Source: Thiosulfatimonas sediminis (GTDB taxonomy: Bacteria; Pseudomonadota; Gammaproteobacteria; Thiomicrospirales; Thiomicrospiraceae). From it: a DNA stretch of 64,000 nt. The stretch spans positions 1,302,001 to 1,366,000 of the forward strand of contig NZ_AP021889.1 of NCBI RefSeq assembly GCF_011398355.1, written 5' to 3'. This document shows, piece after piece, positions 1-64,000 of the stretch (its first letter is position 1; the number at the start of each line of letters is the position of its first letter). The notes under the pieces are model-generated. The model did not search any database. It saw only the letters and a list, made by a program, of their open reading frames with translations, and was not told the origin of the DNA. Both the position numbers and the translations under genes were made by a program.

Positions 1-2
1 AA

Positions 3-1235
3 GTGGTTGAAGGTGTGACGGTTGTCGTTGACGACCTACTAGGAACAGAAACTGGAGCGGTAGCTCAACCTCTGGATAACGTCACAACGGATGTAGATAA
101 CCTATTGAATGGTTCGCAAGATCTAGGTGAGACAACAAATAATCTTCTTGGTGAAGAAGGTTCGGTTGACCAAGTAGTTGCTGGGGCAACGACAGCAGTA
201 GACGAACTTCTTGGTACCGATTTGTCAGGTACTCTAGATGAAACGGTGGATGACGTAACGACGGCGGTGAATAACTTGATTGGCGATATTTTTGGAACGC
301 TTGACGGTGCACAAGATGTAGATCCTACACTGAATTTGACAGGTTCTGCTAGCGAAGATGCTGCCGATGTGGATTCTTCGGCAGACCAAGACGATGTGAC
401 TTTTGATGTTTCATTCTTAGATGGAGCCTATGCACAGAGTTCGTCTTTGGATTTAGAGACAGCTGGTGAGCAAGTCCCTGAAGTGGTTAATCAAATCGAA
501 ACTGCTATTGATGCGAATGAGCTTATCGCGCCAGTTAATCAAGAAGAAGCAATTGTTCATGTTTTAGAGACTTTAACTAGAATTATCGACACTGGATTGA
601 ATGAAGGCGGTGTTATGTCGTTTGCTGAACAAGGTGATTACAAGCTGTCAATTCAACAAGTCTTATCCAGTAATGAAGCGCTGACAACTACGCTTTTAAT
701 GTTAACTCAAAATCAAACTCAAGTTAGTCAGATTATAGAAGGGCTTTCAGGTATTTTGGCAGGAGATTTGACCTTAACTGAAGATACTGATAATTCAGTT
801 ACGAAAATTATCCAAGACTCTCTTGCTGAAAATGAATTGATTAGCGATTTGTTTGAAAGTTTAACAAATAGTGATGGTGCATTATTTGAAAGTGTTCTTG
901 GACAAATTTCAGAAGAGTATAAAGATATTGAGTTCTCATGGAATAATGAAAATGCAAATATCGAAGGTTCAATGAATGAAGGAGGGGAATTTCTAGACTT
1001 AAATCTGCTAACTGAACTTCTAAGTGTCGATTCATTCGATAATCAGATTGCTGGACTAGAGTCATTTGCCGGCGACGATTTGGTTCAAAACCTTACCGGT
1101 GATGTAACGGATGTTGTGGAAGGAGCTGTGAACACATTAGACGATGCAGCAAATGCAGTTCTATCACTAGCAGACTCCTTAACAGTTGATAATAATGACA
1201 ACATTGGCAGTAATTTACTAGGCGGTTTATTCTAA
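3..1235 (+). CDS. Acidic repeat protein, 3' part (5' end outside window)
   Basis: The frame is open from the left edge, so the N-terminus is missing; the GTG at position 3 is probably not the true start. The visible 410 residues are rich in Asp, Glu, Asn, Leu and Val. The first ~105 residues carry about four degenerate repeats built on a V(T)xxVD(D/N/E)LLG core, such as VTVVVDDLLG and ATTAVDELLG. A less repetitive region follows, ending in GSNLLGGLF. No cysteines and no membrane segment are seen. The composition suggests a secreted or surface repeat protein, but I do not recognise a family. A Rho-independent terminator follows directly. Function is unknown. Confidence 0.7.
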   Translation: MVEGVTVVVDDLLGTETGAVAQPLDNVTTDVDNLLNGSQDLGETTNNLLGEEGSVDQVVAGATTAVDELLGTDLSGTLDETVDDVTTAVNNLIGDIFGTLDGAQDVDPTLNLTGSASEDAADVDSSADQDDVTFDVSFLDGAYAQSSSLDLETAGEQVPEVVNQIETAIDANELIAPVNQEEAIVHVLETLTRIIDTGLNEGGVMSFAEQGDYKLSIQQVLSSNEALTTTLLMLTQNQTQVSQIIEGLSGILAGDLTLTEDTDNSVTKIIQDSLAENELISDLFESLTNSDGALFESVLGQISEEYKDIEFSWNNENANIEGSMNEGGEFLDLNLLTELLSVDSFDNQIAGLESFAGDDLVQNLTGDVTDVVEGAVNTLDDAANAVLSLADSLTVDNNDNIGSNLLGGLF

Positions 1236-1270
1236 AAAATAAAAAATTGATTACAAGGATGTAATTTTAG

Positions 1271-1298
1271 GCGCTCGCTTTTAGCCAGCGCTTTTTTT
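1271..1298 (+). terminator. Rho-independent terminator after the repeat-protein gene
   Basis: A short stem GCGCT/AGCGC with a loop of about 11 bases is followed by seven T residues. It lies 36 bases after the stop codon of the upstream gene and before the next gene on the same strand. Confidence 0.65.
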
Positions 1299-1372
1299 GT
1301 GCCGCTAATTTATTCGTTTTATCTGTACGACAGGGTACAATTCTGTGCAAATTTGCAATCTAAGAAAGTTAA

Positions 1373-2110
1373 ATGTCTCAATCTAGCCAAGTTTTAGTGC
1401 CGTCTATCGAGTTGGTTTATCAAGATGATGATTTTATTGTCATCAATAAACCGGCAGGCATTAGTTTTCATTTCGAACAAGATAATCTAAACAGCGGCAT
1501 CATCCCAATATGTGAACAGCAATTTGGCATTGCGAAATTATGGCCGGTGCATCGGCTGGATAAAATGACCTCGGGATTATTGATACTGGCCAAAAATGCT
1601 GATGTTGCCGAAGAATTCAACGCCAAATTTCGTCAAGGATTGATAGACAAATACTATCTTGCCATTGCTAATAAGAAGCCGAAAAAGAAGATGGGTTGGG
1701 TAAAAGGAGATTTAGCTTCTGCAAGACGCGGTTCTTTCAAATTGTTAAAGAGCATGGACAATCCAAGTATTACGCAATTTATTAGTCAATCACTACAGTT
1801 TGATGATATAGAAGGTCCGGCTCCAAGTTATCGGCTTTTTCTGCTAAAACCTCATACCGGAAAGACGCATCAGCTAAGGGTGGTGATGAAAAGTTTAGGC
1901 AGCCCGATTTGTGGGGACATTCGTTATCAAGAAAGTGAGCAAGCCAAACAATTCGATCGTGGTTATCTTCATGCCTATGCGTTGAATTTCAAATGGCGAG
2001 GAGAGACGATCCGATTGCTTCATTCTCCCGCGCAAGGGGGGCTATTTCAGAACGATGTGGTACAGGAGCAAATCAACGAATGGTCTGAGCCGTGGCGCTG
2101 TTTTAAGTGA
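1373..2110 (+). CDS. RluA-family pseudouridine synthase (TIGR01621-like)
   Basis: The 245-residue protein carries the RluA-family signature HRLDKMTSG at residues 60-68, with the catalytic aspartate at about residue 63. Further family motifs are VINKPAGI near the start and LLKPHTGKTHQLRV near residue 165, followed by GSPICGDIRY. It isomerises uridine to pseudouridine in rRNA or tRNA; the exact target base cannot be read from sequence. There is no N-terminal S4 domain, which fits the short single-domain subgroup. The start is ATG with AAGAAAG upstream. The next gene begins 22 bases after its stop codon. Confidence 0.85.
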   Translation: MSQSSQVLVPSIELVYQDDDFIVINKPAGISFHFEQDNLNSGIIPICEQQFGIAKLWPVHRLDKMTSGLLILAKNADVAEEFNAKFRQGLIDKYYLAIANKKPKKKMGWVKGDLASARRGSFKLLKSMDNPSITQFISQSLQFDDIEGPAPSYRLFLLKPHTGKTHQLRVVMKSLGSPICGDIRYQESEQAKQFDRGYLHAYALNFKWRGETIRLLHSPAQGGLFQNDVVQEQINEWSEPWRCFK

Positions 2111-2132
2111 CAAATATAAAGGTAGTTTAATC

Positions 2133-2585
2133 ATGCTTCAAAGCCAAACATTAAGTGAAAAGTTTTGGAAAACCAAAACCTTAGATGAAATGAATGATGC
2201 CGAGTGGGAGGCCGTCTGTGACGGTTGCGGTTTGTGTTGTTTAACCAAATTGCAAGATGAAGACACAGATGAAATTGTGTACACCCGTGTGGTCTGCGCT
2301 TATTCCAATCCGAAAACGGCACAATGTACCGATTATGCGAATCGTTCGATAAATGTTCCGGCATGTGTCCAACTAACTCGAGAACGGGTCGCTGAGTTTG
2401 ATTGGTTGCCGGATACCTGTGCATACCGCATTTTGCACCGCGGACAAGCTTTACCAAATTGGCACCCATTGCTATCTGGTACCCAAACCAGTGTCACGCA
2501 AGCGGGTGTTGGGCTGTTGGCGATTAAGGTGGTGGTCGATAATGGCAAATTGGATTATGAAGATTATTTACTGGAGAGTGAATGA
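2133..2585 (+). CDS. YcgN-family cysteine-cluster protein (UPF0260)
   Basis: This 150-residue protein belongs to the YcgN/UPF0260 family, named for its cysteine cluster (CxxCxxCC, CDGCGLCC at about residues 29-36) and later cysteines in VVCAYSNPKTAQC, PACVQL and PDTCAY. Such spacing suggests a zinc or iron-sulfur site; the biochemical role is not established. An upstream in-frame start exists at 2055 but would overlap the pseudouridine synthase gene. ATG at 2133 preserves the family's usual N-terminus and length. It is probably co-transcribed with the upstream gene. Confidence 0.85.
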   Translation: MLQSQTLSEKFWKTKTLDEMNDAEWEAVCDGCGLCCLTKLQDEDTDEIVYTRVVCAYSNPKTAQCTDYANRSINVPACVQLTRERVAEFDWLPDTCAYRILHRGQALPNWHPLLSGTQTSVTQAGVGLLAIKVVVDNGKLDYEDYLLESE

Positions 2586-2819
2586 CGCGTTTGAAATGTT
2601 TTTGTCATTAATTACTATAATATTTATGTATAAGTGCAATTAATATAATAAAAGACTTTTAAAAGTTACCTCTATCCTGCCCTTAAAAAATCTATTGGAG
2701 CTTTGAGCCGGTAGCCTACAAGATACTCCTTTTATTAAAAAAGATAAAAAATCGCAATCTGAATGCGTAATTTTTACATGATATGGTTGACAAACAATGT
2801 GTTTGAAACAGGAGTAACG

Positions 2820-3584
2820 ATGCAAAATAAAGAACATTCTTGGCTGAATCTGCCAAGCCTTTCTCTGCCGGTAAAAGCGCTTTTTACCGGTTATCTTTTA
2901 GTTGTCGGTTTAGGGTTGATGATGGCTGGCGGGCAAATTATGCTGACGCATGGTATGGCGGACGGTAAGTTTGGTTTATCAATGGATGACATCGTTTACA
3001 GTTATTACGGTAATCGAGAAGGCTCAAAACTCGAAGCGAAGTTAAATGGCTCGATGAAAGATAAAGCGACCCCGGAAGAGAATCTGGCGATGATAAAATG
3101 GGCGCGTAATGGCGCCTCACAAGAGGAATGGCAAAGTACTATTCAGCCGATTGTGGATCAAAAATGCGCGATGTGTCACGCACATATTCCTACGTTGCCG
3201 AATGTGACTAAATATGAAGAAATGCAGAAAGTGGCTGCCGTAGATCACGGTGCAGAAATCGGTTCATTAACACGGATTTCGCATATTCATCTATTTGGCA
3301 TCGCCTTCATCTTCTTCTTTATTGGTCTCATTTTTTCACTGTCCGTAGGTTTTAAAAAATGGATTAAAGCATTGTTAATCTTTATTCCGTTTGCGTTTTT
3401 GATTGTTGATGTGGCCGCGTGGTGGTTAACTAAAATGAATCCTGGTTTCGCTTATTTTGTAATAATCGGCGGTTTTGGGTATTCATTGGCTTCCAGCATA
3501 ATGATTTTCTCTTCGCTCTACCAAATGTGGATTATGCCTTGGCGTGGAATGCGCAGTGATACAAATGCATGGCGCGACAATTAA
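2820..3584 (+). CDS. Membrane protein with a haem-c binding motif (CAMCH)
   Basis: The 254-residue protein has one N-terminal membrane helix (about 18-42), an extracytoplasmic stretch with a single haem-attachment motif CAMCH at residues 116-120, and three more helices from about 162 to 245. The region after the motif has His and Met residues that could act as the sixth haem ligand. This suggests a membrane-anchored monohaem cytochrome involved in electron transfer; no partner is encoded nearby. Start chosen at ATG 2820 because it has a strong AGGAGT site; an upstream start at 2763 adds an unlikely extension. I do not recognise a named family. Confidence 0.75.
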   Translation: MQNKEHSWLNLPSLSLPVKALFTGYLLVVGLGLMMAGGQIMLTHGMADGKFGLSMDDIVYSYYGNREGSKLEAKLNGSMKDKATPEENLAMIKWARNGASQEEWQSTIQPIVDQKCAMCHAHIPTLPNVTKYEEMQKVAAVDHGAEIGSLTRISHIHLFGIAFIFFFIGLIFSLSVGFKKWIKALLIFIPFAFLIVDVAAWWLTKMNPGFAYFVIIGGFGYSLASSIMIFSSLYQMWIMPWRGMRSDTNAWRDN

Positions 3585-3604
3585 TTGAATTAACCGTCTA
3601 ATTC

Positions 3605-3642
3605 GACACAGAAAAAGTCCTCATTTAAACTTATTCTGTCTC
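3605..3642. repeat. Minimal copy of the dispersed inverted-repeat family (ends only)
   Basis: A 38-bp imperfect palindrome begins GACACAGAAAAAGTCC and ends with AAACTTATTCTGTCTC. Its right arm, read in reverse (GAGACAGAATAAG), matches the terminal repeats of the larger elements at 52647-52877 and 41538-41739. It looks like two element ends joined with almost no interior. Assignment is tentative because of its length. Confidence 0.4.
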
Positions 3643-3662
3643 TCTAATACGAATAATGCCAA

Positions 3663-3698
3663 AAAAGCCGCAGTAGAAATGATTCTACTGCGGCTTTT
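3663..3698. terminator. Bidirectional terminator between convergent genes
   Basis: A perfect 16-bp stem (AAAAGCCGCAGTAGAA and its complement) encloses the 4-base loop ATGA. The A/T ends give a U-tract on both strands. It serves the haem-motif gene on the left and slyD on the right. Confidence 0.9.
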
Positions 3699-3725
3699 GG
3701 TTTTTAAGGTAAGCGAATGATTTGA

Positions 3726-4208
3726 TTAATGGTGGTGGTGACCGCCTGGTCCGTGCGCATGGCCGTGTGCAACTTCATCTTCGGTTGCCGCGCGTATGCC
3801 TGTGATTTCAACATCAAACGTTAAATCAATGCCAGCCAGTGGGTGATTGCCATCTACCGTGATGTTGTCACCGTCAACTTTGGTCACTTCGACGGAATGC
3901 ATGCCATGCTCAGATTGAGCTTCAAAACGCATACCAACTTCAATATTGTCAACGCCTTGAAACATTGCCATCGGCACTTCTTGTACTAATTGCTCAACGC
4001 GAACCCCATAACCTTCCTCGGCTGGAACCTGCGCGGTGAATTTATCGCCGACGCTTTTGCCTTTCATCTGTTTTTCTAAACCTGCAATGATATTGCCGTG
4101 ACCGTGTAGGTAAGCCAGTGGTTGACCATTAGATTCGTCAAGGATTTCACCTTCAGCGTTTTTCAGGGTGTATTCAAAAAGGGCTACTACGTTTTCAGTA
4201 ATTTGCAT
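3726..4208 (-). CDS. slyD: FKBP-type peptidyl-prolyl isomerase SlyD
   Basis: This 160-residue cytoplasmic isomerase and chaperone has the split FKBP fold with an inserted flap: ALFEYTLKNAEGEILDES, then LHGHGNIIAGLEKQMKGK, then the flap (about 75-125), then NHPLAGIDLTFDVEI. The C-terminus is a short histidine-rich tail (HGHAHGPGGHHHH), typical of metal-binding SlyD and linked in enterobacteria to nickel delivery. Start chosen at the ATG whose complement is 4206-4208, giving the standard N-terminus MQITENVVALFEY, with GGAACAG upstream; a longer frame to 4256 is unlikely. Confidence 0.93.
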   Translation of the reverse strand: MQITENVVALFEYTLKNAEGEILDESNGQPLAYLHGHGNIIAGLEKQMKGKSVGDKFTAQVPAEEGYGVRVEQLVQEVPMAMFQGVDNIEVGMRFEAQSEHGMHSVEVTKVDGDNITVDGNHPLAGIDLTFDVEITGIRAATEDEVAHGHAHGPGGHHHH

Positions 4209-4326
4209 AATCTGTTCCAAGTTTCGTTGCGATAAAATAAAGTAAACCGTTATCATACCGATTCCATCATCAACAACGCAATGCGGAATTTCCGCAAGCG
4301 ATTCAAAACCCCACGGAGAAGCAAGG

Positions 4327-4749
4327 ATGTTATGGCTTAAAACCTTTCATATTTTATTTATGATGTCTTGGATGGCGGGGATTTTTTATCTGCCAAGAAT
4401 TTTTGTGCATTTTGTCGAAGGCAAAGAAGCTGGGCAGGATGTAACCCGTTTGGCGATTATGGCTGAGAAGTTGTATAAATTTATGACCATTATGATGATG
4501 TTGGCGGTTGGCACCGGCATCTGGCTGTGGTTGCAATATTTTCCGATTGCCGAAGGCATGGGCTGGTTACACGCCAAAATCGTGTTTGTGATTTTAATGT
4601 TGGTCTATCACCTGTGGACGAAACGCCGGATGAAGGAGATGCAACAAGGCCATCTTGATCATAGTGGTGTTTACTATCGCTGGGCGAATGAGATTCCGTT
4701 GGTTTTGGTAACGATTATTTTAATTTTAGTCGTAGTCAAACCTTTCTAA
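4327..4749 (+). CDS. hemJ: Protoporphyrinogen IX oxidase HemJ (UPF0093)
   Basis: The 140-residue membrane protein has four predicted helices. It shows the HemJ pattern: an early histidine in the first helix (FHILFMMSWMAGIFYLPR, His8) and HAKIVFVILMLVYH near residues 82-95 with a conserved lysine. HemJ carries out the last oxygen-independent oxidation before haem or siroheme branching, in place of HemG or HemY. The gene stands alone, divergent from slyD. The start is ATG at 4327 with GGAG 10 bases upstream. Confidence 0.85.
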   Translation: MLWLKTFHILFMMSWMAGIFYLPRIFVHFVEGKEAGQDVTRLAIMAEKLYKFMTIMMMLAVGTGIWLWLQYFPIAEGMGWLHAKIVFVILMLVYHLWTKRRMKEMQQGHLDHSGVYYRWANEIPLVLVTIILILVVVKPF

Positions 4750-4922
4750 AATCCCATCCATGAGAGCTTTCTCGCTGTGAGCAAATTGTTAGCGACTTTT
4801 CTGTAGAAGAATACGAGAAGTCGCACAGTAAAGCCTAATCAAAGTAACATTTTCGAGCGAACATGGCCTTGGCCTGAATGCAAATGAATGCAAAACAAGA
4901 TCATACAATTTTGCCTAGCCAA

Positions 4923-5378
4923 TTACTGGACTGCTTGCCTGCCTTTATGCCGATGCCACCAAAAAAACAGTGGCAGTGTTATCCCTAAAAATGTATGCAC
5001 ATAGCTACTCCATAGGTTGAACATAGCCTCGCCAAAATAGTAAATCCCCAGCGCGCTCAATGCCAGCAATGCCCAGGTAAGTGAAAAAACCAGTCCACTG
5101 TAACGATTCTCCTTGCGCCGCCAGTGATTACGTAAATGAATCGTAAAAAGCGCACCAATTAACCACACCATTAGCCAGCCAGTGATTGCGTGGAATGTGG
5201 TTAAACTATGTCGGTAATCGCCGGAAGATATTGGCATCAGCCATTCTTGATAGAGCCAGTCGGTGTCCAATTCCAAACGAAACAAGGCAAATGACGGCAG
5301 TAATAGCATGCCAGAAAGCCATAGTAATACTAAAACGCTGAGCAGCGCAGGGAGAAATATTTTGGGATAACCATTCAT
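4923..5378 (-). CDS. Four-helix membrane protein of a flavin electron-transfer module
   Basis: The 151-residue protein has four hydrophobic helices (about 8-30, 62-82, 95-115, 125-142). Histidines lie near membrane faces: FHAITGWLMVW, ALFTIHLRNHW and SSYVHTFLGITLP. That arrangement resembles small b-type cytochrome or DUF4405-like proteins, but haem binding is only an inference. It lies 9 bases downstream of apbE, and the two probably share a transcript. In known extracytoplasmic flavin systems, a membrane helix bundle feeds electrons to the FMN-bearing protein, which would suit this gene. Confidence 0.65.
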   Translation of the reverse strand: MNGYPKIFLPALLSVLVLLWLSGMLLLPSFALFRLELDTDWLYQEWLMPISSGDYRHSLTTFHAITGWLMVWLIGALFTIHLRNHWRRKENRYSGLVFSLTWALLALSALGIYYFGEAMFNLWSSYVHTFLGITLPLFFWWHRHKGRQAVQ

Positions 5379-5387
5379 ATTTACGAC

Positions 5388-6272
5388 CTAATAATCTTTG
5401 TGTGAAGAGTGGGAACTGGGGGTCAGCAGAGCACAGACGCCAAATTGTTTTTCCAGTTGCGTTATCTCACTAGGCGAACTTTGTAAAAAAACTTTGGTTA
5501 ACGCGTCTGCCAGATAGGCTTGTTCTGCTTGGACAGAGACAACGGCATTTTGGCAGGCTTGCCCTTCGGGGGTGATAATCCAACTAGGAAAATCGTGATT
5601 GGGTTTGTGGCGTTGCTGTGAAGTGGCCAGAGCCGCATTCTGCAGTTGAGTGATTGGGCGAAGAGAGGCCCCATTGGTTTGCAAAATCTGTTTGCGTAAG
5701 TCTCCGTAAATGCGCATATCGCCTCCAGCATTCACATAGGCACTGGGGACTTTATTCGCTTTTAGACGTGCAATGGCTTGGTCAACAGCATACCCTTTGG
5801 CGATGCCATCTAAACAGATCGGCATAGCGCAGTTGATACGCGCCCATTTTGTTGTCGCCTGCGTTTTCAGCTCGATTAACGGAACCGTTTTTCTAGCGTC
5901 AATTTTTTGATTGGTTTGGGAATCTTGATGGCGCGGCAGAATATTTAAATTTTGTAACGCTTGGCCAGAAAATAGATAAAAGCGCCCTTGGGTCTGTTGT
6001 TGTAACGCCCAGCCAAGCTGTAAAACTTCGAACAGTTGATTGCTCACTGCGTGCCACTCATAAGGTGCAAAGTTTAGCTGGTTTAAGGCGCTTTTGGCGT
6101 CATGGAAACTCATTTGCTGCTGAATCTCTTCGATGGCGGCAAAAGCGTCATTCAGGGCGTATTCGACCGTTGGGCGATCTTGCGCGCTCAGCAGTTGAAT
6201 TTCCACAAAAGTACCTAACAAAGGGCGCATTCGCTTATAAGGGATTGGGGTGGTTAAGGTTGCTTGTTGCAT
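5388..6272 (-). CDS. apbE: FAD:protein FMN transferase ApbE
   Basis: This 294-residue protein transfers FMN from FAD to a threonine of extracytoplasmic target proteins, using magnesium. Family motifs are MRPLLGTFVEIQL (about 15-27), LDGIAKGYAVDQAI (about 153-166), AYVNAGGDMRIYG (about 178-190) and QAYLADALTKVFL near the C-terminus. The N-terminus lacks a clear signal peptide or lipobox, unlike many periplasmic ApbE proteins, so its compartment is uncertain. Only 4 bases separate it from the upstream FMN-binding gene, its likely substrate. Confidence 0.92.
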   Translation of the reverse strand: MQQATLTTPIPYKRMRPLLGTFVEIQLLSAQDRPTVEYALNDAFAAIEEIQQQMSFHDAKSALNQLNFAPYEWHAVSNQLFEVLQLGWALQQQTQGRFYLFSGQALQNLNILPRHQDSQTNQKIDARKTVPLIELKTQATTKWARINCAMPICLDGIAKGYAVDQAIARLKANKVPSAYVNAGGDMRIYGDLRKQILQTNGASLRPITQLQNAALATSQQRHKPNHDFPSWIITPEGQACQNAVVSVQAEQAYLADALTKVFLQSSPSEITQLEKQFGVCALLTPSSHSSHKDY

Positions 6273-6276
6273 GGCG

Positions 6277-6849
6277 TTAAACCGCCGTGACTAGGAACAG
6301 CTGGTGAATCGCCAATAGACGTTTAACTCCGTTGGTCACATTTCGACAAGACAGCGTTGCTCCTGAAATATTGCTAATCGTGTCGTTAAACTTTACATTT
6401 TGCACCTTTTGTTTCCCGTGAAATTGCGCGCGCCAGGGCGCAAGACGAACCTCAGAGCCATAGCTTTCACGGTAATCCATGATTTCGATGCCTTGTACTT
6501 GTCCATCTGCGTTTAATGCAGTGGCATAGGTGATAAATTCATGTTTTCCGATAACCTTGTCGATGATAAACCAACCGACAAATTTATCTTGCTCGAACGC
6601 TTTCCAGATTTGCTGCTCTGCCCAGCGTTGGCGAACATTGCTGATGGCTTTGATCTGTTCGCGTTGTTGTTCGTTTAGCGTGAGAAAGTGGGCTTCAAAA
6701 CTCGCGCCTGTAAACAGTACCTGCTGCGCTTGCGCTACACTTAAATATTGTTCGGCATAAGCTGGCGCGGACAGGACAAATAGTGGTGCTAATAACGCCA
6801 AGCTGGCGTTCGCATGACGGTTATATTTGCTAAAGTTAGGACTAAACAT
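6277..6849 (-). CDS. Periplasmic FMN-binding domain protein, ApbE substrate
   Basis: The 190-residue protein starts with a signal peptide (hydrophobic core about 16-30, cleavage near APAYA-EQ). The C-terminal half is an FMN_bind domain: GIEIMDYRESYGSEV, then a gap, then NISGATLSC. Thr165 in the SGAT motif is the expected covalent FMN attachment site. Such domains shuttle electrons outside the cytoplasmic membrane. The adjacent apbE supplies the flavin, and the outer-membrane gene upstream reads in the same direction. A cysteine directly after the flavin motif (Cys168) is unusual enough to note. Confidence 0.85.
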   Translation of the reverse strand: MFSPNFSKYNRHANASLALLAPLFVLSAPAYAEQYLSVAQAQQVLFTGASFEAHFLTLNEQQREQIKAISNVRQRWAEQQIWKAFEQDKFVGWFIIDKVIGKHEFITYATALNADGQVQGIEIMDYRESYGSEVRLAPWRAQFHGKQKVQNVKFNDTISNISGATLSCRNVTNGVKRLLAIHQLFLVTAV

Positions 6850-6914
6850 GAATGATACCTTTGAGAGAAAATAGATTCGTTGTGTTCCGTGACGCTGGAT
6901 GGTTTTGTTGTTGC

Positions 6915-7826
6915 CTAGAAGTTATAGCCCAGCATTAGGCGCAGTTCAGAGTGGGTTTTTTCAATCAAGTGCTTATTTGACGGTTGGCCGTCATAACGTT
7001 CACCGCCACCATTAACTTGAGTTAAGTAGCTGAGGGTTGACCAAAATGTTTTGCCGCCGTAATGAATCGACGGCCCTGCAAATAGGCTCCAGCGTTCTTG
7101 ACCAACTTCGGTTTCGTACTCTTCTTCGTAGAGGCCTTCAAAACCCACTGACCAGTTGGTTGTATAGCGATAAGAAAGTCCGCTTGCCAGAGCCAGTCCA
7201 ATTTCCATTTCAGCAAACGTTGGCCATTCAACCGTTGGATCGAGACTGGCAATCGGCTGGCGCGTGGCATGCGTTGTCTCTAATCCGGCATTGGCTAACC
7301 AGACCAATTGTCCGTCCAGAAAATATTTTTGTAGTTGTAGGCCGAGAGTTGCGCTTAGGGTGTCTTTATTCTGTCCAGAGTGTTTGTCTACTGTGTCGTA
7401 TTCCAGGTTAAAAGAGGTCGCTAAGCCAATGTCATCCAGTGCAGGGGTTAAGAACGCGTATTGCACGCCGAGCTCAATCCCAGAGAGGGCGGTGCGCTGG
7501 TTTTCTTCAGGTATGTAACCGTCAATAATCAAGCCAGAGGTTTTTACATGATGTCCTAAAAGCGCGATAGAAGCGGCAAAGCGATGGCTAATGCCATATT
7601 CAAATTCGGTTGCAAAATCCAAAGCATGGTAGTCGCCAGAGCCTTTGTCTGCGCGGCAATTGAATTTTTGATACAGCTCTTTGGCGCCTTTTGGTAAAGG
7701 TTCTGCCCCTTTGGTAACCCCAAGTAGGCTTTCGCCTGCGTTGGCTAGAGGTGAGAGGCCCATTAGCAAGGCAAGGGTTAAGCTGGTGCAAGTGATTTTT
7801 CTAGGGAGATAGTTGTGGTTAAGCAT
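6915..7826 (-). CDS. Outer-membrane beta-barrel-like protein (DUF6662-like)
   Basis: This 303-residue exported protein has a signal peptide ending near PLANA-GES. The mature part starts ESLLGVTKGAEPLPKGAKEL, followed by alternating amphipathic strands rich in Tyr, Trp and Gly. It ends in LRLMLGYNF, a terminal aromatic residue typical of outer-membrane barrels. I match it to the DUF6662 family from memory of its N-terminal pattern. It is the first gene of the module with the FMN-binding protein and apbE and sits beneath two Fur-box-like sequences, so a role in iron acquisition or metal reduction is plausible but inferred. Confidence 0.7.
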   Translation of the reverse strand: MLNHNYLPRKITCTSLTLALLMGLSPLANAGESLLGVTKGAEPLPKGAKELYQKFNCRADKGSGDYHALDFATEFEYGISHRFAASIALLGHHVKTSGLIIDGYIPEENQRTALSGIELGVQYAFLTPALDDIGLATSFNLEYDTVDKHSGQNKDTLSATLGLQLQKYFLDGQLVWLANAGLETTHATRQPIASLDPTVEWPTFAEMEIGLALASGLSYRYTTNWSVGFEGLYEEEYETEVGQERWSLFAGPSIHYGGKTFWSTLSYLTQVNGGGERYDGQPSNKHLIEKTHSELRLMLGYNF

Positions 7827-7856
7827 GGTTTGACCTTAATTTTCTGTATAACAAGT

Positions 7857-7880
7857 GAAATGGTAATGCGAATGATTTCT
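7857..7880. promoter_or_regulatory. Fur-box-like operator 1
   Basis: The segment GGTAATGCGAATGATTTCT matches about 12 of 19 positions of the enterobacterial Fur consensus. It lies 30-50 bases upstream of the outer-membrane gene that reads leftward. This is a visual match only. Confidence 0.5.
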
Positions 7881-7913
7881 GTTTTGGTATGCTACGTATT
7901 TGAAGGTGAATGT

Positions 7914-7938
7914 CAATAGTAATGAGAATAATTTGCAA
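7914..7938. promoter_or_regulatory. Fur-box-like operator 2
   Basis: The segment AGTAATGAGAATAATTTGC matches about 13 of 19 positions of the Fur consensus, including GAGAATAATT. It lies in the divergent region between the outer-membrane gene and the small cysteine-rich gene and could control both. Confidence 0.55.
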
Positions 7939-8022
7939 TATTGTTAAGTTCCGCAGTAAACTACTTGCCAGATGAATGATTGAGAATACAAAGCGGTTTT
8001 GCCAAATACACAGGAGAGAGTC

Positions 8023-8283
8023 ATGAGTCATACTGGGGATAGTTTGCAGGTCTCATTGCCTTATGAGCTGCTGCGAAAACTTTTTTTAGAGGGTGCTTTA
8101 AAGCCGAAAGATGTGCACTGTTTAAATGAGGCGAGCAAACAGGCGGTACGCGAACTGTGTTTGCAAACCTGTCAGTCGCAAAATTGTCAAACTTGCAGAT
8201 TGCAAGCCTATTGTGGAGCCGCCTTGTATCGGGGGCAGACGCAGCAGATTGCCCTGCGTGATTTAGTTTATAAAAACCATTAA
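8023..8283 (+). CDS. Small cysteine-rich protein, divergent from the flavin module
   Basis: This 86-residue protein has a cluster of five cysteines in the second half (LCLQTCQSQNCQTCRLQAYC) and one earlier cysteine. The spacing suggests a zinc or iron-sulfur site. It has no signal peptide. ATG at 8023 is preferred over 7999 because AGGAGAGAG precedes it. It shares the 195-base divergent region containing Fur-like boxes, so it may respond to iron together with the flavin module. I do not recognise a family. Confidence 0.65.
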   Translation: MSHTGDSLQVSLPYELLRKLFLEGALKPKDVHCLNEASKQAVRELCLQTCQSQNCQTCRLQAYCGAALYRGQTQQIALRDLVYKNH

Positions 8284-8373
8284 CAACACCGATTGCGGTT
8301 TTAGTACATCGGCGCGGCGAATTCGTTAAAATACCGCTAAATTCTTTTTAGCAAATTTAGCGAGAGCAGTGTT

Positions 8374-9750
8374 ATGTCAAAACAGCAGCCTACCGTTGGG
8401 GTAATCAGTCTTGGATGTCCAAAAGCGACGGTTGATACCGAGCGCATCCTGACGCAACTTCGTACTGAAGGCTATCAGCTCACCAACTCCTATGAAGATG
8501 CCGATACAGTGATCGTCAACACCTGCGGGTTTATTGACAGTGCGGTGCAAGAATCCTTAGATACGATTGGGGAAGCTTTGGCGGAAAACGGTAAGGTGAT
8601 TGTGACCGGCTGTCTGGGGGCAAAATCGGATGTTATCACCCAAGTGCATCCGAAGGTTCTTGCGGTTTCTGGGCCTGCCGCCTATGCCGAGGTGGTGCAA
8701 GCGGTGCATGATGTGATTGCACCGCCGAAACACAATCCGTTTATTGATTTAGTCCCTCCACAAGGCATTAAACTTACACCGAAACATTACGCCTATCTGA
8801 AAATATCCGAGGGTTGTAACCATCGCTGTACTTTCTGCATTATTCCGTCTATGCGTGGTGATTTAGTGAGTCGTCCCGTCAGCGATGTTCTTGCCGAAGC
8901 TAAGCGTTTAAAAGAAGCCGGTGTGAGAGAATTGCTGGTCGTTTCGCAAGATACTGCGGCTTACGGAGTGGATGTCAAATACAAGACTGAATTTGCCGAA
9001 GGGCGCCCAACGAAAACCTCGATGGTTGGTTTATCGGAAGCGCTTGGAGAGTTAGGCGGCGTTGGTGAGTTCTGGGTACGTTTGCATTATGTCTATCCTT
9101 ACCCTAATGTCGAAGAAGTGATTCCGCTAATGGCGCAAGGAAAAATCCTACCGTATTTGGATATGCCTTTACAGCACGCGAATCCGCGGGTTTTAAAAGC
9201 GATGAAACGTCCCGGTAATGTAGATAAAACTTTAGAGCGCATTAAAAAATGGCGCGAGCAAGTCCCTAATTTAACGATTCGTTCAACCTTTATTGTTGGT
9301 TTTCCAGGCGAAACTGAAGACGAGTTCCAAGACCTATTGGATTTCTTGGAAGCCGCGCAGCTTGACCGTGTCGGTTGTTTTCAGTATTCACCGGTGGATG
9401 GTGCTACCGCCAATGAGATTGCAGAGCCAGTTCCAGATGATGTCAAGCAAGACCGTTGGGAGCGTTTCATGGAGACGCAACAGCGTATTTCTGCCAATAA
9501 GATGCAAGCCAAAGTTGGTCAAATCATGCAAGTTTTGGTTGACGAGATTGATGAGCAAGGCGCGATTGCGCGCTCAATGGCGGATGCACCGGAAATTGAT
9601 GGTTTAGTGTTTATCGAAGACGGCTTTCATCTGCAACCTGGAGAGTTTGTTACTGTTGAAATCGTTGCTGCCGATGAATACGATCTTTGGGCGAAGCCGA
9701 TTGCCGAGTTTACTGAGAGCAAAGACACCTCATTTATCGAACTTGGTTAA
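8374..9750 (+). CDS. rimO: Ribosomal protein S12 methylthiotransferase RimO
   Basis: This 458-residue radical-SAM enzyme adds a methylthio group to an aspartate of ribosomal protein S12. The N-terminal UPF0004 domain carries the auxiliary-cluster cysteines ([24 protein letters not shown]). The radical-SAM core has CNHRCTFC at about residues 149-156. The C-terminal third is a TRAM domain, with [20 protein letters not shown]. The SLGCPKA motif separates RimO from the tRNA enzyme MiaB. The gene stands alone and is followed by a terminator. Confidence 0.95.
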
Positions 9751-9765
9751 CATGCTCTTTTTTTA

Positions 9766-9790
9766 CAACCCGCTGCGGCGGGTTTTTTTA
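9766..9790 (+). terminator. Rho-independent terminator of rimO
   Basis: AACCCGC and GCGGGTT pair around a TGCG loop, and the stem runs into a T tract. The structure starts 15 bases after the rimO stop codon. Confidence 0.85.
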
Positions 9791-9792
9791 TA

Positions 9793-9903
9793 TACAGCGA
9801 TGCTGGATAAGTCCCTACTGACTTTAGCGATGAATAAAAGGCGTAACAGCGAGGTTACTCTGGCAAATCTTGCTTGAAGTCAATTGGACATATTCTATTC
9901 TTC
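9793..9903. repeat. Short copy of the dispersed inverted-repeat family
   Basis: The left arm GGATAAGTCCCTACTGACTT and the reverse of the right arm, GAATATGTCCAATTGACTTC, form a clear terminal inverted repeat about 100 bp apart. The right arm also matches the end of the copy at 56040-56150 (GTCATTTGGACATATTCTGT). It lies between the rimO terminator and the nitroreductase gene. Confidence 0.6.
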
Positions 9904-9925
9904 ATTTGGTTGTTTGGAGTGGTCA

Positions 9926-10594
9926 ATGAAAGTTAGTCAAGCCTTATTACAACGCCGTTCTTGTCGTGCGTTTTTAGAGACACCGGTAGAGACCGATAAG
10001 ATTGTTCAAATTTTAGAACATGCGCGCTGGGCACCTTCCGGTGTCAATATGCAGCCTTGGCAAGTGACGGTTCTGACCGGGCAAGCTAAGCAACGTTTAA
10101 GTGATGCTTTACTCAACGCCTTTACGAGTGAAAAACCCTCGGTAATGGATTACCAATACTATCCTCTGCAATGGCAAGAGCCTTACAAAGGACGGCAACG
10201 GGCTTTGGGTAAGCAGATGTTTGAACTTTTGAATATATCACGCGACGATAAATCTGCACGTTTGACGCAATGGGGGCGTAATTATTTGGGCTTTGATGCC
10301 CCATGTTTGCTTATTTTTAGCATTGATGCGTCACTTGAGAAGGGCGCTTATCTCGACTACGGAATGTTTCTGCAGTCGGTGATGCTTATGGCTGAAGAGC
10401 TTGGGTTGGCCAGTTGTCCGCAAGCGTCATTGGCTGAACACCCGGACTTACTGCGTGAATTTTTAGGCTGTCCAGAAAATGAACACTTTATCTGCGGAAT
10501 AGCACTGGGTTATAAGGATAAAGAAGCTTTGGTTAACCAGTTGCAGCCGCCGCGTGAAGACGTGCAGCATTTTTGCCGTTTCCTTGATGATTAA
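9926..10594 (+). CDS. Nitroreductase-family FMN oxidoreductase
   Basis: The 222-residue protein matches the nitroreductase fold. The N-terminal RRSCRAF gives FMN phosphate contacts, followed by ARWAPSGVNMQPWQV (about 36-50). A central region DYGMFLQSVMLMAEELGLASCPQASL (split here by family blocks) and GIALGYKDKEA near the end complete the pattern. It would reduce nitro compounds or quinones with NAD(P)H; the substrate is unknown. ATG at 9926 has GGAG upstream and is preferred to the in-frame start at 9884, which would lie in the repeat element. Confidence 0.85.
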   Translation: MKVSQALLQRRSCRAFLETPVETDKIVQILEHARWAPSGVNMQPWQVTVLTGQAKQRLSDALLNAFTSEKPSVMDYQYYPLQWQEPYKGRQRALGKQMFELLNISRDDKSARLTQWGRNYLGFDAPCLLIFSIDASLEKGAYLDYGMFLQSVMLMAEELGLASCPQASLAEHPDLLREFLGCPENEHFICGIALGYKDKEALVNQLQPPREDVQHFCRFLDD

Positions 10595-10697
10595 GAATTT
10601 GATTTTATATGCCTATTACCCCATCATACATGTTAATAAAAAAATAAAACGATACTTCGCCTTGATATGATTGCCTGGGGCAAGGGACAACAAAACC

Positions 10698-11528
10698 ATG
10701 GATAAAATATTCAACAAAGCGGATATTCAACCGCAGCAAATTGCGGCAGAGCTGCAGCAACTTTTGCTGGAGCTTCGTGCCTTTCGGCAAAGGTTGTTAA
10801 CCTTATCGCCAGAGCAAATCTGGTTGCCGAATTTATGGCATAGTCAAAGTAAAGACAGGGTGCAACAGATAGCTGAGCATTTTACTCAGGTGTATTTCCA
10901 GCCAGGGCAAGACAGCAAGGAGACCACTCTGTTGCCGGGGGCGATTTTGGTTGATGACGATTTGATGCGTCAAATTGCGCAGGTGAATGCCGCTAAAGGT
11001 TTATTTAAAGCGCGAATGCAATTTGCCAAAAAGACCCTTGGTCGTAGTCCATATTTAAATTTGGTCAAAGCGGTAATTCACCCGCATTCGATTAGTCTGT
11101 TGCAGCTTTATCGTGATTTTCGCTGTCAATTTGACCCGCTCAGCGAATTGAAGTTTTCTTGGGTTTTTAAAGAAACGGCGAATGTCAGATTGACAGTGCA
11201 GGGGGCGATGAAACACATAACTGAACAGATTGAGAACCCGAAGATTCAACAGGATTTAATCCATCAGGTGGCTCAACTTGGCGAGGTAGAGTTTCTTTAT
11301 CAAAGGCAAATCGCTCCGCATTTACAAGCGAATATGAAGTTTTTAACCGGCAAGACACAAGCTAAAAAGATCCACTCGCCACTGTTTCTTTTGCAAGCTG
11401 AAATGCCGCTGCTTACTCAGCAGGATTTGGCAATTGAGCCGACTGCTTTAATTAAAACGAGAGCGCCGCGTAAAGATAAAAAATCGTGGTTACGTTTATA
11501 TGCAGGATTGAATTTGTATTATGCCTAA
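10698..11528 (+). CDS. tus: Tus-like DNA replication terminus site-binding protein
   Basis: The 276-residue protein resembles enterobacterial Tus along its length. LPGAILVDDDLMRQIAQVN followed by AAKGLF matches the Tus LPG...HIQHINKLK region. YRDFRCQFDPLSELKFSWV matches YRTLTVL.DPATLRFGWA. The last residues RLYAGLNLYYA match RLHLYVAD. Tus binds Ter sites as a monomer and stops replication forks in one direction. The family similarity is judged by eye, and the key C6-lock histidine is not clearly conserved. ATG at 10698 is preferred over TTG 10671. The stop overlaps the next gene by 8 bases, so the two are translationally coupled. Confidence 0.75.
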   Translation: MDKIFNKADIQPQQIAAELQQLLLELRAFRQRLLTLSPEQIWLPNLWHSQSKDRVQQIAEHFTQVYFQPGQDSKETTLLPGAILVDDDLMRQIAQVNAAKGLFKARMQFAKKTLGRSPYLNLVKAVIHPHSISLLQLYRDFRCQFDPLSELKFSWVFKETANVRLTVQGAMKHITEQIENPKIQQDLIHQVAQLGEVEFLYQRQIAPHLQANMKFLTGKTQAKKIHSPLFLLQAEMPLLTQQDLAIEPTALIKTRAPRKDKKSWLRLYAGLNLYYA

Positions 11529-12030
11529 AGTTCATGATATTCAAGGCTTTGCGCCGATAATCCCAGCGCACCCTAAACTCTTGTTGCTAGGAACCATGCC
11601 AAGCGCTCAGTCGCTGCAGGATGGTTTTTATTATGCGCATCCGCGTAATGCGTTTTGGCCAATTATCGGTCACTTATTGACGCAAGAATTAAACACGGTT
11701 ACACAGAAAAAAGCCGCGTGTAATCGGTTAGGAATCTTAGTCTGGGATGTGCTGGCTACTTGTCAGCGCGAAGGCAGTTTAGATAGTAATATCAAACAAC
11801 CGCAAGCCAATGATTTTGCAGCACTCTTTAAAAAATATCCTCTTATAGAAGCGGTGTTTTTTAATGGCCAGTTGGCGGCTAAGTTATTTAAACAACAGGT
11901 GCAGGCGGTACAAGCAATTCCCGACGATTTGCGACAAGTTATTTTGCCCTCCAGCAGTCCGGCCAATGCGCGCTTAAAAATTAACGATAAAGCCTTGATT
12001 TGGGAAGAAAAATTACGTCCGTTCCTGTAG
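11521..12030 (+). CDS. DNA-deoxyinosine glycosylase (UDG superfamily)
   Basis: This 169-residue protein has the uracil-DNA glycosylase fold. Motif 1 is LLLGTMPSAQSLQDGFYYAH (residues ~21-40), followed by PRNAFWPIIG. GILVWDVLATCQREGSLD lies near residues 72-89, and VILPSSSPANA is the C-terminal loop. This matches the hypoxanthine-DNA glycosylase group (TIGR04274-type) that removes deaminated adenine. It starts inside the Tus-like gene (8-base overlap), so replication termination and base repair proteins are made from one message. Confidence 0.85.
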   Translation: MPKVHDIQGFAPIIPAHPKLLLLGTMPSAQSLQDGFYYAHPRNAFWPIIGHLLTQELNTVTQKKAACNRLGILVWDVLATCQREGSLDSNIKQPQANDFAALFKKYPLIEAVFFNGQLAAKLFKQQVQAVQAIPDDLRQVILPSSSPANARLKINDKALIWEEKLRPFL

Positions 12031-12077
12031 AATACGTACTTCAATTTTTTAACCACTTTTAATGTAGGAGATTTGCC

Positions 12078-13595
12078 TTGCAAGCAGAGACTCAAGCTAA
12101 AGTAGTATCTGAACTACTGTCGCCAGCGGGAACGCTGAAAAATATGGAATATGCTTTTGCGTATGGTGCGGACGCGGTTTATGCCGGTCAGCCGCGTTAC
12201 AGTTTGCGTGTGCGTAACAATGAATTTAATGAAGAAAATTTAGCCAAAGGGATTGCGCGCGCGCACGAACTAGGCAAAAAATTCTACGTGGTGTCAAACA
12301 TTGCGGCGCACAATTCCAAGGTCAATACCTACATGAAAGATATCAAGCCGATCATTGATATGAAGCCGGATGCGCTGATTATGTCTGATCCTGGTTTGAT
12401 TGCTATGGTTCACGAACTCTATCCAGAACAAGAGATTCACTTGTCGGTACAGTCGAACGCAGTTAACTGGGCAACGGTGAAATTTTGGTATCAAAATGGT
12501 GTTCGCCGTGTTGTTCTCTCAAGGGAATTGTCGATTGCGGAAATTCGCGAAATACGTGAAAAAGTACCGGAAATGGAGTTGGAAGTATTTGTCCACGGTG
12601 CGCTTTGTATTGCTTATTCCGGTCGCTGCCTGCTTTCAGGTTACATCAATAAACGTGATGCCAACCAGGGAACGTGCACCAATGCTTGCCGTTGGAACTA
12701 CAACACTTATGAAGCGAAAGAAGATGACTCTGGCGATATCGTTGGCATCAAAGTGGAAAACATTACCGATTTGACCGGCACCACTTCTCGTGACATGCCT
12801 GTACAAAATACTTATGAGCCGACATTAGGTGAAGGCGAAACCACCGATCAAATGATGTTGCTTGAAGAAGAAGGGCGTCCGGGTGAATTGATGCCGGCGT
12901 TTGAAGACGAGCACGGTACTTACATTATGAACTCGAAAGACTTACGTGCTGTCGAGTTGATTCCTGAATTGGTTGACATGGGCGTGCACTCCTTGAAAAT
13001 CGAAGGCCGTACCAAGTCGCATTACTATGTTGCGCGCACCGCTCAGGTTTATCGCAAAGCGATTGATGATGCATTGGAAGGTAAAGAGTTTGATCGTAGT
13101 CTGTTGGATGATTTGGAGAGCTTGGCGAGCCGTGGTTATACTGAAGGTTTCTTACGTCGTCATGTGCATTCGGAATACCAAAACTATGAATATGGTGTAT
13201 CAAAATCTGAACGCCAGCGTTTTGTTGGTGAAGTGGTCGATGTGATTGAACGCGACGGGCGTTCACTGCTTGAAATTGATGTTAAAAACAAATTCTGCGT
13301 TGGCGATTCGTTGGAAATCATGTCACCCGTCGGTAATGTGTCGATGGTTCTTGATCATATGCAAACTCATCACGATGAACTGGTGGATTGCGCGAAAGGT
13401 TCAGGCTGGTTGGTGCGCATTCCCAACCCATTTAAAGATTTGGATAAGGAAACCTTGTTGTTTTGCTTAGTTATGCGTAATGAGTCTTGGGGCGGTGATG
13501 TTAAACGCGACGCCGCGGCAAAGAAAGTCAAAGACGAGCAGAATAAAATCGACCAAGCAAATCGTGCTGCGGCGGCCGCGAAAAAAGCGAGTTAA
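12078..13595 (+). CDS. trhP: tRNA uridine-34 hydroxylase TrhP (peptidase U32 family)
   Basis: The 505-residue protein, of the family also called YegQ, makes 5-hydroxyuridine at the tRNA wobble position, with prephenate required. It opens with LLSPAGTLKNMEYAFAYGAD, contains the U32 signature EVFVHGALCIAYSGRCLLSG (about 173-192), then CTNACRWNY with cluster-binding cysteines. The C-terminus is a charged Lys/Ala tail. It begins with TTG at 12078, supported by GTAGGAG at a good distance; no ATG fits as well. It is longer than YegQ (about 450) through the tail and an acidic insert near residues 215-265. Confidence 0.9.
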   Translation: MQAETQAKVVSELLSPAGTLKNMEYAFAYGADAVYAGQPRYSLRVRNNEFNEENLAKGIARAHELGKKFYVVSNIAAHNSKVNTYMKDIKPIIDMKPDALIMSDPGLIAMVHELYPEQEIHLSVQSNAVNWATVKFWYQNGVRRVVLSRELSIAEIREIREKVPEMELEVFVHGALCIAYSGRCLLSGYINKRDANQGTCTNACRWNYNTYEAKEDDSGDIVGIKVENITDLTGTTSRDMPVQNTYEPTLGEGETTDQMMLLEEEGRPGELMPAFEDEHGTYIMNSKDLRAVELIPELVDMGVHSLKIEGRTKSHYYVARTAQVYRKAIDDALEGKEFDRSLLDDLESLASRGYTEGFLRRHVHSEYQNYEYGVSKSERQRFVGEVVDVIERDGRSLLEIDVKNKFCVGDSLEIMSPVGNVSMVLDHMQTHHDELVDCAKGSGWLVRIPNPFKDLDKETLLFCLVMRNESWGGDVKRDAAAKKVKDEQNKIDQANRAAAAAKKAS

Positions 13596-13746
13596 TCACG
13601 GACGAGAAACCCAAAGGTTTGATCAAAAATCGTTTTAAGTAGGGTGTTTAGCTTTCGCAAGCGGCTTGTTTTTAGCGGTTTTTATCTGGATTTCGTGGCT
13701 CTCATAATGTGATGAATTTTGTTTTTTAGCAAAAGGAAGAATGGGT

Positions 13747-14004
13747 ATGGCGTTAAAAATTCTAGACGGCTGCATTAATTGCGATATGTGTGATCCGGAA
13801 TGTCCGAACACGGCAATCTCAATGGGTGAGAAGATTTATGAAATCAATCCTGACCTATGCACCGAATGCGTTGGTTTTTACGATAGCCCAACGTGTATCA
13901 GCGTCTGTCCGATTGATGTGATTATCAAAGACCCTAATCGAGTTGAGGATCACGACACGCTCTATGAAAAATTTGTTCAGTTAGTGAATGAAGACAAAAT
14001 CTAA
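13747..14004 (+). CDS. YfhL-family 4Fe-4S dicluster ferredoxin
   Basis: This 85-residue protein closely matches YfhL-type ferredoxins. CINCDMCDPECP (residues 9-20) is the first cluster motif. CTECVGFYDSPTCISVCP is the second, with the family's extended loop. It carries two 4Fe-4S clusters and passes electrons to unknown partners. An upstream ATG at 13741 exists, but ATG 13747 gives the standard N-terminus (MALKI) and better spacing from AGGA. It lies downstream of trhP; in other bacteria YfhL has been linked to tRNA hydroxylation by TrhP, which fits this neighbourhood. Confidence 0.9.
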   Translation: MALKILDGCINCDMCDPECPNTAISMGEKIYEINPDLCTECVGFYDSPTCISVCPIDVIIKDPNRVEDHDTLYEKFVQLVNEDKI

Positions 14005-14018
14005 AAAGGTTTTCAAAT

Positions 14019-14048
14019 AAGGCGGCACAGAAATGTACCGCCTTTTTT
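14019..14048 (+). terminator. Rho-independent terminator of the ferredoxin gene
   Basis: AAGGCGG pairs with CCGCCTT across a loop of about 12 bases and is followed by a run of T residues, 15 bases after the stop codon. Confidence 0.85.
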
Positions 14049-14117
14049 GTGACCGCTGATTGTGATTTACGTAATGGAAATTTAACCTAAACAGACGTTT
14101 TTTATCAAGGAATCCTC

Positions 14118-14414
14118 ATGATTGTGTTTAAAACCAAAGATCACCCAGATGTGAAAATGTTCGATCAAATCGCGTTGCATTTGATTGCTTTAATGGGGCG
14201 TAGCGATAGCGTGCCGAGCGCGCTCGCGGATGACGAAGTGGAGATGGCGTTTCATAAACTGCGTAAAGCCTTATCGAGCGCCAGCGCACAAAGCGGTGAT
14301 AATTGGGATGACGACGCCTTAAGTATGTCACACCGCGGGCAGCCGTTACTGGATTTACTGGAGGCGGCCATGCAAAACCATGAATATGTTATCTGGGAAA
14401 AAACGTTGCTCTAA
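14118..14414 (+). CDS. DUF1840-family protein
   Basis: The 98-residue cytoplasmic protein matches DUF1840: an N-terminal strand MIVFKTK, then DVKMFDQIALHLIALMGRS (about 11-29), then PSALADDEVEMAFHKLRKAL (about 34-53) and a C-terminal QPLLDLLEAAM helix. No catalytic motif is visible and the role is unknown. AAGGAATCC lies just upstream of the ATG. It stands between terminators or gaps and is probably transcribed alone. Confidence 0.85.
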   Translation: MIVFKTKDHPDVKMFDQIALHLIALMGRSDSVPSALADDEVEMAFHKLRKALSSASAQSGDNWDDDALSMSHRGQPLLDLLEAAMQNHEYVIWEKTLL

Positions 14415-14467
14415 GGATGCAGAATCAGTCTGTATTGGCCTATTCTGCGTCTACTTAAGCCATCGTT

Positions 14468-15352
14468 TTGAAAAATTTCGATCAAAATAAGCGTAAGGTA
14501 AATTTTTTGCGGTTAAAGGTTGTCTGTTTTCTGGGTCTATTATCTGTGTTGAGTCCTTGGTATTCGGTCCAAGCAAACTCACGGGCAATTGATTTTACGC
14601 ACAGTGATTATGTTTGGATTGGCGAGCGAATTTATCACAATGAAACCGGTAGAAAACCGGAAAATTTACTGTTTTGGAGCCCGCATGAGCCATTTCCTTC
14701 TTTGGGAATTGGTCATTTTATTTGGTTTCCGGAAAATCTGAATGCGCCTTTCGAGCAGACTTTTCCAAGTTTTATTCGCTTTGTTAAACACCGCCATCCG
14801 CAAACATCCATTCCTGTTGAATTTCAATCAGAATACCCACCTTGGAAAAATCGCGAAGCGTTTACGCTTCACAAACAGCGCGGAGACTTAGCGGCGTTAC
14901 GCCTTTGGTTAATCGCAACCATGCCCTTGCAAGCAGAATACATTGTGCAGCGTTTTGATGCGGGTTTGCCAGAAGTGTTAGCAGGTTTTTCAGTGGCCCA
15001 ACAAATCCAAGTGAGCGCTTATTTACACCAGCTAATGCAGACTAAAAATGGGCTTTTTAGCTTAATTGATTACAGTAATTTTAAAGGTTTTGGATCAAAT
15101 CCAATAGAAAGATACCAACAACAGGGCTGGGGCTTGTTACAGGTTTTAGAGCAGGTTTTGCAAGCGCTCGACCAGGATGGAGTTGATGTCGAGCAGATTG
15201 AGCCGCAGCAGGCGTTGACACAATTTATCGCAGCGGCGAAAGCGACTTTAGCAGAGCGTGTCGCTTTAGCCCCACCTGAAAAAAATGAAGCGCGTTGGTT
15301 GCCGGGTTGGCAACGGCGCTTAGAGGCCTATGGTGCCTTGACGCCAAATTGA
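14468..15352 (+). CDS. Exported protein, possibly lysozyme-like
   Basis: The 294-residue protein has a hydrophobic segment at about 17-36 ending in VQANS, consistent with a signal peptide. The mature N-terminus has WIGERIYHNETG followed by SLGIGHFIWFP. An early Glu before a Gly-His-rich turn recalls lysozyme-fold muramidases, but this is only a resemblance. The start is uncertain: TTG at 14468 has no good ribosome site, while TTG at 14507 has AAGG 9 bases upstream. The last 25 bases overlap the tail of the convergent gene. Confidence 0.6.
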   Translation: MKNFDQNKRKVNFLRLKVVCFLGLLSVLSPWYSVQANSRAIDFTHSDYVWIGERIYHNETGRKPENLLFWSPHEPFPSLGIGHFIWFPENLNAPFEQTFPSFIRFVKHRHPQTSIPVEFQSEYPPWKNREAFTLHKQRGDLAALRLWLIATMPLQAEYIVQRFDAGLPEVLAGFSVAQQIQVSAYLHQLMQTKNGLFSLIDYSNFKGFGSNPIERYQQQGWGLLQVLEQVLQALDQDGVDVEQIEPQQALTQFIAAAKATLAERVALAPPEKNEARWLPGWQRRLEAYGALTPN

Positions 15353-16059
15353 TAAGTAGGTTGTAAACGGCCCTCAAAGTAGTAGTCAAAGGTGACTGTG
15401 GTGCCATTCGCATTCTGACCAATCTGTTTTAAAGGTTGGATCGCCGGTCCGTTTTTTATCTGCAATTTAACAAACGCCAAATTACTCTCGCCCAGCTCAA
15501 GAACCTCTTGCAGGTGCATCGGATAATAGCCATCTAAAAATTTACGCATATAAGGCCCGCGCGGTAACTCCCAGACCTGCAAGGTAGGATTGTAGGTGAG
15601 AGTCGTGCTGATGCCTCTTATACAGATTTGCGCGCCTTTTTGAACTTTTGAAAGGGCCACTTTATCCGCACCTACTTCAATATTAGCGATGTTTGTACTG
15701 CTTAGAACGTCTAAATTTGTGGTGGTTTTGGGGTTGTAAACAATCTCTATGCTGTTAATCGCATCAAGATTTTTATGGCATTGGGTAAACTCAATTTGCT
15801 GGGTTTGTGTTGCGTCTTTTAAGATTCGTAGTCTGTTCTCTAAAGCATAATTTCCCTCGGTCAAGGCAGGGTCTACATAAGTTAATTGGCCTTCGTTAAC
15901 ACTTATGTTTAGGTTACTGTCGTCCTCTAGCCAAGCCTTTTCTGCTGGTGTTAAATCTTCGTCTTTAATTGGCAGTAATGGAAAGGCTTGCGCGCTTTGC
16001 CAGCCAATCAACAGGTTGGAAAGCAAAAATAAACGGTAAAGAGAGTGGTTTTTTTTCAT
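15328..16059 (-). CDS. Exported protein of unknown function
   Basis: This 243-residue protein begins with a clear signal peptide (MKKNHSLYRLFLLSN, cleavage near AQA-FPLL). The mature part is mostly beta-like, with two cysteines (FTQCHKN and QICIRG). It contains the blocks PRGPYMRKFLDGYYPMHLQE and VTFDYYFEGRL. No domain is recognised. The ATG complement at 16057-16059 is preferred to 16110 because only it starts with the signal peptide. It is convergent with the preceding gene, and the two coding regions overlap by 25 bases. Confidence 0.65.
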   Translation of the reverse strand: MKKNHSLYRLFLLSNLLIGWQSAQAFPLLPIKDEDLTPAEKAWLEDDSNLNISVNEGQLTYVDPALTEGNYALENRLRILKDATQTQQIEFTQCHKNLDAINSIEIVYNPKTTTNLDVLSSTNIANIEVGADKVALSKVQKGAQICIRGISTTLTYNPTLQVWELPRGPYMRKFLDGYYPMHLQEVLELGESNLAFVKLQIKNGPAIQPLKQIGQNANGTTVTFDYYFEGRLQPTYQFGVKAP

Positions 16060-16340
16060 TGCGTTACCGCTTCGACTGTTGGAAAAGAGTGTTATTTTTT
16101 GACTAATCATCTCTTCTTGTCAATCTTCGCTACTCATCGAAAAGTTTGGGCGGTATTGGGTGATAGGACAAGATTGAAGAAATAAGGCGTTTTGGTTAGT
16201 TAAATGGTCATAAAAATACTTTTTTATTGATTATTGAAGAATCCTGTAGATTGTCATAAGTAATATTTATCTATGGTATCTGTCGTGTTAATATAAGTAA
16301 GATTTAATTTATAAAACTCACTTTCTATAAAGGAAACTTC

Positions 16341-16823
16341 ATGCGTAAATTTATTTTAGCGGCATTCGCTGGCTCGGCATTAATCGCTTCATCAATGGCG
16401 AGTGCCGCCGGTAACTGTATTCAGGTTCAGCCAAAAGTGGAAGATATGCGTGCGAACTTCCACGCAAACTATCTGCCAAATTTTATTCCGGTTGTGGTGA
16501 ATAGCGAAGCGGCTTTAAACTTGAGTGCAGAACAGTGCCAAATATTTAACGAGTTCCGTACCACTAAAGGTAAAAATGGCAAGGCTTTGATTGAAAAAAT
16601 CAACCAGATGGAAAAAGAGTCACAAACGCTTGCTTTAGCTGGCGCTTCGTTGGAAGAGATGAAAGCGCGTCACGTAAAAATTGCCGAGCTGCGTGAAAAA
16701 TTGATGGTCGGAAAAATGAACTGCCATCAGTTTGTTAAAAAGAATCTAACAGCAGAGCAGTATGATAAGTTAATTAACGAAGTCTATCCTGCGATGCTTG
16801 CCAAAGCACAGGCGCGTATTTAG
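16341..16823 (+). CDS. Spy/CpxP-like small periplasmic protein
   Basis: The 160-residue protein has a signal peptide ending at MASA-AGN. The mature part is almost fully helical and charged. It has ALNLSAEQCQIFNEFR near residues 59-74 and NLTAEQYDKLINEVYP near 135-150, both resembling the LTxxQ motifs of Spy, CpxP and related periplasmic stress proteins. Two cysteines flank the helical core and could form a disulfide. It may act as a periplasmic chaperone or metal-stress sensor. AAGGAAAC lies 8 bases upstream of the ATG. Confidence 0.6.
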   Translation: MRKFILAAFAGSALIASSMASAAGNCIQVQPKVEDMRANFHANYLPNFIPVVVNSEAALNLSAEQCQIFNEFRTTKGKNGKALIEKINQMEKESQTLALAGASLEEMKARHVKIAELREKLMVGKMNCHQFVKKNLTAEQYDKLINEVYPAMLAKAQARI

Positions 16824-16836
16824 TCATTCGTCTATT

Positions 16837-16967
16837 GCCAGCGAAGGGCGCAAGAGCCACCTCTTTGCTATGTTCCTTATCCATCGTGATGGCTATGAGT
16901 GAGGGGCAAGCTTAGAATTTGTCGCTTGCAATTCTGCGCTGAAGTCAATGGGAATTGGTTCTGTCTC
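16837..16967 (-). repeat. Partial copy of the dispersed inverted-repeat family
   Basis: The right end, read in reverse, is GAGACAGAACCAATTCCCAT followed by TGACTTCAGCGC, matching the terminal repeat of other copies. The interior retains AAATTCTAAGCTTGC and a CATAGCC...GATGGAT hairpin, aligning with the copy at 52647-52877. The half containing the GCAAACAACCGCC module is missing. Confidence 0.6.
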
Positions 16968-16972
16968 GCTCT

Positions 16973-17010
16973 AAAAAAGCCCAGTTAAATTCTTTAATCC
17001 GGGCTTTTTA
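16973..17010. terminator. Bidirectional terminator between convergent genes
   Basis: AAAAAGCCC pairs with GGGCTTTTT around an 18-base AT-rich loop. It serves the Spy-like gene and the chemoreceptor gene. It directly abuts the repeat element. Confidence 0.75.
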
Positions 17011-17037
17011 CGTTGTTAGCGAATGATGCAAATGCGT

Positions 17038-19668
17038 TTAAAAATCAGCCCATTCATCGCCGTTATCAGCTGGCTTGGGTTTGCTTGGTGCGGGTTTTTG
17101 AACACTTGCTTTAGGTGCGACAGCCGGCAAGGTTTTATTGGCCGAAGTTGAGCGCGCAACAACGGGTTTTGCTGCTGTTTTAGGCGCCGTTGGTCGTGAA
17201 TTTCTGGTGTTGCCAGTCTTAAAGAACGCCATATTGTCTTGTAAGTTTTGTGCTTCTTCGCTCATTGTTTTGGCTGTGGCAGACGTTCTTTCAACTAAGG
17301 CTGAATTTTGCTGAGTCGCTGCATCGATATCGCTAATCGCTTGATACACTTGATTAACCCCTTCGGCCTGTTCGGCAGAGGCGTGATTAATTTGATGAAT
17401 CATGCTATTGGCTCGATCGATTGCCGTTGTAATCTCTTGAATGACTTTCCCCGTTTCGCTAGCCAATTTGGTGCCTTGGTCAATGCGGCTGACGCTCGAT
17501 TCAATTAAATGTTTGATGTTTTTTGCCGCATCGGCTGACTTTTGCGCCAGCGCACGAACTTCACCCGCAACTACCGCAAAACCACGACCATGTTCGCCAG
17601 CCCGGGCTGCTTCAACGGCGGCGTTCAGTGCGAGTAAGTTGGTTTGGAAGGCGATACTGTCAATGAGCGTGACAATTTCTGCAATTTCATGGCTGGAGTC
17701 TTGAATAGAACCCATTGCTTCTATGGTTTTTTCCATAACGACACCTGCTTGGGTCGCGCTGTGGTGGACTTCCTCAAAGACTGTCGTGGCTTGATGTGCG
17801 CTTTCGGTATTGTTTTGAACAGCGGAGTTCATCTCTTCCATGGTGGCAGAAGTCTCTTCTAAAGCGGCCGCTTGTTGTTGAACACGAGAGCTTAAATCGC
17901 TGGAATCGCTAGAGAGTGAAACCGCTTCACTTGTGACCACGCCAGAGGTCTGCACAGCTTGATCGACAATGCTGGCTAAGCGATTTATGGATTGGTTTAC
18001 TGCGGTTTTTACGGCTTCTAACTCACCACGATATTCTCCTTGAATACGTTGAGTCAAATCACCGCTGGCTTGTCCTGTGACCACATGATTAATTTCGCCA
18101 AGCGCTTTTTCAACCACGTCCATTGATTCATTAATTCGGTCTTTTAGTAAGGTCAATTCGCCTGCTGTTTGTCCTTTAATGCGCGTTGCAAAATTCCCGT
18201 TACGCATCTCTTGCATGACGGCGTTTACTTCACGAATGACTTGGTCAGTTTGATTCATTGCTACTTGTGCATTGTGAACCATGGTTTTGAAATCGCCGCT
18301 GGCGACGCCCGAATTGATGGTGATGGTGTAGTTACCGTCTTTCAGAGATTGCATCACTTTTGATAGCTCTTGCATGACGTGCGAAATATTGTGGGTACTG
18401 TTGTTGATACCCTCTTTTAGAATCGCTAAATCACCACGATATTCGCCGTTGATAGTGCGGGAAAAATCTCCGGAAGCAATCGAATGCACTACGTTATTTG
18501 CTTCGTTAAGCGCTTTGCTGACATTGTCTAATAAGCTGTTGAGCGCATGAGAAGTTTGTCCTACTTCATCGTTTGAAGTTACATTAAATTTCTGCTTAAA
18601 ATCGCCAGTTTGCAAAATCGAATCGGTAAGGTTTTGTACGGCCACCAGTGGTTTAATGACGACGCGATTGACCAACAGAACCAATACACCAGTTAGCGCG
18701 ATAATTCCGGCAATAATCCCAAAAATTGATAACCAGGCAGCGTTCATCGCTGCATTAATTGGTGCACTGTAAACTTTTTTGTCCAGTATAAAAAGGTGGC
18801 GTCCAAAAGGTTTACCGGATTCGTCTAAGGCGGCAATGTCAATATAGGCATGTTGACCAATGACATACACATCACGCCCATCAATGCCACCTTGCTGATA
18901 ATTTTTTGCCAGTTCAAGCGACTCTGGGGGAAACCAGCTGTTATTGGCGACCACATAATCTTTGTCTATGGTGGTGTTTTTATTGAGTAGTTCCGCGTTG
19001 CCAAACTTAGCTTTCAGGTAATTTTTATCGACCAATAAAACCCAATATCCTAGATGGTCTTGTTGAAAGGCTTTGCCAACCGACGCCAAGCCTTGCGTCA
19101 TTGAGAGCATTCCCAGCATACGCCCTTGATCCATGACCGGTGATAATGCCACTACACCAACGCCGCGCTCATCAATGGTTAATGAGCCAAAAGCCTGTTT
19201 ATCCGCACTGACTTTTTGGAAGAACGCATCGTTGTTGTGGTTTTTCTGTGGCGGCTTGTCGCTCCAAGATTGAATAATGGATTGACCATTCGGTAGAATC
19301 ACTTCGGTTTTAATATTTTTATAATTTGATTGTTCTGCGTAGCGTTGGCGAATTGAATAAATCAATTGACTGATGTTATTGCTGGACGCGTTGTTTAACG
19401 CATTAATGGTGTCTTGGTGAAAACTTAAGGCTGTTGAACCGATAATCCCTCCTTGGATTTTAAGCGCCAATTGGGATTTGATATAAGCCTGCATTTTTTC
19501 TGTTAATTCTGCTTCTACTTGTTGTTTTACCGGCGCAACCGATGAAAAATACAGCATTATGCCAATTGTGAATGCCACCACTAAGCCAACAACGCTGGCA
19601 ATTGCGATGACTTTAGTGCGCAGTGATGAGTGGGATGCGGAATGGAGTGGCGAGGATTGAGTTGACAT
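17038..19668 (-). CDS. Methyl-accepting chemotaxis protein with repeated HAMP domains
   Basis: This 876-residue receptor has a first membrane helix at about 22-46, a periplasmic Cache-type sensor (about 50-310) and a second helix (about 311-336). Several HAMP modules follow in tandem to about residue 570; recurring blocks are ASGDF.R.I.GEYRGDL and GNF..RIKG..AGEL. The signalling domain contains the conserved hairpin GEVRALAQKSADAAKNI. The C-terminus ends in EWADF, which fits the xWxxF pentapeptide that tethers CheR and CheB. The ligand is unknown. It is followed by a bidirectional terminator. Confidence 0.93.
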   Translation of the reverse strand: MSTQSSPLHSASHSSLRTKVIAIASVVGLVVAFTIGIMLYFSSVAPVKQQVEAELTEKMQAYIKSQLALKIQGGIIGSTALSFHQDTINALNNASSNNISQLIYSIRQRYAEQSNYKNIKTEVILPNGQSIIQSWSDKPPQKNHNNDAFFQKVSADKQAFGSLTIDERGVGVVALSPVMDQGRMLGMLSMTQGLASVGKAFQQDHLGYWVLLVDKNYLKAKFGNAELLNKNTTIDKDYVVANNSWFPPESLELAKNYQQGGIDGRDVYVIGQHAYIDIAALDESGKPFGRHLFILDKKVYSAPINAAMNAAWLSIFGIIAGIIALTGVLVLLVNRVVIKPLVAVQNLTDSILQTGDFKQKFNVTSNDEVGQTSHALNSLLDNVSKALNEANNVVHSIASGDFSRTINGEYRGDLAILKEGINNSTHNISHVMQELSKVMQSLKDGNYTITINSGVASGDFKTMVHNAQVAMNQTDQVIREVNAVMQEMRNGNFATRIKGQTAGELTLLKDRINESMDVVEKALGEINHVVTGQASGDLTQRIQGEYRGELEAVKTAVNQSINRLASIVDQAVQTSGVVTSEAVSLSSDSSDLSSRVQQQAAALEETSATMEEMNSAVQNNTESAHQATTVFEEVHHSATQAGVVMEKTIEAMGSIQDSSHEIAEIVTLIDSIAFQTNLLALNAAVEAARAGEHGRGFAVVAGEVRALAQKSADAAKNIKHLIESSVSRIDQGTKLASETGKVIQEITTAIDRANSMIHQINHASAEQAEGVNQVYQAISDIDAATQQNSALVERTSATAKTMSEEAQNLQDNMAFFKTGNTRNSRPTAPKTAAKPVVARSTSANKTLPAVAPKASVQKPAPSKPKPADNGDEWADF

Positions 19669-19989
19669 AAGTAGGCCTTAAAATCTGCTTGCGTAACCTA
19701 GTGTACGCAATGAATGAATAATAAACAGGTCGATTAAAAGTGCGATCACACTTATTCGCTAGTCAAGGATGTGCGAGTTTAAATTTACAGGTTCTTTTGA
19801 TGTTAATATGATGCCAAAATTCTTGTTTTGAACCTTGTTTACTGTCAATTTTACGGTTCTTTCCCAGCATTAAAGGGGTATTTTTTGCGGTTAAAAAATA
19901 TTAATTAGTATTTTTTACAAGTAAATTAATCGCCGCATAGTAGGTGGGTATTGCACCAAGTTACGCGCGTTTCAAGTTAAAGAGGATCT
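19669..19989. other. Divergent intergenic region
   Basis: These 321 bases separate the divergent chemoreceptor and UbiA-family genes. The sequence is AT-rich on the right side, with runs of T and A around 19880-19920. I see no small gene, strong hairpin or repeat copy. It must hold both promoters, but none stands out by eye. Confidence 0.5.
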
Positions 19990-20970
19990 ATGTCGGTTGT
20001 TAAATCTGTACTCATGGCAACACGTCCGAATTTTTTATTATTGAGTGTTGCGGTGTTGACTTTGGCAGCCGCGCTGAGTTTGCACATCTTGCAGCAAACA
20101 TCGAATGCAATCCCATTCAATAAGACGCATTTGGCTCTGCTTTTACTGGTTTTTATCTGCGCTCATGCGGCGGTGAATCTCAAAAACGAAATTGATGACA
20201 GTCGATCAGGATTAGATGCAATCACAGTAAAAACCCCTTTCAGTGGAGGGACAGGGGCGCTTTTGACCTCCCCCCAAGCGCTAAAATTTGCCGAGCGTTT
20301 ATTTGCGGTTTTGTTTGTGCTGTTGCTGTTGTTAGGTGGCTATTTTACGCTGCAGATTTCGTTCTGGTTGCTGCCGTTAGGTGTGCTTGGATTGGGGCTT
20401 ATTTATTTCTATACCACGCACATTACCGCTATGCCCTGGTTCTGTTGGTTCGCGGCTGGTTTTGCGTTTGGGCCGATTATGCTGTTTGGGGCGGTAATGG
20501 TCTTAACCCAGACTCTGACGCTGTCCTTACCGGTGGTCTTAGCTGGGTTGTTGGTTTTTATCTGGGTAAATAATTTATTGTTACTCAACCAGCTTCCGGA
20601 TGTGTTTGCCGATCGGCAGGTGGGGCGATTTAACTTATGGATGCGCTACGGTTTAAAAGTCAGATGGATGTTTTTCAGCAGTGTGTATTTGAGTCCGTTA
20701 GTAATTTTTGGATTTGCCCAAAGCGTGCAGATGAGTGTGTTGCATTGGGCACTTTTGTGGGTCATTCCAATGGGGTGGTTACATTTGGCGTTGGCAAAAT
20801 GGTTAAATTCGGTCGAAACAACGCAAGTGAATGACGTCATGCAGCAAACACGTGCATTAAGCGAGGAAAATCTTGCCAAATTGCGCCCAATTTTGGCAAT
20901 GAATGTCATAATAAACCTCCTTTTGCCTTTGAGTCTTGCGTTGATGTTGCTGGTGTCAGTCATGCGCTGA
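19990..20970 (+). CDS. UbiA/MenA-family membrane prenyltransferase
   Basis: The 326-residue protein has about eight or nine membrane helices and both aspartate-rich motifs of the family. The first is NLKNEIDDSRSGLD near residues 63-76 and the second is NQLPDVFADRQVG near 199-211. Such enzymes attach an isoprenoid chain to an aromatic or other acceptor using magnesium. PFSGGTGAL after the first motif resembles MenA-type sequences, but no other menaquinone gene is near, so the substrate is open. AGAGGA lies 6 bases before the ATG. cysM follows 40 bases after its stop. Confidence 0.8.
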   Translation: MSVVKSVLMATRPNFLLLSVAVLTLAAALSLHILQQTSNAIPFNKTHLALLLLVFICAHAAVNLKNEIDDSRSGLDAITVKTPFSGGTGALLTSPQALKFAERLFAVLFVLLLLLGGYFTLQISFWLLPLGVLGLGLIYFYTTHITAMPWFCWFAAGFAFGPIMLFGAVMVLTQTLTLSLPVVLAGLLVFIWVNNLLLLNQLPDVFADRQVGRFNLWMRYGLKVRWMFFSSVYLSPLVIFGFAQSVQMSVLHWALLWVIPMGWLHLALAKWLNSVETTQVNDVMQQTRALSEENLAKLRPILAMNVIINLLLPLSLALMLLVSVMR

Positions 20971-21010
20971 GTTTTAAAGTCATACTCTGTTAAAAAATAA
21001 AAGGTTGTTT

Positions 21011-21913
21011 ATGTATCCAACGCTGATTGATTTTGTCGGAAATACCCCACTTGTAAAGGTACAACGCCTAGTTGATGCACAGACCGGCAGTGTTGTGCTT
21101 GCTAAGCTAGAAGGGAATAATCCAGCCGGTTCAGTAAAAGACCGCCCGGCACTGTACATGATTCAGCAAGCGCAGTTGCGCGGTGATATTCGCCCCGGTG
21201 ATACGCTGATAGAGGCGACCAGTGGCAATACCGGTATCGCTTTGGCAATGGCCTCCGCTTTGATGGGTTATAAAATGAAGCTGATTATGCCCAATAATAT
21301 GAGTATGGAACGCAAAGCATCGATGGCGGCCTACGGTGCGGAATTGATTGAAGTCAGTAAAGAGGACGGCATGGAAGGGGCGCGCGACTTGGCTCAGCAG
21401 ATGGTGCAACAAGGCCAAGGAGTGATGCTCGATCAGTTTTCCAACCCAGATAATCCGTTGGCGCATTACCACTCGACGGGTCCTGAAATCTGGCGTGCAA
21501 CAAAAGGGACAATTACCCATTTTGTTAGCGCCATGGGAACAACAGGAACCATTATGGGAACCTCAATGTATTTGAAAGAAATGAATCCAGCGGTGCAGAT
21601 TGTCGGCGTACAACCCGAAGATGGTGCTGCGATTCCTGGCATCCGCCGTTGGCCACAAGAGTATATGCCAAAAATCTATCAACATACTCGAGTAGACCGC
21701 ATTATTGATATGTCTCAAAGTCGAGCTGAAAACACCATGCGCGCGATGGCAAAACAGGAAGGTATTTTTGCCGGCGTCTCTTCTGGAGGGGCTATGGCTG
21801 CCGCCTTACAGTTGGCCAGCGAGGTGGAGAATGCCACGATTGTGACCATTGTCTGTGATCGTGGTGATCGTTATCTCTCGACCGGGGTGTTTAACCCACA
21901 AAATTCAAAATAA
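21011..21913 (+). CDS. cysM: Cysteine synthase B (CysM)
   Basis: This 300-residue PLP enzyme makes cysteine from O-acetylserine and sulfide or thiosulfate. It begins MYPTLIDFVGNTPLVKVQRL as CysM proteins do. The PLP lysine lies in PAGSVKDRPA (about residue 41), the substrate loop is EATSGNTGIAL, and the cofactor phosphate loop is SAMGTTGTIMG. The CysM-type active-site region IPGIRRWP is present. ATG 21011 is preferred to TTG 21005. In a sulfur oxidiser it links reduced sulfur to biosynthesis. Its end precedes the CYTH gene by 22 bases. Confidence 0.93.
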   Translation: MYPTLIDFVGNTPLVKVQRLVDAQTGSVVLAKLEGNNPAGSVKDRPALYMIQQAQLRGDIRPGDTLIEATSGNTGIALAMASALMGYKMKLIMPNNMSMERKASMAAYGAELIEVSKEDGMEGARDLAQQMVQQGQGVMLDQFSNPDNPLAHYHSTGPEIWRATKGTITHFVSAMGTTGTIMGTSMYLKEMNPAVQIVGVQPEDGAAIPGIRRWPQEYMPKIYQHTRVDRIIDMSQSRAENTMRAMAKQEGIFAGVSSGGAMAAALQLASEVENATIVTIVCDRGDRYLSTGVFNPQNSK

Positions 21914-21935
21914 CAACAGGATTTGCAAACGACTT

Positions 21936-22430
21936 ATGGCCAGAGAAATTGAACGCAAGTTTTTATTGACTGATGATTCTTGGAAGGCGGCGGCTTATCA
22001 ACAAACGGATTTTGCACAAGGCTATTTAACCCCGTTACAAGGGGCAGCCAAAAGTTCGGTGCGTGTGCGTATTGAGGGGAGTGTCGCAAACATTAATATT
22101 AAGAGTTTGGAAATTGGTCTCAGTCGCGATGAGTATGAATATGCAATTCCGTTAGCGGATGGCGAAAAAATGTTGACCACCTTGGCTGTCGGGCCGGTGA
22201 TTAAAAAGACGCGCTATTTAGTCAAACACGGCGAACATATCTGGGAAATTGATGAGTTTTTCGGTGATAACGCTGGATTGGTGGTCGCGGAAGTGGAAAT
22301 GCGTGCAGAAAACGAAACCGTATTGCTGCCAAATTGGGTCGGTAGAGAAGTGACGCATGAAGCGCGTTATTACAATATTAGTCTGTCTGAATATCCTTTT
22401 AAAGATTGGAGTGAAGATGAAAAAAAGTAA
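21936..22430 (+). CDS. CYTH-domain protein (class IV cyclase/triphosphatase family)
   Basis: The 164-residue protein has the CYTH hallmark EIERKF at residues 4-9 and later charged strands SVRVRIEGSVANINIKS, WEIDEFFGDNAGLVVAEVEM and KKTRYLVKH. Together these form the tunnel-fold acidic and basic faces. Most single-domain bacterial members hydrolyse inorganic triphosphate; adenylate cyclase activity is a less likely alternative. Start at ATG 21936 gives the usual MAREIERKFL N-terminus. The 3' end overlaps the TolC-like gene by 14 bases. Confidence 0.88.
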   Translation: MAREIERKFLLTDDSWKAAAYQQTDFAQGYLTPLQGAAKSSVRVRIEGSVANINIKSLEIGLSRDEYEYAIPLADGEKMLTTLAVGPVIKKTRYLVKHGEHIWEIDEFFGDNAGLVVAEVEMRAENETVLLPNWVGREVTHEARYYNISLSEYPFKDWSEDEKK

Positions 22431-23790
22431 GCGAATCAATATGCTGGATAAGAAAATGAAGTCGAATTTTTGTCCTCAAAAACGGCTTGCTTCCGCCATT
22501 GCTTTCAGTTTGTCGTTGGTTGTGCTACCCGCCGCCGCACAAACCGCCGGTTTGGTCGATGTTTATAAAATGGCGCGTGATTATGATCCGCGTTTGGCGC
22601 AAGCAAAAGCGCAGTATCAGGCCGATCAACAGCAACTTATCGCTTTGGAAGGGGGATTGCGCCCACAAATTCAAGCGGATTTGAATTATGCGAATCAGAG
22701 CAGTATTCGCAATGCTTCTGACATTGACACCACCGATTTGTCCTTAACCCTGAACCAAAGTCTGTATCAGCATGAGTTATGGGCCCGTATCGACCAGTCT
22801 GAATTGGCGCTAACGACTTCCGAATTAGCATTAAAAACCGCAGAGCAAGATTTGATTTTAAATGTTACCGAAGCGTATTTTGCGGTGCTCTTAGCACAAC
22901 AGACTTTAAAGCTGTTTCAGTCTCGTGAGGAGTCTGACCGATTGCAATTGGAAAGTGCTACCGCCTCGGCAGAGGTCGGCTTGGCCAGTCAGGTTGATGT
23001 ACTGCAAGCTAAATCGAATTATGATATTTCTAAATCGAATCGAATTAACGCAGAAAACAGCCTAGACATTGCGCAAGAAGAGTTACAAAAAATTACAGGT
23101 CAAGCGCTCGACCAGCTTAAGACGTTACCGATTCAAACCGAATTTGCACCGCTGCAACTGAATCTTTCTGATATTGAAAAAACCGCGCAGATGCAAAATT
23201 TGGCTGTGCAAACCGCAAATACACAAGCGCAGATTGCCAAGCAAGAAATTGAGGTGCAAAAATCCGGATATTGGCCAACAGTATCTTTGCAGGCCCGGAT
23301 AAACGACACCAGCTATGACCGTGTGGGTTCAAGCTCGAGCTTGCAAGATAATACGCGTAACACAATAAGTTTTAATGTCTCCGTGCCGATTTATTCTGGC
23401 GGTTCGACCGATGCCAATATCACCGCTGCGCGTTTTCAGAGTCAAAAGAGTTTAGAAGCGTTACGCGACAGTAAAAATCAAGCGCGGGTGAATGCGCGTA
23501 CACAGGCTCGTAATATTCAGCGCGGTGAAGTACTTATTGCCGCTTTGCGTGAAGCGGTTAAATCGAATGACGCTTTTTTAGCGGCCGCTGAAGAGGGTTT
23601 TAAGGTTGGTTTAAAAGATTTATTGGAGGTGTTTAGTGCGCGATCCAATCAAGTCAATGCCCGTAAAAATCTAATTGAAGCCTTGCATAATCAAGTACTT
23701 AATCAACTTAGATTAGAGGCAACCTTAGGTGATCTAAGCGAGCAAGACTTACAGCAATTTGATCAATTGTTGCGCACGCTTGCCGAATAA
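22417..23790 (+). CDS. tolC: TolC-family outer-membrane efflux/secretion protein
   Basis: This 457-residue exported protein has a signal peptide ending near LPAAA-QTA and two long helical OEP repeats. TolC signatures include LVDVYKMARDYDPRLAQAKA at the mature start, the ARIDQSELAL region and a second repeat with VPIYSGGSTDANITAARFQ. TolC forms the trimeric outer-membrane duct for type I secretion and drug efflux. No inner-membrane partners are encoded nearby. ATG 22417 has GGAG 6 bases upstream within the CYTH gene; a later ATG at 22441 is possible. Confidence 0.9.
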   Translation: MKKSKRINMLDKKMKSNFCPQKRLASAIAFSLSLVVLPAAAQTAGLVDVYKMARDYDPRLAQAKAQYQADQQQLIALEGGLRPQIQADLNYANQSSIRNASDIDTTDLSLTLNQSLYQHELWARIDQSELALTTSELALKTAEQDLILNVTEAYFAVLLAQQTLKLFQSREESDRLQLESATASAEVGLASQVDVLQAKSNYDISKSNRINAENSLDIAQEELQKITGQALDQLKTLPIQTEFAPLQLNLSDIEKTAQMQNLAVQTANTQAQIAKQEIEVQKSGYWPTVSLQARINDTSYDRVGSSSSLQDNTRNTISFNVSVPIYSGGSTDANITAARFQSQKSLEALRDSKNQARVNARTQARNIQRGEVLIAALREAVKSNDAFLAAAEEGFKVGLKDLLEVFSARSNQVNARKNLIEALHNQVLNQLRLEATLGDLSEQDLQQFDQLLRTLAE

Positions 23791-23849
23791 TGTGGGAGAG
23801 AAGCGCTTTTTGTTGTCACTGCCTAATGTCCAACTTCTAGGACAAGTTG

Positions 23850-25466
23850 ATGTCTAATCGTTCACCATCGAATGGCTCACTAGTCCACTCGCTGGCGCGT
23901 CGTGCCTGGTTAAAGCGGATTTTTCGTGTGCCGTTGACTCGCTTGGCAATGCCTTTTTCGAGCGTGGTTTTAGGGTTTGGGGTATCAGGTTTGACCGCCT
24001 GTTCACGGCCTGCTGAGGCAAGCACCATACGCATGGCGGTGAGTGGGCGGGCGCAGATGTTGGACCCTCGTAAAGCGACTGATGCACTGTCTAGTCGGGT
24101 TAATCGTTTGCTATATCGACAGTTAATTGATTTTGATGAACGTTTTGCGCCAGTGCCGGATTTAGCTTCTTGGAAAGTGCTTTCCCCAACCCATTACCGT
24201 TTTAATTTGCGTGAAGAAAGTCTGTTTATTGATGGCTCTCGGTTGACGGCTGTCGATGTGGTGGCAACCTATCAAAGTGTTTTGAATCCAGAATTTGGTT
24301 CGGCACATCGCGGTTCGTTAAAAAATATTGAGGCTCTGAATGCGCTCGATGAGCAGACCATCGACTTTCATTTAGCCGAGCCGGATGCCTTGTTTGTCGG
24401 GCGCTTGGTAATCGGCATCTTACCGCAACATTATATTGCGCAGCAGCACCCCTTTCACCTTGAACCGATTGGTTCAGGAGCTTGTCGCTGTGTACAAATT
24501 TCTGAACAGTCCATTGTTTTGCAAAGGCGTGACGATAAAGTATTGCTCGAATTTGTCCCCGTTAAAGATGCCACGGTTAGAGTGTTAAAGATTCTTAAAG
24601 GTGAAGTTGATATTATCCAAAATGACCTTTCGCCGGAGTTGGTCGATTACTGCCGTCATCAGCCCCAGGTGCAGGTGGATTTTGCCGCAGGCACTAATTT
24701 TGGTTATATCGGGTTTAATTTTGAGGACAGCTTGTTAACTCAGTTGCCGCTACGCCAAGCGATTGCTCACGGAATTGATCGCCAAGCGGTTATTGATGCC
24801 ATGTTTAAAGGACGCGCTCGTCTTGGTAAGGGGTTGTTGGTGCCTGAGCATTGGTGTGGTGTGCAAGAATTAGTGGAATACGAATATAGCCCAGAAAAAG
24901 CAAAAGCCTTGCTGCAGCAGGTGGTTGTACCGGACGAATTACGTAGAAAAGATGAACATAATCAACCAATTATCGAGCTAAGTTATAAAACCTCAAACGA
25001 CCCAACTCGGATTCGCTTGGCCACCATTTATCAAGCACAACTTAAACCGCTCGGCATTCATCTAAAAATTCAGAGTTATGATTGGGGGACTTTTTACAAC
25101 GACATTAAACAAGGTCGTTTTCAGCTCTACAGTTTGGCTTGGGTTGGGGTAAAAAGCCCGGATATTTTTCAGTATGTGTTTGCTTCCAATGCGATTCCAC
25201 CAAAGGGCGCCAATCGCGGACGTTATATTGATGAACAGGCTGATGCTTTAATCGCACAAGCGGCGCAGAGTGTCTCGCTGGCAGAACAGGCTGAACTGTA
25301 CCGCGAATTGCAAAGGCGTTTACAGCAACAATTGGCGGCGATGCCTTTGTGGTACGAAGACCAATATGCCGTGTTGCGTAAGCAAATTTCGGGTTATCGA
25401 CTTTTTGCCGATGGGCGTTTTGATGGCCTGCTTAACTGCCATAAAAAGAGTGGTTTAAGCACGTGA
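23850..25466 (+). CDS. Peptide ABC transporter substrate-binding lipoprotein
   Basis: The 538-residue protein is a family-5 solute-binding protein. The N-terminus has arginines, a hydrophobic segment and a lipobox LTAC (about residue 51), so it is probably a lipid-anchored periplasmic protein. Family signs include ADVVATYQSVLNP-like text (VDVVATYQSVLNPEFG), FGYIGFNFED and LRQAIAHGIDRQAVIDAMF. It would bind di- or oligopeptides or cell-wall peptides. ATG 23850 follows AGGAC; TTG directly before it is an alternative. The stop codon overlaps the next start. Confidence 0.88.
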   Translation: MSNRSPSNGSLVHSLARRAWLKRIFRVPLTRLAMPFSSVVLGFGVSGLTACSRPAEASTIRMAVSGRAQMLDPRKATDALSSRVNRLLYRQLIDFDERFAPVPDLASWKVLSPTHYRFNLREESLFIDGSRLTAVDVVATYQSVLNPEFGSAHRGSLKNIEALNALDEQTIDFHLAEPDALFVGRLVIGILPQHYIAQQHPFHLEPIGSGACRCVQISEQSIVLQRRDDKVLLEFVPVKDATVRVLKILKGEVDIIQNDLSPELVDYCRHQPQVQVDFAAGTNFGYIGFNFEDSLLTQLPLRQAIAHGIDRQAVIDAMFKGRARLGKGLLVPEHWCGVQELVEYEYSPEKAKALLQQVVVPDELRRKDEHNQPIIELSYKTSNDPTRIRLATIYQAQLKPLGIHLKIQSYDWGTFYNDIKQGRFQLYSLAWVGVKSPDIFQYVFASNAIPPKGANRGRYIDEQADALIAQAAQSVSLAEQAELYRELQRRLQQQLAAMPLWYEDQYAVLRKQISGYRLFADGRFDGLLNCHKKSGLST

Positions 25467-26101
25467 TGCTGCAATGTTTAATCGCTTCGATTGCCGACCA
25501 GCGTTTGTATCTCTGTAGCTTGAACCCTGATACCCAACAACAGACCTTGCAATCATGGCCAATCAGTTCTGCGAAAAAGGGCATTGGAAACCTGAAAAAC
25601 TCAAACCAAACACCTTTAGGTTGGCATTTGATACGCGCTAAAATTGGCGCAGAAATGCCGATCTACAGCGTTTTTAAAGCACGCCGTGCAACGGCAGAGC
25701 TTTGTGATTTAGCCAGTGCAGATCCGCAACGCGATTGGATTTTGTCGCGGATTCTCTGGCTCAGTGGTATGCAAAAAGGAATTAACCGTTTGGGAAATTG
25801 CGATTCAATGCAGCGTTTCATTTATATTCATGGCACGAATCAAGAAGACTTGCTAGGCAAACCCGTTTCACATGGTTGTTTACGGATGAAAAACACGCAT
25901 CTTTTGTCACTGTTTGATCAGCTCAACATCGGTTGTCCACTTTTGATTAGTGTGGCGCCGATACGATCGGTCTTAGCGCCGATTGTGACCCAAGTTGCAT
26001 CAGTTGGCTCCAATTACATAAAACAAAAAAATGAATTAAATCAAATTTTTAACAACGATAGTTTGAGTCGTTTCATGGCACTGTTGGAGGTGTCATGTTA
26101 A
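25466..26101 (+). CDS. YkuD-fold L,D-transpeptidase-type protein without signal peptide
   Basis: The 211-residue protein carries the YkuD active-site signature: IYIHGTNQEDLLGKPVSHGC then LRM (about 127-149), with the catalytic Cys in SHGCLRM. The domain begins within the first 15 residues, with no signal peptide or membrane helix, as in a common proteobacterial subgroup. L,D-transpeptidases crosslink murein or attach lipoproteins, but a cytoplasmic form might process imported murein peptides. It sits between the peptide-binding protein and permease genes, overlapping both. GTG 25463 is an alternative start. Confidence 0.8.
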   Translation: MLQCLIASIADQRLYLCSLNPDTQQQTLQSWPISSAKKGIGNLKNSNQTPLGWHLIRAKIGAEMPIYSVFKARRATAELCDLASADPQRDWILSRILWLSGMQKGINRLGNCDSMQRFIYIHGTNQEDLLGKPVSHGCLRMKNTHLLSLFDQLNIGCPLLISVAPIRSVLAPIVTQVASVGSNYIKQKNELNQIFNNDSLSRFMALLEVSC

Positions 26102-27018
26102 GTTATTTGATCCGTTTGCTCGGCTCGGTACTGTTTGTTTCGTGGGTGGTTGGTAGTTTGGTTTTTTTCTTACTCCATCTCGTGCCGGGAGATCCGGTTG
26201 CCGTTATGCTGGGTGATTGGGCTTCACCTGCGGATGAAGAGGTATTACGTGAACAGTTAGGGTTGAATCTGCCGATTTGGCAACAGTATTGGCAGTATTT
26301 AAGTGGTCTGATGCAAGGGGATTTAGGCGAGTCTCTGTTTTTTCAACAGCCGGTCGCCACTCTCATTAGCGAGCGTTTTCCATTAACGGCACATTTAGCG
26401 TTGATGTCAATGTTGTTAGCGATTTTAATCGCATTTCCATTTGGCGTTTGGGCTGCTTTACGCGCCGGTCGGTGGCCGGACCATTTTTCGATGGGCATCT
26501 CTTTATTGGGTGTGTCGATTCCGAATTTTTGGCTGGGCCCGATGTTGATTCTGTTTTTTTCCTTGTGGCTGGGGTGGTTGCCGGTTAGTGGTGCCAGTCA
26601 ACCTTGGGCGTGGGTTTTACCTACATTAACCTTGGGGACAGCCTTGGCGGCGATTTTAGCGCGGATGCTACGCGCTTCTTTATTAGAAGTGATGCATGAA
26701 GATTACATCCGTACTGCTCAAGCAAAAGGACTGTCATCCGTTGCGGTCTATGGCAAACATGCTCTGTTTAATGCCTTATTGCCGGTTGTTACCATCTTGG
26801 GATTGCAACTTGGTACTCTGCTCGGCGGAGCCGTGATTACCGAAGTCGTATTTGATTGGCCTGGATTGGGGAATCTCTTAGTCGAGTCGATTCAGCGCCG
26901 AGATTATCCGGTAGTGCAGGGCTGTATTTTGGTCATATCTGTGGCCTATATCAGTGTTAATGCACTGACCGAACTGGTTTACGCTTGGCTTGACCCGCGT
27001 ATTCGATTAGCGAAATAA
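26095..27018 (+). CDS. Peptide ABC transporter permease (DppB/OppB type)
   Basis: This 307-residue inner-membrane permease has six predicted helices. It starts with the DppB-type block FFLLHLVPGDPVAVMLG and contains REQLGLNLPIWQQYWQYL. The EAA loop that contacts the ATPase lies near DYIRTAQAKGLSSVAVYGKH. It pairs with the permease that follows. The start overlaps the YkuD gene by 7 bases, indicating coupled translation. No ATPase gene follows the permeases here. Confidence 0.9.
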   Translation: MLSYLIRLLGSVLFVSWVVGSLVFFLLHLVPGDPVAVMLGDWASPADEEVLREQLGLNLPIWQQYWQYLSGLMQGDLGESLFFQQPVATLISERFPLTAHLALMSMLLAILIAFPFGVWAALRAGRWPDHFSMGISLLGVSIPNFWLGPMLILFFSLWLGWLPVSGASQPWAWVLPTLTLGTALAAILARMLRASLLEVMHEDYIRTAQAKGLSSVAVYGKHALFNALLPVVTILGLQLGTLLGGAVITEVVFDWPGLGNLLVESIQRRDYPVVQGCILVISVAYISVNALTELVYAWLDPRIRLAK

Positions 27019-27030
27019 GCTGTAAAGCGC

Positions 27031-27837
27031 ATGATTTATAAATTGAGTTTAACCTTATTAATGCTCTGGCTGATTATGGTGGTCGCCTCCTTGTTTGTGG
27101 GTGACAGCGCCAATGCGGTGAATTTGCAAAGCTTGCTGCAACCGCCGTCGAGTGCGCATCTCTTTGGCACCGATGAACTAGGGCGGCCACTGTTAGAACG
27201 TGTTTTGCTTGGTGCACAAACGTCGATGATGGTGGCGCTGAGCGTGGTGATTTTTTCGGCATTGATTGGCACCACTGTCGGAATTGTCAGTGCTTATTAC
27301 GGGGGTTGGATTGACCGTGTCTTGACGAAAGTCATTGATGTGTTTTTGGCGTTTCCGGGGTTGTTGTTGGCGATTGCCTTGGCGGCGGTCTTAGGGCCGG
27401 GCATCGAAAATGTGGTGTTTGCTTTGGTCGTCGTCGGTTGGGTCGGTTATGCACGTTTAGCCCGTGCGCAGACCCTTAGTTTGCGCTCGCGTGAACATAT
27501 TCTTGCGGCGAAAGCCCTAGCCGTTCCGGATCACCAGATTTTTTATCGTCATCTGTTGCCTTTGATTATGGCTCCTTTAGGGGTCGAAGCAACCTTTGGT
27601 ATTGCCGGCGCCGTATTGGCCGAGGCTGGCTTGTCATTTTTGGGTTTAGGTGTACAGCCGCCGGACGCTTCATGGGGCAATATGATTAAAGAGGGCACGC
27701 GTTATTTATTAGTTGCGCCACATTTGGTGTTAGCGCCCGGTATTGCATTGATGTTATTGGTGCTGGCAGTTAATCTGCTTGGCGATCAGTTTCGCGATTA
27801 TCTTGATATTCGCGGCCGCCAGCAAAAGAATCTTTAA
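27031..27837 (+). CDS. Peptide ABC transporter permease (DppC/OppC type)
   Basis: The 268-residue permease matches the DppC/OppC partner: HLFGTDELGRPLLERVLLGA near the N-terminus, then five or six helices, and the EAA loop SREHILAAKALAVPDHQIFY. The C-terminal AEAGLSFLGLGVQPPDASWG is diagnostic. It is shorter at the N-terminus than many DppC proteins, lacking their cytoplasmic leader. It lies 12 bases after the first permease. Its stop overlaps the end of the convergent MOSC gene by 4 bases, which closes the operon with no room for ATPases. Confidence 0.9.
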   Translation: MIYKLSLTLLMLWLIMVVASLFVGDSANAVNLQSLLQPPSSAHLFGTDELGRPLLERVLLGAQTSMMVALSVVIFSALIGTTVGIVSAYYGGWIDRVLTKVIDVFLAFPGLLLAIALAAVLGPGIENVVFALVVVGWVGYARLARAQTLSLRSREHILAAKALAVPDHQIFYRHLLPLIMAPLGVEATFGIAGAVLAEAGLSFLGLGVQPPDASWGNMIKEGTRYLLVAPHLVLAPGIALMLLVLAVNLLGDQFRDYLDIRGRQQKNL

Positions 27838-28286
27838 TCTAACCACTGTACCTGTTCTCCGCATTCAATTTTTCCCGCGTGAATCACTTGGCAGCGCGCG
27901 CCGCCGCGCCAGTTCGGCGTTAAGGCTTTTTTTAATCCCTGGGCAATGCTGTCCATACGGGAGCAGGGATCGGTTTCACAAGTAATTTGCAATATCGCCT
28001 CGCCAATTTGTAAGCGGCGTCCAATCATGGCATTGCTAAACTCAATGGCATCAATCAATAAGTTGGCGCGCCTCTCAATCCAATCAATCTCTTGCGCAAA
28101 AAAGTCGTCCGTTTCGGCCAAAGCGGCTTGCCAAGAATGTAAGCTCAGCAAGGTAACGCTGGTTCTCGGGTTTTTCGCGCCGCGGTAATCGCCCAGTCCA
28201 TTGTGCGGGTTAAGTTGGGCTTGGGTTAATTTTTGGATAGCGCCACGGCTTTGTTGATGCACCGCAATCCCGATTAGTTCCGCCAT
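27834..28286 (-). CDS. MOSC-domain protein
   Basis: The 150-residue protein is a stand-alone MOSC domain, related to the C-terminal domain of molybdenum-cofactor sulfurases and YiiM-like proteins. It contains NPHNGLGDYRGAKNPRTSVTL near residue 30-50, ITCETDPCSRMDSI with the conserved cysteine, and a terminal GGARCQVIHAG. It may carry or transfer sulfur on cysteine or bind a metal cofactor; the substrate is unknown. The start whose complement is 28284-28286 is preceded by GGGAGATT; longer frames run into the nagZ promoter. Confidence 0.85.
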   Translation of the reverse strand: MAELIGIAVHQQSRGAIQKLTQAQLNPHNGLGDYRGAKNPRTSVTLLSLHSWQAALAETDDFFAQEIDWIERRANLLIDAIEFSNAMIGRRLQIGEAILQITCETDPCSRMDSIAQGLKKALTPNWRGGARCQVIHAGKIECGEQVQWLD

Positions 28287-28372
28287 AAGAAAATCTCCCA
28301 TAAACGCTTTTCTGTGGTTACAATTTGCAATCACTATAACAGCTGAAAATCGCATCGGTATAAAGGATTTGT

Positions 28373-29476
28373 ATGCAGTATTTCGCCAGTCGAGCAATGT
28401 CCTTAGGTTCCATTATGATTGATGTCCAAGGGACCCGAATGGATGCAGTGGAGCGTGAACGCTTATTGGATGAGAAAGTCGCAGGGGTGATTTTATTCAG
28501 TCGTAACTTCGAATCCGTCGCCCAGCTGCGCGAATTAACCAATGAAATTCATAAACTCCGCCACCCCCGTTTACTGATTGCGGTGGATCATGAGGGTGGA
28601 CGTGTTCAACGCTTTAGAGATGGTTTTAGTCGCTTGCCTGCGATGCGCTTATTGGGTCATTTTTATCAGCAAGAGCCAAAGTTGGCGCTTGATTCGGCTT
28701 ATAAAATCGGTTGGTTAATGGCCGCTGAACTGCTCGCTTGTGGTGTGGATTTTAGTTTTGCGCCAGTATTGGATTTGGATTATGGTGGGTCCAAAGTGAT
28801 TGGCGATCGCGCCTTTTCCGGTGAGGTTAAAAGTGTTGCAGCATTAAGTCATGCGCTGATGCAAGGGATGCGTCGTGCAGGTATGGCCTCGGTTGGCAAA
28901 CACTTTCCAGGGCACGGTTTTATTGAAGCCGATACGCATTTAGAAACCGCAGTGGACTCTCGCTGTTTGCAACAGATACAACAAAACGATCTGCAGCCCT
29001 TTTTGCATTTAATGGCAAATGGGTTGGATGCAGTCATGCCTGCACATGTCATTTATCCACAGGTGGATTCCAAACCAGCCGGTTTTTCAGAGTACTGGTT
29101 GCAACGCATTTTACGTGAACAGTGTCATTTTGAAGGCGCGATTATCAGCGACGATATGTCGATGCAAGCGGCGGTTGAGTTTGGCGATGCAACACAGCGC
29201 GTGCGCCAAGCGTTACAAGCAGGCTGTGATTTGGTTTTGCTGTGTAATGATTCGCAAGCGGCCGATAAAGTGCTGGCAGAATTGCTTTGGGAAGGTGATT
29301 TATTGAGCCATGCTCGTTTAATTCGTCTGCACGGGCATCATCATTACAGTTTTGAAAAACTGCGGTTTGATCCGCAGTGGCAAGCCGCTGTGCAAGCGGT
29401 TGATTTTTTAAATGTTTGGGCTGAGCAACAAGTATTGAGTGATGTTTACGGGGATTTTTCCGGCTCGCTACTGTAA
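28373..29476 (+). CDS. nagZ: Beta-N-acetylhexosaminidase NagZ
   Basis: This 367-residue family-3 glycosidase removes GlcNAc from anhydro-muropeptides in the cytoplasmic murein recycling pathway. It shows IMIDVQG near the start, AVDHEGGRVQRFRDGFSRLP (about 70-89), KHFPGHGFIEADTHL with the catalytic His, and the nucleophile Asp in GAIISDDMSMQA (about residue 262). It is slightly longer than E. coli NagZ. It sits near murB and the peptide importer, a loosely murein-linked neighbourhood. AAAGGA precedes the ATG. Confidence 0.94.
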   Translation: MQYFASRAMSLGSIMIDVQGTRMDAVERERLLDEKVAGVILFSRNFESVAQLRELTNEIHKLRHPRLLIAVDHEGGRVQRFRDGFSRLPAMRLLGHFYQQEPKLALDSAYKIGWLMAAELLACGVDFSFAPVLDLDYGGSKVIGDRAFSGEVKSVAALSHALMQGMRRAGMASVGKHFPGHGFIEADTHLETAVDSRCLQQIQQNDLQPFLHLMANGLDAVMPAHVIYPQVDSKPAGFSEYWLQRILREQCHFEGAIISDDMSMQAAVEFGDATQRVRQALQAGCDLVLLCNDSQAADKVLAELLWEGDLLSHARLIRLHGHHHYSFEKLRFDPQWQAAVQAVDFLNVWAEQQVLSDVYGDFSGSLL

Positions 29477-29497
29477 GTTGATTATTGGAGCAACGTG

Positions 29498-30655
29498 ATG
29501 CAATGGAATGAATGGGTCGCCTTTTTTGAAGGCTTGTTACCTTTCTGGAATGAATTGGTCGAGCTGTTTGGCGGGCAGATTTGGCTATTGGTAGTAACAA
29601 TTATTTTGACCGTAACCGCTTTGTCAGACATGGTACAGCGCCGCGTTTTGCGTAGTTTGCATTATCAACTGCTACGTCATGAAAAAGTCTGGTTAGACAG
29701 TTTTGTTGATGCTGCACGTGCGCCGGCGTCTTTTTTTATTTGGGTGACGGGGACGGTTCTGGCACTCAATACACTCATTTTAAAATTTGGGGTTTATGTC
29801 GATTTAATCCCGTTTGTGGACTCTTTTAAATCGACTATTTTGACCTTGTCGGTAGGTTGGTTTGTCATCCGATTAGTGCAGCGTTTAGAGCGTCATCTAA
29901 AGGATTGGGCGCGTGAAGATGAACGCCTTGACCAGTTGACGGTTGAAGCCTTGGCGAAAATCATCAAATTGCTCGCTTTTGTTCTGACCGGCTTGTTCTT
30001 CTTAAATGCGTTTGGCGTGAGTTTGACCGGCTTACTCGCTTTTGGGGGGATTGGTGGTATTGCCGTGGGCTTTGCAGCGAAAGATTTGCTGGGTAATGTG
30101 CTTGGTGGTTTGATGATTTATCTGGATAAACCCTTTACCGTTGGGGATTGGATTCGTTCGCCAGATAAAGAGATTGAGGGTACGGTAGAGAAGATTGGTT
30201 GGCGGATGACAACAGTGCGCACTTTTGATAAGCGACCACTGTACATCCCGAACGGAATTTTTGCTAATATCGCCATTGAAAACCCGTCGCGGATGAGCAA
30301 TCGACGCATTAAAGAGACAATGGGAATCCGTTATGCCGACGCGGATAAAATGGCAAAAATTGTTCAAGATGTGCGCGCTATGTTGCAGAATCATCCGGAA
30401 ATCGATACCGAAGAAACGTTGATTGTAAATTTTAATGGCTTCAATCATTCCTCGCTGGATTTCTTTATTTACACCTTTACCAAAACCACACAGTGGGTGT
30501 TGTTTCATGAAATCAAGCAAGATGTTTTGTTAAAAGTGATGGCGATTGTGGAAAGCAATGGTGCGCAAATGGCGTTTCCAACAAGAACTCTGCATTTGGA
30601 AGTGGAGAATCTCTCTGAAGGCTCGGTGACTGAGGCGCTAAAAAATTCAAAGTGA
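29498..30655 (+). CDS. MscS-family mechanosensitive channel
   Basis: The 385-residue protein has four or five membrane helices. The pore-lining MscS helix occurs at about residues 184-205 (GGIGGIAVGFAAKDLLGNVL), followed by the beta domain with FTVGDWIRSPDKEIEGTVEK and LYIPNGIFANIAIENPSR. It releases solutes on hypo-osmotic shock. The extra N-terminal helices put it nearer the YnaI/YbdG size class than to the 286-residue MscS. ATG 29498 is favoured by TTGGAG 7 bases upstream; a GTG precedes it directly. It lies 21 bases after nagZ. Confidence 0.92.
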   Translation: MQWNEWVAFFEGLLPFWNELVELFGGQIWLLVVTIILTVTALSDMVQRRVLRSLHYQLLRHEKVWLDSFVDAARAPASFFIWVTGTVLALNTLILKFGVYVDLIPFVDSFKSTILTLSVGWFVIRLVQRLERHLKDWAREDERLDQLTVEALAKIIKLLAFVLTGLFFLNAFGVSLTGLLAFGGIGGIAVGFAAKDLLGNVLGGLMIYLDKPFTVGDWIRSPDKEIEGTVEKIGWRMTTVRTFDKRPLYIPNGIFANIAIENPSRMSNRRIKETMGIRYADADKMAKIVQDVRAMLQNHPEIDTEETLIVNFNGFNHSSLDFFIYTFTKTTQWVLFHEIKQDVLLKVMAIVESNGAQMAFPTRTLHLEVENLSEGSVTEALKNSK

Positions 30656-30742
30656 ATCTGATAGTCGTAATTTTTAGAGGCACTGTCTGCGTAAAAGCTC
30701 GTTCGGTTTGATCGAATGTTTCTCGCCCGTTTACGTTAAATT

Positions 30743-30767
30743 TAAGGAGACGAGGTCTGTCTCCTTA
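30743..30767. terminator. Hairpin between convergent genes
   Basis: TAAGGAGAC and GTCTCCTTA form a perfect 9-bp stem with a 7-base loop between the mscS-type gene and the START-domain gene. There is no long T run on either side, so it is a possible weak terminator or processing site. Confidence 0.45.
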
Positions 30768-30789
30768 TAAAAGCGATGAGGTATTTGGA

Positions 30790-31407
30790 TTATTGGTTTT
30801 TTTCCAATATCCGTTTGAGATTTTTTAATGATTCGTACGGCATTTCATAAGCCATGCTATTGGCCAAACAGCTCGGCAGCAACCCACCGGGTTCAGCGGC
30901 GACTTCAAGAGTGACTTCAGTGTGCTCTTCATCCAGTTTTTTTAAGTGCCAATAGCCGTCAAGTTTGGTAATACGCACCATGCCTTCTTGTGGTGGCAGT
31001 TCTTCTGGTTCAGCGCGCAAACGAATGGTGATTTCTCCGGGCAGCTCATCTTCCACTTTAACTCGCGTTATGCTGTCTCGGTCGCTCACCGGCCATGGCG
31101 CGGTGGTAATGCTGTAGATTAAAAACTCTTTAGCATTAAGCTGTTTAAGCAATTTGGCGGATTTGGTTTTGAAATACCATTCTGGGGATTTTTCGGTGGC
31201 GCCAATAAAGTCAAATACGCTTTGCATCGGTGCGGCGATGGTTACTTGACCGCGAAATGCTTTGAAGTTGGTATCGGCGACGGACTGCGTCCAAACTTGC
31301 ACGTGCTGGTTATTTTCAACGGTGGTTTGCTCTTGCCAAGCAATACTTTGCGCGGAAAACAACAACATACAACCACCAAGCGCACTTAAATAAGTTTTGC
31401 GCTGCAT
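30790..31407 (-). CDS. Exported START/SRPBCC lipid-binding-domain protein
   Basis: The 205-residue protein has a signal peptide (MQRKTYLSALGGCMLLFSAQ, cleavage near SIA-WQ). The mature part is a START-like helix-grip fold: FRGQVTIAAPMQSVFDFIGA, then PWPVSDRDSITRV, then GYWHLKKLDEEHTEVTLEV. Such domains hold lipids or hydrophobic ligands. Its periplasmic location suggests lipid handling, but the ligand is unknown. ATG at 31407 is chosen because AAGGAGAG lies 6 bases upstream. Confidence 0.8.
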   Translation of the reverse strand: MQRKTYLSALGGCMLLFSAQSIAWQEQTTVENNQHVQVWTQSVADTNFKAFRGQVTIAAPMQSVFDFIGATEKSPEWYFKTKSAKLLKQLNAKEFLIYSITTAPWPVSDRDSITRVKVEDELPGEITIRLRAEPEELPPQEGMVRITKLDGYWHLKKLDEEHTEVTLEVAAEPGGLLPSCLANSMAYEMPYESLKNLKRILEKNQ

Positions 31408-31464
31408 AGGCTCTCTCCTTGACATCAAAAAATGAGAATGGTGATGTGGAGCATTTTATTGTTG

Positions 31465-32487
31465 TTATAGGATGATTACTTCGGGTTCCAGATAAATACC
31501 AAATTTATGGTTTACGTCTTCTTGCACCAGCTGAGCCAATTCCGCTAGTTCGCTTCCAGTCGCGCCGCCAAGGTTGACGAGCACCAAAGCGTGTTTCTGG
31601 GAGACGCCAGCAGAGCCATGTCGGTGGCCTTTCCAGCCGCAAGTTTCAATTAACCATGCGGCTGGAATTTTGTAACTGCCGTCCAACATTTTGTGGTGCG
31701 GTATGTCTGGGTAATCGTTTTGCAAAGTATGGAAATAATTGTCATCCACCACAGGGTTTTTGAAAAAACTTCCGGCGTTACCTTGCACCGCGGGATCAGG
31801 GATTCGTTGTTGTCGAATACTGACGATTTGGTCAAACACCATTCTCGGGGTAATTTCTTCTTTTTTATGGTCTTGCAAAGCAACTTTCAAGGGGTCATAA
31901 GATAAATTTGCTTGGCCATGTGAAAATTTTCTTAAACGCAAGGTGATGCGATAGACCATTAAGCGGTTGATGTATTCTTGTTTGAAAATACTGGTGCGGT
32001 ACCCAAAGTTACATTCGGCATTACGAAACTCACGATGTGAACCGTCATACACATTAAGCGTTTGTACACGGGTAATGACATCGCGTGCTTCTGCACCATA
32101 AGCACCGATATTTTGAACCGGTGCCGCGCCAACTGTACCCGGAATTAAGGCTAAGTTTTCTAGCCCCCACCATTTTTTATTTACCGTGTATTCCACCAAA
32201 TCATGCCACTTCACTCCTCCGCCTACCGACAACCATACGTTTTCATCGTCCTCTTTAACAATGCGTATTTTGTTAAAGGTACAGCGCAGCGTGACGCCGG
32301 GGAAGTTATGTGTGTAAAGTAAATTGCTGCTGTCGCCGACAATGCGCCACGGTAATGAGGCCAATTTAACATCGGTACGAAGGGTCAGAATGTCGCTCTG
32401 TTTATTGATTTCCACATAATATTGACTGCGAATATTGACACGGAAAGTGTTGTGTTTGAGCAGGGAGTAGTTGGCCTGAATATGCAT
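31465..32487 (-). CDS. murB: UDP-N-acetylenolpyruvoylglucosamine reductase MurB
   Basis: This 340-residue flavoenzyme makes UDP-N-acetylmuramate for peptidoglycan. It has the FAD-binding block LPWRIVGDSSNLLYTHNFPG, then LENLALIPGTVGAAPVQNIG, CNFGYRTSIFK with a catalytic arginine, GNAGSFFKNP with the active-site serine, and a terminal IYLEPEV with the catalytic glutamate. Its length and the interrupted middle domain match type I MurB, as in E. coli. It starts with ATG near 32487 and is divergent from the NSS transporter gene. Confidence 0.95.
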   Translation of the reverse strand: MHIQANYSLLKHNTFRVNIRSQYYVEINKQSDILTLRTDVKLASLPWRIVGDSSNLLYTHNFPGVTLRCTFNKIRIVKEDDENVWLSVGGGVKWHDLVEYTVNKKWWGLENLALIPGTVGAAPVQNIGAYGAEARDVITRVQTLNVYDGSHREFRNAECNFGYRTSIFKQEYINRLMVYRITLRLRKFSHGQANLSYDPLKVALQDHKKEEITPRMVFDQIVSIRQQRIPDPAVQGNAGSFFKNPVVDDNYFHTLQNDYPDIPHHKMLDGSYKIPAAWLIETCGWKGHRHGSAGVSQKHALVLVNLGGATGSELAELAQLVQEDVNHKFGIYLEPEVIIL

Positions 32488-32539
32488 ATGCTTGGGTTAT
32501 AATAAAATTCAATTGCCAAATATTATAAGAGGAAAGCGT

Positions 32540-33976
32540 ATGCAACAAGGAAAAGTTTCACCGGTATCCTGGTCGTCGCAGACGGTGTTTATATTAGCGG
32601 CCATCGGCTCGGCTGTCGGGTTGGGCAATATTTGGAAATTTCCCTATATTACAGGTGAAAACGGTGGCGGCGCATTTGTGTTGGTGTACCTTGCGGCTAT
32701 TGTGCTGATTGGCTTACCAATTTTGCTGGCTGAGTTGATTTTGGGTCGGAGCGCCAAAGCCAATCCGGTGCAAGGGATGGGCTATCTGGCAGCGCAGTTT
32801 AAAGCCAGCCGTTGGTGGTGGTTGCTGGGCTTAAACGGGGTGCTAGCCGGTGCGTTGATTCTCTCTTTTTATACGGTAATTGCCGGTTGGGCGGTCGCTT
32901 ATTTTGTTAGCAGTGCCCAGGGCGCCTTTATCAATATCAGTAGCAGCGAAGTGGGCGCGCACTTTGATAAATTGTTGCTTAATCCGTGGGAGCTGTTGTT
33001 ATGGCACACGATTTTTTCGTTGGTGACGATTTTCATTGTCGCGCGAGGGATTCGCAGTGGCATTGAAAAAGCGATTAGCTGGATGATGCCCGGACTGTTT
33101 TTGATTTTGCTGGTGTTGTTGGGCTATGCAACCACGACAGGGGCTTTCGGCCAGAGTTTTCATTTTTTGTTTAATCCGGACTTTGCAAAATTAAGTTGGC
33201 AAGGGGTGTTGGTGGCAATCGGGCACGCCTTTTTTACCTTAAGTATTGGGATGAGTGCGATGATGGTCTACGGTTCTTATCTTGATGAAAAAGCGTCCTT
33301 GGTTAAGGCGGCGATATGGATTGCCATTGCCGACACAGTGATTGCCATCATGGCCGCTTTGGTGATTTTCTCAATTGTTTTTGCCAATTCGCTAGAACCC
33401 GCGGTAGGGCCAGGCTTGCTGTTCCAAACTTTGCCTGTGGCTTTTGGGCAGATGTGGGGCGGGTGGTTGTTTGGTACTCTGTTTTTTGCGTTGGTGATTA
33501 TTGCCGCGCTGAGTTCAGCAATTTCTTTAATCGAACCCGCATTAAGCTGGTTAGAGCAACGCTGGCAGATAAGACGCGCGCCAGCAGCTTGGGCATTGGG
33601 TGGTCTGATATGGTTGATTGGTATCGCCAGTGTACTGTCGTTTAACCATTGGAAGTCTTTTTCACTTTTGGGTGATCGCAATATCTTTGATACTTTGGAC
33701 TTTATCACCACAAATATTATGTTGCCGCTTGGCGGTTTGATGATGAGTCTATTTGTTGCTTGGGTGATGGATAAGGAGACACGCCGAAGCCAGCTTAATC
33801 TTAATAGCACTTTTGAGCGCGCTTTAGTGTTTGACCTTAAGTGGATTGCCCCCGTAGCGATTGCCTTGGTTTTTGCCGTGAATTTGTTGAGCGCGCCGAC
33901 AAGCTATCTGCTGGTATTCGGGTTTGTTCTGCTTTATGGCGTCTATATTTGGATCTCGCATTACCCTAAAGACTAA
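32540..33976 (+). CDS. Sodium-dependent transporter, NSS/SNF family
   Basis: The 478-residue inner-membrane protein shows the family signature FILAAIGSAVGLGNIWKFPY (about 15-34) followed by GGGAFVLVYLAAI. The glycine-rich turn forms sodium sites and the broken first helix. About twelve helices are predicted. It would import an amino acid or related compound with sodium; the substrate cannot be told from sequence. ATG 32540 has GAGGAAAG 5 bases upstream; the in-frame start at 32492 overlaps the murB promoter region. Confidence 0.92.
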   Translation: MQQGKVSPVSWSSQTVFILAAIGSAVGLGNIWKFPYITGENGGGAFVLVYLAAIVLIGLPILLAELILGRSAKANPVQGMGYLAAQFKASRWWWLLGLNGVLAGALILSFYTVIAGWAVAYFVSSAQGAFINISSSEVGAHFDKLLLNPWELLLWHTIFSLVTIFIVARGIRSGIEKAISWMMPGLFLILLVLLGYATTTGAFGQSFHFLFNPDFAKLSWQGVLVAIGHAFFTLSIGMSAMMVYGSYLDEKASLVKAAIWIAIADTVIAIMAALVIFSIVFANSLEPAVGPGLLFQTLPVAFGQMWGGWLFGTLFFALVIIAALSSAISLIEPALSWLEQRWQIRRAPAAWALGGLIWLIGIASVLSFNHWKSFSLLGDRNIFDTLDFITTNIMLPLGGLMMSLFVAWVMDKETRRSQLNLNSTFERALVFDLKWIAPVAIALVFAVNLLSAPTSYLLVFGFVLLYGVYIWISHYPKD

Positions 33977-34337
33977 GCATGCTGTCTCTGTGTAAAATTG
34001 ATCGTTTTGTGTTTCGCTGTATCACCCAAGCGAAAAGTTCGCAATTCCCCCTGTTTGTTAAAGGTTGTTATTTATGTAATTAAGTTACATAAATAACAAA
34101 TTTGCGTCCAATTTAATTGTTAACTCTTTGTTATTTAAGGTTTTTAGGCTGGGTTTAAGCAGATTAGGGATGTCTTTAATAACTAATTCTTATTTATACA
34201 TACAAAGTTTTTAATAACGCATGGGCTTGTAGAGTGATAAATTTGCCAGCGTAAAAATTCTTGACGGTAAATAAGGTTTACTCGCTAATGAATTCAGAAT
34301 TCTTTACAAAAAAATAAAAACACTATGGAGACTCTAA
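33977..34337. other. Intergenic region before the porin gene
   Basis: These 361 AT-rich bases contain the perfect 15-bp inverted repeat listed separately, several copies of TTATTTA-like words and the porin ribosome site ATGGAGAC. I see no small gene and no copy of the dispersed repeat. The long leader suggests substantial control of the porin. Confidence 0.5.
34065..34099. promoter_or_regulatory. Perfect 15-bp inverted repeat upstream of the porin gene
   Basis: TTGTTATTTATGTAA is followed by the five bases TTAAG and then by its exact complement TTACATAAATAACAA. It ends 238 bases before the porin ATG and starts 88 bases after the transporter stop. It lacks a GC-rich stem and a T tract, so a dimeric regulator site is more likely than a terminator. 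A related half, TTGTTATTTAAGG, occurs about 30 bases downstream. Confidence 0.55.
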
Positions 34338-35300
34338 ATGAAAAAGACGCTACTACTTGCGAGCATCGCGGCAGCATTCACTACCCCTGCAATGGCAGAA
34401 AATACTATCTACGGTGATTTCCGTGCATCGGTTTTAACTGGTGACATGGCTGGTGCTACAGATTCTGCTTTTGTAAACAACGCTTCTCGTATTGGGATTA
34501 AAGGTTCTCAAGGCGAAGGTGATTTGAAAGCGATTTACCACATTGAAATGGGCGCTAACAATGACGCTGCTACAACGCCACTAACAAGCCGTTTCTATTT
34601 TGCCGGTCTTCAAGGATCAATGGGTAAATTGATTTACGGTCGTCTTTCTACTCCATACAAAATGACGGGCGTTAAACAAGACCCGTTCTACGATACTTCT
34701 GCGGGTACTGCAAACGGTGGTTCTAACTACGGTTCTTCTAACCTAATTAATGGTTTCTCGGAAAACTCATTTGCATACTACTCACCAAAAATGGGTGGTC
34801 TAACTTTTAACGCTAGCTACTCTATGAGTGAAACTGCTGGTGTTGATGCTGGCGCAGGTGTAGGTGTTGAATATGCAGCAGGCGGCATGAAATTTGGTGT
34901 TAACCATATGATGTTAGACAAGAATGGAACAACTCCAGTAGCCGGTTCTGCAAACATTGATTCTGCAACGCGTGTATACGCTGGTGCAAACATGGGTGCA
35001 TTGAATGTTAACCTATCTTACGAAATGTTAGATGATGCTGGTGATACAACATTGACTCAAATCAATGCAACGTACAACGCGACTAAATCTATGAAGCTAG
35101 CGGCTTCTTACGGTATGGTTGACTCTGATAATGCGGCAGCAACTGGTCGTCATGCAGACGGCGATAACATCACTGTTGGTGCATTCTACAATGTACTGCC
35201 AAAAACAACAGTACACGCGTTATACACTAACACAGACTTCACTTCTGCAGCTCAAACTGATCGTGACGGTGTAGCTCTGGGTGTTAAACAAGCGTTCTAA
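34338..35300 (+). CDS. Gram-negative porin (Porin_4 type)
   Basis: This 320-residue outer-membrane protein has a signal peptide ending at PAMA-ENT. The mature sequence begins TIYGDFRASVL, contains the porin block SRIGIKGSQGEGDLKAIYHI, and ends ALGVKQAF with the C-terminal phenylalanine used by the outer-membrane assembly machinery. A trimeric general porin is expected. Codon use favours alternative synonymous codons seen in highly expressed genes (for example GGT, GCA, AAC), and the gene has its own strong terminator and long leader. Confidence 0.92.
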   Translation: MKKTLLLASIAAAFTTPAMAENTIYGDFRASVLTGDMAGATDSAFVNNASRIGIKGSQGEGDLKAIYHIEMGANNDAATTPLTSRFYFAGLQGSMGKLIYGRLSTPYKMTGVKQDPFYDTSAGTANGGSNYGSSNLINGFSENSFAYYSPKMGGLTFNASYSMSETAGVDAGAGVGVEYAAGGMKFGVNHMMLDKNGTTPVAGSANIDSATRVYAGANMGALNVNLSYEMLDDAGDTTLTQINATYNATKSMKLAASYGMVDSDNAAATGRHADGDNITVGAFYNVLPKTTVHALYTNTDFTSAAQTDRDGVALGVKQAF

Positions 35301-35329
35301 TTTTTAAGAACCGCTCTGTTTTGCAAAGT

Positions 35330-35355
35330 AAAAAGCCGACGTTATGTCGGCTTTT
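35330..35355. terminator. Bidirectional terminator after the porin gene
   Basis: AAAAAGCCGAC pairs exactly with GTCGGCTTTTT around a GTTAT loop. It ends both the porin transcript and the convergent DUF3087 transcript. Confidence 0.92.
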
Positions 35356-35377
35356 TGCGTTTACGCAAGACGAAAAC

Positions 35378-35911
35378 TTAATCGTCTTGTCTGTCTTCTT
35401 GATAGTGTTTAACCCATTCTGGGTCGAAACTGAGTTGCTCTAACTCTAATCCTAAATGTGTCATTTTTTGTTCTAGTTGACGTTTTTCCACTTCCATATC
35501 CAATAAAGCACTGCTGTTTTGTTCAAACTGATGCATTTGGGTTAAGCCAAGATGATAAAAACGCAAAATTTTCATCGCTTGTGGATCGTCTTTTTGCACC
35601 GCTTCTTGAATGTGACGCAGACGGTTGGTGACGTGCATCAGATTGCGTTTTAGGCGAAAACCGTACATCGCCTCGGCCATAATCGGCTTGTCGGCCATGA
35701 ATTTTTTAACGATAACAGCGGTGATCAACAAGCCGACGAAAGCGCCGAGAAAATTCAGCACCAACTTATTGCTGTTGTATTCGCTTAGATAATGCACGCT
35801 CAGACTGGCAAATAGAAAGCCGATGACAATAAAAATCGCCAGCATGACTAAGGTCGCATTACGTGATTTACGGCGATAAATTATGGCGTCAATGGGTTCG
35901 ATGGTAAACAT
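35378..35911 (-). CDS. DUF3087-like membrane protein
   Basis: The 177-residue protein begins FTIEPIDAIIYRRKSRNAT and has two membrane helices (about 21-42 and 52-70). A conserved-looking stretch MADKPIMAEAMYGFRLKRNL follows, then a long helical cytoplasmic tail (about 85-165). This matches my memory of DUF3087 proteins. No catalytic motif is seen and the function is unknown. It has its own GGGAG ribosome site and shares a terminator with the porin gene. Confidence 0.75.
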   Translation of the reverse strand: MFTIEPIDAIIYRRKSRNATLVMLAIFIVIGFLFASLSVHYLSEYNSNKLVLNFLGAFVGLLITAVIVKKFMADKPIMAEAMYGFRLKRNLMHVTNRLRHIQEAVQKDDPQAMKILRFYHLGLTQMHQFEQNSSALLDMEVEKRQLEQKMTHLGLELEQLSFDPEWVKHYQEDRQDD

Positions 35912-36027
35912 AATAACTCCCGATTATTGATAAGAATAACCGGGGTATTGTAGTTTGTTTGACGGGATTTTAAAGCCTACTCGGTGACAATAGCCGCACA
36001 GCGACCCTTGTTATGCTTGGGGCTTGT

Positions 36028-36855
36028 TTACGGCAGGATTTTTCCGGTGGTATCAATGTCGTGGTAACGTTTACACGCATCCAGCATATATTGGCTACAG
36101 GCAATGCTGTAAAGTTTTTTTGCTTCGATTAAATCTTGTTTAATCACTGTTTTATAGCCGGTTGCGTACATGTTGCCTAGCGCAAAACTGCCTTGTGGCG
36201 ATTTTTGAATCGCAGAGGCTTTGAGTAGGTCGATGGCCTGAATTTCAGGTTTATTGATTTTGCCTTCTAAAATCCATTTGGACATAATCACTTTGGCTTG
36301 TGCATTGTCTTTGGCCACGGCTTTTTCTAGCCAGTTTTGCGCCTGTTTAAAATCCGCCTTCACTTGCGGCGCACCGCTTTGATAAATCATCGCTAGGCGC
36401 GTCATTGCTAAAGGTTCGCCGCGTTGTGCGGCTTTTTCAAACCAAAAGACGGCATTTTTAACATTTTGTTGCACGCCAACACCATCGGAATACATCACGC
36501 CGGTGTTATAAAGCGCCAAAGAGTAGACTGGGTCTTGTAAGTTTTCGTTGAGCACTTGGCGCGACAGTTCGCGGTGCCAGAAAAAGGACTGCTCGTAATC
36601 GACCATATTGGAATTAACCGCATCGCCATAGACGCGCGCTAACTGATAACGCGCTTGCGGATTACCCTGAATGGCGGCTTTACAGACCTCCAAGGCTTCG
36701 CCTTGAAACGTTTGTAAACAGGCGTTTTGGTTAAAGGCATAAGCGTTACTGCCTGCAAAAGTGATACAAGCCGCCAAAACGCTCTGTGTAAGACGTTGCG
36801 CACGCTTGTGCGGCTGGCGAGACGAGGTGAAGAATACTTGGCTAAGAGAGTTCAT
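36028..36855 (-). CDS. Exported Sel1-repeat protein
   Basis: This 275-residue protein has a long N-region before a signal-like core (about 25-40, cleavage near NAYA-FNQ). It then has several Sel1-like repeats, such as YNTGVMYSDGVGVQQNVKNA and MTRLAMIYQSGAPQVKADF, each with alanine- and glycine-rich turns. Such solenoids mediate protein contacts. Cysteines at about 46, 58 and near the C-terminus (ACSQYMLDACKRYHD) may form disulfides in the periplasm. The partner is unknown. Confidence 0.8.
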   Translation of the reverse strand: MNSLSQVFFTSSRQPHKRAQRLTQSVLAACITFAGSNAYAFNQNACLQTFQGEALEVCKAAIQGNPQARYQLARVYGDAVNSNMVDYEQSFFWHRELSRQVLNENLQDPVYSLALYNTGVMYSDGVGVQQNVKNAVFWFEKAAQRGEPLAMTRLAMIYQSGAPQVKADFKQAQNWLEKAVAKDNAQAKVIMSKWILEGKINKPEIQAIDLLKASAIQKSPQGSFALGNMYATGYKTVIKQDLIEAKKLYSIACSQYMLDACKRYHDIDTTGKILP

Positions 36856-36936
36856 AGTGTGCTTTCTGTTCTTTGAATTGTTTTCTATTTTATTGATTTA
36901 TAAAGGGAATTTTTTCACCTACTAAGCGAAGGCGTA

Positions 36937-37036
36937 GTGTCAATTCCCTTTGTTTTCAGCAAGGGGCTGCATAACGTTTTTACTCGTGGGTCAACTATAG
37001 CGGATGCCATCAATCGGTACAATATCGGATTCTACG
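36937..37036. repeat. Degenerate copy of the dispersed inverted-repeat family
   Basis: The left arm GTGTCAATTCCCTTTGTTTT followed by CAGCAAGGGGCTG aligns with the copy at 60899-61079. The right arm TCAATCGGTACAATATCGGA resembles the right arm of the copy at 9793-9903. The two arms are about 100 bp apart. The match is weaker than in other copies. Confidence 0.4.
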
Positions 37037-37096
37037 TACTCCATGCAGAAGCGGGTCATAAACTCAGTTTTTATAAAGTTTAATCGTGTTTGTCTC

Positions 37097-37125
37097 TTTT
37101 CATTCGTGAGCTTAGTCGCTATACT
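37097..37125 (+). promoter_or_regulatory. Putative promoter of the thiamin operon
   Basis: TTTTCA and TATACT are separated by 17 bases, just upstream of the TPP riboswitch. The expected transcript would start near 37132, right at the aptamer. This is assigned by eye. Confidence 0.45.
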
Positions 37126-37136
37126 TCGTGAAAATT

Positions 37137-37225
37137 TTGTCGGAGTGCCTTTAGACATAGGCTGAGATCGCGCAAGCGGGATCCGTTGAACCTGATCTGG
37201 TTAGGACCAGCGAAGGGAACAAGTG
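37137..37225 (+). ncRNA. TPP riboswitch (THI element)
   Basis: The aptamer core is unmistakable: GGAGTGCC, then GGCTGAGA, then a variable hairpin (TCGCGCAAGCGGGA), then CCGTTGAACCTGATCTGG and GGACCAGCGAAGGGAA. It binds thiamin pyrophosphate and lowers expression of the thiC-led operon. A hairpin (ATGGC/GCCAT, 37227-37242) lies directly after it, and the thiC start is a further ~120 bases away. There is no clear U-tract terminator, so control at translation or through Rho is more likely. Confidence 0.95.
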
Positions 37226-37349
37226 TATGGCACTTTCGCCATGCAACACAAAACGAACAAGCCTGACGAATAAATCTTGGCTGAGTTTAGTTTTCAACAA
37301 TTTATCTCAAACTGTCTACTGAGCTTCTTCGCCTTTTTCGTTAATGTAA

Positions 37350-39311
<1,962 letters not shown>

Positions 39312-39314
39312 TTT

Positions 39315-40418
39315 ATGGCGGAGGCTTTGCCACGAATTGCGATTGTTGGTGCCGGTCTGCTTGGGCGTTTGCTTGCCTTTCAATTGCGCGCCGATGCCCA
39401 AATCACGCTGTTTGACCAAGATTCTGGCGCTGCAGAACAGAGTGCGGCTTATTTAGCCGCGGCGATGTTAGCGCCTTTGGCGGAATCGGCGGAGAGCAGT
39501 CACGGCATTATGGCGCTGGGTGAGGAATCGCTTAAGCTCTGGCCAAAGATTTTGCAGCAGTTACACGAACCGGTGTTTTTCCAGCAACAAGGCTCGCTCT
39601 TAGTGGCTTTTGAGCAGGACCGCGCTTGTCTGACCCAGCTGCAACGCAATCTAAAAGGCGATAACTACCAACGTGTCGATAAAGCCCAGATACACGCTTT
39701 GGAGCCGGAGATTAATTCGCGTTTTCAACAAGGCCTGTTCTTGCCGGATGAAGGGCAGTTAGACAATCGAGAATTATTGCGCGTATTAGCGACAAGTTTA
39801 CGCAAATACGCCAGTATTGATTGGCATTGTCACGCTAAGGCAGAGATTCAAGCTCAGCGCTTAGTGGTCAATGGCAAAGTGCTGCAGGGATTTGATTGGA
39901 TTGTTGATTGTCGTGGTCTGGGCGCTAAAGCTCAGCAAAGCGATTTACGCGGCGTGCGCGGCGAAGTTCTGCGGTTATATGCACCCCAAGTGACTTTGCA
40001 GCGACCGCTACGCTTAATGCATCCGCGTTATCCTTTGTATATCGCTCCCAAAGCGAATCATCATTTTGTGGTCGGTGCGACACAACTGGAGAGCGAAGAT
40101 GCACGACAGCCGACAGTACGTTCCACTTTAGAGCTGTTGTCGGCTTGTTTTTCGGTGCATAGCGGTTTTGCCGAAGCGGAAATTCAATACAACCAATCCG
40201 GTTTGCGTCCGGCCTATGTGGATAATGAGCCACAAATGCGTGTTAGCGGAAAGGTAATCAGTCTTAACGGCCTTTATCGTCACGGCTATTTACTCTCGCC
40301 GGTGATGGTTGATTTGTGCCGTAATTATTTACTGGGTAATCGTCTTAATCCGTTGTATCTGCAGCAGATTCCGACGATTCTGCAAGAGTCAGCGCCAGAA
40401 ATTTTGGAGTTTGCATGA
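39315..40418 (+). CDS. thiO: Glycine oxidase ThiO
   Basis: The 367-residue FAD-dependent oxidase starts with a dinucleotide-binding loop IAIVGAGLLGRLLAFQL (about 8-24). It has the family block AAMLAPLAESAES and ends with a conserved GLRPAYVDNEPQMR and GLYRHGYLLSP. It supplies dehydroglycine for the thiazole ring of thiamin. It starts 3 bases after thiC and its stop overlaps the thiS start (ATGA), so translation is coupled. Confidence 0.92.
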   Translation: MAEALPRIAIVGAGLLGRLLAFQLRADAQITLFDQDSGAAEQSAAYLAAAMLAPLAESAESSHGIMALGEESLKLWPKILQQLHEPVFFQQQGSLLVAFEQDRACLTQLQRNLKGDNYQRVDKAQIHALEPEINSRFQQGLFLPDEGQLDNRELLRVLATSLRKYASIDWHCHAKAEIQAQRLVVNGKVLQGFDWIVDCRGLGAKAQQSDLRGVRGEVLRLYAPQVTLQRPLRLMHPRYPLYIAPKANHHFVVGATQLESEDARQPTVRSTLELLSACFSVHSGFAEAEIQYNQSGLRPAYVDNEPQMRVSGKVISLNGLYRHGYLLSPVMVDLCRNYLLGNRLNPLYLQQIPTILQESAPEILEFA

Positions 40419-40621
40419 AGATTATTCTGAACGGTGAAGCTCGGCAACTTAGTGAACCTTGTTCGTTAGAAATGGCGTTGCAAAGCTGTGCGCCTAATGT
40501 GCGTAATGTGCCTTTTGTGGTGATGCTTAATAAAGAGTTTATTCCGCGTTCGCAATATGCCAATTCTGAATTAAAAGAGGGCGATGAACTGGAAATCATC
40601 GGAGCAATTCAAGGCGGTTAA
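40415..40621 (+). CDS. thiS: Sulfur carrier protein ThiS
   Basis: This 68-residue ubiquitin-like carrier begins MKIILNGEARQL and ends in the required GG (IIGAIQGG). Its C-terminus is adenylated and converted to a thiocarboxylate that donates sulfur for the thiazole. The start overlaps the thiO stop by 4 bases. The adenylating enzyme (ThiF or MoeB) is not in the window. Confidence 0.95.
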   Translation: MKIILNGEARQLSEPCSLEMALQSCAPNVRNVPFVVMLNKEFIPRSQYANSELKEGDELEIIGAIQGG

Positions 40622-40642
40622 AGCGCTTTTATAGGAAAGGCT

Positions 40643-41431
40643 ATGTTAGATATTTATGGTACTCAGTTGCCAAGTCGGATGTTAATTGGCAGTGCGCTTT
40701 ACCCATCGCCACACGTTATGCAAGAAAGTATTCGTTTAAGTGGCGCTCAAGTGGTGACTCTGTCCTTAAGTCGGCAAAACCCGCAAGCGTTAGGCGGTTC
40801 TGGCGGTGAAAATTTCTGGAATATCATTCAATCTTTGGGGTTACATTTATTGCCGAATACCGCGGGTTGTCATTCTGTTAAAGAAGCGGTGACTATGGCG
40901 CAGATGAGTCGCGAACTCTTCCAAACTGACTGGATTAAATTGGAGCTGGTCGGCGACGATTTTAACCTGCAACCCGATCCAATTGATTTGGTGAAAGCCA
41001 CGGAAATTCTGCTCAACGACGGCTTTAAAGTGCTGCCGTATTGCACTGACGATTTGGTCATTGCGCGTCACTTGGTCGAGCTGGGTTGTAAGGTGATTAT
41101 GCCGTGGGGGTCGCCGATTGGCACCGGCAAAGGCATCTTAAACCCCTATGCCATTCAAGCGATTCGTGACCGTTTTCCGGACATAACCATGATTATCGAC
41201 TCCGGTATCGGCAAACCATCACACGCTATGCAAGCGATGGAAATGGGCATTGACGGCATACTCTTAAACACCGCCGTCGCCCATGCACAAAATCCGCAGT
41301 TAATGGCGCAAGCTTTCAAAGGTGCAATCGAAGCAGGCCGCCTTGGTTACGAAGCCGGAATCATGGCCGAACAGGCCTCGGCACAACCGAGCACGCCAAC
41401 ACTTGATTCACCGTTTTGGCACTCCGCCTAG
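40643..41431 (+). CDS. thiG: Thiazole synthase ThiG
   Basis: The 262-residue barrel enzyme builds the thiazole phosphate from deoxyxylulose phosphate, ThiS thiocarboxylate and dehydroglycine. It shows [18 protein letters not shown], then [18 protein letters not shown] with the Schiff-base lysine, then [20 protein letters not shown] and [28 protein letters not shown] lies before the ATG. It ends the operon, followed by a strong terminator. ThiE and ThiD must be encoded elsewhere. Confidence 0.96.
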
Positions 41432-41456
41432 CGTCTCAAGTTTTATTGAGAGAAAT

Positions 41457-41494
41457 TAAAAGCCACTTATCTTTTTTGATAAGTGGCTTTTTTG
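41457..41494 (+). terminator. Rho-independent terminator of the thiamin operon
   Basis: AAAAGCCACTTATC pairs with GATAAGTGGCTTTT around a T-rich loop and runs into a T tract. A smaller hairpin (TCTCAA/TTGAGA, 41433-41452) lies between it and the thiG stop. Confidence 0.92.
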
Positions 41495-41537
41495 CTTTTA
41501 TATAAGAAAAAATAGGTATGATAGTCGAAAAGTTGAC

Positions 41538-41739
41538 GAGACATAGAACAGGTTCAAACGGCTTCACGCACAAAGAGTTTAAATGACCAAGGCGATTGTT
41601 TGCGCGCATATCTAGATTTGACAAAGCAAGAAAAACAGCGCAGTTAATTTTTCAAAGTTGGTATGAGATGGATTTGCAAGCCTAGAAATCGCACTCTGCA
41701 AGACCGTGCCGAAGTCAATATGGATTTACTCGGTGTCTC
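41538..41739 (-). repeat. Full-length copy of the dispersed inverted-repeat family
   Basis: The 202-bp element runs from GAGACATAGAAC to a right end whose reverse is GAGACACCGAGTAAATCC. Interior blocks align in order with the copy at 52647-52877: AAGGCGATTGTTTGC, AAGCAAGAAAAACAGCGC, ATGGATTTGCAAGC, CCTAGAAATCGC and TGCAAGACC. It sits between the thiamin operon terminator and the response-regulator gene and holds no credible gene. Confidence 0.65.
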
Positions 41740-41888
41740 ACCCGTGTTCAGTTATAAAAATTATAAGTAAAAAATATCAATAGAAGACACTGCTGTTCGA
41801 CTTGTGAATAAGCTAAAGTATGAATTGTTTAGTTTTTTATGTACTCGAAGAGTAAAACAGTTTGAGTGGCGAATAGGAGCCGTTTAAT
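41740..41888. other. AT-rich leader of the signalling cluster
   Basis: Between the repeat element and the response-regulator gene is an AT-rich stretch with ATTATAAGTAAAAAATATC. It probably contains the promoter, but no pair of consensus boxes is convincing. AGGAG at 41875-41879 is the ribosome site. Confidence 0.4.
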
Positions 41889-42521
41889 TTGAAAAATAAA
41901 AAAACCATATTAGTCATTGATGATGATGAAGTCATGTTAGAAGTGCTTAAGTCAAAGCTAGAAGATGATTTTGACGTCATACTCTCTTTATCTGCTGAGA
42001 GTGCGCTTGAAGTTCTTGAAAACACTGTCCCAGATATGATTGTTTTGGATATTTCAATGCCGGAAATGGACGGTTTTACGCTCTGTAGAATTTTAAAACA
42101 TAATCCAGAACTGTCTCATATTCCAGTGATGTTTATGACAGCTTCTGAAGAAGCTTATTCAATGATTAGAGCTTTTCAGGTCGGCGGTGTCGACTTTATG
42201 GTAAAGCCTGTGAATCCAGTTGAACTAGAAGTACGAATCACTTTGCATATAGCCCATGCTGAAGAAAAAGTTGCACTTATTGAACAGAATATAGAGCAAA
42301 GAGAAGAGATTGAATTTTTGTATAAAGAGCTCAGCAAGAATGACAAACTTATGCGTGACACGAGCAAAGGGCAAAATCAATCATTTGTTGACAAAGCCAA
42401 CTTCCAACAAAGAATGAATGAAACGACGGAAAAAAATCAACAAGCTTTAATGAAGTTGAATGACCTTATTCGAAAACAGGAAGCGTTAATTGAAGCAACG
42501 AAAAAAACGATGAGAATGTAG
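41889..42521 (+). CDS. Response regulator with receiver domain and coiled-coil tail
   Basis: This 210-residue protein has a receiver domain at residues 5-120: IDDDE acid pocket, phosphorylated Asp54 in MIVLDISMPEMDG, the Thr in MFMTAS, and Lys in FMVKPVNP. The rest (about 125-205) is a charged helix, likely a coiled coil, with no DNA-binding or enzyme domain. It probably acts by protein contact. It starts with TTG, supported by AGGAG 9 bases upstream. The CheB-CheR fusion follows 270 bases on. Confidence 0.85.
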   Translation: MKNKKTILVIDDDEVMLEVLKSKLEDDFDVILSLSAESALEVLENTVPDMIVLDISMPEMDGFTLCRILKHNPELSHIPVMFMTASEEAYSMIRAFQVGGVDFMVKPVNPVELEVRITLHIAHAEEKVALIEQNIEQREEIEFLYKELSKNDKLMRDTSKGQNQSFVDKANFQQRMNETTEKNQQALMKLNDLIRKQEALIEATKKTMRM

Positions 42522-42791
42522 AGGCTAGCTAAAATGATTACTTCTGCATCGTGTGATTTTGCATGCTTAAGCTCACACCTAACGCAGTGTTTTTATGTCT
42601 TGATTTGACAATTTTTGCGTTAATAATCAACGGACTCGGGGAAGCGCTGAGAAAAATCAATCTGATTTAATTATAGATTTCTTAGCTACCTTTTTACTGA
42701 GAGGCTTATACCAAATACTGGCTTATTAAGTTTCTCATACGATAATATGTTTGTTTGGAAACAAAAACATGAAAAATAAAGGGTTGAATTG

Positions 42792-45680
42792 ATGAGTAAC
42801 AACAATTCTTTTTGGGTTGTATTGGGGGCTTCTGCTGGCGGGTTAGAGGCCTTGACTGAATTTTTACATTCATTTAAAAAGGTTTCTGACTCCTACTTTT
42901 TTATTGCTCAGCATTTAGATCCAAAGCACCCAACGATTCTTAAAGATTTGTTGAGTCGTACGACAGATATGACAGTTGAACTCTTGGATGAAGACATTAC
43001 TCCACAGAAAGGGATAATTTATATTATTGCCCCCGGTCATAATGCGGTCTTTAAGAAAGATAAAGTTGTACTGTCACCAGCCGCGGCCGTAGGCCCGAAA
43101 CCCTCGATTGATTATTTTTTACAATCTTTAGCAAGCGAAATTGGTGAAAAAGCGATTGTTGTTATTCTGTCAGGAACTGGCTCAGATGGAGCGCAGGGTG
43201 CTTTAGCTGTTAAAGCCGGCAACGGAACCGTTTTTGCTCAGGATCCAAAGACAGCAAGATACCGTGGGATGCCTGAAGCGACGATTGAAATCGGAGCCGC
43301 TGATTTGGTGCTAGCGCCAGCAGATATTGCTCTGAAAGTAAATGAATTCATTGCAACAAATGAATTAACGCCGATGGAAGACGTCTTGCCAAAACCTTCA
43401 ACGCATCTTGAAAGAATTTTTAAATGCATCTTTGATAAAACGGGCTTAGATTTTAGCGGTTATAAGCACAAGACAATAAACCGTCGTATTGCTCGTAGAA
43501 TGGCCTTTCATCGTCTCAATGGCATTGAAGACTATACGAACTTTTTAAATAAAGATGCGACTGAAGCGGAATCATTGGCCAAAGATTTTCTTATTTCAGT
43601 GACAGAGTTTTTCCGTGACCCCAAAGCATTTTCTGATTTGAAAATCATTCTGGAAGAAATTGTTGATCGTACTGAGGTGAATAATCCAATTCGTATTTGG
43701 GTTCCGGCGTGCGCTAACGGTGAAGAAGCTTATTCTATCGCCATCATTTTGCACGAATTAATGTTGCACAAACAGCTGTCGATTCCGTTCCAGATATTTG
43801 CTTCGGATATTGATGATTTCGCTTTAAATCAAGCCCGAAAAGGTTTTTATGCCGCTGCGCAAGTCGAAGGCATGGAGCCTCGAATTTTGGAGACTTTTTT
43901 CCATAAAAAAGAAGATCGATATCAGATTAGTAAAGTCATACGAGACAAAGTCGTTTTTGCTAAACAAAACGTTATCATGGACCCGCCATTTTCAAAAATG
44001 GATCTGATCAGTTGTCGAAATCTTTTAATTTATTTTTCAAATGAATTGCAGAAAATCGTATTGCAAACTTTCCATTTTGCACTGAATAAAAAAGGATTTC
44101 TATTCTTAGGGAAGTCTGAATCTGCCCTTAATAATGCGCCAGATTTGTTTGATGCTTATTTAAAGAAAAGTCAGATTTTTATTCGTAAAAGTTACGGCTT
44201 ATCTCCCACGATAGACAGAATTCAAAGTGCAAACAATTATGCTCGTGCGGTCGTTGAAAAGCCGAATATATCGATTCCAAAAGAGAGACGTTCTATCTCT
44301 GCTCGAATCGATAGAATTTTACTTGACGAAATCGTTCCTGCGATCGCTTTGATCGATAAGGATGGCAATGTATTGCATATTCGTGGTGATATTTACTCTT
44401 ACCTTGAGTTACCTCAAGGCTCTTTAGACGTAAACATTATGAATTTGGCAAAAGGGGATATCAAAATGGATATCCGTTCTCTTTTCTCAAAAGCAAAATT
44501 ACAGGGTCACGCGACATCGCAGTCACTTTTTTATTCTGGCAAAGATCGAGAACTGTTATTTATCAACATTAAGCGAGTGGAGTTAAACGAGCAAGGCAGT
44601 TTTGGCTATTTAGTTTCGTTTTTACCTACCTTGGTTGATGATAACTTTTTCGTTAATCCTTCTGAACTGGATCCGCAACGCCAAGAGGCGCAAAAGCACC
44701 TAGAAAACGAAATTCAAATCTTTAAAGAGCGCCTTCAAACCACCGTTGAAGAACTTGAGACGATTAATGAAGAAATTCAGTCCACGAACGAAGAACTTCA
44801 ATCTTCTAATGAAGAATTACAGTCCACTAATGAAGAATTGCAGACATCTAATGAAGAATTGCAGTCAACGAATGAAGAGCTTTCAACCGTTAACCAAGAG
44901 TTGGAAGTTAAAGGGCATGAGCTTGAGCAATTGAATAGCGATTTGCAAAATATGCTGGAAAACATGAATGAGGTCGTCATTCTGCTTGATTCTCGTTTGA
45001 GGGTGGTTCGTTTTACACAAGAAGCCAAAAAACTATTAGGTTTAGGTGTAAGTGTCATTAATCAGACTGTGACAACAATTGGTTTAGATATCGATTTACC
45101 TAATCTGCGAAGTGAGTTAATGCAGGTTTTGGCTCTACAGGAAACCAAGGTCTTGCAGGCGACATTTAAATCGAAACTATATAAGATTCGTCTCGTGCCT
45201 TATCAAGCGGAAACAAAAAGTATTTCAGGCGTCATTATGTTCCTGGAAAACCCATATAACTTTAGTGAATTACACAAAGAGCCTCTTTACCTTAAATCAT
45301 TTGAAATGGTTGGTGATGATCTGGATTACGCGCTGGTCGTATTAGATGATAAAGGCGTCATTATTTATGCAAATACTCGAGCTTTGAATGTGGTTGGCTT
45401 CCATTCCAGTGAACTGATTTATAAAAATATTGACATTTTAATGCCAAAATCTCTTCAAAATTCAGATAAAAATTATTTAGAGGCTTATTTATCAAAAAAT
45501 GAAACGGGGAAAACCAGTGTTTGGAGAGACGTCTCCTTCAAAAAGAAATCTGGTGAGCGAATCTTGCTTAAGTTTAAAACAGAGGCTTTAACTTTTGAGG
45601 ACAAAACACACTATATTGGTAAGATTTTAACGCCAGAAGAGTATTCAAAACGATATTTTCCGGTTTTAACTACGGACTAG
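42792..45680 (+). CDS. CheB-CheR fusion with coiled coil and PAS domains
   Basis: The 962-residue protein joins a CheB-like methylesterase (about 5-190: GASAGGLEAL with the catalytic Ser, AQHLDPKHP, GTGSDGAQG) to a CheR-like methyltransferase (about 205-470: RRIARRMAF, SVTEFFRDP, IWVPACANGEEAYSIA, DLISCRNLLIYF). A long heptad coiled coil follows (about 635-720, repeats of TNEELQS), then two PAS-like regions (about 725-835 and 845-955). Such fusions sense signals and modify receptors or partners. No receiver domain is fused. The stop lies 2 bases before the next start. Confidence 0.92.
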   Translation: MSNNNSFWVVLGASAGGLEALTEFLHSFKKVSDSYFFIAQHLDPKHPTILKDLLSRTTDMTVELLDEDITPQKGIIYIIAPGHNAVFKKDKVVLSPAAAVGPKPSIDYFLQSLASEIGEKAIVVILSGTGSDGAQGALAVKAGNGTVFAQDPKTARYRGMPEATIEIGAADLVLAPADIALKVNEFIATNELTPMEDVLPKPSTHLERIFKCIFDKTGLDFSGYKHKTINRRIARRMAFHRLNGIEDYTNFLNKDATEAESLAKDFLISVTEFFRDPKAFSDLKIILEEIVDRTEVNNPIRIWVPACANGEEAYSIAIILHELMLHKQLSIPFQIFASDIDDFALNQARKGFYAAAQVEGMEPRILETFFHKKEDRYQISKVIRDKVVFAKQNVIMDPPFSKMDLISCRNLLIYFSNELQKIVLQTFHFALNKKGFLFLGKSESALNNAPDLFDAYLKKSQIFIRKSYGLSPTIDRIQSANNYARAVVEKPNISIPKERRSISARIDRILLDEIVPAIALIDKDGNVLHIRGDIYSYLELPQGSLDVNIMNLAKGDIKMDIRSLFSKAKLQGHATSQSLFYSGKDRELLFINIKRVELNEQGSFGYLVSFLPTLVDDNFFVNPSELDPQRQEAQKHLENEIQIFKERLQTTVEELETINEEIQSTNEELQSSNEELQSTNEELQTSNEELQSTNEELSTVNQELEVKGHELEQLNSDLQNMLENMNEVVILLDSRLRVVRFTQEAKKLLGLGVSVINQTVTTIGLDIDLPNLRSELMQVLALQETKVLQATFKSKLYKIRLVPYQAETKSISGVIMFLENPYNFSELHKEPLYLKSFEMVGDDLDYALVVLDDKGVIIYANTRALNVVGFHSSELIYKNIDILMPKSLQNSDKNYLEAYLSKNETGKTSVWRDVSFKKKSGERILLKFKTEALTFEDKTHYIGKILTPEEYSKRYFPVLTTD
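44780..44885 (+). repeat. In-gene 21-bp tandem repeats coding a coiled coil
   Basis: About five 21-bp units of the form (T/A)CNAATGAAGAA(C/T)T(T/G)CA lie within the CheB-CheR gene. Each encodes one heptad, (S/T)(S/T)NEELQ. They encode the rigid stalk between the catalytic and PAS parts and are common in this family. Confidence 0.85.
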
Positions 45681-45682
45681 TT

Positions 45683-47035
45683 ATGGCTACGGAAAATGAA
45701 TTTTACTTGGTAAAGGCTGAAAATTCCGCTTTATTAGCGGAACTTCAGTTTGCGCGTTCTGAAATAAAGTATCTAAATAAGCGAATTGCTGAAACTGAAC
45801 AAAACTACTTGGATGAACGTTTGGTTCGAGCGAGTAAGGTTTCGTTCAATGATGAGTTGTTCAATAGTTTTTTTCATCAAGTAAATAGACCTTTTTTGAT
45901 CATCGATAGACTTGGGGCTGTAATTGAAAGAAACCCTTCTGCAGATAGTTTTTTCGATATTAGATCGAATTTAAATAAAATGAATCAAATTCATTCTCTT
46001 TTCGACTTAAATTCAAAAAAACAGTTCTCAATCTATTTCTATAATGTAAAGCAATCAGGTGAACAATCTGAAATTGGGCTAGCCAATGTAGATGGAAAAA
46101 TGTTTGTTTTGCATATTCACCCTATTGACCTGCCAGATTATGCAAATCATGGATTATCTGAATTATATGCGGTTATCGTGGTTCCTTTTGAATCATCTGT
46201 CAATAACTTCCAAATGTCTGAGTTGCTTGTTTCTGCGATTGATCAATTACAGCAGGGCGTTCTTATCGCGAATGAAGAGGATATTATTATCCGAGGTAAT
46301 CAAGGACTTTCCGAAATTACTGGATACTCATCAAAAGAGATTATCGGGGAAAAAACAAGCATACTTTCATCTGACCGCCACCCTCGAGATTTTTATCACT
46401 CCCTGAAAGACTCTGTCAATATCAAAGGTTATTGGGAAGGAGAGGTTTGGCATAAAGCTAAATCAGGGCGTGTTTATTTGGAGCGGTTACAAGTTTCTCG
46501 TTTTTTTGATGAACTATCCCATCAACATTTTTACATTCACATTTTTGAGGATATTACCCTCAAGAAGCAGGAAGCTGAGAGAGAAGAAAAGCGTTCAGTT
46601 TTTGATTCAGTTACAAATCTTCCGAATGAAAGATCTTTTAATTGTTATTTGGATAACATTCTGTATCGTGCATCTATGTCAAAGCAATCTTTTGCTGTAC
46701 TCTCAATAGAGTTTGATAAGCTTCAAAACATTAGCAATGATTTTGGATTGTATTATCGAGATATAGTATTACAGCATGCTGCACAGCGTATAGTGTCGTC
46801 TGTTTGCTATTCAGATTATGTTGCCAGAATCGATGTCGGAACTTTCATGGTTGTGTTGTCTGGCCTTAAATTGAAAAGTGATTTGCAGCTTGCAGTCGAC
46901 AAACTTTGTAAACAGTTGCAAGCGCCCTTTATCATTAATGATCAATCCTATTCACTGGTATTTTCTATCGGAAGCGGCGTATTTCCAGATGACGGTGACA
47001 GAGCAGATGCATTGTTGCAGAAAACAAAAGCATAA
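45683..47035 (+). CDS. PAS-domain protein with degenerate GGDEF domain
   Basis: The 450-residue protein begins with a coiled coil (about 5-55), followed by a divergent PAS (about 65-170), a clear PAS/PAC (about 185-300: ANEEDIIIRGNQGLSEITGY, EVWHKAKSGRVYLER) and a GGDEF-type domain (about 305-450, DSVTNLPNERSF). The diguanylate cyclase signature is replaced by RIDVGTFMVVL, so catalysis is unlikely. It may bind c-di-GMP or GTP, or only dimerise. No EAL domain follows. It is co-transcribed with the CheB-CheR gene. Confidence 0.85.
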   Translation: MATENEFYLVKAENSALLAELQFARSEIKYLNKRIAETEQNYLDERLVRASKVSFNDELFNSFFHQVNRPFLIIDRLGAVIERNPSADSFFDIRSNLNKMNQIHSLFDLNSKKQFSIYFYNVKQSGEQSEIGLANVDGKMFVLHIHPIDLPDYANHGLSELYAVIVVPFESSVNNFQMSELLVSAIDQLQQGVLIANEEDIIIRGNQGLSEITGYSSKEIIGEKTSILSSDRHPRDFYHSLKDSVNIKGYWEGEVWHKAKSGRVYLERLQVSRFFDELSHQHFYIHIFEDITLKKQEAEREEKRSVFDSVTNLPNERSFNCYLDNILYRASMSKQSFAVLSIEFDKLQNISNDFGLYYRDIVLQHAAQRIVSSVCYSDYVARIDVGTFMVVLSGLKLKSDLQLAVDKLCKQLQAPFIINDQSYSLVFSIGSGVFPDDGDRADALLQKTKA

Positions 47036-47053
47036 GCATTGATGAGAAAATGA

Positions 47054-47096
47054 AAAAGGCGTTAGAGTTTGTCGCTCTAACGCCTTTTGTTTTTTG
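47054..47096. terminator. Bidirectional terminator between convergent genes
   Basis: AAAAGGCGTTAGAG pairs exactly with CTCTAACGCCTTTT around a 7-base loop, followed by a T-rich run. It ends the signalling cluster and the mfd-csiV transcript. Confidence 0.92.
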
Positions 47097-47111
47097 ACGA
47101 TAAGACTCTCG

Positions 47112-47771
47112 TTACAATTTATCTATTTTGACCAGTGCGCCGAATAGCGGGTGGTCGAAGTAGTGCAGTTCGCCGCTGTCGGCTTTGCGTTTTTCTTGCA
47201 GTTTGAAGCGCCAAGTGTCGGGTAGGTAGATGGCTTGTATACCGAGTTTTTCCGCTAGGGCTTCGCGTACTTGGCTAGGAATGCGGCGCTCGAGTTCTAA
47301 ATCCAGCTCGATATGCGAGAACTTGGTTTTATAGACTTTAACTGTGCCGATTAAGCTACTGGAGGCGTTGCTCTGTTCGATTGAGACCTTTGGGGATTTG
47401 CTGCTGTTGTAGGCAAATTGTGTCCAAGCTTCATGAAGAATAGGGCGGTAACCTTTGCCCAAACGCTGCACCACGCTCGTAAGCGAAGTGTTGCTGGCTT
47501 TAATGTACAGCGGTTTTTGATTTTGATTGAGGTAAGAGGTGCTATTGCCGAAATCCATTGTACTGCTCAGCTCCGGCCAGTTTTCTTCTGTCCAGCCTTT
47601 AAGCGCCAATTGTTCAAAAACAATCACTTCAACCTTATAACGCGGTAATGGTTCTGCTGCCTGGGCGTGGCTTAGCAACAAGGTTAAGGCCGCGAAGGCG
47701 AGCAAAAAGCGTTTTAACGTCGAGGTTAAACGGCGAAAGACAAGCGGTGAGGAGAGGCGTTTAAAATCCAT
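47112..47771 (-). CDS. csiV: CsiV-like peptidoglycan-associated protein
   Basis: This 219-residue protein has a signal peptide with core LLAFAALTLLLSHAQA. The mature part begins LPRYKVEVIVFEQLALKGW with a tryptophan-rich stretch, and has VQRLGKGYRPILHEAWTQ and SHIELDLELERRI. This matches CsiV, a periplasmic protein that binds peptidoglycan and is commonly encoded next to mfd. In Vibrio it controls the murein response to D-amino acids. It lies 24 bases downstream of mfd. Its role in this species is inferred. Confidence 0.85.
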   Translation of the reverse strand: MDFKRLSSPLVFRRLTSTLKRFLLAFAALTLLLSHAQAAEPLPRYKVEVIVFEQLALKGWTEENWPELSSTMDFGNSTSYLNQNQKPLYIKASNTSLTSVVQRLGKGYRPILHEAWTQFAYNSSKSPKVSIEQSNASSSLIGTVKVYKTKFSHIELDLELERRIPSQVREALAEKLGIQAIYLPDTWRFKLQEKRKADSGELHYFDHPLFGALVKIDKL

Positions 47772-47795
47772 TGCGGCGTTCCGTTGTGTAGTAAG

Positions 47796-50700
47796 TTAAG
47801 CGGTTGGACGAATCATTTTGACTAATAACTCAATAGCCGTTTGACGCTGTTCCAGCAAAGGCATTGTATCGAAAATTTTAATCTCGTTTTGTCCTTTCAT
47901 CTGGTAGCGTTTAGGGTTTTGTTGCAGCAGTAAAATGGTTTTTGCCATGTCGATATTCGGTTGTGCACCAAACACCACGCGAATCATCGCTTCGGAAGCA
48001 TCAACTTTTAATACGTCAATCGTTTCAACCGTCAATTTGACTTCGGCGGCCATAAACAAGTTTTTCACCGCTTGCGGAAGCAGTCCAAAACGGTCAATCA
48101 TTTCGATTTCCAGATCACGGAGTGCTTCTTTATTTTGAGCGGTAGCAATGCGTTTGTACAAGACTAAGCGGCTGTGCACATCCGGTAGGTAATCTTCTGG
48201 AATCAATGCGGGTTCGCCCAAATCGACTTCGCAACCGTGGTGCAGTTGGGTATTGAGTTCCGGTTGTTTGCCTGATTTGAGCGCTTTAACGGCACGTTCT
48301 AAAATTTCGCTGTAGAGGCCAAACCCAATCTCTTGGATCTGCCCTGACTGACCGTCGCCAAGCAGTTCGCCGGCACCGCGAATCTCCAAGTCATGACTGG
48401 CGAGCATAAAGCCGGCCCCCAAGGTGTTGTGTTTGGCGATGGCGCTGAGACGTTTTTCGGCGTCTCGAGTCATCGCCGCCTTGTCGCCGGTAAACAGGTA
48501 GGCGTAAGCTTTATGATGTGAACGACCGACTCGCCCACGCAGTTGGTGCAGTTGCGCCAAACCAAATTTGTCGGCACGATGTATCAAAATGGTATTGGCG
48601 GTTGGAATATCAATCCCGGTTTCGATAATGGTGGTGCAAACTAATATATTAAAACGGCGGTGATAGAAGTCTTCCATTACCGATTCGAGTTGCCGTTCGT
48701 TCATCTGGCCGTGCGCAAAAGTGACTTTGGCTTCGGGAATTAGGGCTTGCATTTGTTCGACCATGCGCTCGATTCGGTCTACATGGTTATACAGCAAGTA
48801 AACTTGACCACCACGGCGAATTTCACGCAGACAAGCTTCGCGTACGGTTTCTTCGTTCCATTGCTGGACAAAGGTTTGTATCGCGAGGCGTTTTGCTGGT
48901 GCAGTGGCAATAATCGACAGGTCGCGTAAATCGTTCATCGCCATATTTAGGGTTCGTGGAATTGGGGTTGCGGTCATGGTCAGAACATCGACTTCGGCGC
49001 GGACTTTTTTCAATTGTTCTTTCTGGCGGACGCCAAAACGGTGTTCTTCGTCGATGATGATCAAGCCGAGCTGTTGGTAGGAAACGTCTTTTTGAATCAG
49101 TTTATGGGTGCCGATGATAATGTCGATTTTGCCGGCGGCCAAATCATTCAAAATCACTTTGTGCTGTGCGGCGCTTTGAAAACGCGATAAGACTTCAACG
49201 CGCAGTGGCCAATCGGCAAAACGGTTGCGGAAGTTTTCAAAATGCTGTTGCGCCAATAGGGTGGTGGGTACCAGCATTGCGACCTGTTTGCCACTGTGGG
49301 CGGCGATAAAAGCGGCGCGCATTGCTACTTCGGTTTTACCAAAACCAACATCACCGCACACCAGGCGATCCATCGGTTTATCGGAACGCATATCGGCTAA
49401 CACCGATTCGATGGCGATATATTGGTCTGGGGTTTCTTCGAATGGAAAGCTGGCCGCAAAACGGGCATAGGCTTCTTCATCGGTAGCAAAAGCCGATCCT
49501 TTGCGTGCGGCACGCTGTGCATAAATATCCAGCAGTTCGGCGGCGACATCATGCGCTTTTTGTGCAGCTTTTTGTTTGGCTTTTTCCCATTTGTCGGTGC
49601 CTAGCTGGTGCAATGGCGCACTTTCTGGGGTTGCGCCGGTATAGCGACTGATTAGGTGCAACGAGCTGACTGGGACATACAGCATGGCTTGTTTGGCGTA
49701 TTCGATTTTTAAAAACTCATGCACCGTGCCGCGAATGTCCATGGTTTCTAGTCCCAGAAAGCGACCGACGCCATGGTCGATATGCACAATCGGGCTGCCG
49801 ATTTCCAGTTCAACTAAATTGGCGACGGCGGCGGTAAAATCTTGGTGGCGACTTTTACGACGGCGGCGCTGTTGGACGCTTTGTCCAAAAATATCGGCTT
49901 CGGTGATGATGCAGAGGTTATCTAACCACAGTGAGTTTTCAATCGGGCCAACGAGAATCGCCGCATCTCGCGAGTTTGCTTGCTCTTGCCAAGCGCATAA
50001 TTCTGCCCAGTTGTGGCATAGCGTTGGGTTAGCAAACCTTTTTTGTGAAAGGTGTTTGCTTAACACGGTTAGCAGTGTTTCTCGCCGTCCGGTGGATTCG
50101 GCGCAAAAAACAATCGGTTGCTTCATCGTATCCAAAAAGCCATTGAGTTTTGCGAGTGGGTATTCGCTCGCGCTTTCAATGCTTAAGTCCGGCAGAGTGT
50201 GTGCATTGAATTTATGGGTGATTTTGGCTTGATGATTGGTGGGTGCGATGCTGATACGGTGGCGCGTTTTGAGCACACTCATAATCACCTCGTCAGCCAA
50301 TAGGAGGTCTTGCGGTTGAATTACCGGAAAATCGCTGTTGTATTGCGCGATTTGATAACGTTCTTGATAGTCTTTGCGGTTTTTCTCGAGTGCTGGCTCT
50401 AAATTATCAAAATCAATAAACAACGTTTTTTCGGGCAGGTAGTCAAACAAAGTGGCGGTTTCTGAGTGAAAAAACGGCAGGTAATATTCTAAGCCGCCAA
50501 CCGACTCTCCCTGACTGACCTGTTTATACAGTTGGCTTTGGTGCGCGTCCATGCCGAAATAGCGGCGGAAGTTCTGTTTAAAAAGGTCTATTCCGGCGGG
50601 GTTTACGTTAAACTCTCTGGCCGGTAAAAGTTCGATTTGCTCGATGGTTTCAATCGTCAATTGGTTCTCTGGATCAAAACTGCGAATGGATTCGATTTCG

Positions 50701-51278
50701 TCATCAAACAGGTCTAAACGAAACGGCTTTTTTGAGCCCATCGGGAAGAGGTCAATAATCCCACCGCGCACCGCATAGTCGCCATGCTCTAGTACCGTAC
50801 TGACGCGCTGATAGCCGGAGAGGGTGAGTTGTTCGATCAGTTGTTCGGGATGAATTAGGTCGCCGGTTTTAAACAGAAAGGTAAATTGTGCCAGATAGTT
50901 TTTAGGAATGACTTTTTGCGCTAAGAGTGCTGCAGGAATCACCAAAATACCGCTGGTGCAGTGCGGCAGTCGATACAGTGTTTTTAGACGTTCGGAAATC
51001 AAATCCTGATGCGGCGAAAACGGGTCGTACGGTAAAGTCTCCCATTCTGGAAAACTTAATAAGGTCGTATTTTGTTCGGCACTGAAAAAGGCAATCTGTT
51101 GTTGTAGCTGATTGGCTTGTTGCGAATCGCCGGTCAGCACCACGCAAAAAGGGTGTTGCTGTTGCAGTTGGCTAATGAAAAGCGCGGCGCTTGAGAGATT
51201 GCAAGGCGTTGTGCGCGAACGGTGGCCACTGAGCGGAAAGTCGCCAAGTGGGAAATACGGAATTTTGAGAACGGCCAT
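47796..51278 (-). CDS. mfd: Transcription-repair coupling factor Mfd
   Basis: The 1160-residue ATPase displaces stalled RNA polymerase and recruits UvrA. It has the UvrB-like N-terminal domain (LPYDPFSPHQDLISERL), the RNA polymerase-interacting region (GSPIVHIDHGVGRFLGLETM near residues 480-500) and the RecG-like motor. Motor motifs include VCGDVGFGKTEVAM, LIIIDEEHRFGVRQKE, TMTATPIPRTL and LRGRVGRS. The C-terminal autoinhibitory TRCF domain is complete. It is slightly longer than E. coli Mfd. csiV follows it. Confidence 0.97.
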   Translation of the reverse strand: MAVLKIPYFPLGDFPLSGHRSRTTPCNLSSAALFISQLQQQHPFCVVLTGDSQQANQLQQQIAFFSAEQNTTLLSFPEWETLPYDPFSPHQDLISERLKTLYRLPHCTSGILVIPAALLAQKVIPKNYLAQFTFLFKTGDLIHPEQLIEQLTLSGYQRVSTVLEHGDYAVRGGIIDLFPMGSKKPFRLDLFDDEIESIRSFDPENQLTIETIEQIELLPAREFNVNPAGIDLFKQNFRRYFGMDAHQSQLYKQVSQGESVGGLEYYLPFFHSETATLFDYLPEKTLFIDFDNLEPALEKNRKDYQERYQIAQYNSDFPVIQPQDLLLADEVIMSVLKTRHRISIAPTNHQAKITHKFNAHTLPDLSIESASEYPLAKLNGFLDTMKQPIVFCAESTGRRETLLTVLSKHLSQKRFANPTLCHNWAELCAWQEQANSRDAAILVGPIENSLWLDNLCIITEADIFGQSVQQRRRRKSRHQDFTAAVANLVELEIGSPIVHIDHGVGRFLGLETMDIRGTVHEFLKIEYAKQAMLYVPVSSLHLISRYTGATPESAPLHQLGTDKWEKAKQKAAQKAHDVAAELLDIYAQRAARKGSAFATDEEAYARFAASFPFEETPDQYIAIESVLADMRSDKPMDRLVCGDVGFGKTEVAMRAAFIAAHSGKQVAMLVPTTLLAQQHFENFRNRFADWPLRVEVLSRFQSAAQHKVILNDLAAGKIDIIIGTHKLIQKDVSYQQLGLIIIDEEHRFGVRQKEQLKKVRAEVDVLTMTATPIPRTLNMAMNDLRDLSIIATAPAKRLAIQTFVQQWNEETVREACLREIRRGGQVYLLYNHVDRIERMVEQMQALIPEAKVTFAHGQMNERQLESVMEDFYHRRFNILVCTTIIETGIDIPTANTILIHRADKFGLAQLHQLRGRVGRSHHKAYAYLFTGDKAAMTRDAEKRLSAIAKHNTLGAGFMLASHDLEIRGAGELLGDGQSGQIQEIGFGLYSEILERAVKALKSGKQPELNTQLHHGCEVDLGEPALIPEDYLPDVHSRLVLYKRIATAQNKEALRDLEIEMIDRFGLLPQAVKNLFMAAEVKLTVETIDVLKVDASEAMIRVVFGAQPNIDMAKTILLLQQNPKRYQMKGQNEIKIFDTMPLLEQRQTAIELLVKMIRPTA

Positions 51279-51417
51279 AAGTTTTGTTGTGTTTACTTTA
51301 ACTTACCAAAAATATGTGGCCTATTTTAAACCACTGCATCGTGCTTAGGGAGTGAATCTGGCATTATTCGTGATGCAAATGGTCAACAAAGCATGCTTAA
51401 AGAGGAAAATAAAACCG

Positions 51418-52650
51418 ATGAATAATTGGGCATTTAATTGGGTGCAAATTTTGGCACACAACAAAAAAGCGCTGTCTTGGCGTCTTGGGTTAATTTGGTT
51501 AGTTCTGTCTTACGGACTTTTGGATTTTGCTTGGACAAGTGTGACACCGATTATCGCTGCGCTGCTCTTAGCCACCGTTTTAATGAGCCTTGTCCTTGGA
51601 TGGATGGCGGATTCTTATAAAACCGCCGCGCTGCAGTTTGCGTTAAGTTGGCTTATTTTATGGGGGATATTTGCCGCTTTAGGTTGGCTGGGGTTGGCGC
51701 TTAACGAACAAGGGTTGTTGGCGTTATTGGTGGTGGTGACAATGTTTTCCGCCAATTTAATTCATCTGTTAAGCACCGTTCTTAGAGAAATGGCGCGCGG
51801 TCTTTATCAGTTTGATGCGGTCGCAGAGGCTTTGAAATTAAACTTCACACCGATTTTTTTATCCAATTTAACCACTTCGTTGGGATTTGTGTTTGCCGCT
51901 TGGTTGCATCCCGATTTTAGCCAGATGGCGTGGATTGTAACGCTCGGTGCACTGTTAAGTTTGATTTTGAGTATAAGCTTGTTTCCTTTGATTTTATTGA
52001 CATTTTTTTTAGAGTTTCGGGTTGGTAACAGTCGCGATCGCAATGCGTTTCGCGGCTGGATTGAGTGGTTAAAACAGCATCGCTATCTGCGTAAATACTT
52101 ATTAGGGTTTAGCCTTTTGCTAACCGCTGTTTTAGGTTGGTATTATCAAAATGTGTTGCTGAATGCCCAGTTGTTAACCATGCTCGGGTTATTTGCTGCT
52201 TTATTTATGCTGTATTGGCGTTCGATTAAAATGGTGTTATTTACTTTGTGGCTGACGCTGTTGGCGTGGTTACTGGGCATTGCATTGCAGAGTTTTTTGA
52301 TGGCACTTTGGCCGACATTTTGGGGACTCGGTTTTGATGCCGAATGGCTGCCGGTGTTATTGATGCTTAGCCTCGGCGTGATTATTGATGATGTGGTGCA
52401 TTTCTTCAGTCGCTATCAACGCGCACAGTTGACGATGTTTGCTAAAGGATTTGATGCGGTTGCATTTGCAATGGCCAGCGTGGCAAGACCAATTTGGATG
52501 AGTTCTTGGTTGTTGTTGGTCGCTATGCTGGTTTTGCTCAGTGCGCAGAGTGCGTTGGTGGTTGCGGCGGCGGCGTTACTCATGATGGCGATTATTATTG
52601 TGACCATCATGGTGCTGGTTTGGTTGCCCTTGTTACTGGTCGGTGACTAG
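51418..52650 (+). CDS. MMPL/RND-like membrane protein lacking porter domains
   Basis: This 410-residue protein has about twelve hydrophobic helices in two related halves. Each half has a family-like helix (MFSANLIHLLSTVLREM, LGVIIDDVVHFFSRYQRAQ) followed by FDAV and a run of Ser/Ala-rich helices. The second matches the GxxxDDxxHxxxRY motif of MMPL/RND exporters with its proton-relay Asp pair. The large periplasmic loops after the first helix of each half are absent. The start is uncertain: ATG 51418 has AGAGGA upstream; GTG 51352 is possible. The stop codon lies in the end of a repeat element. Confidence 0.7.
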   Translation: MNNWAFNWVQILAHNKKALSWRLGLIWLVLSYGLLDFAWTSVTPIIAALLLATVLMSLVLGWMADSYKTAALQFALSWLILWGIFAALGWLGLALNEQGLLALLVVVTMFSANLIHLLSTVLREMARGLYQFDAVAEALKLNFTPIFLSNLTTSLGFVFAAWLHPDFSQMAWIVTLGALLSLILSISLFPLILLTFFLEFRVGNSRDRNAFRGWIEWLKQHRYLRKYLLGFSLLLTAVLGWYYQNVLLNAQLLTMLGLFAALFMLYWRSIKMVLFTLWLTLLAWLLGIALQSFLMALWPTFWGLGFDAEWLPVLLMLSLGVIIDDVVHFFSRYQRAQLTMFAKGFDAVAFAMASVARPIWMSSWLLLVAMLVLLSAQSALVVAAAALLMMAIIIVTIMVLVWLPLLLVGD

Positions 52651-52877
52651 GCAGACACCGAATAAAGCCAAATGGCTTTAGACACAGAGCAATTTGGCTG
52701 AGCAAGGCGGTTGTTTGCATTCCTGTTTAGACTCGGGCAAAAATAAGCAACACAGTGCCGTCGCATTTTTCTATCCCTTTCATCCATAGCTTTGGCTATG
52801 GATTTGCAAGCGAGCCTAGAATTTGCGCCTTGTAAGACCTCGCTGGTCCTAATGGAACTTATTTTGTGTCTTCCTAG
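52647..52877 (-). repeat. Full-length copy of the dispersed inverted-repeat family
   Basis: The 231-bp element is bounded by CTAG on both sides. The left end is CTAGGCAGACACCGAATAA and the reverse of the right end is CTAGGAAGACACAAAATAA, 16 of 19 bases alike. The interior carries GCAAACAACCGCCTTGCTCA (reverse strand) shared with the copies at 56040 and 60899, and a hairpin CCATAGC/GCTATGG. The left CTAG supplies the stop codon TAG of the upstream membrane-protein gene. Confidence 0.7.
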
Positions 52878-53175
52878 AGTAAATTGGTTTTTACTGATAA
52901 TTTTTTGGTTATGCTTCGATACAAAAAATAATTTTAGAATTATGTAAGTTATTAATAATATGTATAGGCTTGCTAATAAAATTTATTTCTATTCTAATAA
53001 GCCAGGTTTATCAAGGATACAAAATTTTTATTTTCATTTTTAGGTTGATTGCGGCAGTATCTCACTACTGTTTTGTATGCCTATAAGGTTATAAAAATAT
53101 CTTGGGTAAGCTGATAAGTCAGAGTTATAGATAAATAGAAAGGGCTGTAAAGCTCTTTGAATAAATGAGGTGAAC
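52878..53175. other. AT-rich region upstream of the sulfide oxidase gene
   Basis: This stretch is strongly AT-rich, with TTATTAATAATATGTATAGG and similar tracts, and leads to the ribosome site GAGGTG. It presumably contains the sulfide:quinone oxidoreductase promoter and its control sites. No small gene is seen. Confidence 0.4.
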
Positions 53176-54492
53176 ATGGCAACAGTTGTTGTAGTTGGGT
53201 CCAGTACTGGTGGGTTACCAATGTCTTACGATATTCGTAAACATCTTGATAAAGGTCACACAATTAAAGTCGTCAACGCGACCGATGAATTCAATTTTGT
53301 CCCGTCAAACCCTTGGGTTGCGGTAGGCTGGCGTAAACCGGAAGATATCTCTTTCAAACTTGAGCCACATTTAACGCGTAAAGGCATTGAGTTTTATCAC
53401 CAAACTTGTACTGGTTTGGATGCCGAAAATAACCGCATCACCTTAGATGACGGCACGAGTATGGACTATGATTACTTAATCTTATCGACTGGTCCGGCTT
53501 TGGCATTTGATGAAGTGGAGGGATTTGGTCCTAAGAGTCACGGCGGAAACACCGTGTCAGTCTGCACTACACCACACGCTAGCGAAGCTTATGAGCAGTG
53601 GGAAGCGTTTTGTAAAGATCCGGGGCCGATTATTGTTGGCGCGGTACAAGGTGCATCTTGTTTTGGTCCGGCCTACGAGTTTGCCATGATCATGGAAACC
53701 GATTTACGTAAGCGCAAGCTACGTAGTAAAGTCCCAATGACTTTTGTGACAGCCGAACCTTATATCGGTCACCTAGGTTTAGGTGGTGTCGGAGATTCTA
53801 AGGGTTTGATGGAATCTGAGCTGCGTAATCGCCATATTAACTGGATCTGTAACGCCAAAACGACCAAGATTGAAGAAGGCACAATGTATGTCGATGAGCA
53901 CGATATGCACGGTAATGTGATTAAACAGCACCAACTGCCTTTTAAGTATTCAATGATGTTGCCTGCATTTAAAGGTTCAAAATTCTTATGTGAATTAGTC
54001 GATGCTGACCCAGCTAAAATGGGCGGGCCTTTAGTTAATCCGCGTGGTTTTGTTAAGGTAGATCAGTTCAGCCGTAATCCAACTTTTAAGAACATCTACG
54101 CTCTGGGTGTCGGGATTGCGATTCCGCCGGTCGATACAACCTGTCCAGTCCCTTGTGGTACGCCAAAAACTGGTTTGATGATTGAATCTATGGTGACGGC
54201 CATCTGCCATAACATCGAAGCCGAACTGAATGGTAAAGAGCCACATGAAGAACCGACCTGGAACACCGTTTGTCTAGCGGATATGGGCGATTCCGGTGCC
54301 GCGTTTGTCGCATTGCCGCAGATTCCTCCACGTAATTTAACTTGGGCGAAAAAAGGTAAATGGGTTCATTTGGCAAAAATTGCGTTTGAAAAATACTTTA
54401 TCCGCAATATGAAAGCTGGTAATTCCGAGCCAATCTATCAAAAATATATTATGAAAATGCTGGGTATTACCCGTTTAAAATCAGATAAATAA
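53176..54492 (+). CDS. Sulfide:quinone oxidoreductase-like flavoprotein
   Basis: The 438-residue FAD enzyme oxidises sulfide and passes electrons to quinone at the membrane. It begins MATVVVVGSSTGGLPMSYDI (FAD loop), has NFVPSNPWVAVGWR, DYLILSTGPAL, the block VGAVQGASCFGPAYEFAMIM with one redox cysteine (about 160), and DTTCPVPCGTPKTGLMIES with the second. The family matches the larger SQR subgroups better than type I; I would lean to type VI or III but cannot fix it. C-terminal amphipathic helices likely touch the membrane. It stands alone, with a terminator after it. Confidence 0.88.
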   Translation: MATVVVVGSSTGGLPMSYDIRKHLDKGHTIKVVNATDEFNFVPSNPWVAVGWRKPEDISFKLEPHLTRKGIEFYHQTCTGLDAENNRITLDDGTSMDYDYLILSTGPALAFDEVEGFGPKSHGGNTVSVCTTPHASEAYEQWEAFCKDPGPIIVGAVQGASCFGPAYEFAMIMETDLRKRKLRSKVPMTFVTAEPYIGHLGLGGVGDSKGLMESELRNRHINWICNAKTTKIEEGTMYVDEHDMHGNVIKQHQLPFKYSMMLPAFKGSKFLCELVDADPAKMGGPLVNPRGFVKVDQFSRNPTFKNIYALGVGIAIPPVDTTCPVPCGTPKTGLMIESMVTAICHNIEAELNGKEPHEEPTWNTVCLADMGDSGAAFVALPQIPPRNLTWAKKGKWVHLAKIAFEKYFIRNMKAGNSEPIYQKYIMKMLGITRLKSDK

Positions 54493-54509
54493 GTCTGGTT
54501 GTTGATAAA

Positions 54510-54536
54510 GACCCGCTACGGCGGGTTTTTGTTTTT
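54510..54536 (+). terminator. Rho-independent terminator of the sulfide oxidase gene
   Basis: ACCCGC and GCGGGT pair around TACG, followed by TTTTTGTTTTT, 17 bases after the stop codon. Confidence 0.88.
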
Positions 54537-54728
54537 AATGGATTCGATATCGTCTTTATAGAAGACTTTACAATACGCCACAGATTCCATAATGTATCGC
54601 ATCACGGCTTGAGTGAACCGCGCTCAGTGGTTTTCGGGAGAGACAGAACGCCTCCGTATGGTATTGGGGCAGGCGATGAATTGCTGTTTTATCTATGTCG
54701 CTTTAGGATTTTAAGCAAAAATTTATGC
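54537..54728. other. Intergenic region between convergent genes
   Basis: Between the two terminators is a stretch containing GGGAGAGACAGAACGCC. This recalls the GAGACAGAAC end of the dispersed repeat, but the rest does not align. I see no gene here. Confidence 0.35.
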
Positions 54729-54763
54729 AAAAAAAACCGCTTAAAACAAGGTTCTAAGCGGCT
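54729..54763 (-). terminator. Rho-independent terminator of the carbonic anhydrase gene
   Basis: Read on the minus strand, CCGCTTAGAAC and GTTTTAAGCGG form an 11-position stem with one mismatch, followed by eight T residues. It lies about 55 bases after the carbonic anhydrase stop. Confidence 0.85.
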
Positions 54764-54817
54764 ATAGGCTAAAAAATTTAGCGGAGAATAAGGTTTTTAC
54801 TCTTGTTTAAACTTATC

Positions 54818-55681
54818 TTATTTAATCGATGAGATCAGACGTGGGTTTACCACTAGGTTGCGTACGCCGTGAGCGTGATCTTCTTTAAAGGTGTTGCCTT
54901 TACACCATTCACCAACAGTGGCGATATCCACTTTGGCCACTTTGGGACGCACGCTCCATGAAACTTGGAACGGAGAGCCTTTTTCGTTGTATTTTGGTCC
55001 AGTTGTTGAACCTAAATACTGGACTGGTGCGCCGGTATTTGTTGGGATGTTTAATGCTTGTTGACGGCCACCGCGAATGCCGTGCTTGGTTAAATCGACA
55101 AAATTAAGGGCTTTTTTGTCATTCACTAAAACATAAACTTGAGTTTCAACGCGTAATTGTGGATTACCGATGCTGTCATTTAAACAAGAGGCTAATGTTG
55201 GTCCCGGCTTGATGTCAGCAGTCGAGTGGACGTAATGTACTTCAATGGTGTCACCGACATTCAGGCCACCATGTTTGCTTGGGCAGACTTCGCCTTTGTA
55301 AGGCTTCGATTCTGCTTGAGTTAAGGCGCCATCGTATTTGAAACCGCTGTTAAATCCTTTGCCGTCGCCATTACCCGCATAAGTGGTGAACTCACCACCT
55401 TGGTGTTCGGCATTGGCGTGGAAGTGGATATTACATAGGTTCATTTGTTGGTATGGAGGAGCTGCACTGAAGTTAATTGGGTTGGCACCACTCAATTCAT
55501 CTATATTACGAGGTGACTGTGGACCAAATCCTTTACCTTGTGTATTGGCTTGCAATGCTGCGCGCTGTTGTTCAATAACTTTGTCAGAAACGCTATCGTG
55601 ACCATGCTGATGTTCTGCAGCGTATGCGGTTGAGGATAAAGCAACAGCCGTAAGGGCAAGTGTTAATACAGATTTTTTCAT
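54818..55681 (-). CDS. Secreted delta-class carbonic anhydrase
   Basis: This 287-residue protein has a signal peptide ending at AYA-AEH. The mature part carries NLCNIHFHANAEHQGGEF (about 81-98), with His86, His88 and His93 as the likely zinc ligands of delta-type carbonic anhydrases. Also present are EVCPSKHGGLNVGDTIEVHYVH and NPQLRVETQVYVLVND. The family is best known from diatoms and occurs in some bacteria. It would convert CO2 and bicarbonate in the periplasm, aiding carbon uptake in an autotroph. A His-rich N-terminus (EHQHGHD) may collect metal. No transporter is adjacent. Confidence 0.8.
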   Translation of the reverse strand: MKKSVLTLALTAVALSSTAYAAEHQHGHDSVSDKVIEQQRAALQANTQGKGFGPQSPRNIDELSGANPINFSAAPPYQQMNLCNIHFHANAEHQGGEFTTYAGNGDGKGFNSGFKYDGALTQAESKPYKGEVCPSKHGGLNVGDTIEVHYVHSTADIKPGPTLASCLNDSIGNPQLRVETQVYVLVNDKKALNFVDLTKHGIRGGRQQALNIPTNTGAPVQYLGSTTGPKYNEKGSPFQVSWSVRPKVAKVDIATVGEWCKGNTFKEDHAHGVRNLVVNPRLISSIK

Positions 55682-56039
55682 AAAGTTCAGTCCTATAACA
55701 ATGATTGTATTTTGTTTATCTTTCTATTTTTTATTGTGTTGTTAGCGTCAGCCTAAATTAAGGATTGCGCTGACGGGTTGGAGTTATATCAAAGGGCTTT
55801 TTTTTTGAGTAATAGAAAAAATCAATGGCTTTTAGGTGCTGTTAAATATCATTAAAAGAAAATATTAACCCCTTTTATTCGCATGTGTGAAAAGTACATG
55901 CAAGCGTGAATAAGACGGGATTTCACAGTAGTAATCCAAATTTTTACTAATAGAAAATGCAGGTTTTGTTAATTAACAGGTAAATAATCTTTACCTCACT
56001 TTTTATGATGAAATTATCGTGTTAAGCGGTGAAAAACTC
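55682..56039. other. Divergent intergenic region
   Basis: This AT-rich region separates the carbonic anhydrase gene from the TRIC-type channel. It includes T-rich tracts near 55800 and AAAAGAAAATATTAA near 55855, but no gene or strong hairpin. It must contain the carbonic anhydrase promoter. Confidence 0.4.
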
Positions 56040-56150
56040 GATTGTGCTGTGCTGCTTGTTTTTGTCAGGTCTAAATATGACGGCAAACAACCGCCTTGCT
56101 CAGCCAAATTGTTCTGTGCCTGAAGTCATTTGGACATATTCTGTATCTTC
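56040..56150 (+). repeat. Half-length copy of the dispersed inverted-repeat family
   Basis: GCTGCTTGTTTTTGTC, then GCAAACAACCGCCTTGCTCA, then GCCAAATTGTTCTGTGCCTG and AAGTCATTTGGACATATTCT align closely with 60980-61078 and with the reverse of 52647-52760. The other half of the element is missing. It ends 54 bases before the TRIC-channel start. Confidence 0.7.
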
Positions 56151-56189
56151 TTAAGTTACCTAGGCGCTTTCTTAGTTTTTCGTCCTCTC

Positions 56190-56196
56190 TTATAAT
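56190..56196 (+). promoter_or_regulatory. Possible -10 box of a leaderless transcript
   Basis: TTATAAT occurs only 7-8 bases before the ATG at 56204 and no ribosome site is visible between them. If used, transcription would begin at or next to the start codon. Confidence 0.35.
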
Positions 56197-56203
56197 AGTC
56201 GCC

Positions 56204-56884
56204 ATGAAAGTTAGTCTTATTCTTCAATATCTCGACTTCCTCGGCACGGTGGTTTTTGCAATCACTGGGCTTTTGGCTGCGCGCCGTAAACAGCTTGATC
56301 TGTTTGGTGCCATTGTTATTGCCATGGTGACTGCAATCGGCGGTGGCACTCTGCGTGATTTAATCATTGGCCAGCCGGTGTTTTGGACGCAAAACGATAT
56401 TTACATTTATATAGTCGTGTTCAGCACATTGGCTTTTTTCTTTTTAGCTCGGTATCGACGTTTACCGATTAAGCTCCTTTTATTCTTGGATGCGTTGGGT
56501 TTAGCGGTATTTACGGTTATTGGCACCCAAAAAGCGATGGAGTTTGGTTTTTCTGATCCGATTGCGATTATGACGGGAGTGATGACTGGCGTTGTCGGAG
56601 GAATGATTCGCGATGTATTGGTTGACGAGATTCCGTTGGTTTTGCGTAAGGAGATTTATGCAACGGCGTCTTTTGTCGGTGCTAGCGTGTTATTGTTGTT
56701 GATTCACAGTGAGGTGTCGCACGAGCTGGCTATTTTAGTATCGATTCTTATCACCATGCTGATGCGTGTGGCAGCCATTGTGTATAAAATCGAATTACCG
56801 GTGTTTATTTCCTATCATGCGCCGCGTCCAGTCAAGCCACAAAAAAAACGCCAACAAAACCCGACAAAGAAAACAAAAACATAG
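56204..56884 (+). CDS. TRIC-type cation channel family protein (UPF0126)
   Basis: The 226-residue membrane protein has about seven helices and the duplicated glycine-rich motif of the family: AMVTAIGGGTLRDLIIGQPV (about 37-56) and MTGVVGGMIRDVLVDEIPLV (about 120-139). Bacterial members form trimeric potassium-type channels, and YicG-type members are implicated in glycine transport. The lysine-rich C-terminus (PQKKRQQNPTKKTKT) faces the cytoplasm. The start chosen, ATG 56204, matches the family N-terminus; a longer frame from 56096 lies in the repeat. Confidence 0.88.
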   Translation: MKVSLILQYLDFLGTVVFAITGLLAARRKQLDLFGAIVIAMVTAIGGGTLRDLIIGQPVFWTQNDIYIYIVVFSTLAFFFLARYRRLPIKLLLFLDALGLAVFTVIGTQKAMEFGFSDPIAIMTGVMTGVVGGMIRDVLVDEIPLVLRKEIYATASFVGASVLLLLIHSEVSHELAILVSILITMLMRVAAIVYKIELPVFISYHAPRPVKPQKKRQQNPTKKTKT

Positions 56885-56978
56885 ATAATGAGTTGCTTAT
56901 GTCTCCACTTGCCGATTGAGCTGCATAGCTCTTAAAAAGGTAAGTTATCTTTTTTAATAAAGTGAATTTGTTAGCACT

Positions 56979-58229
56979 ATGTCTAAACTCCCTTTCGAAC
57001 TTTTTCTTGGTTTGCGCTATACCCGCGCCAAGCGCCGTAACGGATTTATCTCCTTTATTTCCCTGTCCTCGATGATTGGTATCGCGCTTGGCGTTACCGC
57101 CTTAATTACCGTGTTGTCGATAATGAATGGCTTTCAGCATGAGTTGCGCGAGCGTATTCTCGGCATGACTGCGCACATGACCATCACCCAAGAAGATGGC
57201 AAATTAAGTCATTGGCAAGATTTATATCAACAGCTTAAAGGCCTTGAGGATATTCAAGGCGCTGCGCCGAATATTTTAGAGCAAGGGATGTTGACATACC
57301 GTGGCGCAGTCAAAGGTGCGGCGATTCGTGGTATTTTGCCGGACTTTGAAAATGAAGTCAGCGACATCGCCAATAAGATGTTGCTTGGGTCTTTGGTGGA
57401 TCTGCAGGAAGGCGAGTTTTCGATGATATTAGGCAGTGAACTGGCGCAAAGTCTGGGATTGTCGATTGGTGATAAAGTCACTTTAATTGCTCCTCAGGGC
57501 ACGGTTACCGCGGTTGGCATTGTGCCACGTATTAAGCGTTTTAACGTGGTTGGCATTTTTCGTGCAGGGATGCATGAATACGATGCCAATCTGGCGTTTA
57601 TTCACCTGAGCGATGCGCAAAAATTGTTTAAGTACGATCAAAAAGTTTCTGGTCTACAACTTAAGATTGACGATTTGTTTCGTGTTGGGGAGGTTAAACA
57701 AGAGTTAGCGAACCACTTAAATCAGACTTTATATGTCCGCGACTGGCGGCAACAGCACATTAACTTTTTTAAAGCGATTGAGATGGAAAAACGCATGATG
57801 TTTATTGTGTTGGCATTAATTATCATGGTGGCCGCGTTTAATATCGTTTCGACCATGGTGATGGTCGTAACCGATAAGCAAGCGGATATTGCTGTCTTGC
57901 GCACTTTGGGCGCAACGCCGAATAGCATTCAATGGATTTTTATGATTCAGGGCTTGGTCATTGGTTTGCTTGGGGCGCTCTTCGGTCTGCTCGGCGGTGT
58001 GCTTCTGGCGTTAAACATTGATGTCATTGTGCCGTTTATCGAAACCCTTTTAGGGATTCAGTTTTTCCCACCCGATGTTTATTACATTAGCCAAGTGCCT
58101 TCTAAAATAGATTGGCATGATGTGTATGCAGTTGCTGGCGTGGCGTTTGTGTTGACGTTACTGGCAACACTTTATCCGGCGCGTAAAGCAGCCAAAGTTC
58201 AACCGGCGGAGGCATTGCGTTATGAATAA
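56979..58229 (+). CDS. lolC: Lipoprotein-releasing permease LolC/LolE
   Basis: This 416-residue inner-membrane protein has one N-terminal helix (about 25-48), a periplasmic domain (about 50-270) and three C-terminal helices, as in LolC and LolE. It opens FELFLGLRYTRAKRRNGFIS and contains GMTAHMTI and ADIAVLRTLGATPNSIQWIF before the last helices. It extracts outer-membrane lipoproteins for LolA. Only one such permease is adjacent to lolD here, so this may be a LolF-like homodimer system, or a partner lies elsewhere. It overlaps lolD by 8 bases. Confidence 0.9.
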   Translation: MSKLPFELFLGLRYTRAKRRNGFISFISLSSMIGIALGVTALITVLSIMNGFQHELRERILGMTAHMTITQEDGKLSHWQDLYQQLKGLEDIQGAAPNILEQGMLTYRGAVKGAAIRGILPDFENEVSDIANKMLLGSLVDLQEGEFSMILGSELAQSLGLSIGDKVTLIAPQGTVTAVGIVPRIKRFNVVGIFRAGMHEYDANLAFIHLSDAQKLFKYDQKVSGLQLKIDDLFRVGEVKQELANHLNQTLYVRDWRQQHINFFKAIEMEKRMMFIVLALIIMVAAFNIVSTMVMVVTDKQADIAVLRTLGATPNSIQWIFMIQGLVIGLLGALFGLLGGVLLALNIDVIVPFIETLLGIQFFPPDVYYISQVPSKIDWHDVYAVAGVAFVLTLLATLYPARKAAKVQPAEALRYE

Positions 58230-58917
58230 TCGACAGCGCGTTTTGTGCGCTCAGAATCTAAGCAAAACTTATCAAGAAGGCGATATTGAAACCCAAGTGT
58301 TCAAAAAAATTGATTTTGAACTTTTGGCGGGCGAAAAATTAGCGATTGTTGGCGCATCCGGTTCTGGAAAAAGTACCTTGCTGCATTTACTGGCCGGTTT
58401 GGATAAGCCGACATCCGGTCAAGTGCAACTGTTAGACGCGGACTTTTCCAATCTTAATGAGAGTAAGCGCGGTAAGCTACGCAATACTCACATGGGGTTT
58501 GTGTACCAGTTTCATCATCTTCTGCCGGAGTTTAGCGCCTTGGATAATGTCACCATGCCGTTGCGCATTCGACGCAGTAATTTGGCGCAAGCCGAAGAGC
58601 GCGCCACGCAATTATTGCAGCGCGTTGGTTTGGGGCATCGCTTAAAGCATAAACCGTCGGAGCTCTCCGGTGGCGAGCGTCAAAGAGTCGCATTGGCCCG
58701 CGCTTTGATTACCGAGCCGGCGTGTATTTTGGCCGATGAGCCAACTGGTAATCTGGACCAACACTCAGCTGAGCAGGTTTTTGAACTGCTTTTGGAACTT
58801 AATCAAGAACTCAATACTGCCTTGTTAATTGTTACCCACGATTTGCGCTTAGCGGCGCGGATGGATCGTCAATTGCACCTGATTGATGGCTGTCTTGTCG
58901 ATAAAAACGAAAAATAA
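58222..58917 (+). CDS. lolD: Lipoprotein-releasing ATPase LolD
   Basis: The 231-residue ABC ATPase powers the Lol permease. Walker A is GASGSGKSTLLHLLAGLD (about 43-60), the signature is LSGGERQRVALARAL, Walker B is CILADEPTGNLD and the switch His is in IVTHD. The LolD-specific stretch FVYQFHHLLPEFSALDNVTM (about 93-112) is present. Its ATG lies within the permease gene, and the ABC-F gene begins 3 bases after its stop, so the three form one operon. Confidence 0.95.
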   Translation: MNNRQRVLCAQNLSKTYQEGDIETQVFKKIDFELLAGEKLAIVGASGSGKSTLLHLLAGLDKPTSGQVQLLDADFSNLNESKRGKLRNTHMGFVYQFHHLLPEFSALDNVTMPLRIRRSNLAQAEERATQLLQRVGLGHRLKHKPSELSGGERQRVALARALITEPACILADEPTGNLDQHSAEQVFELLLELNQELNTALLIVTHDLRLAARMDRQLHLIDGCLVDKNEK

Positions 58918-58920
58918 TTC

Positions 58921-60852
58921 ATGATTACACTACAAAACCTCTCGCTGCGCGCGGGCATTAAACCGCTGTTAACTGGCGCCAATTTGGCAATTAATCCGGG
59001 CCAGAAAATTGGCTTGGTTGGACAAAACGGGGCGGGTAAGACCACTTTATTTAAAGCGATTTTAGGGCAAGTTAGTCTTGACGCTGGCCACTTAAGCGTT
59101 CCTGCGGAGTGGATCATTGGTTACGTTGAGCAGGAAACGCATCGTGGCGCACAAAGTGTGTTGGAATATGTCAGTTTTGGCGACGAGCTTTACGCCAAGG
59201 CGGTGCAGCAACTCAGAGCAGCTGAGCAAGCGCATAACGACAATGCGATTGTCGCGGCTTATGACCAGTTGGACAAGTTGCACGGCTTTGCAGTGGAAAA
59301 TCAGACGAAACAGCTATTGTATGGTTTAGGTTTTGTGGAAGCCGATTTCTCAAAATTGATCACCGCTTTTTCCGGTGGCTGGCAAGTGCGCTTGAAATTG
59401 GCGCGTGCGCTGATGCAGCGCTCGGATTTGTTACTGCTTGATGAACCGACAAACCACTTGGATATTGAAGCGGTAGCGTGGTTAAAACAGTGGTTAAAGA
59501 GTTTTGAAGGGGCGGTGTTGGTGATTTCGCATGATCGCGATTTTCTTGACCAAGTGGTGCAAGGTATTGCGCATATCGACCAACAAAAAATTCAGTATTA
59601 CGCGGGCAACTTTGCGGCTTTTGAACGGCAACGAAATGAAAAATTGATGCAGCAGCAGTCGTTACACGACAAACAAAAACAGCAGATGCAGCACCTTAAA
59701 ACGTTTATTAGTCGATTTAAAGCCAAAGCATCCAAAGCGAAGCAGGCGCAAAGTCGTGTTAAGGCTTTGGAGCGCATGGAAATGGTTGCGGCAGTGCAAG
59801 CCAGTAATCCGTTTCACTTTGAATTTGCCGAGCCAAAAGCGCAACCAGATCCAATGTTGCAATTGGAAAAATTGCAATTTTCTTATGCCGATAAAGTCAT
59901 TATTGAAGACGCGGATTTAACGCTTCGTGCGGGCGATCGAATCGGTTTGGTTGGGGTAAATGGATCAGGAAAAACCACTCTGCTAAAACTGATTGTTGGT
60001 GAGCTTAAACCGATCAACGGTAAAGTCATTGCTGCACGAGGTGTCAAAGTTGGGTATTTTTCACAGCATCAACTGGAAACCCTGCGTCCTGAATGGAGTC
60101 CATTAAAACACCTATTGGCTTTGGAAGATGCGCCCAGCGACCAACAAGCGCGCGATTTTTTAGGTGGTTTTGGCTTTTCTAACGAGCAGTGCTTGGAACC
60201 CATCGCTCCATTTTCGGGCGGCGAAAAAGCGCGTTTGGCCCTAGCGATTATTGTTTTCCAGCAGCCCAATTTGATTATTTTGGATGAGCCGACCAACCAT
60301 TTAGATATGGAAACCCGCGACGCTTTAGAAATGGCCTTAAACGATTACAGCGGCGCTCTCTTGTTGGTCAGCCATGATAAGCATCTGTTGGCGGCGATTG
60401 CCGATCAATATTGGTGGGTACATCAAGGAAAGGTGGCGCTTTTTTATGGCGATTTGGATCAATATTTATCCGAGCAGCTTAAGCGTATTAAACAAAGTGC
60501 GGTACAGGAAAAAGCAGAAGACGGCGAGGATTCTCAGAAAAACCAGAATAAAAAGCAGCAGCGTATTGCCAATGCGCAGCAGCGTAAACAGCTTGATATG
60601 CTGATCAAGAATGACCTCCAGCAGAGTCGTAAGCTGGAAAAAGAGTTAGAAAAGGTGCAAGCGAAATTGGCGGAATTGCATTTAAAAATGGAAGACACGA
60701 GCCTCTATGATGAAACGAATAAAGCACAGTTGAGTGACTGTTTGCGTCAGGAGGCAGAGTGTCAGGCGCGCTTAGAAACGCTAGAGATGGATTGGCTAGA
60801 AATTGAAGAAAAAATCCAAACTAAGCGTGAGCAATTCGAAGCAAATTTATAA
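58921..60852 (+). CDS. ABC-F family ATPase (YheS-like)
   Basis: This 643-residue soluble protein has two ABC domains without membrane segments. The first has GLVGQNGAGKTTLFKAILG and FSGGWQVRLKLARALM; the second has GLVGVNGSGKTTLLKLIVG and FSGGEKARLALAII; both end in LLDEPTNHLD or ILDEPTNHLD. The linker with RFKAKASKAKQAQSRVKALE matches YheS. ABC-F proteins act at the ribosomal E site. The C-terminal 100 residues are a charged coiled coil. It is transcribed with lolD, though no functional link is known. Confidence 0.93.
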   Translation: MITLQNLSLRAGIKPLLTGANLAINPGQKIGLVGQNGAGKTTLFKAILGQVSLDAGHLSVPAEWIIGYVEQETHRGAQSVLEYVSFGDELYAKAVQQLRAAEQAHNDNAIVAAYDQLDKLHGFAVENQTKQLLYGLGFVEADFSKLITAFSGGWQVRLKLARALMQRSDLLLLDEPTNHLDIEAVAWLKQWLKSFEGAVLVISHDRDFLDQVVQGIAHIDQQKIQYYAGNFAAFERQRNEKLMQQQSLHDKQKQQMQHLKTFISRFKAKASKAKQAQSRVKALERMEMVAAVQASNPFHFEFAEPKAQPDPMLQLEKLQFSYADKVIIEDADLTLRAGDRIGLVGVNGSGKTTLLKLIVGELKPINGKVIAARGVKVGYFSQHQLETLRPEWSPLKHLLALEDAPSDQQARDFLGGFGFSNEQCLEPIAPFSGGEKARLALAIIVFQQPNLIILDEPTNHLDMETRDALEMALNDYSGALLLVSHDKHLLAAIADQYWWVHQGKVALFYGDLDQYLSEQLKRIKQSAVQEKAEDGEDSQKNQNKKQQRIANAQQRKQLDMLIKNDLQQSRKLEKELEKVQAKLAELHLKMEDTSLYDETNKAQLSDCLRQEAECQARLETLEMDWLEIEEKIQTKREQFEANL

Positions 60853-60898
60853 TTTATCGCTGTTTTGTAAGTGATAAAAAAAGGCGTGTTTTGGCTAA

Positions 60899-61079
60899 GG
60901 AGGCGCAGAATTAAGTCCCAATTAGCTTCAGCGAGGGGCTGTTCTTGCAAGTCTTGCCCTTAGGCGCTTTGAACAATTTGACTGTATTGTGTTGCTTGTT
61001 TTTGTCAAGCAAGGCATGACTGCAAACAATCTCGCATTGCTCAGTCAAATTGTTCTGTGCCTAAAGCCATTTGGGCGCT
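60899..61079 (+). repeat. Near full-length copy of the dispersed inverted-repeat family
   Basis: The left end GGAGGCGCAGAATTAAGTCC is followed by CAATTAGCTTCAGCGAGG, matching left ends of other copies. The right half, TGTTGCTTGTTTTTGTC to GTTCTGTGCCTAAAGCCATT, matches 56040-56150 closely. The right end stops at the TAG stop codon of sppA and is shorter than in the 52647 copy. Confidence 0.65.
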
Positions 61080-62054
61080 CTAGTGCAGAGTGGTGAAATA
61101 CATGGCTAAACGGCTTGAGGTTTGTGTGCTGATATCGCCAAGTAATTGCTCAAAAATCGATTTTTCGACTTCGTAGTAACGGAAGTTCGGTTCACCAGTC
61201 ATGAGTTCTCGTCCGACCGAGCCCATATCGCCTAAGCCATCAATCATGCCATTATTTAGCGCATCTTCACCTAACCAAACTAATCCAGTGTAAGTCTCGT
61301 CGGTCTCTTTAATGCGATCGCCACGTCCATCACGGACCGCTTGAATAAACTGCTGATGGGTTTTTTCTAAGACCTGAGTGCGGAAAAACTCACGCCCAGC
61401 TTCGTCTTTTTCGGCAAAAGGGTTAATAAAAGTTTTGTGTTCCCCTGCGTGCATCGAACGATTTTCCACGCCAATTTTTTCCATTAATCCGGTAAAACCA
61501 AAAGAGTCCATTCGTACGCCAATTGAACCGATTAACGAGCCCTTATTGGCGATGATTTTGTCAGCGGCCACGGTAATGTAATAACACCCAGAAGCACACA
61601 GGTCTTCAACTACTGCAATGACCGGCTTGTTGTACAGTTTTTTCAGACGGGTGATTTCATCGTTGATTAATGCCGATTGCACCGGACTGCCGCCAGGTGA
61701 ATTGGCTTTAATCAGTACGGCTTTTGCCATAGGGTCGCTAAACGCTTCCTGCAGAAGCGGCAGCATATATTCTGCGCTGGCTTCACTTTGCGCCATGATA
61801 GGACCTTCTAAACGTACGACAGCCAGATGTTCGCTGCCGTTTTGCATTGTTTTAAGCTCTTTGGATGCGCCGATGCCTTCCATGGCGATATAGATGAAGA
61901 AAATAATATAACCGGCAATCGCCAGTTTTAGAAAGTTAGCAAAACGGCGGCTCCAACGCTCTTGTTTTACCAGCGATTCAACCGCTCCGGCAAGGCGATC
62001 AAAGTTTTGCATTTCGGCCGCTTGTGGTTTTGGCGACTGGTTTTCTTGTTCCAT
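61080..62054 (-). CDS. sppA: Signal peptide peptidase SppA-type (S49 family)
   Basis: The 324-residue protein has one membrane helix (about 44-66) and a periplasmic S49 serine protease domain. Key blocks are LIKANSPGGSPVQSALINDE, the nucleophile region EDLCASGCYYITVAADKI (Ser in ASGCYY) and SLIGSIGVRMDSFGFTGLM with the general-base lysine further on. Its size matches the short, 36-kDa form and not the double-domain E. coli SppA. It degrades signal-peptide remnants in the membrane. ATG at 62054 has AAAGGAA upstream. It is divergent from uvrC. Confidence 0.9.
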   Translation of the reverse strand: MEQENQSPKPQAAEMQNFDRLAGAVESLVKQERWSRRFANFLKLAIAGYIIFFIYIAMEGIGASKELKTMQNGSEHLAVVRLEGPIMAQSEASAEYMLPLLQEAFSDPMAKAVLIKANSPGGSPVQSALINDEITRLKKLYNKPVIAVVEDLCASGCYYITVAADKIIANKGSLIGSIGVRMDSFGFTGLMEKIGVENRSMHAGEHKTFINPFAEKDEAGREFFRTQVLEKTHQQFIQAVRDGRGDRIKETDETYTGLVWLGEDALNNGMIDGLGDMGSVGRELMTGEPNFRYYEVEKSIFEQLLGDISTQTSSRLAMYFTTLH

Positions 62055-62115
62055 CTTAATTCCTTTGCTCAATTCGCTATAATAGATTGCTCCGCATTTT
62101 ACCCGTTTATTGTTT

Positions 62116-64000
62116 ATGACCCAAGCTAAGACAGGCTCGAAAGCGCCACTACAAAGTGAAAACATCGTGGATAAGTCAGAAAAAAGTGATGCAAGCCCAA
62201 TTGAGTTTGCGATAGATGAATTTCTCAAGCACCTTACCGAGCGGCCGGGTGTCTATCAGATGTTTGATAAGCAGCAGCAAATTATCTATGTGGGTAAGGC
62301 CAAGAATCTAAAACGCCGCGTCAGCAGCTATTTTAAAAAGCGCCATGATGACATAAAAACCACCACCATGGTTGAGCAGGTAGCGCGTATTGAAGTGACG
62401 ATTACCGATACTGAATCGGAAGCGTTTATTTTAGAAAACACGCTGATTAAACGCCATAAACCCAAATATAACATTCTCTTTCGGGATGATAAGTCTTATC
62501 CCTATATCTATGTTTCGACAGAAAAAAAGCACCCTGCGTTGGGTTATCATCGCGGAGTTAAACGGCGTAAAGGTGAATATTTTGGTCCTTTTCCCAACGC
62601 TTCGGCGGTGCAGCATACGTTGCATACTTTGCAGAAGATTTTTCCGGTACGCCAGTGTGCCGAGACGGTCTATCAACATCGCTCGCGCCCGTGTTTGCAA
62701 TATCAGATAAAGCGCTGTTCTGGCCCTTGTGTCGCAGGATTGGTCGATGATGAGGCTTATCAGCGTGATGTGCGGCATACGTTGATGTTTCTGCAAGGCA
62801 AAAGCTTTGAGGTTGTTGAGGAACTGGCTGAGCAGATGCAAGCAGCGGCTGAAACCCTCGAATTTGAAGCGGCAGGGTTGCTGCGCGATCGGATTTCGGC
62901 ACTGCGTTCCATTCAGTCGCAACATCTGATTAATCAGCCTGGAAGTCGCGACTTGGATGTTTTGGCGTTGGCGCAAAATGGCGACCAAGTCTGCCTGTGT
63001 TTGATGATGTATCGCGCGGGCAATCTTTGGGGTAGCGAGACGTATTACCCAAAACTCGCGGTGGTCACCGCCCCCGACGAAGTTCTGCTGGCGTTCATGA
63101 CTCAGCATTATCAACAACATCCTACTCCGCAGAGTATTTTGCTGGCGCAAAAACTTAACGACCTAAATGCACTGCAAGCACTTTGGCAGGAAAAATATCA
63201 GCGCCGCACTGTGTTTAAAGAACCCAAGCTCCAGCATGAAAAAAGTTTATTTGCGCTAGCCAAAACCAATGCAGAAGCAGGGTTAAAACAGCATTTGACG
63301 CAAAAAGTTAATCAACAAGCCCGGCTGCAAGCTTTGCAAGAAATTCTGAATTTGCCGGCCATTCCACAGGTAATGGAGTGTTTCGACATCAGTCATACCC
63401 AAGGTGAATTGACCATTGCCAGTTGTGTGGTGTTTAAGGATGGCATTGCCAGTACCCGCGATTACCGTAAATTTAATATAGAAGGGATTACGCCAGGGGA
63501 CGACTATGCGGCTATGCACCAGGTTCTCAGTCGGCGCTACGCGCGGCTTAAGCAAGAGCACGCTAAATTTCCGGACTTAATTGTGGTTGATGGTGGCAAA
63601 GGGCAACTTAATCAAGCGATTGACGTGCTTAAGTCGCTGGAATTGGAGTTTTTGCCTTTGGTCTCAGTTGCCAAGGGCGAAGGGCGAAAAGCGGGTTTAG
63701 AAATTCTTTATACGCCACACAATATGGATGGCATTGATTTAGATGCGGATGACAGTGCTTTACATTTAATCAATCATATTCGCGACGAAGCACATCGGTT
63801 CGCGATAACCGCCCATCGTGCTAAACGTGGGAAGGCGATGATGCACTCGCGTTTGGAAGACATTCCAGGAATCGGCCCAAAAACGCGCAAAACCTTGCTA
63901 TTGCATTTTGGCGGCTTAACTGAAGTTAAAAATGCCGCACCGACTGAACTGCAAAAAGTGAAAGGGATTAGCCCGAGTAAAGCGCAGAGTATTTACGATT
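62116..64000 (+). CDS. uvrC: Excinuclease ABC subunit UvrC (3' end outside window)
   Basis: The frame stays open from ATG 62116 to the right edge (628 codons). It encodes the GIY-YIG nuclease (LTERPGVYQMFDKQQQIIYV then GKAKNLKRRV, about 40-70), the UvrB-binding region (FEVVEELAEQMQAAAETLEF around 235), the RNase H-like endonuclease with VVDGGKGQLNQAI, and helix-hairpin-helix IPGIGPKTRKTLLLHFGG and VKGISPSKAQSIYD. It cuts both sides of bulky lesions in nucleotide excision repair. A 35-residue N-terminal extension is present; GTG 62167 is an alternative start. Only a few C-terminal residues should be missing. Confidence 0.95.
   Translation, partial: MTQAKTGSKAPLQSENIVDKSEKSDASPIEFAIDEFLKHLTERPGVYQMFDKQQQIIYVGKAKNLKRRVSSYFKKRHDDIKTTTMVEQVARIEVTITDTESEAFILENTLIKRHKPKYNILFRDDKSYPYIYVSTEKKHPALGYHRGVKRRKGEYFGPFPNASAVQHTLHTLQKIFPVRQCAETVYQHRSRPCLQYQIKRCSGPCVAGLVDDEAYQRDVRHTLMFLQGKSFEVVEELAEQMQAAAETLEFEAAGLLRDRISALRSIQSQHLINQPGSRDLDVLALAQNGDQVCLCLMMYRAGNLWGSETYYPKLAVVTAPDEVLLAFMTQHYQQHPTPQSILLAQKLNDLNALQALWQEKYQRRTVFKEPKLQHEKSLFALAKTNAEAGLKQHLTQKVNQQARLQALQEILNLPAIPQVMECFDISHTQGELTIASCVVFKDGIASTRDYRKFNIEGITPGDDYAAMHQVLSRRYARLKQEHAKFPDLIVVDGGKGQLNQAIDVLKSLELEFLPLVSVAKGEGRKAGLEILYTPHNMDGIDLDADDSALHLINHIRDEAHRFAITAHRAKRGKAMMHSRLEDIPGIGPKTRKTLLLHFGGLTEVKNAAPTELQKVKGISPSKAQSIYD

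Follow-up and report, generated by a model that had tools for sequence, protein, structure and literature searches.

At the locus, an ORF (51352-52650) is followed directly by a gene-less repeat of 223 bp. The stop codon of the ORF is the TAG of a CTAG at 52647..52650, and an identical CTAG is present on the other side of the repeat. The repeat belongs to a family represented several times in the window, the stretch of 64,000 bp analysed here (C1:1302001-1366000), which is part of the genome G000, a single contig of 2,722,826 bp. The features of the family in the window are listed below, with E values from the covariance model R2, from R1 and from a sequence profile trained without any window copy.

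3602..3645, no strand: minimal 44-bp copy, two terminal repeats facing each other, without either arm (found as terminal-repeat pair)
9798..9904, plus strand: strongly decayed, internally deleted copy (R2 E 0.0035; profile E 8.7e-5)
16841..16964, minus strand: truncated copy with one end and arm 1 (profile E 5.7e-19; R2 E 3e-8)
41537..41740, minus strand: copy retaining both ends, with a deletion of most of arm 1 (profile E 4e-19 and 1.4e-9; R2 E 7e-16)
52647..52650, no strand: left target duplication CTAG (from the sequence, the ORF list and the identical flanks)
52651..52873, minus strand: near full-length copy of 223 bp with terminal stem and both arms, on which the sequence-only reading had focused (profile E 1.6e-40; R2 model positions 1-264, E 2e-14)
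52874..52877, no strand: right target duplication CTAG (flanks identical)
56026..56150, plus strand: copy cut down to arm 2 and the right end (profile E 1e-32; R1 E 5e-33)
60899..61076, plus strand: copy lacking most of arm 1 and part of the right end (profile E 1.7e-30; R2 E 2e-23)

The sequence-only reading had assigned eight segments of the window to one family, and seven of the eight hold. The segments 52647-52877, 41538-41739, 56040-56150, 60899-61079 and 16837-16967 were confirmed by the profile at the E values listed, while 9793-9903 was borne out more weakly. Segment 3605-3642 was not significant in the profile (E = 0.33), and stands as a pair of terminal repeats behind CTAA (3598-3601); three such pairs were found in the window and none in 100 dinucleotide shuffles. 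CTAA is also present on the left of the copy at 60899 (60895-60898). Comparison of the window with itself gave six significant pairs among the copies at 41538, 52647, 56040 and 60899. The mixed orientation of the copies and their variable length through loss of the interior had been described rightly, the inner arms being the parts lost. The ends of the 52647 copy, said to be alike at 16 of 19 positions, are so if CTAG is counted; without the target duplication they agree at 13 of 19. Segment 36937-37036 was rejected as a copy (profile E = 0.42), because the leader just upstream of a TPP riboswitch (37131-37235, 74.7 bits) is common to the sister genome G013, the orthologous leader there matching ~36980-37030 of the segment. 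A weak R2 match to arm 2 only (42526-42618, E = 0.03), outside the eight segments, is possibly one more decayed fragment.

Genome analysis of G000 showed the presence of further copies. The 52647 copy, used as a blastn query, gave 32 matches; the inverted end of the family, GGAGACACAGAATAAGTCC, with up to 3 mismatches, gave 76 matches, against none for the pattern read backwards; a model of arm 2 plus end gave 74. Merging of the matches listed yielded at least ~104 loci, approximately one per 26 kb, so that further copies do exist as expected, and the projection of hundreds per genome was an over-extrapolation. In the G000 sequence examined, 34 end pairs were present, and the elements range in size from 42 to 302 bp. 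No overlap with an ORF was detected at 72 of the 80 loci examined with their surroundings.

The elements are flanked by a 4-bp target, YTAR, found on the left in 39 and on the right in 36 of 51 element pairs, with a background of 1.7%. Identical 4-mers are present on both sides in 23 of the 51. All pairs in which both sides are non-palindromic YTAR (12 of 12) have direct repeats; for pairs with YTAR on both sides, permutation gave a mean of 7.8 against 20 observed. YTAR contains TAA and TAG, and the left CTAG at 52647 supplies the stop codon of the upstream ORF.

Across the genus, Thiomicrorhabdus on the evidence of the sister genomes, the end was counted 76 times in G000, 111 times in G013 (T. 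marina), 6 times in G011, 4 times in G043 and 0-2 times elsewhere; the G013 count is a lower bound, since several element matches in this genome lie at contig ends (C3, C9, C17, C30, C36, C38 and C44), where the repeat probably fragmented the assembly. When named genomes were scanned with the exact pattern, the repeat was seen in T. marina 6S2-11 only, apart from two lone matches in unrelated genomes. No copy was detected in the phages and viral contigs searched, and plasmids gave a single 64-bp match.

Orthologous sites were compared in the sister genome G013 (taken as T. marina), contig C44 of which showed synteny with the window in the parts that were compared. As would be expected of mobile elements according to the sequence-only reading, copies are absent from orthologous sites: the intervals, all without the element in G013, comprise 85 bases in G013 versus 301 in G000 (copy 52651), 78 versus 237 (60899), 30 versus 138 (9798), 78 versus 208 (16837) and 82 versus 152 (3602). 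The count covers these five copies, 41537..41740 having no orthologous site and the interval of 56026..56150 being too diverged in G013. At the 60899 site, G013 contains an intact intrinsic terminator, the right half of which is missing from G000 after the insertion.

An autonomous transposase with the same ends, the other expectation of that reading, is present in sister genomes, while G000 retains a broken remnant only. In G013 and G020, IS5-family transposase genes lie between the same ends as those of the element. The G013 locus L059 is an insertion sequence (IS) of 1183 bp with the ends of the element and the flanks CTAA/CTAG; it encodes a 315-aa DDE transposase with the domains PF01609 and PF05598, which matches the NCBIfam IS5 model NF033581 with 358.7 bits (cut-off 140). 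Its relatives are L071 (88%) and, in G020, the frameshifted L064. The closest named relative of the protein is the transposase of ISKpn26 (72% identical), an element with the ends GGAAGGTGCGAACAAG that sits in TTAA. The relic in G000 is a stretch of 122 aa with 71% identity, three stops and one decayed end. No intact partner transposase was found in G000, nor in G011, although the latter has copies. Similarity among the copies is 86% in G013, which has an intact IS, and 70% in G000, which has only the dead one; this points to an old, decaying family in G000. Mobilisation of the element by an IS5-type transposase may be inferred from the shared ends. An origin of the element by internal deletion of its partner IS is ruled out: only the terminal 18-22 bp are common to both, and the subterminal sequence differs.

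The family has the testable features of a miniature inverted-repeat element (MITE) and of IS5-type targeting; it is neither a deletion derivative of IS5 nor a member of any known Rfam family. It has terminal inverted repeats and target duplications, is short, gene-less, multi-copy and dispersed, and is absent from orthologous sites. The MITE reading of the sequence alone is thus supported by further copies, empty sites, same-ended transposases and YTAR duplications. The 4-bp YTAR target and the IS5-type DDE transposase are both features of the IS5 family.

The IS5/ISKpn26 type (ends GGAAGGTGCGAATAAG, 4-bp YTAR-type target) is similar to the element in the kind of ends (GGA...GAAYAAG) and in the 4-bp target, and both the IS5 family and the element prefer intergenic, AT-rich sites; the element differs in being gene-less and in having only its last bases in common with the partner IS. 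The 4-bp duplication of IS5 has been printed as the consensus C[A/T]A[G/A] (PMC11677980). Correia/NEMIS repeats of Neisseria are gene-less intergenic inverted repeats of MITE nature with more than 100 copies and hairpin transcripts (PMC10969869). The element is likewise a gene-less intergenic inverted-repeat MITE with more than 100 copies, whereas Correia/NEMIS have different, TA-type termini, are limited to Neisseria and lack a two-armed core spread across a class. CIR repeats, known from Caulobacter and further alphaproteobacteria, consist of two long inverted repeats, that is, two arms with a linker, and are conserved between species (PMC2229807). The two-armed inverted-repeat design is common to CIR and the element, but CIR are ~110 bp long, have no end-to-end pairing, carry GANTC and have not been described with IS5-type ends. 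The QMITEs of Coxiella and the MITEs of Thiomargarita are gammaproteobacterial, palindromic and multi-copy (PMC5896051, PMC4853749); by their published descriptions, they are set apart from the element in sizes, ends and duplications. No published description of an equivalent element was found in a literature search, most subscription journals being outside its reach.

At full length, the element is a palindrome of 262-264 bp with two arms. Such copies fold, with z down to -11.9, so that the ends pair in a closed stem, followed by arm 1, a small hairpin and arm 2. Arm 2 is similar to arm 1 inverted, and many elements therefore match the model on the reverse complement as well. Shorter copies without arms, down to 42-44 bp, are present. 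RNAalifold detected almost no structure on the gapped alignment A2, and the pair counts given below rest instead on the fold of one full-length copy. In the full-length G013 copies L163, L164 and L090, an extra hairpin of ~36 bp (CGAAGAACTCGACGCCCGAAGGGGTAAGTCGAGAC) is present between the small hairpin and arm 2; it is perhaps a nested REP-like insertion.

In other Thiomicrorhabdus genomes, elements of 260-263 bp were found with the same interior and different ends (GGAACCTCTGATTGAATC, GGGCACCTCGAATAACCCC). A search of 369 gammaproteobacterial genomes with R2 gave matches, mostly full length, in 44 genomes representing 38 of 271 genera; their length is near-constant and the positions of their motifs are fixed, with AGGCG, CGCCC..GGG and CGCCTTG near positions 54, 126 and 204 and the core motif pair AAGGCG/CAACACCG, while the terminal repeats differ between lineages. 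Joint alignment across end types showed changes on both sides at 58 of 91 pairs and 249 double-change cells, versus 102 in shuffled and at most 52 in slid alignments; the aligned sequences form two main groups, so the double changes are not independent events. In alignment A5, double changes were found at 87 of the 91 pairs, a covariation that is discounted because this alignment was fitted to the model and includes both strands of many elements. It was checked independently with a profile of the interior sequence, containing neither ends nor structure, which recovered most of the R2 loci at the right place and none among reversed decoys.

In this genus the ends track the resident transposase, as is evident from L059. 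In G024 (L099) and G108 (L256), the same is suggested by transposase remnants that have the local type of ends. Among 15 genomes with GGA- or GGG-type ends, no DDE_Tnp_1 genes with local ends were seen in 12; this search, limited to the DDE_Tnp_1 family, was positive only in G108 (one end), and the G024 remnant came from an earlier search. Many of the class-wide copies (L215-L226, L229-L232) have a second kind of ends, of the TACTCC, TGCTCC and GTCCTGTC types. CTAG is often present at their flanks, a hint at a group of transposases distinct from that described above.

Taken together, the family is best read, with a probability of roughly 0.85, as non-autonomous IS5-type miniature elements with a two-armed core that is shared class-wide and carries differing ends. 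The IS5-family transposase, from an IS of ~1.18 kb as in the sister species, would have recognised the inverted ends of ~19 bp and integrated the element into 4-bp YTAR sites, which were duplicated in the process. Copies would have built up between genes, often beside stop codons and terminators, and presumably decayed after the loss of the transposase, of which G000 keeps its remnant. The cargo, a palindrome of 262-264 bp with fixed short motifs, is not part of the partner IS, and new lineages may arise when the core gains the ends of another IS. The conserved core would serve the mobility of the element itself, as a DNA hairpin or a protein-binding site. An extension of this reading, held tentatively and at slightly less than even odds, is that a single ancient non-coding cassette (~260 bp, with core motifs at fixed places) has been maintained across the gammaproteobacteria through repeated end swaps, with different resident transposases in each lineage and a core functional for efficient spread in one of these two forms. 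Bacterial MITEs are usually described species by species and explained as remnants of a single insertion sequence. In this family it is the interior that lasts longer than the ends: one core, with differing terminal repeats, is found in dozens of genera, a sign of some conserved feature in what is supposed to be a passive parasite. The system offers a testable route to how such elements acquire new transposases, and the covariance model is ready for annotating a repeat that is probably unlabelled in many genomes.

The strongest alternative, considered unlikely, is a plain selfish MITE with neutral arms, in which pairing would be maintained by palindrome correction (template switching) in replication, and the class-wide likeness would be due to vertical inheritance or to a recent transfer. 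Mutation by quasi-palindrome correction is known to occur, the G000 copies decay as DNA, and the arms are freely lost. On the other hand, the fixed motif positions and constant length in 38 genera are hard to explain without selection, given that the neutral copies of G000 are only 70% alike.

Improbable, by a further step, is a structured RNA or mRNA 3'-end element (a processing site or terminator, like NEMIS or ERIC), the arms of which would be kept by a function in the transcript, IS-mediated spread being incidental. Conserved structure with sequence turnover is the usual hint of RNA, and the very stable folds, the strong covariation and the location of several copies, including 16841..16964, between stop codon and terminator are in agreement with it. 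However, the arm mismatches in G000 comprise 49 G-U and 62 A-C, so that no selection at the RNA level is visible there and transcripts are not favoured; the G-U share of 0.63 in the class-wide set is biased by the choice of the better-scoring strand. The insertions are found between tandem (34), divergent (25) and convergent (13) genes alike, and the copies of 42-44 bp have no arms at all. The elements also gave no Rfam match at gathering scores, and nothing of note at E up to 1. The arm pairing is therefore better explained by a role at the DNA level, or by correction of palindromes as they are replicated, than by RNA, and the fixed motifs may serve the mobility of the element. Sub-threshold matches to the Rfam M23 sRNA lie inside the element at L229 1246-1293 and L231 1634-1681 (28 and 26 bits, gathering score 41); they reflect either chance or, perhaps, an earlier listing of one of the copies among the sRNAs.

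Scarcely credible is mobilisation of the family, as a REP-like element, by a single-strand (Y1/RAYT) transposase. In its hairpins and its position between genes, the family is reminiscent of REP and BIME repeats, but these are palindromes of 20-40 bp without duplication, whereas the element is 264 bp at full length, with clear inverted ends, 4-bp direct target duplications of a kind that REP-type movement is not known to produce, and DDE transposases that carry the same ends.

Two further observations concern copies in other genomes. In G043, a second MITE family (L111, L118, L122, L125) of 99-174 bp was found, with related ends GGAAACTCTGAATAAGTCC and TTAA flanks; its 174-bp copy has an arm-1-like interior. 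In G366, 5 bases separate a class-wide copy from a cobalamin riboswitch (L231 1312-1495 and 1501-1764).
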